Shown here: piece after piece, positions 1-43,744 of the stretch | How the letters are laid out: every line of letters starts with the position of its first letter | Position numbering within the stretch: position 1 is the stretch's first letter | The notes under the pieces: model-generated | What the model was told of the DNA's origin: nothing | The model's input: only the letters and a program-made list of their open reading frames with translations | The model's database searches: none | Position numbers and translations under genes: made by a program | Source: Thermotoga sp. | Lineage (GTDB): Bacteria; Thermotogota; Thermotogae; Mesoaciditogales; Mesoaciditogaceae | DNA: 43,744 bases | Direction of reading: 5' to 3' | NCBI GenBank assembly: GCA_020722015.1 | Contig: DYLQ01000013.1 | Span: 1-43,744 of the forward strand

Positions 1-675
1 ATTCAACAATTCTATCTTTTGCCTTTTGAAAAGAAAGGCATTTCCACCGCACGAGATTATTCTAAATTCATCGCCTTTTATCTCGATCGCGCATTTGTTT
101 TCAACTCCCAAACCTGTATTTGAAGAATTCATGATGAATTTTGTGAATTCAGGTTTTCTGTTTTCTTCGTTCAAATGCGGACAGAAGATTCCATCGACGA
201 TACCGAGACCATCTACGACGACGTACTTCCATTGATTCGAGTTTGAAAATTTTTCTGAATCACTGAAGCCTTTTTTAAACCAGCATATGGCTCCAGCACT
301 CAATCCTGAAAGTATTATGCCTCTTTTGTAGCCTTCAATTAAAAGTTTATCCACTGCTTTTTCTTTCCAAACCTTCATCATCATTGCGGTGTTACCGCCA
401 CCCACATACACGAGATCCGAAGAAAATATCTTGTCTTCTATCTCTTTCTGATCCACTGATTTTGTCGTCAAAAATAAAATATCTGTTTTACACCCCAGAC
501 GTTTCCCGTAAACTTCTTCAAAAGCACGGCAATATTCAAGAGGTTCTCCGCTCGCAGTTGGTATGAACAAAGCATGAGGGCTATCTTTTCCTGTTAATTC
601 AACTATCCTTTTGTCTATTTCGAAAGTCTCGAATTGTGAAATTTCTCCGCCGCCGATTGCGACAACGTATCCCAT
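1..675 (-). CDS. Peptidase S51 family (dipeptidase E/cyanophycinase-like), C-terminus cut by window edge
   Basis: The reading frame is open from an ATG at 675 to the first base of the window, giving 225 residues without a stop; the family is usually about 230 residues or longer, so only the end is missing. The start MGYVVAIGGGE is typical of the family. The nucleophile elbow GLSAGA carries the catalytic Ser, and FCPHLNEENR resembles the region that supplies the catalytic His. Family members are cytoplasmic serine peptidases that act on Asp-X dipeptides or cyanophycin; which substrate applies here cannot be told. A site reading AAAGGTGAG precedes the ATG. The gene has its own promoter, overlapped by palindromes, about 110 bases upstream. 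Confidence 0.8.
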   Translation of the reverse strand, partial: MGYVVAIGGGEISQFETFEIDKRIVELTGKDSPHALFIPTASGEPLEYCRAFEEVYGKRLGCKTDILFLTTKSVDQKEIEDKIFSSDLVYVGGGNTAMMMKVWKEKAVDKLLIEGYKRGIILSGLSAGAICWFKKGFSDSEKFSNSNQWKYVVVDGLGIVDGIFCPHLNEENRKPEFTKFIMNSSNTGLGVENKCAIEIKGDEFRIISCGGNAFLFKRQKIELLN

Positions 676-708
676 GATCTCACCTTTCATCCTTGAGCTT
701 ATCGAGGT

Positions 709-756
709 CATTTGACTTTATCGGATGAGATTCCCGATCAGGTCGAGAATGACGGT
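709..756. repeat. Dispersed repeat, copy A
   Basis: This 48-bp copy matches 3486-3533 at 46 of 48 positions, and 2465-2496 is a shorter, more diverged copy. The right half can fold: ATTCCCGA and TCGAGAAT pair around a TCAGG loop with one mismatch. It sits in the predicted leader of the S51 peptidase. When translated it gives the RHSRPDRES string seen in many spurious bacterial ORFs, typical of short extragenic repeats. Confidence 0.8.
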
Positions 757-764
757 GGTAAAGT

Positions 765-780
765 CGTTTGATCTCAAACG
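765..780. promoter_or_regulatory. Palindrome at the S51 peptidase transcription start
   Basis: CGTTTGA-TC-TCAAACG is a perfect inverted repeat of 7-bp arms. It covers the start point predicted from the -10 box at 786-791. It could be a repressor operator or a hairpin at the 5' end of the mRNA; no regulator is identified. Confidence 0.45.
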
Positions 781-785
781 ATTGA

Positions 786-813
786 ATTATAGCATTTTCA
801 CCGATGGTGAAAA
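786..813 (-). promoter_or_regulatory. Promoter of the S51 peptidase gene
   Basis: Reading the minus strand, TGC-TATAAT (-10 at 791-786 with an extended TG) follows a weak -35 TTTTCA at 813-808 with a 16-bp spacer. The predicted start is near 779, leaving a leader of about 100 bases that contains repeat copy A. Confidence 0.55.
795..813. promoter_or_regulatory. Perfect palindrome over the -35/spacer (candidate operator)
   Basis: TTTTCACC-GAT-GGTGAAAA is a 19-bp inverted repeat with no mismatch. It covers the -35 element and most of the spacer of the minus-strand promoter, the usual place for a repressor site. A second palindrome lies 14 bp away at 765-780. Confidence 0.5.
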
Positions 814-1074
814 AGACTTGGCGTTGGTTTAGTATAGTTGATTTCGTCGTTGAAAGTTCTGAATTATTGTGTATAAATTGTTTATAATGAATGTTTTTGT
901 AGTTACATTCAGCACTTTTATTAAATTCGTGATCCATTAAGAATAATTTTTGAATAAATATTGGTAAAATGATTGTAAATCTTTGTAGCAAAATCTTCGA
1001 TTTTTTTAATTTTAGATCGCGCAATCTCTTGTGTGACAAGCATTTCCGACGTTACGCTCTAAAACCACCACATT

Positions 1075-1102
1075 TTGACTTTTGGACGTGCTTTGGTATA
1101 AA
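1075..1102 (+). promoter_or_regulatory. Promoter of glycerate kinase with long leader
   Basis: TTGACT (1075-1080), a 16-bp spacer and TATAAA (1097-1102) each match consensus at five of six positions. Transcription would begin near 1109, about 135 bases before the start codon. The stretch 814-1074 between this and the peptidase promoter shows no convincing gene. Confidence 0.5.
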
Positions 1103-1149
1103 AGACTTACCCCAATTTTACCCCTCGCCAAAGTCGGTTTAGCCTCCTG

Positions 1150-1167
1150 AGATCGACGATCTCGGAC
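1150..1167 (+). promoter_or_regulatory. Hairpin in the leader of glycerate kinase
   Basis: The stretch reads CTGAGATC-GAC-GATCTCGG, a short stem within the predicted 135-base leader. No T-run follows, so it is not an intrinsic terminator. It may be an operator or a leader structure; its role is unknown. Confidence 0.3.
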
Positions 1168-1244
1168 ATGAACATTTTTCTTATTTCATAGGCATTTGAA
1201 AGAAATGTTGTGGTTATGGAAAAATTTGAGGTGTAAAATAAAAT

Positions 1245-2453
1245 ATGATGAATACTCATACTTTAACGGAAATATCTTTGAAGACCATAAAATCAGTCGA
1301 TCCGTACAAGATGACGAAGGAAAAATGTGCCGGAATAAAGCCTGGGAAAAAGAACTTTCTTGTGTCATTTGGAAAGGCATCTCTTGGAATGGCAAAGGCG
1401 ATATCCGAAATTTTTGAAATAGAAGCAGGCGTCGTATCGACTAACGAGAATGATTTGCCTTCGAGTGAGAAGATAGAATATTTTCATGCCAGTCATCCAT
1501 TTCCGGACATTCAAAGCGTTAACGCTGCAATGCGTGCCATAGAGATAATTCAAAGCGCAACGCGGGAAGATCTTGTGATCTTCGCCATATCCGGAGGAGG
1601 TTCGGCGCTTTTTGAATATCCAAAGGTGGATCTTGAACTTTTAAATGAAATCACAAAGAAGCTTATGAGTTCCGGCGCTGATATTCAAGAGTTGAATACC
1701 GTTCGAAAAGCACTTTCAAAGATCAAGGGCGGCAAATTAGCCGGATTTACAAAGGCCCGTGCTGTGTCATTTGTGATTTCGGATGTCATCGGAGATGATC
1801 TCTCGATGATAGCCTCGGGGCCGACTTATCATCAAGAGGTTAACACGAACGATGCCGTTGATGTGCTGAAAAAATACGGTATCACGATCCCAAAACTCGG
1901 AGAATGTCACGAACCGGTACCGAGAACGGATGTCAAACATGTAATCGTTGCCTCGAACAAAGATGCGTGCATGAATGCCGTTAAGCTTTTAAAGGACGAC
2001 GGGTACGAGTCAGTTTATTTAGGATCGGCAATTCAAGGCGAGGCACGGGAAGTTGCCAAAGTACTCGGAGGCATTTACACGGAGATCGAAAAGGGAAATA
2101 CTTATTTTAAGCCCATTGCCGTTGTAAGCGGCGGAGAGACAACCGTCACGGTGAAAGGGAATGGAATTGGCGGGCGCAATCAAGAGCTTGCGCTTGCGAT
2201 GATCGATATTTTAAGGGGCAAGCATATCACCTTTGCATCTTTCGGAACGGATGGCATAGATGGAAATTCTCCCGCAGACGGTGCCGTTATCGATGGTCAA
2301 ACGTTCGATATGGCGAAATCCCTTGGGCTTGATCCAAAAGAGTATCTCAGAAGAAATGATTCCTTCACATTTTTAGATAAACTCGGTCTTTCACTGATAA
2401 CGGGTCCGACGGGCACAAACGTTATGGATGTTCAAATTGCGGTTATCGAATAA
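1245..2453 (+). CDS. Glycerate 2-kinase, DUF4147/MOFRL family
   Basis: The 402-residue protein has the two-domain layout of class II glycerate kinases (about 400-440 residues), which make 2-phosphoglycerate from D-glycerate and ATP in the cytoplasm. The N-terminal DUF4147 part includes FAISGGGSAL and VISDVIGDD followed by ASGPT. The C-terminal MOFRL part includes GGRNQELAL and FGTDGIDGNSPADGA. GAGGTG at 1228-1233 precedes tandem ATGs at 1245 and 1248. The gene stands alone between divergent and convergent neighbours. Its product feeds lower glycolysis and could supply 2-phosphoglycerate for the cyclic-diphosphoglycerate route suggested by the gene at 6838. Confidence 0.92.
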   Translation: MMNTHTLTEISLKTIKSVDPYKMTKEKCAGIKPGKKNFLVSFGKASLGMAKAISEIFEIEAGVVSTNENDLPSSEKIEYFHASHPFPDIQSVNAAMRAIEIIQSATREDLVIFAISGGGSALFEYPKVDLELLNEITKKLMSSGADIQELNTVRKALSKIKGGKLAGFTKARAVSFVISDVIGDDLSMIASGPTYHQEVNTNDAVDVLKKYGITIPKLGECHEPVPRTDVKHVIVASNKDACMNAVKLLKDDGYESVYLGSAIQGEAREVAKVLGGIYTEIEKGNTYFKPIAVVSGGETTVTVKGNGIGGRNQELALAMIDILRGKHITFASFGTDGIDGNSPADGAVIDGQTFDMAKSLGLDPKEYLRRNDSFTFLDKLGLSLITGPTGTNVMDVQIAVIE

Positions 2454-2464
2454 ATGTTGCTCGA

Positions 2465-2496
2465 CAATTGACTTTATAGGGTTGGATTCCCAATCA
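2465..2496. repeat. Dispersed repeat, copy C (partial, diverged)
   Basis: 26 of 32 positions match the left part of copy A (709-740). It fills the short gap between the convergent glycerate kinase and PiT genes and touches the PiT stop codon. The right, hairpin-forming half is missing. Confidence 0.55.
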
Positions 2497-3426
2497 AAAC
2501 AATTTAATTAATTGATAAATAATTATGGCCAACAAAGCCGCTAAAAACGGAGTGATAAGCCATCCCAAAAGCATTTTCGATATGCTTTTGAAATTCACCG
2601 TTTCTACGCCTTTTACAAAGCCGATGCCTATGGTTGAGCCTATACTCGCCTGAACGCTTGAAGTCGGTATTCCAAGCAAAGAATAAGCAAAAAGCGTTGT
2701 GGACTCTGAAAAAATTGCCACAGAGGCATCGAATGGCTCCATCGATGTTATGTTCTTTCCCGTCGAGTAAATGATCTTTTTGCTTGACATGAAAGCCCCC
2801 AATGCCATAACACCGCCCCCTATAAAAAGTGCCTGAGTCACATCCAGCATACCTTTGCCGATAAACGGACCGACGACATTCGCAACGTTGTTTGCACCGA
2901 GCGAATAAGAGGCATACATTCCGAAAACAAAGGTCATCATTTGAAGAATCGTTTGTCTTGTTCTGAAAGATTTGCTTTTGTTGAATGGTATAGAAATCAG
3001 TTTATGGAAGACAAAAGATATCGCAATTGCGCCGAAAGGGGCTATCAGCCAAAATATCGCGACTTTGAAAACCATGTTCCAATTCACGTAACCGTTAAGC
3101 ATTCCCAAACCTATCAATGCTCCGACTATTCCCTGCGTTATGGATGTCGGCACTGAAAAGTGTGTCATTAAGATTATCAAAATGGCGGTTCCGATCGATG
3201 CGCTTATTGAAATGTCAAGAGATACTCTCGTTATAGAATTTATGGTCGATAAACCGGCACTGCCGTGTATTATCGCACCCAGAAAAACAAAAATACCGGC
3301 CATGATTGTGGCAACTCTGTAATTTATGGTACCTGAGATCACGGAAGGACCGAACAAAGTGGCAATGTTGTTTCTGCCCAAAGACCATCCGACAAGGGCA
3401 GATGCCAAAATGATGACAAAAAACAC
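2494..3426 (-). CDS. pit: Inorganic phosphate transporter, PiT family (copy 1)
   Basis: This integral membrane protein of 310 residues aligns along its length with the second PiT at 33115-34056. The duplicated family signature appears as GRNNIATLFGP near the N-terminus and GANNVANVVGP in the second half; both have Asn where the usual GANDVAN motif has Asp. PiT proteins import phosphate with Na+ or H+. I chose the GTG at 3426, because AGGAGA lies 7-8 bases upstream and the protein then begins exactly like its paralogue; the longer frame to 3573 translates repeat copy B. No DUF47 partner adjoins this copy. A minus-strand TATACT at 3461-3456 may be its -10 box. Confidence 0.9.
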   Translation of the reverse strand: MFFVIILASALVGWSLGRNNIATLFGPSVISGTINYRVATIMAGIFVFLGAIIHGSAGLSTINSITRVSLDISISASIGTAILIILMTHFSVPTSITQGIVGALIGLGMLNGYVNWNMVFKVAIFWLIAPFGAIAISFVFHKLISIPFNKSKSFRTRQTILQMMTFVFGMYASYSLGANNVANVVGPFIGKGMLDVTQALFIGGGVMALGAFMSSKKIIYSTGKNITSMEPFDASVAIFSESTTLFAYSLLGIPTSSVQASIGSTIGIGFVKGVETVNFKSISKMLLGWLITPFLAALLAIIIYQLIKLF

Positions 3427-3485
3427 TGACTCATCTCCTACTTGTTTTAAAATTAAGTATACTAAAACAACTTTAACAATGAAGC

Positions 3486-3533
3486 CATTTGACTTTATCG
3501 AACGAGATTCCCGATCAGGTCGAGAATGACGGT
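3486..3533. repeat. Dispersed repeat, copy B
   Basis: This copy matches copy A (709-756) at 46 of 48 positions. It lies in the 160-bp space between the mscS-like gene and the PiT gene, upstream of the PiT start. The same internal hairpin can form. Confidence 0.8.
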
Positions 3534-3559
3534 TGTGGTTGTGTGCCTGGCTCTCGCTT

Positions 3560-3583
3560 CGTTGCAAAGACAAACTTGCAATG
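3560..3583 (-). terminator. Hairpin just after the MscS gene
   Basis: CGTTGCAA and TTGCAATG pair as an 8-bp stem (one G-T) around an 8-base loop, four bases beyond the MscS stop codon. There is no T-run on the minus strand, so it may stabilise a 3' end rather than terminate. Confidence 0.3.
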
Positions 3584-3586
3584 AGC

Positions 3587-4729
3587 TTATACCTTTGATG
3601 ACATATAAGCCATGTCGAAAATGAGATTTACCTTGTTTATAGCATCCGGTATTTCTTCGATATCCTTGTATTTTATCATGGCAATGAATACATTCGTTGA
3701 ACCATTTTTGTTTGAAAGATAGACTTCCAAATCTGGAGATGATTTTTTTATGTACGATAATATTTTTTCCGCCTGAACGTCTGAATTCAACGTAACATTC
3801 AAGGGATAGATGTAACCTCCATCTTCACTTTTCAGATCGAAAAATACCTGATTACCGTAAACATACGAATTAGATTTTATCTTCCAGTAAATGTTATCAA
3901 AGGCTAAGTTTATCTCATCCATTTTTTTGTTCAATTCTTCTATAGTTTGAAATTTAAAAAGTGCCAAAAAAACGTTTGTCATTCCAGATTTTACATTGAG
4001 ATAGACGTCTACATCTTTGAGGTATTTTTTGACTCCTTCTATGATTTTGTCAGATGGCACATCGGCATAGGTAGTTACGCTCAAAGGGTACAAATAGTAA
4101 GATTCATCGGAAATTTTATACTCTGTAAGAACGCTATTTCCCATCAATGCGGAGTTTGGTATTGAAATGAGATTGTTATCTTTTGTGATAACTTTTGAGA
4201 AAAATGTCTTTATATCCACTACTTTCCCTATCGTCTGGTTTCCCCATATCCACGAATTTATACCTATTATGTCACCGTATTTTATGGTACGAGAAGATGT
4301 GGCAAAAACGCCAGATAAAAAATTTGACGCCACAGTTTGAACTGCAAAGCCGAGGATGACACCGCCTATTGTACTTCCAGCCAAAACTCCTGTTATGCTT
4401 ATCTGGAAAACGGAAAGCACAATGGCTATTATCACGATGTACATGGCTATTCTCACTACCATAGTCACAACACCGTAAGATTCTTTTCTTGATTCCATTT
4501 TACTTTCTATGTATTTTATGATGGTGCTTGTGATTATAAATCCTATTACAACGACGATGATCGATCTGACACTTTCGTTTATTAAAGGCTCATATACTTT
4601 ATATTTTGGGAAAAAGTCGATAAGAATTCTATCAATAAGAAAACCCAAAAGTACCACAAGAAAGATTCCAACTGCGATTTCCGCGAGGATCTTAAACAAT
4701 TCGACTTTCGTGCGCTTGCCGTTTTTCAT
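3587..4729 (-). CDS. MscS-family mechanosensitive channel with duplicated C-terminal domain
   Basis: The 380-residue protein has membrane segments at about 13-38, 55-71 and 86-110, then the pore helix and beta domain at about 115-200 (GSTIGGVILGFAVQTVASNF, then TIKYGDIIGI). MscS channels release solutes when membrane tension rises. Unusually, the C-terminal part is present twice: residues 212-282 and 307-377 are identical at 32 of 71 aligned positions, both beginning YPL.V and containing TNVF and IEE. The ATG at 4729 is preferred to 4780 because AAAGGAGAGG lies 8 bases upstream. The gene is divergent from the Gfo/Idh gene. Confidence 0.88.
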   Translation of the reverse strand: MKNGKRTKVELFKILAEIAVGIFLVVLLGFLIDRILIDFFPKYKVYEPLINESVRSIIVVVIGFIITSTIIKYIESKMESRKESYGVVTMVVRIAMYIVIIAIVLSVFQISITGVLAGSTIGGVILGFAVQTVASNFLSGVFATSSRTIKYGDIIGINSWIWGNQTIGKVVDIKTFFSKVITKDNNLISIPNSALMGNSVLTEYKISDESYYLYPLSVTTYADVPSDKIIEGVKKYLKDVDVYLNVKSGMTNVFLALFKFQTIEELNKKMDEINLAFDNIYWKIKSNSYVYGNQVFFDLKSEDGGYIYPLNVTLNSDVQAEKILSYIKKSSPDLEVYLSNKNGSTNVFIAMIKYKDIEEIPDAINKVNLIFDMAYMSSKV

Positions 4730-4903
4730 GAAATCGCCTCTCCTTTTAATCTGTCTTTTAAATGGTGGCACATATTCCAAGTGCTTTTTTAGATCTTATC
4801 TTGAATTAATTTTATGCCTCTTCGATCGATTTGTGCTTTCTAAACAAAATTTTATCATCATTCTGAAAAAATCAAATCATTTCTCTTTTTCTCATCTCAC
4901 TAC

Positions 4904-4932
4904 TTCACATTTGGATCGATCGAGTATATAAT
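4904..4932 (+). promoter_or_regulatory. Promoter of the Gfo/Idh/MocA gene
   Basis: TTCACA (4904-4909), exactly 17 bp, then TATAAT (4927-4932) form a near-consensus sigma-70 type promoter. TCGATCGA at 4916-4923 lies in the spacer; a second copy at 4822-4829 is 94 bp upstream in the same divergent region. Confidence 0.7.
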
Positions 4933-4965
4933 CTTTGAAGATGATCAAAAGATGGAGGAATGAGT

Positions 4966-6072
4966 ATGGTTGCTAAAAATGTAAGAGTCGGAGTTATAGG
5001 AGCGGGACTCATAGCCCAAGTGGCACATATTCCCGCTTACATCGAAGCAGGCGCGGAAGTTATTGGAATATCGGATATCGTTGAAAGCAGATTGAAGCAG
5101 GTGGCGAAAAAATTTTCCATCTCGAAGACTTACACAAATTACAAAGATTTGCTTGCAAATCCGGATATCGATGCAGTGAGCATATGTACGCCAAACTACT
5201 TGCATGCTCAAATGACAATCGATGCTTTAAATGCCGGAAAAGCGGTGCTTTGCGAAAAGCCTATGGCCATGAATTCAAGAGAGGCACAGAGTATGTTCGA
5301 AGCATCTCAAAAGGCCGGGAAGTTGCTCATGATGGGATTCAGCAACAGATTCAGAGGAGATGCGCAAAAGTTAAAGCAATTCATAGATGAAGGAAAACTC
5401 GGAAAGATATACTATGCAAAGGTAGGGTACATGAGAAGACGTGGAACTCCCAAAGGATGGTTTACGGTAAAAAAAGAATCGGGTGGCGGGCCTGTCATAG
5501 ACATAGGAGTTCACGTGATAGATCTTACGAGATACCTCATGGGAAATCCAAAGCCGGTTTCAGTTTCAGCATCAACTTACAAATATTTTCCTGATTATCG
5601 TATAGATGGGGTATACCCTTGGGAATCTTCGGATGTCAAAGAGGGATTAAGAGATGGTAAAGAAAATGACGTTGAAGATCTCGCAAATGCATTCATAAGA
5701 TTTGAAGACGGATCGACTGTTTTTGTTGAAACATCATGGGCGGCCAACATCGAGGCAGATAGATTTTACATAGATTTGCTTGGAACGAAGATGGGAGGTA
5801 GGATAGACTCTTACAATCCCATTCACAAAGGGTCAAAAAACAACGAAGGAAGCATCTTTCTTTACGGTGAGGAGATGAATTCACTTGTGAATTACGAAGT
5901 GAAGACTCCCGAGGTAAGAAGCCATTTTGAAGAGGTAAGGTATTTCGTTGGGCTTTTAAAGGATGGGAAACCCGATTCACTTGAGACTGCCAAAAACGGC
6001 GTCGAGATTCAGAAAATACTCGATGCTATCTATAAAAGCGCTGAAACAGGGAAAGAAGCCACCGTTAAATGA
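4966..6072 (+). CDS. Gfo/Idh/MocA family NAD(P)-dependent oxidoreductase
   Basis: The 368-residue protein starts with a Rossmann fold, VGVIGAGLIAQVAHIP, and carries the family EKP motif (CEKPMAM) whose Lys takes part in catalysis. GPVIDIGVHVIDL in the second domain fits the conserved region with the active-site Asp and His. The family oxidises or reduces sugars, inositols and related compounds; the substrate cannot be told. The ATG at 4966 sits 7 bases after GGAGG, while the ATG at 4960 is too close to it. The next gene starts 22 bases after the stop, so the two may be cotranscribed. Confidence 0.9.
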   Translation: MVAKNVRVGVIGAGLIAQVAHIPAYIEAGAEVIGISDIVESRLKQVAKKFSISKTYTNYKDLLANPDIDAVSICTPNYLHAQMTIDALNAGKAVLCEKPMAMNSREAQSMFEASQKAGKLLMMGFSNRFRGDAQKLKQFIDEGKLGKIYYAKVGYMRRRGTPKGWFTVKKESGGGPVIDIGVHVIDLTRYLMGNPKPVSVSASTYKYFPDYRIDGVYPWESSDVKEGLRDGKENDVEDLANAFIRFEDGSTVFVETSWAANIEADRFYIDLLGTKMGGRIDSYNPIHKGSKNNEGSIFLYGEEMNSLVNYEVKTPEVRSHFEEVRYFVGLLKDGKPDSLETAKNGVEIQKILDAIYKSAETGKEATVK

Positions 6073-6094
6073 GCATGAAATGTGGTGCTGAATT

Positions 6095-6706
6095 GTGATA
6101 ATAGGCGTTTGTGGGAATATAGGGGCAGGCAAATCAACGATCATAGAGATGATGGAAAAATATCTCAATTATGTCCCGGTTTACGAAACGGTTGAAGAAA
6201 ACCCTTATCTTGAAGATTTCTACAAGGATATGAAAAAGTGGGCTTTTCATTCCCAACTTTTCTTTCTCATAAAACGTTTTGATTTTTTGAAAAGGGTAGA
6301 TCCGTCAAAAGGCGTTATATTAGAGGATAGAACAATAGAGGAAGATGTCAACATCTTTGCCAAAAACTTGCATGATATCGGATACATTTCCGACAAAGAT
6401 TGGAAGACTTACCTTGATCTGTTTAAAACTTTTTCAGATCATCTTCCCAAGCCTTTAGGCCTTATCTATCTCGATGCATCTCTTAAAACCCTCAGAGAGC
6501 ACGTCAAACGAAGAGGAAGAGCCTTCGAAAGCAAGATCTCAGATGATTACCTCGAGAGGCTTAACATGCTTTACAAAGAATGGATATCCAAGGTTGAAAT
6601 TCCGGTGTTGAGGATCGATTGCGATTCCTTCGATTTTGTCCTTTACGAAAAGGACAGAGATGAAATTCTTCAAAAAGTGGCTAATTTTGCCAATTTGCTT
6701 GAATAA
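6095..6706 (+). CDS. Deoxynucleoside kinase (dNK family)
   Basis: The 203-residue protein has the P-loop GNIGAGKST at about 7-15, the ETVEENPYLEDFY substrate-side segment, LEDRTIEED (the DRS-like motif) and a basic lid RRGRAFE. These are the landmarks of bacterial deoxyadenosine/deoxyguanosine-type kinases, which salvage deoxynucleosides with ATP. The start is GTG at 6095; an in-frame stop lies just upstream, so no longer form is possible. The ribosome site is weak, which fits coupling to the preceding Gfo/Idh gene. The exact nucleoside preference cannot be read. Confidence 0.88.
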   Translation: MIIGVCGNIGAGKSTIIEMMEKYLNYVPVYETVEENPYLEDFYKDMKKWAFHSQLFFLIKRFDFLKRVDPSKGVILEDRTIEEDVNIFAKNLHDIGYISDKDWKTYLDLFKTFSDHLPKPLGLIYLDASLKTLREHVKRRGRAFESKISDDYLERLNMLYKEWISKVEIPVLRIDCDSFDFVLYEKDRDEILQKVANFANLLE

Positions 6707-6730
6707 AATGCTTTTTTGGTTGATTTTGCC

Positions 6731-6777
6731 GGTATGCGTGAGTATGCATGAGTATGTATGAGTATGCGCGAGTATGC
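6731..6777 (+). repeat. Tandem repeat with 10-bp period upstream of the cDPG synthase promoter
   Basis: Four full units and a partial one follow the pattern RGTATGYRYG, a 10-bp period that puts every unit on the same face of the helix. The array ends 28 bp before the -10 box of the downstream gene. It may be an array of protein binding sites. Confidence 0.75.
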
Positions 6778-6802
6778 TTTTCTTCCATGGTAAAGCCATC
6801 CA

Positions 6803-6811
6803 TGCTATACT
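6803..6811 (+). promoter_or_regulatory. Extended -10 promoter of the cDPG synthase-like gene
   Basis: TGC-TATACT is an extended -10 element; no good -35 is present. CATGG (6786-6790) and CCATG (6800-6804) form an inverted repeat directly upstream, and the 10-bp tandem array lies above that. The start would be near 6818, giving a leader of about 20 bases. Confidence 0.5.
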
Positions 6812-6837
6812 TTCGTTGAGAAATGGAGGTGGCATCT

Positions 6838-8166
6838 TTGAAGAAAAAAGTTTTGATCCTTGGAGCAGCTGGAAGGGATTTCCACAATTTCAACACGTAT
6901 TTTCGCGATAACGCGGATTACGAGGTTGTGGCATTCACCGCAACTCAAATTCCAGATATCGCAGGCAGAAAGTATCCCGCCGAGTTGGCTGGAACGCTTT
7001 ATCCCAAAGGTATCCCAATATACCCGGAAGAAGATATGGTAAAACTGATTAAGGAACATTCGATAGACGAGGTAATTTTATCTTACAGCGATCTTCCACA
7101 CCAATACGTTATGGAACGTGCATCTATGGTAATTTCTGCCGGTGCCGATTTTAAGTTGATGGGTACAAAACACACGATGGTAAAGTCTAAAAAACCGGTC
7201 ATAGCCATCTGTGCCGTAAGAACCGGATCAGGTAAAAGTCAAACGACAAGAAGGGTACTTGATATATTGAGAAATCACAAGAAAAAAGTCATATCCATAC
7301 GTCATCCCATGCCGTACGGCGATCTTGTCAAGCAAAAGGTTCAAAGGTATGCCACATATTCAGATTTGGATAAGTACGAATGTACAATAGAGGAAAGAGA
7401 GGAATATGAGCCTCACATAGACAGAGGAAGTGTGATTTATTCTGGCGTAGATTATGAGGCCATTTTAAGACAGGCCGAATCTGAGGATCCCGATGTCATT
7501 TTGTGGGATGGTGGAAACAACGATTTTTCATTCTACAAACCCGATTTGCTTATAGTCGTTGCCGATCCGCATAGAGCCGGTCATGAAAAGACTTTTTATC
7601 CCGGTCTTGCCAATTTCATGATGGCAGATGTGATAGTCATAAACAAAGAAGAAACGGCACTTCCGGAAAATGTTGACGAGATAAGAAGAAGTGCGGCGCA
7701 ATTCAATCCACGTGCGACGATTGTCGATGCCGCATCTCCTATTTTCGTTGAAAATTGGGAGAAAATTCGTGGAAAGAAAGTGCTCGTCATAGAAGACGGC
7801 CCAACCTTAACTCACGGGAACATGCAATATGGTGCCGGATACATTGCCGCTGTTAAATTCGGCGCTTCTGAGATCGTAGATCCAAGGCCGTTTGCGGTCG
7901 GATCGATTGTCAATACGTTTAACAAATATAACCATCTTTCAAAGATACTTCCGGCGATGGGTTATGGAGGAAAGCAGATAAAAGAACTCGAGGAGACGAT
8001 TAACAAATCTGACGCGGAGCTTGTCATCGTTGGAACGCCTATTGATCTTGGCAGAGTGTTGAAGATGAACAAACCTTCCTTAAGAGTCAGATATGAACTT
8101 GAAGAGATCGGAAAGCCGAACCTTGAAGATGTGATATCCGAATTTCTCAAGTCAAATAAGATTTAA
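6838..8166 (+). CDS. Cyclic 2,3-diphosphoglycerate synthase-like P-loop protein (COG2403)
   Basis: The 442-residue protein matches the COG2403 family along its length: N-terminus KVLILGAAGRDFHNF, a P-loop-like RTGSGKS at 128-134, LWDGGNNDFSF, and VVADPHRAGHE. In methanogens a protein of this family closes 2,3-diphosphoglycerate to cyclic 2,3-diphosphoglycerate using ATP, a thermoprotectant and phosphate store; activity of the bacterial members is inferred. I chose TTG at 6838 because GGAGGTG (6825-6831) is 6 bases upstream and the protein then begins like its family; the ATG at 6823 lies on the ribosome site. A strong hairpin terminator follows. Confidence 0.8.
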   Translation: MKKKVLILGAAGRDFHNFNTYFRDNADYEVVAFTATQIPDIAGRKYPAELAGTLYPKGIPIYPEEDMVKLIKEHSIDEVILSYSDLPHQYVMERASMVISAGADFKLMGTKHTMVKSKKPVIAICAVRTGSGKSQTTRRVLDILRNHKKKVISIRHPMPYGDLVKQKVQRYATYSDLDKYECTIEEREEYEPHIDRGSVIYSGVDYEAILRQAESEDPDVILWDGGNNDFSFYKPDLLIVVADPHRAGHEKTFYPGLANFMMADVIVINKEETALPENVDEIRRSAAQFNPRATIVDAASPIFVENWEKIRGKKVLVIEDGPTLTHGNMQYGAGYIAAVKFGASEIVDPRPFAVGSIVNTFNKYNHLSKILPAMGYGGKQIKELEETINKSDAELVIVGTPIDLGRVLKMNKPSLRVRYELEEIGKPNLEDVISEFLKSNKI

Positions 8167-8168
8167 AG

Positions 8169-8189
8169 ATCGGGGCTTTATGCCCCGAT
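8169..8189. terminator. Bidirectional terminator between cDPG synthase and ogt
   Basis: ATCGGGGC and GCCCCGAT form a perfect 8-bp GC-rich stem around TTTAT, followed by TTTAC on the plus strand and CTTTAAAT on the minus strand. It overlaps the last codons of ogt and ends both convergent transcripts. Confidence 0.85.
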
Positions 8190-8651
8190 TTTACTTTTCG
8201 TTTCGTGATTTAAAAGCCAGGATTTTCTCCACCGTCCACCACCGTAATTTCCAATTGTGCCGTTTGATTTCACAACGCGATGGCAAGGGATTATTATGCT
8301 GATTGGATTTTTACCGACAGCGCTTCCGACTGCCCTAAATGCTTTGGGATGCCCTATCGATAAGGCTATATCTTTGTAGGAGACAACTTCCCCAAAGGGA
8401 ATTTTTACCATCTCATTCCAAACTCGTTTTTGAAAGTCTGTGCCGTCAAGCGCGTAATTAATAGAAAAATTTTTTCTTTTTCCGGTAAAGTATTCCTTCA
8501 ACTGTGAGATGCAATTTTTGATCTCACGAGAATCGCAAATTTCATCTTTTATTTCGTCTGTAAAGTTAACGGTATATACAAGATCATCCGTACCCGTTAC
8601 TTCTATAATGCCTATTGGCGATTCAAAGTAAGCCTTTTGAATGTTCATCAT
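8178..8651 (-). CDS. ogt: Methylated-DNA-[protein]-cysteine S-methyltransferase
   Basis: The 157-residue protein carries the active-site motif IPCHRVV, whose Cys takes the alkyl group from O6-alkylguanine in a one-use repair reaction, and FQKRVW with GEVVSYKDIA from the DNA-binding domain. Length suits Ogt. ATGs at 8651 and 8648 are both possible; GAGGT is better spaced for the second. It is the last gene of the minus-strand run that begins at 19271, 42 bases after the beta-propeller gene. Its stop codon lies within the terminator stem. Confidence 0.93.
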   Translation of the reverse strand: MMNIQKAYFESPIGIIEVTGTDDLVYTVNFTDEIKDEICDSREIKNCISQLKEYFTGKRKNFSINYALDGTDFQKRVWNEMVKIPFGEVVSYKDIALSIGHPKAFRAVGSAVGKNPISIIIPCHRVVKSNGTIGNYGGGRWRKSWLLNHETKSKIGA

Positions 8652-8693
8652 TTTACCTCAAAGAAGATTTACGTCATGTACATAACGCTATCT

Positions 8694-9782
8694 TTACTTC
8701 TCGACTTTTATAGCATAAAGGTAGTCATTCAAAGAACCAATGTAAATTAAGCCATCATTCCCCAAAGTTGGTGTGGAATTGACGAAACTTCCAAGTTTGT
8801 ATTGCCACAAAAGCGTACCGGATGGATTTAGCGCACAAAGATATCCGTTTTGTGTTCCAAAATACAAAATGCCGTTTTTGTCCAGAGAAACTGTTGTCGG
8901 AAATCCATCTGTCTTGTAAAGCCAATCCATGTGACCATCCTTTACAGCACAAACGTATCCCGTGGGATTAAAACCGCTTTGATCTGTGATGACGTAAACC
9001 GTCCCTTCTCGAGAAATGATGGGAGTTCCATTCACGTTACCACCTATGTTGATCGTCCACAACAACTTCCCGTCTTTGCCCAAAGCGTAAAACTCGCCAT
9101 TTTCAGTTCCAAAATAAATCGTTTCGTCATTTACCGCGATGCTTCCATCCAGCATAGCACCACTTTTGTATTCCCATTTCATTTTTCCATCTTTTTCGAG
9201 TGCATAAACGTTACCGTCGACGTTTGCAAAATACACGGTTCCGTCTTTTCCAACGATGGGATTGGATCTTATGGGAGCATTGGTTTTGTATTCCCATTTC
9301 AATTTTCCATTTTCTCCCAAGGCGTAAAGAAATCCGGTATTGTTTCCAAAATAGATCGTTCCATTTGAAATTGCCGCAGTTGAATTTATCGAATCACCGG
9401 TTTTGAATTTCCAGATAAGATGCCCCTCTTTGTTCAAAGAATAAAAATCACCGGAATTCGTTCCAAAATACAAATTGCCATCTTCTCCGATTGAGGCCGC
9501 AGAAAATATCTGACCGCCGGCTGCAAAAGCCCATTTTAACTTCCCGTCAGGCTTCACGGCGTACATCTTTCCATCGTAAGAGCCGACGTAAACCGTTCCA
9601 TCAACTCCTAAATTAGGCGACGCAAGTATATGGCCTTCTGTCTTGTAAGCCCATTGAATTATCGAACTCGTCGAATTGACATTTTTCCCTGGAGAAGGTA
9701 TCAAAAATCTGCCAATTATTATAAAGCCTACAAGTATAAATGACCACAAAAACCACCACGAAAAAAATCTTTTGTTGTTCAT
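8694..9782 (-). CDS. Membrane-anchored PQQ-like eight-blade beta-propeller protein
   Basis: One membrane segment (about residues 8-27) is followed by eight repeats of about 40 residues, each with the pattern [KL]W.[YF]K ... G.[IVL]YFG...G..YAL...GKL. This is the PQQ-binding-like (WD40-related) fold, expected to face outside the membrane. No enzymatic residues are apparent; such proteins often act as assembly or binding scaffolds, and no partner is indicated here. The ATG overlaps the stop of the DUF123 gene by 4 bases (ATGA), so the two are translationally coupled. Confidence 0.8.
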   Translation of the reverse strand: MNNKRFFSWWFLWSFILVGFIIIGRFLIPSPGKNVNSTSSIIQWAYKTEGHILASPNLGVDGTVYVGSYDGKMYAVKPDGKLKWAFAAGGQIFSAASIGEDGNLYFGTNSGDFYSLNKEGHLIWKFKTGDSINSTAAISNGTIYFGNNTGFLYALGENGKLKWEYKTNAPIRSNPIVGKDGTVYFANVDGNVYALEKDGKMKWEYKSGAMLDGSIAVNDETIYFGTENGEFYALGKDGKLLWTINIGGNVNGTPIISREGTVYVITDQSGFNPTGYVCAVKDGHMDWLYKTDGFPTTVSLDKNGILYFGTQNGYLCALNPSGTLLWQYKLGSFVNSTPTLGNDGLIYIGSLNDYLYAIKVEK

Positions 9783-10186
9783 ATCTCTACCATGTTGAAC
9801 TCACTTTTCAAGCGGTCTAAAAGCACTTGAATGTCCTTAACTTTGAAGAAATGAGATTCGCATTTACAATCAGAGGATCCAAAGTGAGGAATGCCTTCTT
9901 CATTTTTTGCTATTGCGCTTGCCACTTCGCATTCCATAGACTTGGGGGATTCTTTTATGAGTACTTTAGAGATGTCAGAATCTCCGCCTTTCAAAAAATA
10001 ATCTATGTGCCAAAAGGTCTTTTTGTTTTTGGAAAGATGTCTTTTTATCCTGTTTTCAAGACCGTTTTGAGCAGATCCAACGTACACGTACGTCCCGGCT
10101 TCGAATTTTATCTTTCCAAGCGAACCGATTTTGATGTTTTTTTGACTTTTTAAATCGATTGTAAGAACGTAAATGCCTTTTTTCAA
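9779..10186 (-). CDS. DUF123 (GIY-YIG-like) protein
   Basis: The 135-residue protein starts MKKGIYVLTI and contains GTYVYVGSAQNGLENRIKRH, the conserved core of the DUF123/COG1833 family, distantly related to GIY-YIG nucleases. HIDYFL and a late Cys-x-Cys region (SSDCKCESHFF) also fit. Nuclease activity is predicted for the family but not established. It starts at TTG 10186, 12 bases after the glyS stop, and overlaps the next gene by 4 bases. Its place after synthetase genes may be just cotranscription. Confidence 0.82.
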   Translation of the reverse strand: MKKGIYVLTIDLKSQKNIKIGSLGKIKFEAGTYVYVGSAQNGLENRIKRHLSKNKKTFWHIDYFLKGGDSDISKVLIKESPKSMECEVASAIAKNEEGIPHFGSSDCKCESHFFKVKDIQVLLDRLKSEFNMVEI

Positions 10187-10198
10187 TTTACCATCTCG

Positions 10199-12229
10199 TT
10201 AATTAGACGTTTTGACAAGCAAAGAAAGATCACCGAAATTAAGGAAAAGTTGATCGAGATTTTTTAAAAATCCCAACCTGTTTAGCCTGAGATCTTCTCT
10301 CGGAGACATGACAAAGACGGTATCGAAATACTCATCTATCGATGGCTTTAGAGATTTAAGATGTTCAAAAGCCACTTCGTAATTAAAATGTTCAAGTGCA
10401 TCTTCGATCTTTGGCTTCAAATCGTAGTACGCTGAGAAAAGTTTCTTCTCATGTTCATCGAACAAGTCAACATGATACTCAAATGAGTGATGATTCTTTG
10501 AGATGTTATGAACCCTTGTGTAAGCGATTATGAAATTTTCAAATTCTGCCTCTTTTCGACTCTTTTCAATGGCCTGAGCTGCGAGTATCGATCTGAATGG
10601 CTTGTTCCACAATTCAAGAACCGCCTTCGAAACATCTTGAGATATATTCAGGCTTTCTCTCAAAATAACGTCAAGCCTACCTTTGAAGAATGAATTCAAA
10701 CTTTCCATAGAAACTTTTTTGCCCAAAATATTTTCGACTATCGACACGATCCCATTTAAATCTATGTCCCATTCAAAATTGTTTAAAATCCTAAGTATGG
10801 CAAAAACTTTTTTTCTCAAAGCGTAAGGATCGCGCGAGCCGGACGGAATTTCTCCGATCGCAAAGTTTGCAACAACCGTATCTATTCTATCTGCAAGTCC
10901 GATTATCGCTCCTATCGTGTCAGAAGGAAATTCCCCTTCGAGTCCATCTGGCATGTATTGTTCTTTTATGGCAAGGGCAACTCTTGGATCTTCGTTTCTG
11001 GCATAGATGCTTCCCATGATTCCTTGAAGTTCTGGAAATTCGTAGATCATGTTCGTTCCAAGATCGCTTTTTGATAAAGTAGCAGCTCTTTCGATGAGTC
11101 TCAATTCAGAATCACCGAAGTGCAAAAGCACTCCTATTTTCAAGGCAATTTCTTTGATTCTTTTGACCTTGTCCATCAAGGTGCCAAGGTTTTTTTGAAA
11201 GGTCATATCCAAAAGTTTTTCGTTGAAATGTTCAAGGGGATATTTAAGATCTTCCATCTGGTAGAATTCCGCATCGGCAAGTCTTGCGTTTATAACCCTT
11301 TCGTATCCATTTTTTACGTTTCCAGCACGGGAAGACGGTCCATCTTGAAAGGCTAAAAATTCTCTTGAGACTTTTCCGTTTTTTCTTGTTATGAAAGTTC
11401 TCTGATGATGTCTGAGCACAGTTCTTAAAACCGGTTCTGGCAAATTGAGATAATCCGCTTTAAACTCTCCAATAACCGGTTGCGGATATTCGGTTATCAT
11501 CGATATTTCATGGACAAGCTCGTCATCTGGTATCACTTCAAGCCCACTATTTTTTATCCCATCTACTATCATCTTTTCTCTTTCATCTACTTTGAGGATA
11601 ACCATGGATGCTTTCATAACTCGTTCGTAATCACTGACGGATTTAACTGTGATCTCTTTGTCCAAATATCTATGAGATTTGGTTATTTTCGAAGCAATCT
11701 TACCCATGAATTCAAACGGAACAACTTCTTCATCCATAATTGAAATTATAGAATGAACAGGACGCGTGTATGAAAATTCTCCATTTCCCCATCTCATAGG
11801 TCGTGTGAACTGAAACGAATTCAGAATGGGCGGAAGTATTTGCGAAAGCACCTCTTTGGTTTTCAAGCCTTGATCGAACTTTTTCAGAAAAACATACTTT
11901 CCGCCATTGGATTCGGATATTTCTATATCGGAAAGTTGTGCGTTGTTAGATTTCATAAATCCTTCAAGGGCTTTCGTGGGTTTTCCGTCTTTGAATGCGA
12001 CACTTTCAGAAGGCCCTTTTTTCGTCCCAAAAGCATCCCGCTGCGTTGAAGAAATATCGTGAATTATAAATCCAAATCTCCTCGGGGTTGAAAAAATGTC
12101 TATTTTGCCATGATCTATCCTTGCTTTTTCAAGTGCATCGTTAAGGTTAATTTCGAGCGTGTTCAAAATCATCTCTATATCGGCCGGGGGCATCTCTTCA
12201 AGGAGCAATTCGAGAAGGTATTCAGACAT
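10199..12229 (-). CDS. glyS: Glycyl-tRNA synthetase beta subunit
   Basis: At 676 residues it has the normal length of bacterial GlyS (about 680-700). The start [15 protein letters not shown], the internal [22 protein letters not shown] region and [14 protein letters not shown] are typical. The beta subunit binds tRNA-Gly and joins GlyQ as an alpha2beta2 enzyme that charges glycine. The ATG at 12229 fits the family start; the GTG at 12238 only adds three residues. It overlaps the end of glyQ by 8 bases. Confidence 0.96.
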
Positions 12230-13073
12230 TCGCAACACCCACTTTTATGAATTTTTCAGAGCACTTTTTTGCCATAGCCCTTATCCTTGATATGTAATTT
12301 TGTCTGTGAGAAACGGATATCGCACCGCGCGCGTCCAAAAGGTTGAACACGTGAGACGACTTTATTATCTCATCGTAAGCGGGCCTGTAAAGATCGGCTT
12401 CTATCAGTTTTTCAAATTCTTTTGAGTGTTTTTCGAAGAGATCGAATAGCATTTGCGTATCTGCGATTTCAAAGTTGAATTTGGAAAATTGTCTTTCGTT
12501 TTCCAGATACAAATCTCCGTAAGTTGTATTTTCATTCCATTTGAGATCGTAAACATTTTCTATGCCCTGAAGGTACATTGCAATTCTTTCGACACCATAA
12601 GTTATCTCAAGGGGAATTCTTTTCAACTCAATCCCACCGAATTGTTGGAAATACGTGAACTGCGTTATTTCCATTCCATCGAGCCAGACTTCCCATCCTA
12701 TGCCCCAAGCCCCAAGTGTGGGAGATTCCCAGTTGTCTTCGATAAACCTTATGTCATGATCTTTTATACCAAGTCCTAAGGCTTCAAGAGATGCAAGGTA
12801 AAGGCCTTGGGAATCTTCGGGAGAGGGAAGAATTACAACTTGGTATTGGAAATACCTTTGCATCCTGTTGGGATTATCGCCGTATCTACCATCTGTTGGC
12901 CTTCTGCAAGGTTGAACGAAGGCAAATCTTCCGTCTTTTTGATTCAAGACGTTGAAGAAAGTCGTGGGATGATAAGTTCCAGCTCCCATTTCCATATCGT
13001 ACGGTTGATCTATCACAGCTCCTTTTTTGGACCAAAAATCGTTCAAATTGAATATTAACTCTTGGACATTCAT
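12222..13073 (-). CDS. glyQ: Glycyl-tRNA synthetase alpha subunit
   Basis: The 283-residue protein carries the conserved class II core: [37 protein letters not shown] and [18 protein letters not shown]. It forms the catalytic subunit that activates glycine, with GlyS binding tRNA. The ATG at 13073 overlaps the ileS stop by 4 bases (ATGA) and gives the usual N-terminus [11 protein letters not shown]; the longer frame to 13115 lies inside ileS. Confidence 0.97.
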
Positions 13074-15784
13074 GAAATATCTCCTTCTCGTATGACTCTG
13101 GCGCATCTTGAACAAAGCGTTGGATATGCCTCATCTTGACCAACTGATTCGGAGTATTTCCAACATCTTTCACATTTTTGCCCGTGAACATGTTTAACTT
13201 TCACATCGATATCTTCGCCTTTGACAAGCGAAACAGACGATACTATCATGATATCCTCGAGATAAGGCTCAACGCTCTTCAAAATGTTGAACAATTCTTC
13301 TTCAACCCTTATCTCAATGTCAGCCTCAAGAGGATGACCGATGTGCCCGTTTTGTCTTTCTTCTTCAAGTGCTTTCAAAACCACGTTACGTACATCTCTT
13401 ATCTTTGACCATTTCTCTAAAATAAATCCATCGATTTCTTTTATCTCAGGCCAATCTTCGAGATGGATACTTTCAAATCGCTTGAATGGTATCGTTGTAT
13501 ATATCTCTTCTGTGGTAAACGGAATCATCGGAGCAAGCATTTTCAAAAGGTCCATTCCCACTTTATGAAGTACGGCCTGGGCTGATTTGCGATTTTGTGA
13601 ATTTTTTCCGTCTGCGTAGAGTCTGTCTTTGAGAATATCAAGGTAGAAGGCACTCATGTCTATCGTTACGAAATCAAAGATCGCATGGTATGCCTTGTGA
13701 AAATCGAAATCATCGTAATATCGAGTTACATCTTTCACGAGTTGGTTCAACAATTCCAACGCGTATCTGTCAATTTCCATCAAATCGTCAACTTTGTCTC
13801 TTTGAGGATCGAAATCGGCAAGGTTTCCAAAGATAAATCTCAAAACATTTCTCACTTTTCTGTAAGCGTCAACTTGTTTTTCTATTATACCCATGGACAG
13901 TCTTACGTCATTTTTGTATTCCGTTGAGGAAACCCATAATCTAAGTACATCTGCGCCGAATTTCTTTATGACATCAAGAGGATCTATGACATTTCCCAAA
14001 GACTTCGACATCTTTTGGTCATTTTCATCTCTTATGAAACCATGAGTAAGCACGTTATCATAAGGTGGCCTCCCATCTCTTATCATGGCAAGCAGAAGAG
14101 ATGATTGAAACCATCCGCGATGTTGGTCTGTACCCTCAAGGTAAAGTGCTGCGGGGTAAAGGCCTCTTGGTTTTAAAACCGCTTCAAAGGAGGATCCTGA
14201 ATCTATCCATACATCCATGACATCGTAGAGTTTCTCGAATTCATCTCCACCGCATTTTGGGCATTTGTATCCTTCCGGGAGCAATTCTTTTGCCTCGTAT
14301 TTGTACCACGCATCTCCGCCTTCCCGCTCGACTATATTGGCAACATGTCTTATGACTTCGGCATCCATTATGACATTTCCACATTTTTTACACTTAAAAG
14401 CGGGTATTGGCATACCCCAATCTCTTTGACGCGAAATGCACCAATCTGGCCTCGTCTCGATCATGGAATGAATTCTGTTCTTCCCCCACGCAGGTATCCA
14501 TTTAACGTCTTCTTCTATTGCCTTGAGCGTTTTATTTCTGAGATCATTTTTGTCGATCGAGATGAACCATTGTTCTGTTGCGCGAAATATCAAAGGCTTA
14601 TGACATCTCCAGCAGTGAGGATATGGGTGGTTAAAGTTTTCTTCGGCAACAAGCATACCGGCATCTTTAAGATCTCTTATTATGATATCTTCTACCTTTT
14701 TTATGTTCAAACCTCCATATTTTGGAAGATCCGGAACGTAATTTCCGTAATCGTCAACGGGAGAAAAAATTTCAAGGCCATACCTTTTACCCGTCATGTA
14801 ATCTTCTTCACCGTGCCCTGGCGCTGTGTGAACTGCGCCGGTTCCAGTTTCAGTTTCCACGTAATCGGCCATGACCATTGGAATTTCGTTTTTGTAAATA
14901 GGATCGAGTAGTTTTTGAAGTTCAAAGGCACTTCCTCGTGCCTCGCTGATTATTTCGTAATTTTCAATTCCCGATTTTTTCATCACGGATTCAACAAGCG
15001 CTTTTGCAATCAACCATCTTTCATCATCGACTTTTACCCACGCGTAATCAACGGAAGGATTTAAAGCAACTGCCCTGTTGGCCGGTAATGTCCATGGAGT
15101 CGTCGTCCATATTATGACGAATTTTTGTGTATCGTCTTTAAATCTGAATTTGACGTAAATGGATTTCGATACTTCATCCTTATATTCAACCTCTGCTTCT
15201 GCCAGGGCTGTATGATCGGTCGTACACCACATCACAGGCTTGTTTTCCCTGTAAACCATGCCCTTTTCAACGGCATCGGCGAAGATCTCGTAAATAGCCC
15301 TTTCATAGCTTTTGTCCATCGTAAGGTATGGTTTGTCCCACTCTCCGAAAATGCCCAAACGTTTGAATTGCTCTCTTTGCACATCGACGTACTTTCGAGC
15401 ATAATCGGCACACATTTTTCTTATGTCTATACGTCGCATTGATCTTATCTTATCACCAAGATCCAGCGCGACTTTATGTTCTATTGGTAATCCATGCGTG
15501 TCCCAACCTGGAATGTACGGAGAATCATATCCACGCATCGTTTTGTAACGTACAACGATGTCTTTGAGCACTTTGTTCAAAGCCGTTCCCACGTGTATGT
15601 TTCCGTTTGCGTAAGGAGGGCCATCGTGCAAAACGTACTTGGGAGAGCCATCACGATTTTTCCTTATCTTGTCGTAAATCTTGTTTAATTCCCATTGCTT
15701 GAGAATCTTTGGTTCCTTTTCGACAAGATTTGCCTTCATGGGTATTAGTTCAACGGGCAAGTTAAGTGTGTTTTTGTAATCCAT
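13070..15784 (-). CDS. ileS: Isoleucyl-tRNA synthetase
   Basis: The 904-residue class I synthetase has the HIGH-type motif in [19 protein letters not shown], the editing-domain segment [16 protein letters not shown] and a C-terminal zinc site CERCW ... LCSRCARV. Two further CxxC pairs (FKCKKCG and YKCPKCGG) lie around residues 470-510. It charges tRNA-Ile and hydrolyses mischarged valine. GGAGG precedes the ATG at 15784, which directly follows the receiver gene's stop. No T-box-like leader separates them. Confidence 0.97.
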
Positions 15785-16150
15785 TTAGTCCTCCACAAGT
15801 TCTTTGACTTTTCTTTTCATTTCACTCATGTCTGAAGATTTCACGACGTAATCATCGGCAGCCCAACTTGACAGATCACTTCTGTAATGTGAATAAGCGG
15901 TCAATATGAGAATTTTAACTGGTTTTTTCATTTCTCTTATCTTTCCAGCAACATCAAGACCGTTCATATCGGGCATTTCAATGTCGAGAGTCACGAGATC
16001 GACATCGTTTGAGGCGATGTACGCGAGAGCCTCCTGTCCGTTTTTAACGGTGAAAACTTTGTATCCTTCGTCTTCTAATTCCTCCTTGATCAACATTCTT
16101 ACAGGCTCTTCGTCTTCGACGACAAGAACTCTTTTTTGATCTTTTTTCAT
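15785..16150 (-). CDS. Stand-alone response regulator receiver protein (CheY-like)
   Basis: The 121-residue protein is a receiver domain only. It has the acidic pair in VVEDEE, the phosphoacceptor Asp56 in LDIEMPDMNG, the conserved Thr in LTAYS and Lys in YVVKSSD. Without an output domain it must act by protein contact or in a phosphorelay. AAAGGAGG precedes the ATG. It starts 18 bases after the stop of the histidine kinase, its likely partner, and is followed directly by ileS. Confidence 0.92.
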   Translation of the reverse strand: MKKDQKRVLVVEDEEPVRMLIKEELEDEGYKVFTVKNGQEALAYIASNDVDLVTLDIEMPDMNGLDVAGKIREMKKPVKILILTAYSHYRSDLSSWAADDYVVKSSDMSEMKRKVKELVED

Positions 16151-16168
16151 CTCAAACCTCCTTTTAAA

Positions 16169-18850
16169 TCAACGCTTTTTCGGAACTTGAACGGTGAATG
16201 TTGTTCCATTTTTTGCATCACTTTTAACACTCATCTTGCCGTAATGTTCATCTTCGATTATCTTTCTGCATATGGCAAGGCCCAGACCGGTTCCATATGT
16301 CTTTGTAGTGTAAAATGGCTGAAAGATCTTTTCCACCTTATCAGGTGGTATAGGAATACCGTTGTTCCAAACATCAACATAGATGTAATTATCATCGGAA
16401 TAAACTTTTACCTTTATAATGCCACTGCCTGTCATCGCTTCAAAAGCATTCTGAACAAGGTTTATTATGACTTCCTTGAAATGATCGGGATCGATCTTTA
16501 TACATGGGTTTTTTTCATCCTTTTCGAATTCTATTTTAACACCCTCAAGTTCAAACTTTTCAAAATATGTATCAACTACATCTCTAACAATTTGGTTTAA
16601 ACATGATAGAACTAAATCAACGTGTTTCTCATTGCGACTGAATTCAAGAGTTTGATTTACCATGGTTTCGAGCCTTTTAACTTCACCTAAAATTATATCT
16701 ACGTACTTGGACATTTTTTCGTCATTTGTCATCTTCTTTACTCTTTGAGCAAAGCCACCTATGGCAGAAAGAGGGTTTCTTATCTCATGGGCTATTTTTG
16801 CAGACATTTCTCCCAATACGGCAAGTCTTTCTCTGTTTCTCAACTCAATTTCAAGCATATGTCTATGAGTTACATCTTCGAACATCGCTATATATCCCGT
16901 TATGGCATCCACATTTTGTTCTTTGAGCGGAGAAAAGATCATGTTCAGGAAAAATTCTTTCCCTCCGAATTTTAAATTGTAATCCATAAGACTTATCGTT
17001 TCTTTTGCATCGTAAACTTTCTGTGCAACGGTCAAAATGTCTGTGAATTCAGGTCCAAGGATGTTTATATCCGAATTTATCATATTTGATTTTTGGAACC
17101 CAAAGAGTTCTGCACTTTTCTTGTTCCATTCGAGTATTATGTTTTCTCTGTTAACGACCATTATGGCCACATCCAAATTTTCAAGTATGTTTTGGAGAAA
17201 GTCTTTGAAGTATTCTGCTGAACTTCTTTGCTTTTCAAGATTTATTGTTTTGTCAACAAGCTCGGCATAACTTTTCAAAGATTCTATCGTCAAACCAACA
17301 CTCTCAGAGAAAATTCCAAGCATGTCTATCATATCGTCCGTTATAGGCATGTTTATATATTTGTTATCGAGTATTATGGCACCATAAACATCTCGTCTTC
17401 CGACAAGGGGAATGCAAACGAACTCTTTAACTCCAAGCAGTTCCAGCAATTCTGAAAATTCTTCTCCCCTTTGAGCTGCCAACATAGGTGTTACATGAAC
17501 GATCCTTGATCTGTTTATGACACGATCGAAGATGTAGTCTCCCATGTAGGAGAATACTTTTCCTTTGGCGTAAGATGTTAATCCGTTTGAAAGGTCAACC
17601 CTTAATGCCTCTTCTTGCAAATAATGGGCAAAATCCGCATATTTTTCTTCATCTGCTTTTGCGCTTTCCCAAGCAGAGGGAACTTCTTTTTCAGAGGTAG
17701 GACCAAGCCATTCTTTTGCAACGAGTGCTCTTGATGCTTCATCTTTTTCAAGTAAAAGGGCTCTGTTGAATTTAAAACCAGAATCGGATGTTAAACCTAT
17801 CAGAACTATCTTGTAAACGTTTTTCATATCCTGCGTATGCCGCAAAGCTTGCAAAATCTTTTGAAGTGCGTTGAGAAGTCTTACCTGTTCTTTCTGGTAT
17901 TTTATATAATCTTCACTTTGCTTTTGAATTGTTTTAAGATCTTCATTTTCTTTTTCAAGTTTTGTGTAAAGTTCGATCTGGGTTATGGCCATTTTCAAGC
18001 GATTTGCAATGGACACGAGTAATGACAGATCGAATTCATCAAAATGTCTGTATGTTCTGTAAAAATCCGTATTTTTTCGATTCATAAGCATCATAACGCC
18101 TATGAGTTGATCACCTCTGATTATCGGCACACCAATGGTTGATTTAACCTGAAAAGAAAAGATATCTAAGGTTGCCCTCGGATCTATTTTTGAAGACGTT
18201 GAAAGCAAAGGCTCTTTGCTTTGAGCTATCCAACCAACCATTCCGTATCCTACTTCAATCCTTCTTTTCAGAATTTCTTCCTCTGAAATTCCCGACGCGT
18301 ATGAAAGAATGAGTTCTTTGTCTCCTATAAGCCATATCGTACCTCTTTCTGCATTTGATACTTCGACTGCAAAATCAAGTGTTTTTTTGTACAATTCATC
18401 GATATTCGTGTTGACCGATCCTATTTCGTTATCGAGTCTTTCCATCGCTACAAATTTGGACATCGTGGCACGATTATTTTCATCTTCAAGTAATATCTTG
18501 AGTAAAGTTGCTATCTGAAGGCATTGAACAGGATCAAGTTTTTTGTCGGCATCAAGGCCTATAAGTCCTATGAGTTTATCTTTATATCTTATTGGAACTG
18601 CCAATTTACCGTTGTATTCAAAAGGAGATGAGAGTTCTGACTTCAAAGTGTCGATCTTTATCTTGTATTCTTCGGGTTTGAGGGTGGCTGAGGAAAACAT
18701 CAACCTCAATTGTTTGTGTTCTTCTTCATAAATGTAAAGGCAAACAAACTCCGATCCGGACATGTCTCGGATCAGATTCGACATTGTTTTTAAGCGATCC
18801 TCAAAATTGTTTTGATTGAAAATTTCGATAATTCTTTCAAAATTTGTCAT
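16169..18850 (-). CDS. Soluble sensor histidine kinase with GAF and PAS domains
   Basis: No membrane segment is seen in the 893 residues. Order of domains: GAF-like about 15-125, GAF about 145-292 (TIWLIGDK, GWIAQS, STIGVPI), coiled coil about 293-340, a further GAF-like region about 340-525, PAS about 555-665, HisKA with phosphoacceptor His688 in AHEIRNPLSA, and HATPase_c (NLVQNAFEA, NNGIPI, GTGLGLAI). It therefore senses a cytoplasmic signal. The ATG at 18850 follows AGAGG and overlaps the Mut7-C gene by 14 bases. It is expected to phosphorylate the receiver encoded next. Confidence 0.9.
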   Translation of the reverse strand: MTNFERIIEIFNQNNFEDRLKTMSNLIRDMSGSEFVCLYIYEEEHKQLRLMFSSATLKPEEYKIKIDTLKSELSSPFEYNGKLAVPIRYKDKLIGLIGLDADKKLDPVQCLQIATLLKILLEDENNRATMSKFVAMERLDNEIGSVNTNIDELYKKTLDFAVEVSNAERGTIWLIGDKELILSYASGISEEEILKRRIEVGYGMVGWIAQSKEPLLSTSSKIDPRATLDIFSFQVKSTIGVPIIRGDQLIGVMMLMNRKNTDFYRTYRHFDEFDLSLLVSIANRLKMAITQIELYTKLEKENEDLKTIQKQSEDYIKYQKEQVRLLNALQKILQALRHTQDMKNVYKIVLIGLTSDSGFKFNRALLLEKDEASRALVAKEWLGPTSEKEVPSAWESAKADEEKYADFAHYLQEEALRVDLSNGLTSYAKGKVFSYMGDYIFDRVINRSRIVHVTPMLAAQRGEEFSELLELLGVKEFVCIPLVGRRDVYGAIILDNKYINMPITDDMIDMLGIFSESVGLTIESLKSYAELVDKTINLEKQRSSAEYFKDFLQNILENLDVAIMVVNRENIILEWNKKSAELFGFQKSNMINSDINILGPEFTDILTVAQKVYDAKETISLMDYNLKFGGKEFFLNMIFSPLKEQNVDAITGYIAMFEDVTHRHMLEIELRNRERLAVLGEMSAKIAHEIRNPLSAIGGFAQRVKKMTNDEKMSKYVDIILGEVKRLETMVNQTLEFSRNEKHVDLVLSCLNQIVRDVVDTYFEKFELEGVKIEFEKDEKNPCIKIDPDHFKEVIINLVQNAFEAMTGSGIIKVKVYSDDNYIYVDVWNNGIPIPPDKVEKIFQPFYTTKTYGTGLGLAICRKIIEDEHYGKMSVKSDAKNGTTFTVQVPKKR

Positions 18851-19271
18851 TGAAAACCTCTTTGAAATCATTGATTATTCTCTCAACATGAGTTCCCATC
18901 CAGTAAATTCTTCCGCAATTCGGGCACTTTTTAAAGTGGTCTGTCGAGAGAAAAACTCTTTCAGGGATGATATTTCTGACCTCTTCTGGATTTGCATCTA
19001 TAAGCATGGAATTACATTCAACGCATCTTGTAAATGGCTTCATTTCTTTAGAGATCGAATATCTTGACTCAAGTTCTTTGAGCTGATTTTTCCAGTTGTC
19101 TGAAAATATAAGAAAAGATTCTCCCGTGTATTTTTCCCATCTTTCTCTCGATCTCGTCAGAAAAATCCTGCCAGATTCGGATATGCCACTCCATGGTTTT
19201 GCGTCAAAACCCAGTAAACGGAGTTTTTTCATGAGCTTTCCTATGGTATCATCACATAAGAAGTTTTTCAT
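18837..19271 (-). CDS. Mut7-C RNase domain protein (COG1656)
   Basis: The 144-residue protein has the Mut7-C layout: a PIN-like N-terminal part beginning FLCDDTIGKLMKKLRLLGFD, and a C-terminal zinc ribbon with CVEC and CPNCGRIYWMGTH. The domain is related to eukaryotic Mut-7 C-termini and is predicted to act on RNA; biochemical function in bacteria is little known. It begins the nine-gene minus-strand run. The -10 box ends only six bases from the ATG, so its mRNA may be leaderless. Confidence 0.87.
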   Translation of the reverse strand: MKNFLCDDTIGKLMKKLRLLGFDAKPWSGISESGRIFLTRSRERWEKYTGESFLIFSDNWKNQLKELESRYSISKEMKPFTRCVECNSMLIDANPEEVRNIIPERVFLSTDHFKKCPNCGRIYWMGTHVERIINDFKEVFNDKF

Positions 19272-19277
19272 ACTAAA

Positions 19278-19286
19278 ATTATAACA
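19278..19286 (-). promoter_or_regulatory. Extended -10 promoter of the nine-gene run (possibly leaderless)
   Basis: The minus strand reads TGTTATAAT, an extended -10 with no recognisable -35. After TATAAT only TTTAGT separates it from the ATG at 19271, so transcription would begin at or beside the start codon. The same nine bases occur at 23083 and 34575. Confidence 0.6.
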
Positions 19287-19301
19287 TCAGAGGTGATGAT
19301 T

Positions 19302-20261
19302 TTGATAACGGCTCTTTCACCAATGGCCGGTGTAACAGACAGAAGTTTCAGAAAATTATGCGTTTCGATGGGCGCAGATTTAGCTTTTACGGAAATGATA
19401 AGCGTAAACGGGCTCATAAGAAAGAATAGAAAAACGATTGCCATGCTTCCAGAAATGGAAGATAAGACAGTGGTTCAATTATTTGGCAAAGAACCGGATA
19501 TTTTTTACAAGGCAACTGAACTTGTCAAAGATAAATCGCTTTGGATAGATGTGAATGCTGCCTGCCCTGTTCAGAAGGTCACAAAACGCGGATATGGAGC
19601 GAGTTTGATGAGAAATCCGTCACTTTTGAAAGATATAGTCAAGGCCGTTGCCTCAACCGGAATGAAGGTTTCCGTTAAAATTAGGATTGGGTGGGAAGAT
19701 CAAAAGAATTTTTTGGATGTGGCGAAGGTAGTGGAAGATGGCGGGGCATTTTTGATTACAATTCACGGAAGAACAGTTGAACAACTGTATGCTGGGAAGG
19801 CAGATTGGATGCCTGCAAAGATCTTGAAAGAAAAACTGAAAATAAAAGTCGGTGTATCCGGCGATATTTTTACACCAAATGATGTTGTGAATGCTTACAG
19901 AGAAACCAACGCTGATTACATTTTTATTGCCAGAGGTGCGATTGGGAATCCATGGATTTTCAAACAATCGAAAGATTTATTTGAAAAGGGAAAATTTTCA
20001 TATCCATCTTTTGAGGAAAAAAGAGATATAATAAAGAGACATCTTGAAATGGAGATGGTAGAACACGATTTTCGTGGTATAATGATATTCAGAAAGTTTT
20101 TTGTAAGATATATGAGAAATCTTCCCGGTTCTCATGAATTAAAAGAAAAAATGATGAAAATAACAGATCAAAATGAATTAAATGATCTTTTAGATTCTTA
20201 TTTTGGCAAGCTTATCTCTTGCGAACAAGGAGGCGTTGAAGGTGGAAACATTGAAGGTTAG
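19302..20261 (+). CDS. dus: tRNA-dihydrouridine synthase
   Basis: The 319-residue FMN enzyme has SPMAGVTDRSFR at the N-terminus, VQLFGKEP, the catalytic Cys in NAACPVQKV (about residue 88), SVKIRIGW, TIHGRT and IARGAIGNPW. It reduces uridines in tRNA. I chose TTG at 19302, 8 bases after CAGAGG; the GTG at 19293 and ATG at 19296 fall on or next to that site. The start codon lies only 30 bases from the divergent Mut7-C gene. Its end overlaps spoVS by 20 bases in another frame. Confidence 0.93.
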   Translation: MITALSPMAGVTDRSFRKLCVSMGADLAFTEMISVNGLIRKNRKTIAMLPEMEDKTVVQLFGKEPDIFYKATELVKDKSLWIDVNAACPVQKVTKRGYGASLMRNPSLLKDIVKAVASTGMKVSVKIRIGWEDQKNFLDVAKVVEDGGAFLITIHGRTVEQLYAGKADWMPAKILKEKLKIKVGVSGDIFTPNDVVNAYRETNADYIFIARGAIGNPWIFKQSKDLFEKGKFSYPSFEEKRDIIKRHLEMEMVEHDFRGIMIFRKFFVRYMRNLPGSHELKEKMMKITDQNELNDLLDSYFGKLISCEQGGVEGGNIEG

Positions 20262-20550
20262 TTCCAAATCAAATCCTAATTCAGTTGCAGGTGCTATTGC
20301 AGGTGCACTTGGTAAGGAAAACACGGTTGAGATTCAAGCCATAGGTGCTGGTGCCGTAAATCAAGCGGTTAAAGCCATAGCAGTTGCGAGAAGGTTTATC
20401 AACGAGAATGGGAAGGATATTGGCATGATACCCGGTTTTGTGGAAATTGAAATAGGAGGAGAAAAAAGAACAGGGATATCGATGAAAATATTCATAACTG
20501 GACCATTCCAGAAGGAAAAGAGCGATCAACAAGCAAGTTCAAATGTGTGA
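20242..20550 (+). CDS. spoVS: Stage V sporulation protein S homologue
   Basis: The protein begins METLKVSSKSNPNSVAGAIA and contains EIQAIGAGAVNQAVKA, matching SpoVS almost throughout. With 102 residues it is a little longer than the usual 86, with an extra polar tail. SpoVS is a small Alba-like protein, best known from Bacillus sporulation but also found in non-sporing Thermotogae and Thermus. The GTG at 20242 is set by AAGGAGG at 20227-20233. The ribosome site lies inside dus, so the genes are tightly linked. A terminator follows. Confidence 0.95.
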   Translation: METLKVSSKSNPNSVAGAIAGALGKENTVEIQAIGAGAVNQAVKAIAVARRFINENGKDIGMIPGFVEIEIGGEKRTGISMKIFITGPFQKEKSDQQASSNV

Positions 20551-20581
20551 TCGTGAGGGAAATAAAAGATGAATGTCAAAG

Positions 20582-20609
20582 TGCGCTGAGGATGTGGATC
20601 TTCAGCGCA
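20582..20609 (+). terminator. Terminator after spoVS
   Basis: TGCGCTGA and TCAGCGCA form a perfect 8-bp stem; GAT and ATC can pair within the loop. TCATTTTTA follows. It separates dus-spoVS from the DUF1385 gene. Confidence 0.75.
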
Positions 20610-20646
20610 TCATTTTTAAAATCAGAAAGTTAAGGAGGTTGAAGCG

Positions 20647-21591
20647 TTGGAAAATAAAAATAAACTCAGTGTCGGAGGACAGGCTGTGATAGAGGGAGTT
20701 ATGATGAAGGGAATCAAAACTGTTGTTGCGGTCAGAAAAAAAGATGGAACAATAGCCGTTTCAGATTACGGACAAATGGTTAGGCCAAGTGGATGGAAAG
20801 GATGGCCATTCATTCGTGGGTCTTTTGTCCTTTACGATTCTCTTGTGAGCGGCATAAAAGCATTGAATCTTTCTGCAAACATATCCGGGGACGAAAATTC
20901 CCAATTAACCACGAAGGATATATTCTTTGCCCTTTTAGTTGCATTTGGAATGGCAATAGGACTTTTTTCTGTGCTTCCTGTCCTTATAACGTCAATTTTT
21001 GCACCGCTAAGACAAAATGGATTTTGGTTTGCGCTTGTTGAAGGTGGAATAAGGACAATCATATTTTTACTTTACATATGGATAATAGCCATGTTTCCTG
21101 ACATAAAAAGGGTATTTCAATATCATGGAGCAGAACATAAGTCCGTCTTTACGTATGAAGCTGGAGAAGCACTTACGGTTGAAAATGCTCGTAAATATTC
21201 CACACTTCACCCAAGATGTGGGACAAGTTTTCTGATGATAACCATGATAGCCGCTATAATCGTTTTTAGCATCCTGGGTGGAATCGATCCCACGATGAAC
21301 ATATGGTGGAAAATCGTATCAAGAATAGTGCTAATACCTGTTGTTGCTGGCCTTGCATACGAATTTCAAAGAATAACGGCAAAACATCTTGATAACATTT
21401 TTTTCAGAGCGCTTGCCAAACCAGGATTGTGGCTTCAAAAGTTCACAACGAAAGAACCTGACGATGCTCAGCTTGAGGTTGGTCTTGCTGCATTGAAAGC
21501 ATCCTTAAATGAAGCAATCGAAAATGTTGAAGTTAAACAACCTACTATGGGCGAAGTCTTAAGCAGTCAAAAAAATTCTTTAAATTCATGA
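20647..21591 (+). CDS. DUF1385 membrane protein (YqhQ family)
   Basis: The 314-residue protein shows the family hallmarks: SVGGQAVIEGVMMKG near the start and FQYHGAEHKSVFTYEAGE with TLHPRCGTSFL in the middle. Membrane segments lie at about 92-118, 126-153, 197-216 and 225-245. The function of DUF1385 is unknown; the conserved His, Glu and Cys suggest a metal site or enzyme. The TTG at 20647 is 8 bases after AAGGAGG. Its 3' end faces gdhA across a shared terminator. Confidence 0.9.
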   Translation: MENKNKLSVGGQAVIEGVMMKGIKTVVAVRKKDGTIAVSDYGQMVRPSGWKGWPFIRGSFVLYDSLVSGIKALNLSANISGDENSQLTTKDIFFALLVAFGMAIGLFSVLPVLITSIFAPLRQNGFWFALVEGGIRTIIFLLYIWIIAMFPDIKRVFQYHGAEHKSVFTYEAGEALTVENARKYSTLHPRCGTSFLMITMIAAIIVFSILGGIDPTMNIWWKIVSRIVLIPVVAGLAYEFQRITAKHLDNIFFRALAKPGLWLQKFTTKEPDDAQLEVGLAALKASLNEAIENVEVKQPTMGEVLSSQKNSLNS

Positions 21592-21605
21592 ACAGAAACG
21601 AGAAG

Positions 21606-21627
21606 ACTCCCCATTTCAATGGGGAGT
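21606..21627. terminator. Bidirectional terminator between DUF1385 and gdhA
   Basis: ACTCCCCAT and ATGGGGAGT form a perfect 9-bp stem around TTCA. T-runs are weak on both sides, but the position between two convergent genes fits. Confidence 0.7.
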
Positions 21628-21638
21628 AGTTCACAATT

Positions 21639-22883
21639 TCATGGGTATATGCCTCTCTTTTTAATTCCAAAGGCTATTCTTTGGGTTGCAAGTATGTAAG
21701 CTGCTGTTCTCATATCAGTCGAATATTGTTCCTTTATATCCCATATTTCGTTGAAAGACTTTTCGATCATTTCTTCAAGTGTGGCATTTACCTGCTCTTT
21801 TTTCCAAAAGAAAGATTGAAGATCCTGAACCCACTCAAAATATGAAACTGTGACTCCGCCGGCATTTGCAAGTATATCCGGTACAACTAAGATATCTTTT
21901 CCTCTCAGAAGTTCATCTGCTGTATCGGTAATAGGACCATTTGCTCCTTCTACTATTATTTGCGCTTTCATTTTTTTTGCCGTTTCATCTGTTATTGAGT
22001 TTTCAAGTGCTGCCGGAATGAAAACATCTACATCCAGTGTTTTCAATTCAACGTCGTTTATAGCTTCAGAATTTGGATAACCAGAAAGTGTTCCATGCGT
22101 TTTTTTGTAATTAATGACGTCCTCAATGTTAAAACCACTTGAATTGTATATTCCGCCTTTGCTGTCACTCAGAGCGACGATTTTTGCATCTTTTTCTTTA
22201 GAAAGTATCAAAGCGGAATATTGTCCAACATTTCCAAACCCTTCTATGGCGATCTTCACATCTGATACTTTCCGCTTTCTTTTTTGAATGGCAAGTTCTG
22301 TTACCTTTGCCACACCTCTTCCCGTTGCTTCTGTTCTTCCCTCTGATCCACCAAGGCCTATTGGTTTTCCGGTGACAACCTCAAGCACAGAATATCCAAC
22401 GTTCATCGAATAAGTATCCATATACCATGACATGGTGTCGGAATTTGTGTTGACATCCGGTGCCGGTATGTCGCGATCTGGTCCAACTATAACGGAAATT
22501 TCCGAAAAGTATCTTCTTGAAATTCTCTCTATCTCTTTTTGAGAATATTTTTTAGGATCAAGTCTTATTCCGCCTTTTCCACCTCCGTAAGGTAGACCCA
22601 TAACGGCACATTTGAAAGACATCCAAAATGCAAGAGTTTTAACTTCATCAAGGTTTACATTGGGGTGATACCTTACACCTCCCTTGGCCGGACCAAGAGT
22701 AACGTTGTGCTGTACTCTGTAACCCGTGAAAATTTCAACGGAGTTGTCATCCATCATGACTGGAAATTCCACTATCAGTTGACGTTTCGGATGTTCAAGA
22801 ATTTTCTGCACATTCGGATCCAGATTCATAATGACTGCTGCCTTACGAAATTTTCTCAAAGCAGATTGGTAAAGTTCTTCCAT
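21639..22883 (-). CDS. gdhA: Glutamate dehydrogenase
   Basis: The 414-residue protein belongs to the Glu/Leu/Phe/Val dehydrogenase family. It has PAKGGVRYHP, the catalytic Lys103 in PYGGGKGG, PAPDVNTN, a nucleotide-binding GFGNVGQYSA and NAGGVTVSYFEW. These fit hexameric glutamate dehydrogenases of hyperthermophiles, which link 2-oxoglutarate plus ammonia with glutamate. The ATG at 22883 lies 7 bases after AGGAGGT; the track-long frame to 22922 is not needed. TGAC-TTTTT-GTCA at 22909-22921 lies just upstream of the ribosome site and could be regulatory. It is a single-gene unit. Confidence 0.94.
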   Translation of the reverse strand: MEELYQSALRKFRKAAVIMNLDPNVQKILEHPKRQLIVEFPVMMDDNSVEIFTGYRVQHNVTLGPAKGGVRYHPNVNLDEVKTLAFWMSFKCAVMGLPYGGGKGGIRLDPKKYSQKEIERISRRYFSEISVIVGPDRDIPAPDVNTNSDTMSWYMDTYSMNVGYSVLEVVTGKPIGLGGSEGRTEATGRGVAKVTELAIQKRKRKVSDVKIAIEGFGNVGQYSALILSKEKDAKIVALSDSKGGIYNSSGFNIEDVINYKKTHGTLSGYPNSEAINDVELKTLDVDVFIPAALENSITDETAKKMKAQIIVEGANGPITDTADELLRGKDILVVPDILANAGGVTVSYFEWVQDLQSFFWKKEQVNATLEEMIEKSFNEIWDIKEQYSTDMRTAAYILATQRIAFGIKKRGIYP

Positions 22884-23082
22884 TTGAAGTACCTCCTCTC
22901 GAATTTTTTGACTTTTTGTCATATTATTTTATGATACCACCAAACTTATTCATATGCCAAATCTTTAAACCAGATTGTAAATTCAAGCTTAGCAGGTTGC
23001 AAGTGACGAGTGGCTTGCGTCATTCCGTGCTTGAGGTTTACGTCATATCTTGTCTAAAACTGCGCTGTTGATTCAGTATATA

Positions 23083-23091
23083 TGTTATAAT
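23083..23091 (+). promoter_or_regulatory. Extended -10 promoter of the tilS-ftsH run
   Basis: TGTTATAAT at 23083-23091 is a perfect extended -10 with no clear -35 upstream. Transcription would start near 23098, leaving a leader of about 30 bases before the first gene. Confidence 0.6.
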
Positions 23092-23126
23092 AATCTGTAA
23101 GAATCAATTTACAAACAAGGAGGTTT

Positions 23127-23462
23127 ATGACTTTGGAAGTTGAAGAAATTATCAAACAATTGGTTTCATCTGAAAAAAGCGCGAGAGAGATCATAAAAGC
23201 AACAAAGGCCCAATCCAAAGAGATCATTTCGAAGGCCACAGAAGAAGGCGAAATAATGGTTAAAGATAAAATAGCGGAAGCAAACAGAATTGGAAAAGAA
23301 ATGATCGATAAAGCTGAAACAGCCGCTCAGTCTGAGTCGAAGGCCATAATTCAAAAATCCATCTCTGAAGTCAACGATTTAAAGAATAGATATGCGGAAA
23401 TAAGAGAAGAATTTGCATCCGATTTCGTTACGCAGTTTCTCAAATCGAAGGTCAAAAATTGA
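23127..23462 (+). CDS. V/A-type ATPase subunit H-like coiled-coil protein
   Basis: The 111 residues are almost wholly helical and charged (EKSAREIIKATKAQSKEII and so on), with small residues spaced as in the right-handed coiled coil of V/A-ATPase peripheral stalk subunit H (COG2811). No other ATPase subunit is nearby, so its partner is unknown. ATG at 23127 is only 3 bases after AAGGAGG; TTG at 23133 is better spaced (9 bases), giving MEVEEIIKQL. The last codons overlap the tilS start (TTGA). Confidence 0.65.
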   Translation: MTLEVEEIIKQLVSSEKSAREIIKATKAQSKEIISKATEEGEIMVKDKIAEANRIGKEMIDKAETAAQSESKAIIQKSISEVNDLKNRYAEIREEFASDFVTQFLKSKVKN

Positions 23463-24847
23463 AATTAGACGATTTTGAATATAAGCTTTTAAAATTCATA
23501 AAAAAAACATCGATGATAAAAAAAGGAGATCGTGTTATGTTGACGGTCTCAGGAGGGGCTGATTCCGTCGCGATGATGTACGCACTCTCAAAGATAAAAG
23601 GAGATTTAGAAGCGACATTTTTTGTAGCACATCTCAATCATATGATAAGACCTGAGGCTGTTTTAGAAGGAGAGGGCGTTAAAAGAATGGCACGGGATGT
23701 TGGAATGGATTGTTTTGTTGAATCAAGGAACGTGCCTGAATACATTAAAAATCACAAAGGACTTTCTCTTGAAGAAGGAGCAAGAATTGTAAGATATGAG
23801 TTTTTCGAAAAAGTGGCTTCGGATCAAAAGGCTAATAAGATCGCAACCGCTCATCATCTCTCAGATTTAACAGAAAATTTCTTCTTGAGACTTTTCAGGG
23901 GTAGCGGAATAGGTGGCCTCATAGGAATGAGTCCTGTCAATGGCAAATATATAAAGCCTTTTTTGATTTTTGATGAACAAAGCATACGAAAATATGTTAA
24001 GATCAATGGGCTTGAGTTTTTCGAAGACAAGACGAACTTCGATACCAACTATCTTAGAAATAAGATAAGGCATATTTTGATTCCAGAGTTAAAAAGAGAG
24101 TTTTGCGAGAACATAGAAGAATCAGTTCTTAATACATCTCAAATTTTGAGAAAATATCAGGAACATGTTGGTAAAGAAGTGGAATTGTATTTCAACAGCT
24201 CAATTGAAAAAGCAGGAAATATCTGTTTTAACCTTAAAAGTATTGAAAAAGCAGATGATTTGATCCTTTCTGAGCTTTTCAAGATGGTTTTCAAAAAAAT
24301 GAATCTTTCCATATCAAGTCGCAAAATAAATTCATGTATCAGCATGGTTCTCAAAAATGGAGATCATGAGTTGAATCTTGGAAATGGAATATATTTTTCT
24401 AAAAAAGGAGAGGATATCTGTTTCGGATCTAAAAAAGAAAATTTTCCTTTATGGAATGAACATTTAGAACTTTATGTGCCTGGAGAAGTCAAAATAAATG
24501 AATTATCTGTTAAGATATATTCTGATTTGAAAGAAGCGGATATGAGTTTTGGAGACGGTAAAAACAGCGTTACTCTTGAGGCAGAAAATATAAAATTTCC
24601 TTTGGTTGTAAGACCTTTAAGTGATTCTGAGAAAATTGTGCCTTTTGGAATGAAAAAGGAAGTAAAGGTGAAAGATATCTTGAAAAATCATCATGTTTCT
24701 TCTGAATTAAGAAAAATGTTCCCCGTTGTTTCTCAAGTTGATGGAAAGATATTATGGGTCGTTGGAATAACCTTTTCAGATGATTTAAGGGTAACAGGTA
24801 AAACAAAGCGTGTTTTAAGTTTAGTTAAGGAAGGAGGCGTTTTCTGA
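23459..24847 (+). CDS. tilS: tRNA(Ile)-lysidine synthase
   Basis: The 462-residue protein has the PP-loop SGGADS at 31-36, LNHMIRPEA, RIVRYEFFEK, ATAHHLSDLTENFFLRL and a C-terminal substrate-binding domain ending in VGITFSDDLRVT. It makes lysidine at C34 of the CAU-anticodon tRNA-Ile, an essential step for reading AUA. It begins with TTG overlapping the preceding stop and ends sharing one base with the ftsH start (TGATG). The tilS-ftsH order is common in bacteria. Confidence 0.95.
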   Translation: MKLDDFEYKLLKFIKKTSMIKKGDRVMLTVSGGADSVAMMYALSKIKGDLEATFFVAHLNHMIRPEAVLEGEGVKRMARDVGMDCFVESRNVPEYIKNHKGLSLEEGARIVRYEFFEKVASDQKANKIATAHHLSDLTENFFLRLFRGSGIGGLIGMSPVNGKYIKPFLIFDEQSIRKYVKINGLEFFEDKTNFDTNYLRNKIRHILIPELKREFCENIEESVLNTSQILRKYQEHVGKEVELYFNSSIEKAGNICFNLKSIEKADDLILSELFKMVFKKMNLSISSRKINSCISMVLKNGDHELNLGNGIYFSKKGEDICFGSKKENFPLWNEHLELYVPGEVKINELSVKIYSDLKEADMSFGDGKNSVTLEAENIKFPLVVRPLSDSEKIVPFGMKKEVKVKDILKNHHVSSELRKMFPVVSQVDGKILWVVGITFSDDLRVTGKTKRVLSLVKEGGVF

Positions 24848-26754
24848 TGCCACAGCAAAATTACAGTAAGCAAACCGGACCTAATTGGAGAACCATTTTG
24901 ATCTACTTTTTGATCATAGTCATGTTTTTTCTGCTCATACGTGTTATGTGGCCTCCAACCAATCCTGTAACACAAATAAGCTTCACCAATTTCCTATCTA
25001 TGGTGAATCAGGATCCAACGCCTATTTCTTCTGTTGTCGTTGATTCGAGTGGGAATACCACTGTTACAATGAAGAACGGTACGTTGTATGATCTTTACGC
25101 ACCATGGTTACTGACAAGTAATTCTCTTGTTGAAACTATGTCCACAAAGGGAATAAGTGTTGTGGCAAAACAGGCATCTGATTCAAGCGTATGGATAAAT
25201 GCGATATTTTATTTTGTCCTTCCACTCGTGATCTTGATGTTGTTCTGGTGGTGGATGATGAGGCGTATGGGTAGCGCTAATTCACAGGCATTCAGTTTTA
25301 CAAAGAGCCCTGCTAAAGTTTATAAACCAACAGACAAAAGGGTAACATTTAAAGATGTTGCGGGTGTTGATGAAGCAAAAGAAGAGTTAAAATCCGTTGT
25401 GGATTTTCTTAAAGATCCCGGATCTTTTAACGTTTTGGGAGCAAGAATGCCAAAGGGAGTTTTGCTTGTCGGTCCTCCTGGAACTGGAAAAACTTTACTT
25501 GCGAGAGCCGTTGCTGGAGAGGCCAATGTGCCATTCTTTCATATGAGTGGATCGGATTTTGTTGAGCTTTTTGTGGGAGTCGGAGCATCAAGAGTAAGAG
25601 AATTGTTTAGTCAGGCAAAACAAAATTCTCCATCCATAATCTTCATAGATGAAATTGATGCAGTTGGTCGACAAAGAGGCGCTGGCTTAGGAGGAGGGCA
25701 TGATGAAAGAGAACAAACACTAAACCAATTACTCGTCGAAATGGATGGATTTGATAACCAAACTGCCGTTATCGTAATGGCAGCAACTAACAGGCCTGAT
25801 ATACTCGACAGTGCTTTAATTAGACCTGGCAGGTTTGATAAGAAAATTATCCTAGATCCACCCGATATAAAGGCACGCGAGGAAATATTGAAAATCCATA
25901 TGCGTGGTAAACCTATAGATCCCAGTGTCGATGTTCAGATACTTGCAAGAAGAACTCCTGGATTTGTCGGATCAGACCTTGAAAACTTGATAAACGAAGC
26001 AGCTTTACTTGCGGCACAAAGCAAGAAAAAACAAATAACCATGGATGAACTTGAAGAAGGAATAGATAGAGTCATAGCAGGTCCTGAGAGGAAATCGAGA
26101 GTTGTAAGTGAAGAAGAAAGACAGATAGTTGCTTATCATGAGATAGGTCACGCAGTTGTCGGATCCGTTCTTCCAAATGCCGATCCGGTTCATAAGATTT
26201 CCATAGTTCCGCGTGGAATGCATGTGCTTGGCTTTACACTTCAGGTTCCCACGCGTGATAGATATTTGATGTCCAAAGATGAAATGTTGGATAGGCTTGC
26301 CGGAATGCTTGGAGGAAGGGCAGCAGAAGAACTCGTTTTCCATCAAACAACAACAGGAGCTTCAAACGATCTCGAGATAGCAACAAAACTCGCGAAAGAT
26401 ATGGTTTGCAAGTATGGTATGAGTGACACGATAGGTCCTGTTTCGTGGGGAGAAGATGAAGGAGAAGTTTTCCTTGGGAAACAAATCGCAAGACTTCCAA
26501 ATTACAGTGAAGAAACGGCATCAAAGATAGATTACGAGGTTAAAAGGATTATCGAGGAAAGTTACAAGAAAGCCTTGGATATTCTGAAAAAATACAGAGA
26601 CAAGATCGACGATATAGCCAAAATATTGCTTGAAAAAGAAACCATAGAAGGAGAGGAGCTCGATAAACTTTTAAAGGGCGAGCTTAACCTGGATCATAAT
26701 GGAAACGAATCGTCAGATCTAAAAGCAAAAGACGTTGCAAGAGAGAATAACTGA
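24847..26754 (+). CDS. ftsH: ATP-dependent zinc metalloprotease FtsH
   Basis: The 635-residue membrane protease has transmembrane helices at about 15-33 and 117-138, Walker A GPPGTGKT at 209-216, Walker B IIFIDEID, the SRH region with [19 protein letters not shown], and the zinc site HEIGH at 431-435 (most FtsH have HEAGH). It degrades damaged membrane proteins and short-lived regulators. AAGGAGG precedes the ATG inside the end of tilS. The last 20 bases overlap the next gene. Confidence 0.97.
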
Positions 26755-28213
26755 AGTACTTTTAACCAAAAAATCAAGAGGCGGCATTCCCATAGCTTTA
26801 ATTTTCCCCAATGATTATGCCAGTGCGGTAGCGAATCTTGGTTTCAATGCTACTTTTAGGGCACTTGAAGGATACGGCTTTTCGTGTGAACGATTTTTCT
26901 TTTCAAATGGGGAAGTTAGATCAATAGAGGGAAATAGGAATTTACGTGACTTCAAGATATGGGCTTTTTCTGTTTCGTTTGAACTTGATGTCCTAAATAT
27001 TTTTGAGATCTTTTCGGGTTTGAGAGTAGAAGCTTTAAGCCGTGATAGAAAAGGTGATCCTTTTGTTATATTCGGAGGTGCATTGACCTTTTTTAACCCG
27101 AATTCTTTCTGGTATGTTGCAGATTTGATCTTTCACGGTGAAATAGAAGGAAGTGGCAGTGCTCTCGAGTCTTTAAGCCATTTTTTTGAGGAAAAACTTA
27201 GCTGGACAGAGATACTCAACAAGATGAACGAATTCGAAAATGTCTCTGTTCCGCTAATTGGACAAAAAAACGTAAAACTTTCAAAGATAAGAGATCTTTC
27301 AAATTCACTTGCGAGCTCCATTATGCTTTCAGATCAAGGAGCGTTTGGCAAGACGTATTTAATAGAGATAGAAAGGGGATGCATACATCGCTGTGCTTTT
27401 TGTGTTGCCTCAAAGATATACAACATCGTCCGCTTCATGCCCATTGATGAAGTTGAAAAACGGATATCTTATGCGTTAAAATATGCTGACAAGGTAGGGC
27501 TTATCGGTGCGAGTGTTTCTGATTATCCTAAATTGATGGATTTACTTTTTTGGCTAAAGGGAAAAGTCAAATATCTTAGCGTTTCGTCGTTAAGAGTAAA
27601 TGCCATAACGGTTGAACTTTTGAAAGCACTTGTTTCTTTGGGTGACAGAGAAATAACTTTGGCTCCTGAAGGAGGAACACAGCGCATGAGAGATACGTTA
27701 AAAAAGGAGTTGACAATTGATGACATATCAAAGGCCGTAAAAAATGTAAAAAGCGCGGGCTTGAAACGTGTCAAGTTGTATTTCATCTATGGTTTGTCAG
27801 GCGAAAAGCAGGAAGATCTGGATGGGATAATCGACATGGCAAGGATGGTCAAGGATTATGGTATTATTCCTTACGTGAGTCTGAATCCTTTGATACCTAA
27901 ACCGTTTACCGATTTTGAAAATTTTAAGATGCTTTCCTCAAAGGATTTAAAAGAGCGGGAAAGATACCTTAAATCGTCTTTGGGTAAGTATGGGATCAAA
28001 AGCAAATTTGAAAGCGTCAGGTTATCAAGAATACAATGGATTATATCAACAGCGAATAAAGAACTTTCGGAGATCCTTTCGAAAAATGAGCATAAAATTG
28101 GCTTCCTTCAAAGTATTGAAAAAAGTTGGGGAGGCAATTTGAGTTGGAGGTATATTGATATTTCTTGGAAAGATTCGATATTTGATGAGTTAAAAATTTT
28201 AAAGGAGGGATAA
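26735..28213 (+). CDS. Radical SAM protein of unknown substrate (COG1032-like)
   Basis: The 492-residue protein has the iron-sulfur motif CIHRCAFC (Cys216, 220, 223). About 200 residues before it resemble a cobalamin-binding-like region (IPIALIFPNDYASAVANLGF; FVIFGGALTFFNP). Downstream, LAPEGGTQRMR and the strand YFIYGLSGE fit the radical SAM barrel. The reaction is unknown; the closest general group is B12-binding-domain radical SAM enzymes. TTG at 26735 is the only start near the frame opening, and its ribosome site is poor, so it probably depends on translation of ftsH. It ends 3 bases before the regulator gene. Confidence 0.78.
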   Translation: MQERITEVLLTKKSRGGIPIALIFPNDYASAVANLGFNATFRALEGYGFSCERFFFSNGEVRSIEGNRNLRDFKIWAFSVSFELDVLNIFEIFSGLRVEALSRDRKGDPFVIFGGALTFFNPNSFWYVADLIFHGEIEGSGSALESLSHFFEEKLSWTEILNKMNEFENVSVPLIGQKNVKLSKIRDLSNSLASSIMLSDQGAFGKTYLIEIERGCIHRCAFCVASKIYNIVRFMPIDEVEKRISYALKYADKVGLIGASVSDYPKLMDLLFWLKGKVKYLSVSSLRVNAITVELLKALVSLGDREITLAPEGGTQRMRDTLKKELTIDDISKAVKNVKSAGLKRVKLYFIYGLSGEKQEDLDGIIDMARMVKDYGIIPYVSLNPLIPKPFTDFENFKMLSSKDLKERERYLKSSLGKYGIKSKFESVRLSRIQWIISTANKELSEILSKNEHKIGFLQSIEKSWGGNLSWRYIDISWKDSIFDELKILKEG

Positions 28214-28216
28214 TTG

Positions 28217-28936
28217 ATGTTGAAAAAACGTATATTGATCGTCGATGATGAACCTTCAATAGTTGAACTTGTAAGTTACAACTTAAAAAAAGAAGGTTAC
28301 GATGTACTGAAAGCCTATGATGCCGAAAAAGCCTTAGATATTATAAAAGAAGAGGAAATAGATCTTTTCATCATCGATGTTATGTTGCCCGGCATGGATG
28401 GATTCGAACTGGTCAGAACCCTGAGAGGTGGAGATAAAAACAGAGATAAACCGGTTATATTCCTTACAGCCAAGGGAGAAGAGTTCGACAGAGTACTTGG
28501 CCTTGAACTTGGTGCGGACGATTACATAACAAAACCGTTTAGCGTAAGAGAATTGTTGGCAAGGATAAAAGCCATTTTTAGAAGGACAGATCAAACTCTT
28601 ACGAAAGTAGAAGAAAAGCCTAAGAAGATCTCTGCAAAAGATCTTGATATAGATCTTGAAAAATATGAGGTAAAAGTTAGAGGTAAATCTGTGGGATTAA
28701 CTCCGCTTGAATTTGACTTGCTGAGATTTTTGGCGGAAAATTCCGGTAAGGTTTTCAGCAGAGATGTACTGCTTGATACACTTTGGGGTTACGATTATTA
28801 CGGTGATACAAGAACAGTCGATGTTCACATAAGAAGATTGAGAACTAAAATAGAAGAGGATGCATCTAATCCCAAATACATCTTAACCGTAAGGGGAAAA
28901 GGTTATAAATTTAAAGATCCAGGTAGCGAGGATTAA
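28217..28936 (+). CDS. OmpR/PhoB-family response regulator
   Basis: The 239-residue protein has a receiver domain (VDDEP, phosphoacceptor Asp54 in IIDVMLPGMDG, LTAKG, Lys in YITKPFS) and a winged-helix DNA-binding domain at about 130-235 (LTPLEFDLLRFL, RTVDVHIRRLR, TVRGKGYKF). It is most like PhoB/PhoP proteins. The ATG at 28217 lies 8 bases after AAGGAGG; TTG at 28214 would be too near. The histidine kinase follows after 3 bases. Confidence 0.93.
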   Translation: MLKKRILIVDDEPSIVELVSYNLKKEGYDVLKAYDAEKALDIIKEEEIDLFIIDVMLPGMDGFELVRTLRGGDKNRDKPVIFLTAKGEEFDRVLGLELGADDYITKPFSVRELLARIKAIFRRTDQTLTKVEEKPKKISAKDLDIDLEKYEVKVRGKSVGLTPLEFDLLRFLAENSGKVFSRDVLLDTLWGYDYYGDTRTVDVHIRRLRTKIEEDASNPKYILTVRGKGYKFKDPGSED

Positions 28937-28939
28937 ACT

Positions 28940-30232
28940 TTGGAATTTTTTCTTATTTTTTTTGTCATACTTTCTTCGCTTTTTTTTGTTTTTTCTCTTT
29001 TCTTTTACTTTGCGCACAAAAGAAATTTGAGAATATTGAATGGCATATCTCATATAATTTCTGATTCGGAAAAAAGTATACCTATCATAAAGATGATAGA
29101 TGTTTTGAAGGAAATGAAAGTAGATCTCGAAACTCGATACTCCGAAGCGGCAAAAAGCCGCGAAAACATGAGAATAATCCTTCAAAATGTCAGTGATGGG
29201 ATACTGATAGTTGACGGAGACAGTAAAGTTGCGATCAGCAATTCTGCCGTATGCAGGTTTCTTGGCATAGAAGATTGTATTCTCGAAGGTAAAAAACTCG
29301 TTGAAGTTCTTAAAAATTACGATATGTTGAACTTCATAGATAAAAATCTTAAAGATTTTACCGACGACTCAACGGAAATATCCGTTGTTTATCCAGAGAG
29401 ACGTTATTTGGAATGCGACGCAATACCTGTGGTATTGAAAGAAAATGAACATGTACTCATAGTCGTGATAAAAGACATTACAAGTGAAAGAGAACTTGAT
29501 AATTTCAGGCGTGAATTTATATCTAACGTTTCACATGAATTAAAAACGCCTTTGACATCCATCCATGGTTACGCCGAAACGCTTTTAGATGACGACTTTA
29601 AGGATGTAAAAACGGTAAAAAACTTTCTTGGGATTATAGAAAATGAATCTGCAAGAATGAGCAGACTCATAAATGATCTGCTTGATCTTCAGAAATTAGA
29701 AGAAGGAAAGACCAAATTTGAATTTCAAAGCATAGATCTTTCCAAAATCGTTGATTACGTTTCAAAAATAGTCAAACCCATGGCAGATTCCGTAGGAGTA
29801 GAATTGAAGATATCTTGTGATAAAGAAATATACGTTTACGGAGATTTTGACAGACTTGTGCAGGCGGTACTTAATTTAACCGATAACGCCGTAAAATATA
29901 CATCCCAAAAAGAAAGTGATCCGAAATCCGTCGAAGTAAGTTGTGAAGTTATAAATGGAACTGATTGTCAGATAAAGGTTAAAGATACGGGCATTGGTAT
30001 CCCAACCGAGGCCCTTTCTCGTTTGTTTGAAAGATTTTACAGAGTTGACAAAGCTCGATCGAGAAAAGTCGGTGGTACGGGTTTGGGCCTTTCGATAGTC
30101 AAAATGATAGTTGAGGCTCACAAAGGGAAAATTGAAGTTTCAAGTGAATTGGGAAAAGGATCTGAATTCAGGGTGATATTACCTATATTTTCAGAGAAAT
30201 CACCAAAGAATGGCGATTCGATCTCTGCCTGA
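28940..30232 (+). CDS. PhoR-like sensor histidine kinase
   Basis: The 430-residue protein has one hydrophobic segment at residues 1-25, a PAS domain at about 75-180 (ILQNVSDGILIVD), HisKA with His199 in FISNVSHELKTPLTSIHGY, and HATPase_c from about 300 (DTGIGIP, GGTGLGLSIV). This is the PhoR-type arrangement and fits the PhoB-like partner upstream. With almost nothing outside the membrane it probably senses through the membrane part or PAS. It starts at TTG 28940 after GCGAGGA. Its last 33 bases overlap prmC tail to tail, without a terminator between. Confidence 0.9.
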   Translation: MEFFLIFFVILSSLFFVFSLFFYFAHKRNLRILNGISHIISDSEKSIPIIKMIDVLKEMKVDLETRYSEAAKSRENMRIILQNVSDGILIVDGDSKVAISNSAVCRFLGIEDCILEGKKLVEVLKNYDMLNFIDKNLKDFTDDSTEISVVYPERRYLECDAIPVVLKENEHVLIVVIKDITSERELDNFRREFISNVSHELKTPLTSIHGYAETLLDDDFKDVKTVKNFLGIIENESARMSRLINDLLDLQKLEEGKTKFEFQSIDLSKIVDYVSKIVKPMADSVGVELKISCDKEIYVYGDFDRLVQAVLNLTDNAVKYTSQKESDPKSVEVSCEVINGTDCQIKVKDTGIGIPTEALSRLFERFYRVDKARSRKVGGTGLGLSIVKMIVEAHKGKIEVSSELGKGSEFRVILPIFSEKSPKNGDSISA

Positions 30233-31003
30233 TATGTCTTTTATTATCTCGTATCTCATGCCGGAATTATCAAAAATCTCTTTCAGTGACTTTCTGAAAG
30301 GATGGGCTATTTCGAAATAAAATCTTTTAGGCTTGTATGTAGCAAAGATTTTTCTGTAAAAATCATTTCCGTCTTTGCCACCAACAAGTGCTTCATAAGG
30401 TTCAAAATGCAAATCCCTTGAGTCCTCCCACTCTTTTTTTGTAAGATAAGGCGGATTAGAAACGACAATCTCAAACTCTTCTGCTTTTGTCTTATCCATA
30501 ACGTAAATTCTTTCTGCTACGCCGAGCTTCTTTGCGTTTTCCATCGTGATATCCAAAGCATCTTTACTTTCATCGACAACCCATACCTTAGCGTGCGGCA
30601 AAAATTTGGCAAGAGAAATGGCTATAACGCCACTTCCGCTTCCGAAATCAAGAAATTTTTTCCATTCGTGTTTTCTCGAATCATATATCAATTTTTCCAC
30701 CAATTCTTCAGTTTCTGGACGTGGTACAAGTACCTTATCCGTTATTTTAAAATCGAGACCCATGAATTCTTTTTCCCCAATTATGTAAGAAATTGGCATT
30801 CCCTGCGATCTTTTATTCAAAATCTCTTGATACTTTTTAATCCATTTGTCATCCAATTTAAAATCGAAATTAGAATAAATCCAAATTTTATCTTTTGAAA
30901 GCACGAAAGATAGCAATATCTCCGCGTCGAGGCGCGGAGATAGAGATTTACCTTCTAAATAAGCAGTCCCAAAATTCAAAATTTCTCTAAGATCAAATCC
31001 CAA
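30200..31003 (-). CDS. prmC: Release factor glutamine methyltransferase
   Basis: The 267-residue enzyme has LVPRPETEEL, the SAM site FLDFGSGSGVIAI and the catalytic NPPY at 183-186. It methylates the GGQ glutamine of release factors RF1 and RF2. TTG at 31003 overlaps the end of the DUF59 gene by 11 bases. Unlike in many bacteria, prfA is not next to it. Its 3' end overlaps the convergent histidine kinase gene. Confidence 0.93.
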   Translation of the reverse strand: MGFDLREILNFGTAYLEGKSLSPRLDAEILLSFVLSKDKIWIYSNFDFKLDDKWIKKYQEILNKRSQGMPISYIIGEKEFMGLDFKITDKVLVPRPETEELVEKLIYDSRKHEWKKFLDFGSGSGVIAISLAKFLPHAKVWVVDESKDALDITMENAKKLGVAERIYVMDKTKAEEFEIVVSNPPYLTKKEWEDSRDLHFEPYEALVGGKDGNDFYRKIFATYKPKRFYFEIAHPFRKSLKEIFDNSGMRYEIIKDISGRDRIAILW

Positions 31004-31298
31004 GTTTTGCCCTCACTTCGGGATCTATCATGTCAGGAGTCCATGGAGGATCCCAAACAATCTCCACATTTACGGACTTAACTCCATTTAACGATTGAAT
31101 TGCATACTTGGCATCTTCAGTTATCATGGCAGTAAGCGGACATCCCATGAACGTCATCGTCATCTTGACCTGGACGTCGCCTTCATTTGAAATATCAACT
31201 CCGTAAACGAGCCCCAAAGTAACAACATCAAGGCCTACTTCTGGATCTATAACTCCTTTTAGGGCCTCAAACACTTCTTCTTTTTTAACAATTCCCAT
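30993..31298 (-). CDS. MIP18/DUF59 family protein (SufT-like)
   Basis: The 101-residue protein is a single DUF59 domain: VIDPEVGLDVVTLGLVYGV, then the conserved MTFMGCPLT with its Cys, and ending VWDPPWTPDMI. Family members help in iron-sulfur cluster maturation. No other Fe-S assembly gene is nearby. The ATG at 31298 is preferred since GAGGT lies six bases upstream; TTG at 31304 touches it. It lies between the foldase gene and prmC. Confidence 0.9.
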   Translation of the reverse strand: MGIVKKEEVFEALKGVIDPEVGLDVVTLGLVYGVDISNEGDVQVKMTMTFMGCPLTAMITEDAKYAIQSLNGVKSVNVEIVWDPPWTPDMIDPEVRAKLGI

Positions 31299-31307
31299 CT
31301 TCAAACC

Positions 31308-32354
31308 TCATAACATGATCTTTATGCTACTGCTGGTTTTGAAAGGTTGGAAAACATTTTGTAACCAATTAGACCATATCTGCGACTGCTTTTGGGTCAG
31401 AAGTTGTTGGACTATCGTTGATTGAGCATCGGCAAAGCTTTGAACGGAAGGTCCTTTTTTGCCAACAATTTTGAAAAGTTCCCAACTGTTTTGTACCTGT
31501 ACTGGTCCTATTATATCACCTATGCTTGCGGCAAAAAGTTGATCTTCAAAAGCCGGCATATTTGCGGATTGTGGTATCCATCCAAGATCACCGTTGTTAT
31601 TCTTTGTTTTAGCATCAAGAGAATATTGCGCTGCCGCAGATTCAAAGGTTATTTTCCCAGATTTTATAAGCGCGAGCACACTCGCGGCAGTCGATTGACT
31701 GCTCAAAGATATGTGTTCGACATCTATTTCTGGAGGATTCTGGAAACTCGCTACGTTAGCGTTGTAGTATTGCTGTGCCTCAGCAGTTGTAACTGTTGCC
31801 GATGATGTGACGACTTTCTTGAGTTGGTCAAGAGTCATAGAAAATTTCATCGTGAAAAGAGAATTTTGTTCAAATTGGTTTACATCCCCATAACCCTGAG
31901 ATTGCAAATATTGCGAAAACTGAGCCTCAGTAAGACCATAAGAAGCAAGCATTTGAGCAACTTGAGCCTTAACCTGGGTCATCGCCTGTGCATCCGTCAC
32001 GACTATATTGTAATTTTTCTGGGCTATTTGCTCCATAAGAACGGAATCAACAAGATTGCTCAGAACACTTTTATCGTAAGCGGCGAGAAAATCAAAACCA
32101 TCTTTTGTGGTAGTCATGTAATTATACATCTGTGGATTTATGTTTTTAAGTTGGCTTAAAGTTGGAGAAACATTGGCAGCCATATCAAGTATGTTCGAAT
32201 ATATGGGCTGTCCATTTACGAGCGCAACAACTGTCGTTGTTGAAGGCGTACCTAAGATAGTTGCAGTTGAAAGGGTTGTGGGCGTTGCACCTGCGGCAAA
32301 TATCGCTAATGATGCAAAAACGGCAAAAATAAAGAACACAGTTACTTTTCTCAA
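31308..32354 (-). CDS. SurA/PrsA-like exported peptidyl-prolyl isomerase
   Basis: An N-terminal signal sequence (hydrophobic run FFIFAVFASLAIFAAG) is followed by a SurA-N-like helical part with NGQPIYSNIL, and a parvulin domain at about residues 215-310 (HISL, then NNGDLGWIP and ELFKIVGKKGP). Such foldases act outside the cytoplasmic membrane on envelope proteins. TTG at 32354 is 9 bases after GGAGA and gives a compact signal peptide; longer starts to 32387 are possible. Length is 348 residues. It heads a likely operon with DUF59 and prmC. Confidence 0.85.
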   Translation of the reverse strand: MRKVTVFFIFAVFASLAIFAAGATPTTLSTATILGTPSTTTVVALVNGQPIYSNILDMAANVSPTLSQLKNINPQMYNYMTTTKDGFDFLAAYDKSVLSNLVDSVLMEQIAQKNYNIVVTDAQAMTQVKAQVAQMLASYGLTEAQFSQYLQSQGYGDVNQFEQNSLFTMKFSMTLDQLKKVVTSSATVTTAEAQQYYNANVASFQNPPEIDVEHISLSSQSTAASVLALIKSGKITFESAAAQYSLDAKTKNNNGDLGWIPQSANMPAFEDQLFAASIGDIIGPVQVQNSWELFKIVGKKGPSVQSFADAQSTIVQQLLTQKQSQIWSNWLQNVFQPFKTSSSIKIML

Positions 32355-32472
32355 ATCTTTCACTCTCCTTTTTTGGATTCTTTTCAAAATCCTTTATAAC
32401 TCCAAACAAATAGGCTCGAATCTTTTGCCCTTGAATATGATTTCAGTTTTAAAAAATTTTAGCATATTTCCA

Positions 32473-33111
32473 TTATGCACTCATTTTTAGTATTACTATC
32501 TCTATTCTGTCTGAAGCATCCTCAGCTCTATCTGCTATATCTCCTATTTGAAGTGCAAGTTCCCTAAGTTGGATTCTTTTTGCGAGCTCAATGTTCAAAC
32601 TGAACACTTCCTTTATAAGAGACCTTTCAATTCCGTCTCCCGTATTTTCCCATCTTTCAACCTCAAGAACAGCACTTTTAGCCTTATCTATATCGTTGAA
32701 AAGATTTTGAACGGCAACGACTAAAGCTTTAAAAGCTTCTATCGAACATTCATATTCTTTTACGTATTTGTCTCTCAGAGAATCCGGTATTTTCAAATTC
32801 TGAAGATAAATGACATCTGCGACGGTTTCAGCTTTGTTGGCAACTTTGTCTACGGCTTCTATAAGACCCAACATGTCACCTCTCGATTGGGCAAGGAAAG
32901 CTCCGGAATACATTTCAGTTTCGGCGTTTCTTCTTACTGAATCTGCTTCACTTTCCTTTTGCCTGATATTTTTAACGAGATCCGAACAATCTTCATCACA
33001 TGACAATTTTATTATCTTGAAAGTTTCATCTATAACATTGCCAACCAATTGAAGATGATCGTTGAAGAGTTTTATAATCTCGTTTTCTTTTTTACCAAAT
33101 ACTAAAGACAT
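32473..33111 (-). CDS. DUF47/PhoU-like phosphate transport regulator
   Basis: The 212-residue helical protein starts MSLVFGKKENEIIKLFNDHL and has ESEADSVRRNAE and GDIADRAEDASDRIEI, as in DUF47 (TIGR00153) proteins related to PhoU. These are almost always encoded beside PiT permeases and are thought to control them. The ATG is placed 3 bases after the PiT stop, with GGGGGT in the last PiT codons as ribosome site. No terminator is evident downstream. Confidence 0.92.
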   Translation of the reverse strand: MSLVFGKKENEIIKLFNDHLQLVGNVIDETFKIIKLSCDEDCSDLVKNIRQKESEADSVRRNAETEMYSGAFLAQSRGDMLGLIEAVDKVANKAETVADVIYLQNLKIPDSLRDKYVKEYECSIEAFKALVVAVQNLFNDIDKAKSAVLEVERWENTGDGIERSLIKEVFSLNIELAKRIQLRELALQIGDIADRAEDASDRIEIVILKMSA

Positions 33112-33114
33112 CTT

Positions 33115-34056
33115 TTACCCCCAAATTTTCATTATCATGTATATTATAACAGTAATTGCCCCAGTTATAAAAGGAGTGATTAGCCATCCCATCAGAATTT
33201 TGAAGATCGTTTTCAAACCTATGGTTTTTATTCCTTTGACGAAGCCCACGCCAGCTGTTGACCCAACAGAAGCTTGCGCACTTGATATCGGAATTCCAAA
33301 AAATGAGAAGATCAAAAGAGAGGTTCCCTCTCCGAAGATTGAAATTGCAGAGTCAAAAGGTTCCATTGTGGTTATATCTCGCCCAACGGTATATATAACT
33401 TTTCTGCTCGCTGTGAGAAATCCTATTGCCATTGCAAGTCCACCTATGATCAAAGCTTCATCTCTTCCAAAAAGTCCATTTCCAACAAATGGGCCGGTTA
33501 TGTTCGCGAGATTGTTAGCACCCAATGAATATGAAGCATATATGCTAAAACCAAAAGACATAAGTCTGACTATCGTGCCTCTTACCCTTATGGATCTTAA
33601 TTTATTGTAAAAAAAAGATACAGCGAAATAAGAGACGTATGCTATTGCAAGTGCACCGAATGGTGTTATCACCCAAGAAACGGCAACTTTATCGACAATC
33701 CACCAATTTATTCCACCTTCTATAAGGCCTGCACCCACGAGAGCACCAACTATTCCCTGCGTTATAGATGTCGGTAAAGAATAGTGAGTCATTATCAAAA
33801 CCACGATTGCCGTACCCAAAGCTGAACTGACAGCGACATCAAACGTAACGTGAGTTATGGAACTCATGGTAGAAATACCGGAATTCCCTCCTAAAAGAGC
33901 TCCTATAAATATGAAAATCGCACCAATTATGGTAGCGGTTCTATATTTAACAATATCAGAAATTACAAGTGGTCCAAAGATTGTTGCCATGTTGTTGTAT
34001 CCCAAAGACCATCCCAAAAGCATGGCAGTTGATACCATCAAAATATATTGGATCAT
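33115..34056 (-). CDS. pit: Inorganic phosphate transporter, PiT family (copy 2)
   Basis: This 313-residue integral membrane protein aligns from end to end with the PiT at 2494-3426. Signature motifs are GYNNMATIFGP and GANNLANITGP, again with Asn for the usual Asp. The second-half motif STTSSA-like segment appears as PISSAQASVGSTAG. AAGGAGA precedes the ATG at 34056. It forms an operon with DUF47 under its own promoter at 34092-34120, and is therefore regulated separately from copy 1. Confidence 0.93.
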   Translation of the reverse strand: MIQYILMVSTAMLLGWSLGYNNMATIFGPLVISDIVKYRTATIIGAIFIFIGALLGGNSGISTMSSITHVTFDVAVSSALGTAIVVLIMTHYSLPTSITQGIVGALVGAGLIEGGINWWIVDKVAVSWVITPFGALAIAYVSYFAVSFFYNKLRSIRVRGTIVRLMSFGFSIYASYSLGANNLANITGPFVGNGLFGRDEALIIGGLAMAIGFLTASRKVIYTVGRDITTMEPFDSAISIFGEGTSLLIFSFFGIPISSAQASVGSTAGVGFVKGIKTIGLKTIFKILMGWLITPFITGAITVIIYMIMKIWG

Positions 34057-34091
34057 GCACTTCTCCTTCTTTTTGATCGCGTTAACTTAGA

Positions 34092-34120
34092 AGTATACAC
34101 CTATTAAAAACATGATTCAA
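34092..34120 (-). promoter_or_regulatory. Promoter of the pit-DUF47 operon
   Basis: On the minus strand TTGAAT (34120-34115), exactly 17 bp, then TATACT (34097-34092). Transcription would begin near 34085, about 30 bases before the ATG. Confidence 0.6.
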
Positions 34121-34168
34121 TATGACTAAATAAACGGAGTTTCAGATGGTTCGATCCAATTCGACCAC

Positions 34169-34198
34169 TTGACAAAGTGCCTTGTGTTAATGTAAGAT
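34169..34198 (+). promoter_or_regulatory. Promoter of the tRNA cluster
   Basis: A perfect TTGACA (34169-34174), an 18-bp spacer and TAAGAT (34193-34198), with transcription expected near 34205, about 17 bases before tRNA-Glu. Confidence 0.6.
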
Positions 34199-34221
34199 AT
34201 TTCCGTCGAACAAATGAAATT

Positions 34222-34297
34222 GCCCTCATCGTCTAGAGGCCTAGGACATCGGCCTTTCACGCCGGCAGCTGGGGTCCGAATCCCCATGAGGGCGCCA
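34222..34297 (+). tRNA. tRNA-Glu (anticodon TTC)
   Basis: The acceptor arms GCCCTCA and TGAGGGC pair fully. The anticodon loop CTTTCAC at 34254-34260 shows TTC at 34256-34258. The T-loop is TCCGAAT, and CCA is encoded (34295-34297). Confidence 0.97.
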
Positions 34298-34305
34298 AGC
34301 ATTTC

Positions 34306-34380
34306 GGGAATGTAGCTCAGTGGGGGAGCGCTTGCCTTACAAGCAAGAGGTCGCAGGTTCAATCCCTGCCATTCCCACCA
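34306..34380 (+). tRNA. tRNA-Val (anticodon TAC)
   Basis: GGGAATG pairs with CATTCCC. The anticodon loop CTTACAA at 34336-34342 gives TAC at 34338-34340. The T arm is GCAGG-TTCAATC-CCTGC, and CCA is encoded. Confidence 0.97.
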
Positions 34381-34385
34381 AGTGT

Positions 34386-34463
34386 GGGGACGTGGTGCAG
34401 CCTGGTTAGCATGCCGGTCTGTCACACCGGTGGTCGCGAGTTCGAGCCTCGTCGTCCCCGCCA
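34386..34463 (+). tRNA. tRNA-Asp (anticodon GTC)
   Basis: GGGGACG pairs with CGTCCCC. The anticodon stem CCGGT/ACCGG encloses CTGTCAC, with GTC at 34421-34423. CCA is encoded (34461-34463). Confidence 0.97.
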
Positions 34464-34465
34464 TG

Positions 34466-34538
34466 GCCGAGATAGCTCAGGTGGTAGAGCAGTGGACTGA
34501 AAATCCTCGTGTCCCTGGTTCGACTCCAGGTCTCGGCA
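34466..34538 (+). tRNA. tRNA-Phe (anticodon GAA)
   Basis: GCCGAGA pairs with TCTCGGC. The loop CTGAAAA gives anticodon GAA at 34499-34501, and the T arm CCTGG-TTCGACT-CCAGG is intact. The anticodon stem GTGGA/TCCTC has one T-T mismatch at its second pair. Unlike the other three, CCA is not encoded (CAG follows the discriminator A), so CCA must be added by tRNA nucleotidyltransferase. Confidence 0.94.
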
Positions 34539-34547
34539 CAGAAAACA

Positions 34548-34568
34548 GGGGACTCTTGAAGAGTTCCC
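34548..34568 (+). terminator. Terminator of the tRNA cluster
   Basis: GGGGACTCT and AGAGTTCCC form a 9-bp stem (one G-T) around TGA, followed by TTTGTGTGTT. The -35 element of the next operon (34556-34561) lies inside this hairpin. Confidence 0.75.
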
Positions 34569-34583
34569 TTTGTGTGTTATAAT
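34556..34583 (+). promoter_or_regulatory. Promoter of the pilus/secretin operon
   Basis: TGTTATAAT (extended -10, 34575-34583) follows TTGAAG (34556-34561) with a 16-bp spacer to TATAAT. Transcription would begin near 34590, giving a leader of about 20 bases. Confidence 0.65.
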
Positions 34584-34609
34584 CAATTTAAAAGAAGGAG
34601 TTGATTATT

Positions 34610-35809
34610 TTGCCTTCGTTCGTTTATAAGGTTATAACGCCGGCCGGTAAAACTACTATGGGTCATCTTGAGGCTGAAAGCGATATAGGGCTTGTTAGCA
34701 AGCTTTTGCAGCAGGGGTATGTTGTGCTTGACGTAAAACCAACCAAAGAAAAGAAAAAACGTATTGTACTGCGTGCTAAACTTCCCGATCTTGTGCTTTT
34801 TACCCGCCAACTTGCGACGATGATGGATGCGGGTGTGAGAATAAAAGATGCGATCACTTTACTCTCAAAGCAAAACGCATTTACTCCGTCTTTCAGAAAA
34901 ATTCTTACAAATATATTGGTCGCTATAGATGGTGGACTTTCTTTGTCCGATGCTATAAATGAAACAGGTGCATTCGATCCTATCTTTGTAAACCTTGTTA
35001 GAGCAGGAGAAAGTGGTGGGGTACTCGATAACACGCTTAACAAAGTCTCGGATTTTTACGAACACGTTAAAAAGACCAGAGATGAAGTGAGATCTGCAAT
35101 GGCTTACCCGCTTTTTGTTTCTCTATTCGCGATTGTCATTCTGATGATCATAAGCCTTTTCATATTGCCAAGTTTGTTCAGGGCTTTTGGAAATGCAAAA
35201 GTTGGTGGTATAGTTGCATTGCTCATGAACACCAACAACTTTCTCGCTGATAATTGGCTTTATGCCGTACTTTTTATCGCTACCGTGCTTATATTTCTTG
35301 TTTATTTTTTCAGGACTTCTTACGGTGTGGCTACAAAAGAGTTTGTTGGAAATTTGATCCCGCCTATAAAAAGTTTGAAACATCTTCAAGATTCGTCGAA
35401 TTTCAGTAAAACTTTGGCAACTCTCATTTCAAGCGGTGTTTCCATAATAGAAGCTGTAGATATGGCAGCAAGATCGACTGGAAGTCGTAAACTTATAAAG
35501 AAAGTACCGGGAATGATCGATATTTTGAAAAATGGCGGAACTCTCAAGTTGGCTATGGAAAAGGCTAAGTTTTTTCCACAATTACTCGTTGAAATGGTTG
35601 GTACAGGTGAAGAGTCCGGAAAAGTAGATGAAATGCTTTCGAAAGTTGCTGATTTTTACGATCAGGAAGCTTCTGTCAAATTAAAACAACTTGTCTCGAT
35701 GATAGAGCCAGCCATGATAGCCATAATAGGGCTTTTTGTCGGCATGCTTGTTTTCAGTATATACCAGACCATGTTTAACCTTGAACAAGGTGTCGGTCAA
35801 CATTTCTGA
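34610..35809 (+). CDS. pilC: Type IV pilus/type II secretion inner-membrane platform protein (PilC/GspF)
   Basis: The 399-residue protein has the two repeated GspF domains: LPDLVLFTRQLATMMDAGV in the first and LQDSSNFSKTLATLISSGVS in the second. Membrane segments lie at about 167-190, 220-242 and 370-392. It anchors the pilus or pseudopilus machine and contacts the motor ATPase, which is not in this window. TTG at 34610 is 9 bases after AAGGAG; the earlier TTG at 34601 abuts it. The final bases overlap the pilin gene (TGATG). Confidence 0.93.
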   Translation: MPSFVYKVITPAGKTTMGHLEAESDIGLVSKLLQQGYVVLDVKPTKEKKKRIVLRAKLPDLVLFTRQLATMMDAGVRIKDAITLLSKQNAFTPSFRKILTNILVAIDGGLSLSDAINETGAFDPIFVNLVRAGESGGVLDNTLNKVSDFYEHVKKTRDEVRSAMAYPLFVSLFAIVILMIISLFILPSLFRAFGNAKVGGIVALLMNTNNFLADNWLYAVLFIATVLIFLVYFFRTSYGVATKEFVGNLIPPIKSLKHLQDSSNFSKTLATLISSGVSIIEAVDMAARSTGSRKLIKKVPGMIDILKNGGTLKLAMEKAKFFPQLLVEMVGTGEESGKVDEMLSKVADFYDQEASVKLKQLVSMIEPAMIAIIGLFVGMLVFSIYQTMFNLEQGVGQHF

Positions 35810-36216
35810 TGAAATCCGGATGGAGTTTCGTTGAACTTTTAGTTTTAATGGTTTTTTTGTCAATTTTTCTTTCGATAATTTTCCCTATTTCAAAAAGATG
35901 GATTGATGGAATGATCGTTCATTCGGAAATAAAAAAAATTGTTTCTTTCGTGAGGTACACTAAATATCTTTCTTACACTCTAAAAGATAGGGTTACAATA
36001 GATTTTTCAACAGGTATAAAGATTCTAAATTCAAAAATATCAAAGGAAAAAGGTAACTTGTCTTTTGTCAACGTCGGCAGATGTCAGACTTTTTCTTTTT
36101 CTGATGGGGTTCCATATGTGTCGGGTACGATGAAGGTTTATTTCAGAGGATCGAAAATTGCAACGATCACGGTTATGCCTGTTACTGGTCTTATCAAAGT
36201 TGAAGAGGGATGGTAA
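35809..36216 (+). CDS. Type IV pilin-like protein (pseudopilin)
   Basis: The 135-residue protein starts with the short leader MKSG, then WSFVELLVLMVFLSIFLSII: a prepilin peptidase site after Gly4, Glu at position +5 and a hydrophobic helix. The rest is mostly beta, as in GspH-like minor pilins. There is no disulfide pair. It is the only pilin in the operon, so a major pilin must be elsewhere. A prepilin peptidase gene is also absent here. Confidence 0.82.
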   Translation: MKSGWSFVELLVLMVFLSIFLSIIFPISKRWIDGMIVHSEIKKIVSFVRYTKYLSYTLKDRVTIDFSTGIKILNSKISKEKGNLSFVNVGRCQTFSFSDGVPYVSGTMKVYFRGSKIATITVMPVTGLIKVEEGW

Positions 36217-37154
36217 AGGTGAATTTGGGAATTTTTTCAACTTTTTACGTCGGAATAGACATTGGAAGATACAAAGTTGAAGGCACTAAGATCAAAAAAA
36301 GTGGAAAAAAGATACAATTTATAAATCAGGTTTCTGCACCATATGTGACTAAAGTTTTTAATGGTGATGAAATAATCAACGAAGATGAGATCATTTCATC
36401 GCTTACGAAGGTTGGAAGAGCACTCAAGGTTGATGTAGAGGATTTCATAGTAACTTCTATTTTCAGCGATAAAGTGCTTTTTAGACAGATGAAAATGCCA
36501 AAAATGACCAAAAAAAGTCAGATAATAGATGCCACTAAATATCAAATAGTGAAGGAACTTTCAATATCTCCTGCGAATATAACCGTGGACGTTGATGTTT
36601 TGAAAGAAACTGATGATTTAAGCGTTTCCGCTTTCATAGTGAGAAATGAAGATATTGAGAAATTCAAGAGTTTCTTTTTTAAAGCCAATCTTCCCATGCC
36701 AGATGTCTTAGATGCCGGTTATTTTAAGTTCAATTATCTTGTGGAAAAGAAAATTGGATCTGGAATTTCTCTTCTTATTTTTGAAGACAGTACATCCACA
36801 TATCTACAACTTTTTAAAGATGGTAGATTCATTGCGATTGACAGTGTAAACTTGGGCACTAACGAATTCGAAGAGAACGTTACATCTGAGAATATTCATT
36901 ATCTTCAACTTTCCGACGAAATTCGACGTCTTGCAAAGATCTTGATTTCGAGAACTTCTTTGCAAGAGCCTTTAAACAACGTTATATGTGCATCTGAAAA
37001 AATGGAATATGTTGGTGAATTGGTTAAAAATTTGAAAGAAGCGGATATGGAAAATGTAAGTTGTTATATCGATTTCATCGACTTAAAAAAGGATATTGCG
37101 GCAGGTGCTTACAGTTTGGCCATGAGAGGAGTAATCCAAGGTGCCAAGAGTTAA
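36210..37154 (+). CDS. pilM: PilM-like actin-fold protein
   Basis: The 314-residue protein has the ASKHA-type opening FYVGIDIGRYKVEGTKIKK and the arrangement of PilM, the cytoplasmic ATPase-fold protein that binds the PilN N-terminus. QMKMPKMTKKSQIIDATKYQI corresponds to the conserved middle segment. Its place right before PilN/O/P/Q-like genes supports the call. The start is uncertain: ATG 36210, GTG 36219 and TTG 36225 are all possible. Confidence 0.83.
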   Translation: MVKVNLGIFSTFYVGIDIGRYKVEGTKIKKSGKKIQFINQVSAPYVTKVFNGDEIINEDEIISSLTKVGRALKVDVEDFIVTSIFSDKVLFRQMKMPKMTKKSQIIDATKYQIVKELSISPANITVDVDVLKETDDLSVSAFIVRNEDIEKFKSFFFKANLPMPDVLDAGYFKFNYLVEKKIGSGISLLIFEDSTSTYLQLFKDGRFIAIDSVNLGTNEFEENVTSENIHYLQLSDEIRRLAKILISRTSLQEPLNNVICASEKMEYVGELVKNLKEADMENVSCYIDFIDLKKDIAAGAYSLAMRGVIQGAKS

Positions 37155-37710
37155 TTTTTACACAAAAAAGCGCAGAAAAATAAAATTATCTAAGTTCATA
37201 ATTCTTATGGTGATAATAATCGGTGTTGGTTTTTTATCTTACAAATTCATAGATATATTCGTAAGCGATCTTTACATCCATGCCATATCGGCCAACAGAG
37301 ATTTACTTGAAAATGCCGGAATATCCCTTTCAATGCCAAAAGATCAGATTCAAAGTAAACTTGGTGAGGTTATAAAAAACTATTCAAACAACCTCAACGT
37401 TCAATCTCAATTGCTTCTCAAAATGAAGAATGATTTGAATGGTATTAACAAATTTCATTCGTTGATCACCGTTCTCAATGAGATAAGCGGACAGGCAACT
37501 TTTACCGTTTCGACGTTTTCTTATGTGAGCAATTCATCAACTCTTTTAACTTTTAACCAGATATTGATGTCTGATTATTCAACAATTCCAGATCTTGAAA
37601 GGGAAATAGTTGAAAATTTGGGTTATACTTTTTCAATTTCCTATCCTCAATCTCAAAATTGGTACAAAGCTTACGAAGAAACTGTTTCAATAGGAGAAGC
37701 GAATGAATAG
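37141..37710 (+). CDS. pilN: PilN-like inner-membrane protein
   Basis: A short cytoplasmic start (MPRVNFYTKKRRK, compare MIRINLLP in PilN) precedes one membrane helix at about 19-41 and an outer part of about 145 residues with coiled-coil and beta segments. The similarity to known PilN is weak, so the call leans on layout and on position between PilM and PilO. GTG at 37141 overlaps pilM by 14 bases. Confidence 0.7.
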   Translation: MPRVNFYTKKRRKIKLSKFIILMVIIIGVGFLSYKFIDIFVSDLYIHAISANRDLLENAGISLSMPKDQIQSKLGEVIKNYSNNLNVQSQLLLKMKNDLNGINKFHSLITVLNEISGQATFTVSTFSYVSNSSTLLTFNQILMSDYSTIPDLEREIVENLGYTFSISYPQSQNWYKAYEETVSIGEANE

Positions 37711-38176
37711 GCGTTGGGCTATCATCGTAATTTTTGTTGCCATAATTCTGGTAGGCGGAGTTGATTTGATGGAATTACTTTCTTTTTCTGGCACTTTGAA
37801 TAAAACTGTGAGTTCCATTTCTAAATTTCAGACCCTCTACTCTCAAAATAAGGAGATGAAAAAACAACTTTCTGAGTATGGTGGTCTTTTAAATTTAAAA
37901 AGTATATCCGTCCAAGATTTAAAGAATACCTTACTGAAAATTGCTCCGGATGCAAATTTTAAAATATCCGGAGATACCATAACCCTTCAAAATTCGGTTA
38001 AAATAGACCCTTATGAACTTTTGAACCTGATGGCTTCTTATACAAATGTTGTCGTCTTAAAAATGCATTTCAGTTCCAATGCACCAATATATTACGAATA
38101 TAATGGCACAAATTACGGCAACTCGGGTTTGAGATATGTCATTGACAGTTTTGTCGTAACTGTTTACGGAGGATGA
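37703..38176 (+). CDS. pilO: PilO-like inner-membrane protein
   Basis: The 157-residue protein has a membrane helix at about 5-24, a coiled coil (FQTLYSQNKEMKKQLSEY) and a C-terminal part that could form the ferredoxin-like fold of PilO/GspM. It overlaps the PilN gene by 8 bases. The identification rests on layout and gene order, not on strong motifs. Confidence 0.66.
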   Translation: MNRRWAIIVIFVAIILVGGVDLMELLSFSGTLNKTVSSISKFQTLYSQNKEMKKQLSEYGGLLNLKSISVQDLKNTLLKIAPDANFKISGDTITLQNSVKIDPYELLNLMASYTNVVVLKMHFSSNAPIYYEYNGTNYGNSGLRYVIDSFVVTVYGG

Positions 38177-38177
38177 T

Positions 38178-38684
38178 ATGAAAAATATCGCCGTTATCAT
38201 TCTTATAATCTTTATAGTGGGGATCTTCGCGTACCTTGGGTATGTGCTTTTCTTTCCCAAAAATCAAAGTTATGAACGCCCACAAGCCGTTAACTTGACA
38301 GCCGAAGTTTCTTCTATACTTCAAAAGAAAGTTAACACCGAAAAAGTCAAACCAATCTCTCTTGATTTCAACATATTCTCACCGATTGTGATAAAATTAG
38401 ATCAAACCTCTTTCGATGAACTAATAAAAAATTCTTACCTTTCGACGGCCATAAACAAGGGAATGTACGTTGTCGGGGAGGCAAAAGGTATGACTAACAT
38501 GGTAACACTTTATGTAAATGGAAATCTTAAGACTTTGAACCTTATCGATGATTCCATTTTCGATTTTGAGGGGAAAAAATATCTTGTGACTTATATAGCG
38601 CCAGCTTTTGGGAGCGTGGTAATTATGGATTTGTCGACAGGAAATCTTTATGTTGTTAATTCAGAGGGTTTGATTTCAAGATGA
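38178..38684 (+). CDS. PilP/GspC-like protein
   Basis: The 168-residue protein has a membrane helix at about 3-26 and then an outer part. The last 70 residues (YVVGEAKGMTNMVTLYVN to TGNLYVVNSEGL) look like the small beta domain by which PilP or GspC binds the secretin. It is not a lipoprotein. Position before the secretin fits. It overlaps the secretin gene by 4 bases. Confidence 0.6.
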   Translation: MKNIAVIILIIFIVGIFAYLGYVLFFPKNQSYERPQAVNLTAEVSSILQKKVNTEKVKPISLDFNIFSPIVIKLDQTSFDELIKNSYLSTAINKGMYVVGEAKGMTNMVTLYVNGNLKTLNLIDDSIFDFEGKKYLVTYIAPAFGSVVIMDLSTGNLYVVNSEGLISR

Positions 38685-41509
38685 AAGGGGATAAATTTGT
38701 GAAATTTATAAGCTTTCTTTTGTTGATAGGGCTTATTTCTGTTTCTTTTGGATCGAATTTGATGAATATAACCTTTTCATCCACAAACAACGAGATAACC
38801 GCGTCTTTGCTTTTTGATTCCACACCTTCATGGAATCTTTCAAGTACACTTGGAAGCACTTTAAAACTTTCCTTTGTTGGAAAAGTCTCTCAGAAATTCT
38901 CCGGAAATATGTCATGGAATTCGGTGAACGTAACATCGTCTTCTATCGGAAATACATCGACCTTAACTTTTAATTTTCCTTTTATAGTAACTGCTTCTAC
39001 CAATCTGAGCGGAAATGTCTTGATGATCAGGTTTGCTACCTTGGGTCTTTCTCAAAATCTGCCATTTACCGGACCATCATCGAAAATATCGATAGATTTT
39101 TCGGGTCAGCAAGGTTCTAATTTCAGTCTTGCTATAAAATATCTTTCAAGAATTCTAAAAAGGAATTTGATAATAGATCCTTCAATAGCCAATAATCCCG
39201 TTAACATCACGCTCAATAACGTGACGCCGGCCGAAGCATTTTACGATATCATGATTTCTTCTCCTGGAATTGGTTATGCGATTTTGCCGGACGGTACCTA
39301 TTACATAGCTCCTGTTACAGAATTGATTCAAAATTTTGGAAAACTTGGCACCGGGACTTACAACAATTTCGTCAGTTTTTACAACTTATCGAACACAAAC
39401 ATAAGCGCACAGGATTTCAAGGCACTTGTAGAAAGTCTTTTTGGTCAAAACAAAGTTATAGGAAGTATAGGATCATATCAAATAGTCAACGCAACTTCTG
39501 AGGAACAAAAAACGATAGACAGCCTTATGGAATTTTTAAAAGAGAGTGAAAGTTTTAAAACGATAACATGGAATGATCAATCATCCGTTCAAGATCTCGA
39601 AAATTTGATAACTATGATGTATCCCAACACAAAGATCACGTATTTGAAGAGTTTTTCGACGATCGTCTTGAGTGGAAGTAAAAGTGACATCAAGAGTGCT
39701 TCTGAGATAATCTCCGAGTATCAAAAGATCATCGAAAACAGCGGTCCAAGTATTACAACATCTTTTGTCGTCCCACGTCAAAATATTCAGGCCTTTACCC
39801 AATTTGCGAAACAGTTTTCCGGAATAACGGTTTATGGATCTCCCACTTCTATGTCTTCTGAGGTTGTTTATCTTGCAATTGGTTCCAAAAATAGAATTTA
39901 CGATTTTTCAAAAGCAGTTGAATCGATAGCAAGTACACTTGTTAAAGTAACTCCTCAGATTTTACATTTCAACTTTGTTTCCGTTTCCAATTCAAATGTT
40001 TTTTCTGACATTTCAAAAGTCATATCGATCATGTATCCGGATGTTCATATGACGTATTTGCCCGCTCTCGACGAAGTACTTTTGTATGGGCCAGATGCTC
40101 AAATGGTGGATAACGTTACAAAATTCATAAACCAAAAGTCTTACTCTTCAACTTCCACCTCGATAACTTCGATTGTCACGATTAGAAGCGTGGATTACCA
40201 AACTGTCAAATCGATCATCGAGTCAAAAGGTTTGACCATGTTAGGCCCTTCAAAACCTTCAACATCTTCAACTGTCACGACCATTGCCGTAATTGGACCA
40301 AACAATAACGTGAACGATCTTATAGCCTTGCTCATGACATCTGGCCTTGTTCAAAGAAGTGTTCAAAACTTATCGTCAGAAGGCCAAATTGTTGAAGTGA
40401 AAAATGATTTAATAAACATAAATGTCAAAGACTACCCTCTTTACAGCGTGATTCAAAAAATCTACGGAGATCTTTCCAGAAATGTTGTCTTCATAGATCA
40501 GAACCTTCCAAATGTGACAATGAATTTATCCAACATAACGCTTGATCAATTTAATCAGGCCGTCGAAAATTCTTACGGTATATCATTTTCAGGATCAAGT
40601 GTTGTCTTTGTCAATAAAAGTACATCAGGCATCACAAAGGTCTACAATGCAAGTGGTAATGTGGATCAGATAATCGCACTCGCAAAATTCTTAGGTGCAA
40701 ATGTTTACTCTGATCCCAATACCGGCCTTATCATCGTGAATGGTTTAACTCCGTACTCTGAAAAACAACTCGATAGTGAGGTTCAAAGCCTTCTCAATTC
40801 GAGGAAAAATGTTCAAATAGAGGCTAAAATTTTGGATATAACGAACAACAACAACGTTAGCAACAGTTTAAACACAACGGTTATAACACCTCAACTTTTA
40901 TTCAATAACGGACTCACGCTCACATTTAACGTTTTAAGTGCCACAAATCCCTCCAATTTCATCTCAAATCTTGCAAATCAGGTGTTATCTTCAAATGCAA
41001 CGATAACGGCAAATCTTTCTCAAACAACCGGCAGTGGATCGGTATTATCTGCCCCAACTTTGATGACTCAAAGTGGCGAACCGGCCCAAATCACAGTTGG
41101 CGAGCAATATCCTTACCTTGTAACGACTGTCGTTAACAGTCAAACGGGCCAGACATCCCAGCAACTTCAATTCTTAACGACGGGAATCCAACTTAGCATA
41201 TTGCCCGTTGTGCTTCCAAATGGACAGATATCTTTGACCATAACGATACAAGTAAGCGATGCCGATTGGGGTCATGCCATTAACGGTGTACCCGCGGTTG
41301 TAACAAGAAATGCCAGTGTCAAAGTTGTCATACCAAGCGGTCAAACGCTTATGATAGGCGGACTTACCCAAAAACAAAGATCTGAAAATGTCACGAAGAT
41401 GCCTTTCTTGGGTGATCTTCCCTTTATAGGTCAATTCTTCACGTCGACAACTTTTCAGAATTCAACCGATAACCTTGATATACTTATAACAGCTTCGGTG
41501 GTGAAATGA
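38681..41509 (+). CDS. pilQ: Secretin (PilQ/GspD family) with two STN-like domains
   Basis: The 942-residue protein has a signal sequence, then an AMIN-like region (about 28-118), an STN/N0-like domain (about 136-212), several N1-like modules (about 225-557), a second STN-like domain (about 567-646), another N1 (about 653-705) and the secretin pore domain (about 709-940: VQIEAKILDI, GSGSVLSAPTLMTQSG, IPSGQTLMIGGL, MPFLGDLPFIGQFF). It forms the outer-envelope channel. ATG at 38681 overlaps the preceding gene; GTG at 38699 after AAAGGGG is also possible and keeps the signal peptide. Confidence 0.93.
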   Translation: MKGDKFVKFISFLLLIGLISVSFGSNLMNITFSSTNNEITASLLFDSTPSWNLSSTLGSTLKLSFVGKVSQKFSGNMSWNSVNVTSSSIGNTSTLTFNFPFIVTASTNLSGNVLMIRFATLGLSQNLPFTGPSSKISIDFSGQQGSNFSLAIKYLSRILKRNLIIDPSIANNPVNITLNNVTPAEAFYDIMISSPGIGYAILPDGTYYIAPVTELIQNFGKLGTGTYNNFVSFYNLSNTNISAQDFKALVESLFGQNKVIGSIGSYQIVNATSEEQKTIDSLMEFLKESESFKTITWNDQSSVQDLENLITMMYPNTKITYLKSFSTIVLSGSKSDIKSASEIISEYQKIIENSGPSITTSFVVPRQNIQAFTQFAKQFSGITVYGSPTSMSSEVVYLAIGSKNRIYDFSKAVESIASTLVKVTPQILHFNFVSVSNSNVFSDISKVISIMYPDVHMTYLPALDEVLLYGPDAQMVDNVTKFINQKSYSSTSTSITSIVTIRSVDYQTVKSIIESKGLTMLGPSKPSTSSTVTTIAVIGPNNNVNDLIALLMTSGLVQRSVQNLSSEGQIVEVKNDLININVKDYPLYSVIQKIYGDLSRNVVFIDQNLPNVTMNLSNITLDQFNQAVENSYGISFSGSSVVFVNKSTSGITKVYNASGNVDQIIALAKFLGANVYSDPNTGLIIVNGLTPYSEKQLDSEVQSLLNSRKNVQIEAKILDITNNNNVSNSLNTTVITPQLLFNNGLTLTFNVLSATNPSNFISNLANQVLSSNATITANLSQTTGSGSVLSAPTLMTQSGEPAQITVGEQYPYLVTTVVNSQTGQTSQQLQFLTTGIQLSILPVVLPNGQISLTITIQVSDADWGHAINGVPAVVTRNASVKVVIPSGQTLMIGGLTQKQRSENVTKMPFLGDLPFIGQFFTSTTFQNSTDNLDILITASVVK

Positions 41510-42333
41510 TGGAAAGGAAACCTATCGCTTCCGGAAGTTTTTACCCATCAGATCCGGAAGATTTAAGGGACTACGTGAGGGACCTTTTCACATCCAAAAG
41601 AGGGCCTGGAGAGTTACCAGATCCTGATGGGTTTAAAAAGAATGTAGGTCTTATAGTACCACACGCCGGCTATGTTTATTCTGGTACTACTGCTGCTTAC
41701 GCGTATTTGGCCGCTTCAGAATTCGGTAAACCTGATCTTGTCATCGTTATAGGGCCAAATCACACAGGATACGGTAAGCCTATTTCCGTGTGGCCAATGG
41801 GACTATGGAAAACACCACTTGGTGGTGTTAGCGTTGATGAAAGTACGGCAAATTCTCTTGTTGACACTTTTCCCGCATGTTCTCTCGATTATGAGGCACA
41901 CATTTTTGAACATTCAATAGAAGTGCAAATTCCATTTCTTCAATTTACCCTTGGAACTGGATTCAAAATACTTCCGATTTGCATGATGGATCAGAGAAAA
42001 GACATGGCGCGTGAGCTTGGAAATGCGCTAAGAAAAGTTTTGAGTGGAAAAAGGTTTTGGGTGGTAGCATCAACGGATCTAAACCACTACGAAGATCACG
42101 AAATTACCATATACAAAGATAAGTTGATAATCGACGCCGTTGCATCGAATAACATCGAAGAAATTTACGATATCGTAGACAAAGAACATGTGACCATGTG
42201 TGGTTTTGGTTGCGTAGCGACTTTATTGTCTATAGATATTGGAACGCCGAAAATTTTAAAACATTCAACAAGTGGAGAAATATCCGAAGGCTTTGAACAG
42301 GAAGTTGGTTACATGGCTGCATGTGTGTGCTAA
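41506..42333 (+). CDS. amrB: Memo-family protein (AmmeMemoRadiSam system protein B)
   Basis: The 275-residue protein has RKPIASGSFYPSDPEDL, VPHAGYVYSGTTA, IGPNHTGYG and HIFEHSIEVQIPFLQ, the landmarks of the Memo family with its conserved His residues. Related to metal dioxygenases; the reaction is unknown. Its usual partners (AMMECR1 and a radical SAM protein) are not adjacent. It overlaps the secretin stop by 4 bases and comF by 13. Confidence 0.93.
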   Translation: MMERKPIASGSFYPSDPEDLRDYVRDLFTSKRGPGELPDPDGFKKNVGLIVPHAGYVYSGTTAAYAYLAASEFGKPDLVIVIGPNHTGYGKPISVWPMGLWKTPLGGVSVDESTANSLVDTFPACSLDYEAHIFEHSIEVQIPFLQFTLGTGFKILPICMMDQRKDMARELGNALRKVLSGKRFWVVASTDLNHYEDHEITIYKDKLIIDAVASNNIEEIYDIVDKEHVTMCGFGCVATLLSIDIGTPKILKHSTSGEISEGFEQEVGYMAACVC

Positions 42334-42989
42334 AAGATGCCTTAGATTTATTTTTCCCTAAAACCTGTCCTGTGTGTGGGAATGTCATTTCTCACGATGA
42401 GTTGATTTGTTTCCAATGTAGAAATGAAATTCCTCCGGTTGATATGGAAAACAGCCTTAAGGGCAAGTGGCATTTTGATGGTTTATTTCACAGGGCAAAG
42501 TACGAAGGCATCATTTCTGAATTCATAAGAGCCTACAAATATTCCCAACATTCATCTTTGGCAACTCTTTTTTCCGAATTACTTTCAGAGCTTTTTCAGA
42601 TCTTCCCACCTTTACCTAATTCTGTCATAACCTCTGTCCCCATAACTTTTGATTCTTTTAAAGTCAAAGGGTTTGATCATGTAAGACTCATAGGGGAGAA
42701 ACTTTCAAACAAAACTGGATTGCCATTTTTGAACATTTTAGAAGTTATAAGTCAAAGGGAAAAACAGGTTGGATCTTCAAAATACGAGCGTCGATCGCTT
42801 GTTAATGGGAAGTATGGTGTGAAAAAAGAAATGCTTTACAAAACGTCTGGCAACATCATTTTGATAGATGATGTGTTTACAACGGGTTCTACCGTCAACG
42901 AATGCGCAAAAGTGCTGAAATTGGCCGGCGCAAGAAGTGTTTACGTCTATACAATCGCACTGGCAAAAAACATGCGTGATAAAGCATGA
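42321..42989 (+). CDS. comF: ComF family phosphoribosyltransferase-like protein
   Basis: The 222-residue protein has an N-terminal zinc ribbon (CPVCG and CFQC) and a C-terminal PRTase fold with the PRPP loop IILIDDVFTTGSTVNE. ComF proteins are needed for DNA uptake in several bacteria, where they may act on incoming single strands. Its overlap with the run that encodes a PilC-PilMNOPQ machine supports a link to transformation. ATG at 42321 is used; GTG at 42327 is an alternative. Confidence 0.9.
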   Translation: MCVLKDALDLFFPKTCPVCGNVISHDELICFQCRNEIPPVDMENSLKGKWHFDGLFHRAKYEGIISEFIRAYKYSQHSSLATLFSELLSELFQIFPPLPNSVITSVPITFDSFKVKGFDHVRLIGEKLSNKTGLPFLNILEVISQREKQVGSSKYERRSLVNGKYGVKKEMLYKTSGNIILIDDVFTTGSTVNECAKVLKLAGARSVYVYTIALAKNMRDKA

Positions 42990-43022
42990 AGACTGTTCTT
43001 GTAAGCATAGATTGGAGATTTT

Positions 43023-43592
43023 ATGTCTGTCAATGAAATAAACGAACGGCTTATGGCAAATCCGATTATTCCCGCATTGCGAAACCGTGAAGATGTGAAA
43101 ATAGTTCTTCACTTGAACAACAGGGTTGTTTTTCTTCTCGAAACTTCCATCAACGAATATCGCGATCAGCTTAGTGCGCTCAAACAACGTGGTCATAACG
43201 TTTTTGTCCATTTAGATCTGATAAAAGGGCTGAAAAGCGATCCCGAAGGATTAAACTTCATTTTAAGAGAAAACAAACCAGATGGCATTATAAGCACCCA
43301 CAAGGCGATCCTCGATCTTGCGAAAAAATACGATTTAATTCAAATTCACAGGATTTTCATGATTGATTCTGAGGCGTTAAGCAATGGTCAGCAACTGGTA
43401 AGATCGGTTCATCCTGATTTCGTCGAGATTTTGCCGGGACTTGTTTTGATCACCATTGAAGAAAATGAATTAAAAAGATTTCCTCTTCCACTAATTGCAG
43501 GTGGCCTTGTCACCACAAAGGAACAAGTTAAAGCGCTCACAGCACGCGGGATATTTGCCGTATCGACCAGCAAAAACTCTCTTTGGTCATAG
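43023..43592 (+). CDS. glpP: Glycerol uptake operon antiterminator (GlpP family)
   Basis: The 189-residue protein matches GlpP: NPIIPALRN at the N-terminus, FVHLDLIKGL, PDGIISTHKAIL, VEILPGL and PLIAGGLVTTKEQV. In Bacillus GlpP binds leader RNA of glycerol genes with glycerol-3-phosphate and prevents termination. TTGGAG precedes the ATG. It follows comF after 33 bases. No glycerol gene is seen, though it may lie past the right edge. Its last codons form part of an inverted repeat. Confidence 0.9.
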   Translation: MSVNEINERLMANPIIPALRNREDVKIVLHLNNRVVFLLETSINEYRDQLSALKQRGHNVFVHLDLIKGLKSDPEGLNFILRENKPDGIISTHKAILDLAKKYDLIQIHRIFMIDSEALSNGQQLVRSVHPDFVEILPGLVLITIEENELKRFPLPLIAGGLVTTKEQVKALTARGIFAVSTSKNSLWS

Positions 43593-43653
43593 ACCGCCAT
43601 GGTTAAAACCATGCGGCTTGTAACCGCGCTATGACCAGCCTAAGGCTCGTAAC
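43584..43653 (+). other. Self-complementary segment after glpP
   Basis: TGGTCATAG (43584-43592, including the glpP stop) pairs perfectly with CTATGACCA (43629-43637). Between them CATGGT-TAAA-ACCATG (43598-43613) forms a hairpin, and CGG at 43614-43616 can pair with CCG at 43594-43596 or CCG at 43624-43626. GGCTTGTAAC (43615) and GGCTCGTAAC (43644) form a direct repeat. No T-run follows. It may be an RNA structure, a leader for the next gene or the end of a mobile element. From 43654 to the window end I see no gene. Confidence 0.5.
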
Positions 43654-43744
43654 ATGGCCTACGTTACCCCGATCATGACACTCTGTAGCAGAATTCGGCT
43701 ATCCTCAAGTGCAAGAACAAGCTAAAAAGCCACTTAAAGATGCG

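Follow-up and report, generated by a model that had tools for sequence, protein, structure and literature searches.

PilQ of Thermus thermophilus, the secretin of a thermophile with a wide periplasm, is 757 aa long (PMC5745081, PMC4463427). It has one N0 domain, several N1-type rings (six rings in total), and a barrel, and it measures ~35 nm, about half of the ~70 nm periplasm in which it lies; a secretin therefore need not span the whole gap. The PilQ proteins of Neisseria meningitidis and Pseudomonas have an AMIN-like fold (B2 in Neisseria), N0, N1, and a barrel, with one matched N0 stretch per chain and without a long N1 array. HofQ (2y3m), a protein of ~410 aa, is an N0-N1-barrel core that, judged from its length and family models, carries neither an AMIN domain nor a first N0 nor an array.

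The window analyzed here is a 43,744-nucleotide stretch from a Thermotogota genome belonging to the genus of Athalassotoga. It contains an ORF (38681 to 41509, forward strand) that encodes 942 aa in one frame without interruption and that we read, with a probability of roughly 0.7, as the secretin encoded in a type IV pilus-like operon. Like Thermus PilQ, the protein combines N0, several N1-type rings, and a barrel; unlike that protein, it has two N0 domains and six N1-type modules, and its relatives have up to 54 detected modules. The AMIN-like fold, N0, N1, and barrel are shared with Neisseria and Pseudomonas PilQ, and residues 568-942 resemble HofQ. The following genes lie upstream.

34601 to 35809, forward strand: PilC/GspF-like inner-membrane platform protein (PF00482, E 8.9e-58; TIGR02120, E 7.9e-80, under cut-off)
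35809 to 36216, forward strand: pilin-like protein (NF040982 ComGD, E 1.6e-5, under cut-off)
36210 to 37154, forward strand: PilM-like protein (TIGR01175, E 6.7e-8, under cut-off)
37141 to 37710, forward strand: protein at the PilN position (gene order only)
37703 to 38176, forward strand: protein at the PilO position (gene order only)
38178 to 38684, forward strand: protein at the PilP position (gene order only)

This order may be that of a pilMNOP-type operon, with a strong PilC match and a weak PilM match, both under the NCBIfam cut-offs; searches of Pfam and NCBIfam returned no relevant family for the proteins at the PilN, PilO, and PilP positions. One related locus (L037) matches the window at all six upstream genes and at the first two genes on the downstream side. 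In six others (L043, L044, L046-L048, and L073), PilC, PilM, and the next downstream genes match, as does the PilN gene in L044, L046, and L073, and small genes occupy the places between the matched genes.

The secretin domain PF00263 scored 144.5 bits against a curated cut-off of 27.5. Scores for TIGR02515 PilQ (112.4 bits, cut-off 284.35) and for TIGR02517 GspD (117.5 bits over residues 152-941, cut-off 351.35) fell below threshold, and the protein is not filed as a PilQ member. The AlphaFold model (mean pLDDT 69.5, pTM 0.30) is usable for single domains and not for their mutual arrangement; searched whole with Foldseek, it gave Deinococcus radiodurans DR_0774 (8co1; 740 residues against 942) as the best match, at E 4.9e-20. 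The predicted order is an AMIN-like fold, N0, five N1-type modules, a second N0, one N1, and the barrel, as follows.

38681 to 38752, forward strand: putative signal peptide region, residues 1-24 (sequence; N-terminal helix 4-19 in the model)
38753 to 39043, forward strand: AMIN-like beta sandwich, residues 25-121 (fold: AmiC 4bin, Z 12.2; PilQ B2 4aqz, Z 11.1)
39074 to 39334, forward strand: first N0/STN domain, residues 132-218 (4ar0, Z 9.1; PF21305, E 2.8e-4, under cut-off)
39344 to 39547, forward strand: N1-type module a, residues 222-289 (N1 profile, E 3.3e-6 at 239-288; 223-275 with pLDDT <50)
39548 to 39745, forward strand: N1-type module b, B-type, residues 290-355 (model topology; N1 profile, E 6.3e-13; like d and X2 by hhalign)
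39746 to 39955, forward strand: N1-type module c, A-type, residues 356-425 (model topology; X1 of sister genera, 87%; no N1-profile match)
39959 to 40150, forward strand: N1-type module d, B-type, residues 427-490 (model; N1 profile, E 2.9e-7; like b, 98.8%)
40157 to 40366, forward strand: N1-type module e, A-type, residues 493-562 (model; X1, 96.9%; no N1-profile match)
40382 to 40624, forward strand: second N0/STN domain, residues 568-648 (model; PilQ N0 by profile, E 1.1e-10; GspD N0 4jtm, Z 8.9)
40628 to 40804, forward strand: N1-type module f, residues 650-708, adjoining the barrel (model; N1 profile, E 0.0028)
40805 to 41506, forward strand: secretin barrel domain, residues 709-942 (PF00263, E 3e-42 at 781-942; fold matches)

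The model has a beta sandwich at residues 27-120, and residues 25-121 aligned with both AmiC and PilQ B2 over 97 residues at an rmsd of 2.5. A Pfam search of the secretin gave no AMIN match, a profile of nine family sequences had no PDB match at E values up to 10, and among 58 secretin frames an iterated profile found the domain (E < 0.001) in nine family members only; in L048 it was accepted on the strand order of its model. An AMIN domain before N0, which is a criterion for PilQ, is thus predicted here by fold comparison only.

The two N0 domains were modelled at residues 136-217 and 570-645, the second with pLDDT blocks mostly at 76-90. Residues 128-225 aligned with PilQ N0 4ar0 (rmsd 3.2, 90 aligned) and residues 574-647 with GspD N0 4jtm (rmsd 2.3, 72 aligned), scores to be read with caution as residues 355-430 reach Z 8.5-9.4 against unrelated small alpha/beta proteins in the same list. 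When a phylum-wide profile of the second N0 was compared with the PDB, the first eight rows were N0 domains of PilQ or HofQ (Neisseria PilQ N0 4ar0, E 1.1e-10; HofQ 2y3m, E 3.8e-7). The window segment alone had no Pfam match up to 0.1, and Pfam found STN in 20 of 53 members. The first-N0 profile was weaker (MxiD N0, 1.2e-4; PilQ N0, 0.008); other chains ranked above these through three matches of 14 residues each, and STN was found at E <= 0.1 in 24 of 44 members (best, 9.7e-8). The search profiles were iterated and cross-trained each other; hhalign, the cleaner comparison, related the two phylum profiles at 94.8% (E 4.9e-8), and nine-sequence family profiles of the two gave no match. Residues 568-648 and, with a weaker profile, residues 132-218 have the N0 fold and a profile relation to solved N0 domains.

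These results bear out the first-pass annotation, which had placed STN-like domains at about 136-212 and about 567-646 after an AMIN-like region, the latter now seen in the fold. It had named a non-STN-like 567-646 as grounds for rejection; because that segment is STN/N0-like by phylum profile and by fold, no refutation arose. The window secretin is not alone in its double N0: two to five N0 domains occur in all 48 full-length frames, which come from part of the Thermotogota (10 of 58 frames, cut or starting inside, were left out of this count). The literature accessible outside subscription journals, as far as its text was available, yielded no description of a double N0 or of the giant forms described below.

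Where four or five N1-like modules had been proposed between the N0 copies, five are predicted, and one more follows the second N0. The model has beta-alpha-beta-beta-alpha order at residues 291-350, 357-416, 429-485, and 494-553; the segment of module a (223-288) is poorly modelled, module f is modelled at 651-704, and the barrel is modelled to residue 942, with 723-785 under pLDDT 50. Module f did not match the other N1 modules in nine-sequence profiles. A-type and B-type modules alternate in the array. Six sister-genus proteins (L037-L042) have one extra A-B pair of 150-154 aa at residue 491, and L046 and L048 are distinguished by insertions of 267, 268, and 133 aa; in each of the four differences compared, the gain or loss involved two or four modules. 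The first N1 profile contracted to 38 columns and counted too few modules, and its longer replacement went from 70 to 55 columns; since the 58 sequences themselves served as the iterative training set for both, the module counts describe and do not test. The N1 profile hit no shuffled secretins. In control frames (E < 1), the four with multiple hits were fragments of secretin genes that are split or cut (two in L044, one each in L084 and L093), and ten had single hits, including one in the split L044 gene, one abutting the L055 secretin frame, and one (L092) whose N0 hit marks it as a cut secretin.

Length was compared in 58 frames (59 hits in 62 loci, with L035, a duplicate of L036, and the cut L085 dropped and the window's frame added), drawn from 58 of 103 genomes, the window, and L034. 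Among orthologues occupying this operon position, lengths of up to 2,631 aa occur outside Mesotoga. The Mesotoga forms, at 3,888-4,560 aa and with 43-54 detected modules, far exceed the PDB-matched secretin chains (longest among the matches listed, 901 aa). Relatives differ about eight- to ninefold in how long their chain of ring-forming modules is. At one ring per N module, the window secretin would have ~8 rings and that of Mesotoga prima ~48. The window secretin is among the shortest of the Thermotogota forms compared. For secretins beyond the Thermotogota, a survey of 390 genomes, that phylum included, gave a longest frame of 1,172 aa among the matches listed by score, which is no upper bound. 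No record among 302 in a plasmid search covered 80% of the query, and the five matches listed hit the barrel region only.

The N0-to-N0 span was compared with the coiled-coil length (stalk) of the toga spacer Omp-alpha, which determines how wide the space beneath the loose outer envelope is, in 21 genomes, one per genus, with the window genome represented by its genus mate G008. Stalks came from 60 SLH proteins minus an SLH-nucleotidase (L113) and both proteins of K. pacifica, a genome with an interrupted secretin gene; SLH proteins below the search threshold may be missed, as was the second Omp-alpha of A. saccharophila, later added. Span and median stalk were correlated (Spearman 0.78), also in phylogenetic contrasts (r 0.74, p 1e-4) on a midpoint-rooted tree of 300 residues of the same secretin. 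The partial correlation on genome size was 0.72, and the contrasts gave r 0.85 in the 19 genomes left after removal of K. olearia and M. prima. Contrasts were lower, at r 0.55 (p 0.009), when the longest stalk was used; the shortest gave 0.73, or 0.65 when two further SLH frames (one each in G006 and G101, stalks estimated from frame length) were added. With these frames and the median stalk, Spearman was 0.70 and contrasts r 0.72. A coiled-coil filter left a stalk in 19 of the 21 genomes and gave Spearman 0.90 with the longest stalk. In control contrasts against the stalk (20 genomes), lengths at the PilP, PilO, PilN, and PilM positions gave -0.04, 0.03, 0.01, and 0.19, and the constant C-terminal part of the secretin gave r 0.21 (21 genomes). 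Length at the PilO position was related to span (r 0.49 in contrasts); length at the PilP position had negative rank correlations of about -0.4 with span and stalk.

We tentatively propose, at somewhat less than even odds, that N-module number is an evolved ruler that matches the Omp-alpha spacer in module-pair steps, and that Kosmotogaceae stacks reach at least 100 nm. The broader reading of the protein as a pilus secretin is the likelier one. Residues 568-942 (N0-N1-barrel) are the core common to orthologues across the phylum, preceded by an extension of AMIN-like domain, another N0, and tandem N1-type array. On this reading, identical subunits would assemble into a barrel ring in the outer membrane, and each N module would add one ring, extending the channel in the direction of the inner-membrane platform; there the first N0 may meet the PilP-position protein. 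The AMIN-like domain could bind peptidoglycan, and pilus or DNA would pass through. Array copy number would be the adjustable part, with channel length following the distance between outer membrane and cell wall that Omp-alpha sets.

Assuming 3-4 nm per ring and a ring number of span/73 + 2, at least one stalk falls within the inferred stack range in 16 of the 21 genomes (34 of 58 stalks inside). The genomes outside are G100, G101, G006, and two Kosmotogaceae, whose stacks would exceed the spacer 1.7- to 2.8-fold: 93-124 nm against 48-55 nm in K. olearia, and 145-193 nm against 70-72 nm in M. prima. We know of no secretin channel of 100 nm and more. This excess would suit a doubtful alternative in which the array is a flexible string, a folded bundle, or two modules per layer, as A-B alternation would permit, and the long forms are tethers or scaffolds that the AMIN-like end could anchor to peptidoglycan; the agreement of one ring per module in 16 genomes speaks against it, as do the stacked N1 rings of Thermus PilQ (PMC5745081). 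The excess would also suit neutral drift, in which the module number of an ordinary type IV pilus secretin would vary by tandem duplication and the correlation would reflect lineage history. Tandem repeats duplicate easily, independent lineages are few, and the weaker contrasts for the longest stalk (r 0.55) point the same way, but tree contrasts with the median stalk hold, neighboring genes have no stalk relation in contrasts, and separate pairs agree in direction, such as G088 (span 503, stalks 223-246) and G099 (span 729, stalks 318-332). Four of five Mesotoga arrays (L047-L050) are, moreover, nearly equal in length at 74-94% identity, and we consider such drift unlikely.

A GspD-like type II exporter of toga enzymes, in place of a pilus secretin, appears improbable. 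GspD scored slightly above PilQ, both under cut-off, and the PilC neighbor scored best as GspF; the operon, however, has a separate PilM-like gene, whose type II counterpart is part of GspL, and the second N0 is closest to those of PilQ and HofQ, behind an AMIN-like start resembling that of PilQ.

The ruler proposal bears on how a machine that crosses the envelope maintains its reach as envelope width varies. Across the phylum, the lengths of two proteins with no relation to each other, a spacer made of coiled coil and a secretin that stacks rings, tend to co-vary; envelope width would therefore be readable from sequence and the ruler testable by tomography. The earlier suggestion that a long tube suits the space under the toga is partly supported: span follows spacer in the 21 genomes, but the window's protein is no extreme and the two Kosmotogaceae break the match, and with ring stacking itself inferred, the correlation is no measurement of spanning. 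G090, which we take to be T. maritima, has stalks of 310-315 aa (46-47 nm) and ~13 predicted rings (39-51 nm). The distance from toga to cytoplasmic membrane in T. maritima is ~50 nm (PMC3387000). In two genomes of the Fervidobacterium group a single stalk is much longer, at 140 nm in G069 and 111 nm in G076.

The 942-codon open frame at 38681-41509 on the forward strand of the window (contig C133 of genome G000) matches PF00263 at its C-terminal end (E 3e-42, residues 781-942), which identifies the product as a secretin. Upstream lie, in order, genes encoding PilC/GspF-like, pilin-like, and PilM-like proteins, followed by three small genes that, judged from gene order alone, probably occupy the PilN, PilO, and PilP positions. 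This context and the modeled fold led us to file the secretin as probably of the pilus type; it scored below the cut-offs of both the PilQ and the GspD model. Two relatives were found in named genomes, one in a Mesoaciditoga MAG and one in Athalassotoga saccharophila NAS-01, each at 70% identity. The next gene (41506-42333), whose product we take to be Memo-like, kept its position in all seven other long-secretin loci compared.

The AlphaFold model, built from 53 sequences, gave the order AMIN-like sandwich, N0, five modules, second N0, one N1, and barrel; its inter-domain arrangement (pTM 0.30) was left unused. In fold comparisons, residues 25-121 resembled AmiC and PilQ B2, in line with the AMIN-like N-terminal region proposed in the first-pass annotation. 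Residues 128-225 resembled PilQ N0 and residues 574-647 resembled GspD and InvG N0; both copies scored Z 8.7-9.1, and unrelated proteins score Z 8.5-9.4 on module c. The eight best PDB rows for the second-N0 profile (53 members) were all PilQ or HofQ N0, with a single stretch per chain, and the first-N0 profile (44 members) was weaker in PDB/Pfam matching. The two profiles aligned with each other at 94.8% probability (E 4.9e-8). No such match was obtained with profiles from nine family sequences only, nor did the window's second N0, searched singly, match Pfam. The profile alignment and fold comparisons together uphold the proposed pair of N0/STN-like domains, including the STN-like fold of the second. 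Of the four or five N1-like modules proposed between them, five (a to e) were modeled, and one further N1 follows the second N0.

Profiles of Mesoaciditogaceae sequences grouped modules b and d with the second extra module of the sister genera; modules c and e grouped with the first extra module, through which they were linked. On this grouping, two kinds of module alternate and the array is made of A-B pairs. Six sister-genus proteins (L037-L042) carry one additional A-B pair of 150-154 aa, and among the Mesotoga secretins three stretches of 267, 268, and 133 aa, about four, four, and two modules, are inserted in L046 when it is compared with L048.

Of 103 Thermotogota genomes, 88 had a match to the query P0001, a count that takes in short secretins. 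We compared 58 secretin frames, 48 of them full length, including that of the window. With profiles trained by iteration, at least two N0 were counted in all 48 (two in 33, three in one, four in 12, and five in two). In the secretins of L067 and L068, which have five, the first lies near the N-terminus and four precede the barrel. Proteins of the window's genus measured 938-942 aa and those of the sister genera 1,092-1,105 aa; L043 reached 2,631 aa, Mesotoga (L046-L050) 3,888-4,560 aa, and the remaining full-length frames 995-1,619 aa. The Mesotoga genes are single open frames of 3,888-4,560 codons with 43-54 detected N1-type modules (28 in L043), and the giant genes share the operon position of the window's gene. 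A model of L048 residues 1-1,190 (mean pLDDT 64; N0 region below 50) had a repeated beta-alpha-beta-beta-alpha order; four of its five PDB matches at E <= 0.001 were secretins (best GspD, 5.4e-5) and one was an aspartate kinase. A literature search covering the double N0 and the giant forms found no description of either, and the part of a Thermotoga genome paper that reports three pilQ loci does not describe their domains (PMC5637354).

The first-pass annotation had suggested that a very long tube would fit the wide space under a toga-like sheath. In T. maritima, Omp-alpha, an SLH domain with a 316-residue coiled coil, keeps the toga and the cytoplasmic membrane about 50 nm apart wherever the toga is not ballooned (PMC3387000); it is described as a 50 nm rod (PMC5082667). 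The N0-to-N0 span of the secretin was compared with the Omp-alpha coiled-coil length (stalk) in 21 genomes from 21 genera, each with an uninterrupted secretin gene. Stalks were measured in 60 SLH proteins, of which the SLH-nucleotidase L113 and two of K. pacifica were dropped, and the second Omp-alpha of A. saccharophila was added. L113, from Mesotoga prima, fuses an SLH domain to a protein that, from its sequence, we take to be nucleotidase-like.

Span correlated with median stalk (Spearman 0.78). Phylogenetic contrasts, computed with a tree built from the 300 C-terminal residues of the secretin, gave r 0.74 (p 1e-4), 0.72 with genome size controlled, and 0.85 without K. olearia and M. prima. 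They gave 0.55 (p 0.009) with the longest stalk and 0.73 with the shortest; when two further SLH frames were added by frame length, the values were 0.72 (median), 0.55 (longest), and 0.65 (shortest). Contrasts between stalk and the control genes (20 of 21 genomes) were -0.04, 0.03, 0.01, and 0.19 for the PilP, PilO, PilN, and PilM positions. PilO-position length gave 0.49 with span, and PilP-position length had rank correlations of about -0.4 with both stalk and span. Compared with the sister genera, G008, a genome of the window's genus, has two modules fewer and both Omp-alpha stalks shorter (165 and 227 residues versus 209-211 and 252-255, homologues paired by eye).

We take genomes G090, G018, G069, and G080 to be T. 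maritima, K. olearia, Fervidobacterium, and Thermosipho. G024, which shares its genus with L046-L050, is Mesotoga prima MesG1.Ag.4.2 (PMC4603820), and G020 is Kosmotoga pacifica (PMC5217533).

Inferred secretin stack (span/73 + 2 rings, assumed 3-4 nm per ring) and Omp-alpha spacer lengths.
A. saccharophila: stack 24-32 nm; spacers 25 and 34 nm
Sister genera: stack 30-40 nm; spacers 31-38 nm
T. maritima: stack 39-51 nm; spacers 46-47 nm
K. olearia: stack 93-124 nm; spacers 48-55 nm
M. prima: stack 145-193 nm; spacers 70-72 nm

At least one stalk fell inside the assumed stack range in 16 of the 21 genomes, as did 34 of 58 stalks overall. The proposed fit to the space under the toga is partly supported: span follows stalk across the 21 genomes, but in the two Kosmotogaceae, K. 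olearia and M. prima, the inferred stack exceeds the spacer.

The window's protein is best read as a pilus secretin. Its stacked N rings would extend the channel inward from the outer membrane, in the direction of the inner-membrane platform, and its module number would be adjusted by adding or dropping pairs. Stacked rings of N1 domains are known from Thermus PilQ; it has six rings, a number termed unusual, which place it among the largest secretins characterized (PMC5745081). Its channel is about 35 nm long and the periplasm there about 70 nm wide (PMC4463427), so spanning is not obligatory. The Kosmotogaceae excess over the spacer could reflect ballooned envelopes; it is also possible that two modules occupy each layer, or that the array is not stacked.

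An opposite-strand stretch of 982 bp, flanked by two exact 245-bp direct repeats, breaks the giant secretin gene of Kosmotoga pacifica (L044:4575-12430); it is either an assembly error or a real inversion. In G010, a 96% complete genome of the window's genus, no PF00263 or T2SSF match was found and the P0001 match was weak (3.2e-5); an Omp-alpha homologue is present, and the pilus system may have been lost. Family f7 (G034-G054, 21 genomes), apparently the Petrotogaceae, yielded no long orthologue, with P0001 matches at E <= 0.001 in 11 of 21 genomes (best 7.6e-9). Short secretins of 379-387 aa are encoded at L096:7377-8531, L097:8211-9350, and L099:7308-8471, and their neighbors showed no match to any gene of the window's operon. 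Two of these were scanned and gave STN and barrel matches, the STN under the cut-off. At all three loci, a protein of 521-545 aa with weak to moderate Ig-like matches precedes the short secretin; downstream of it, L096 and L097 encode a protein whose STN match is below the cut-off.
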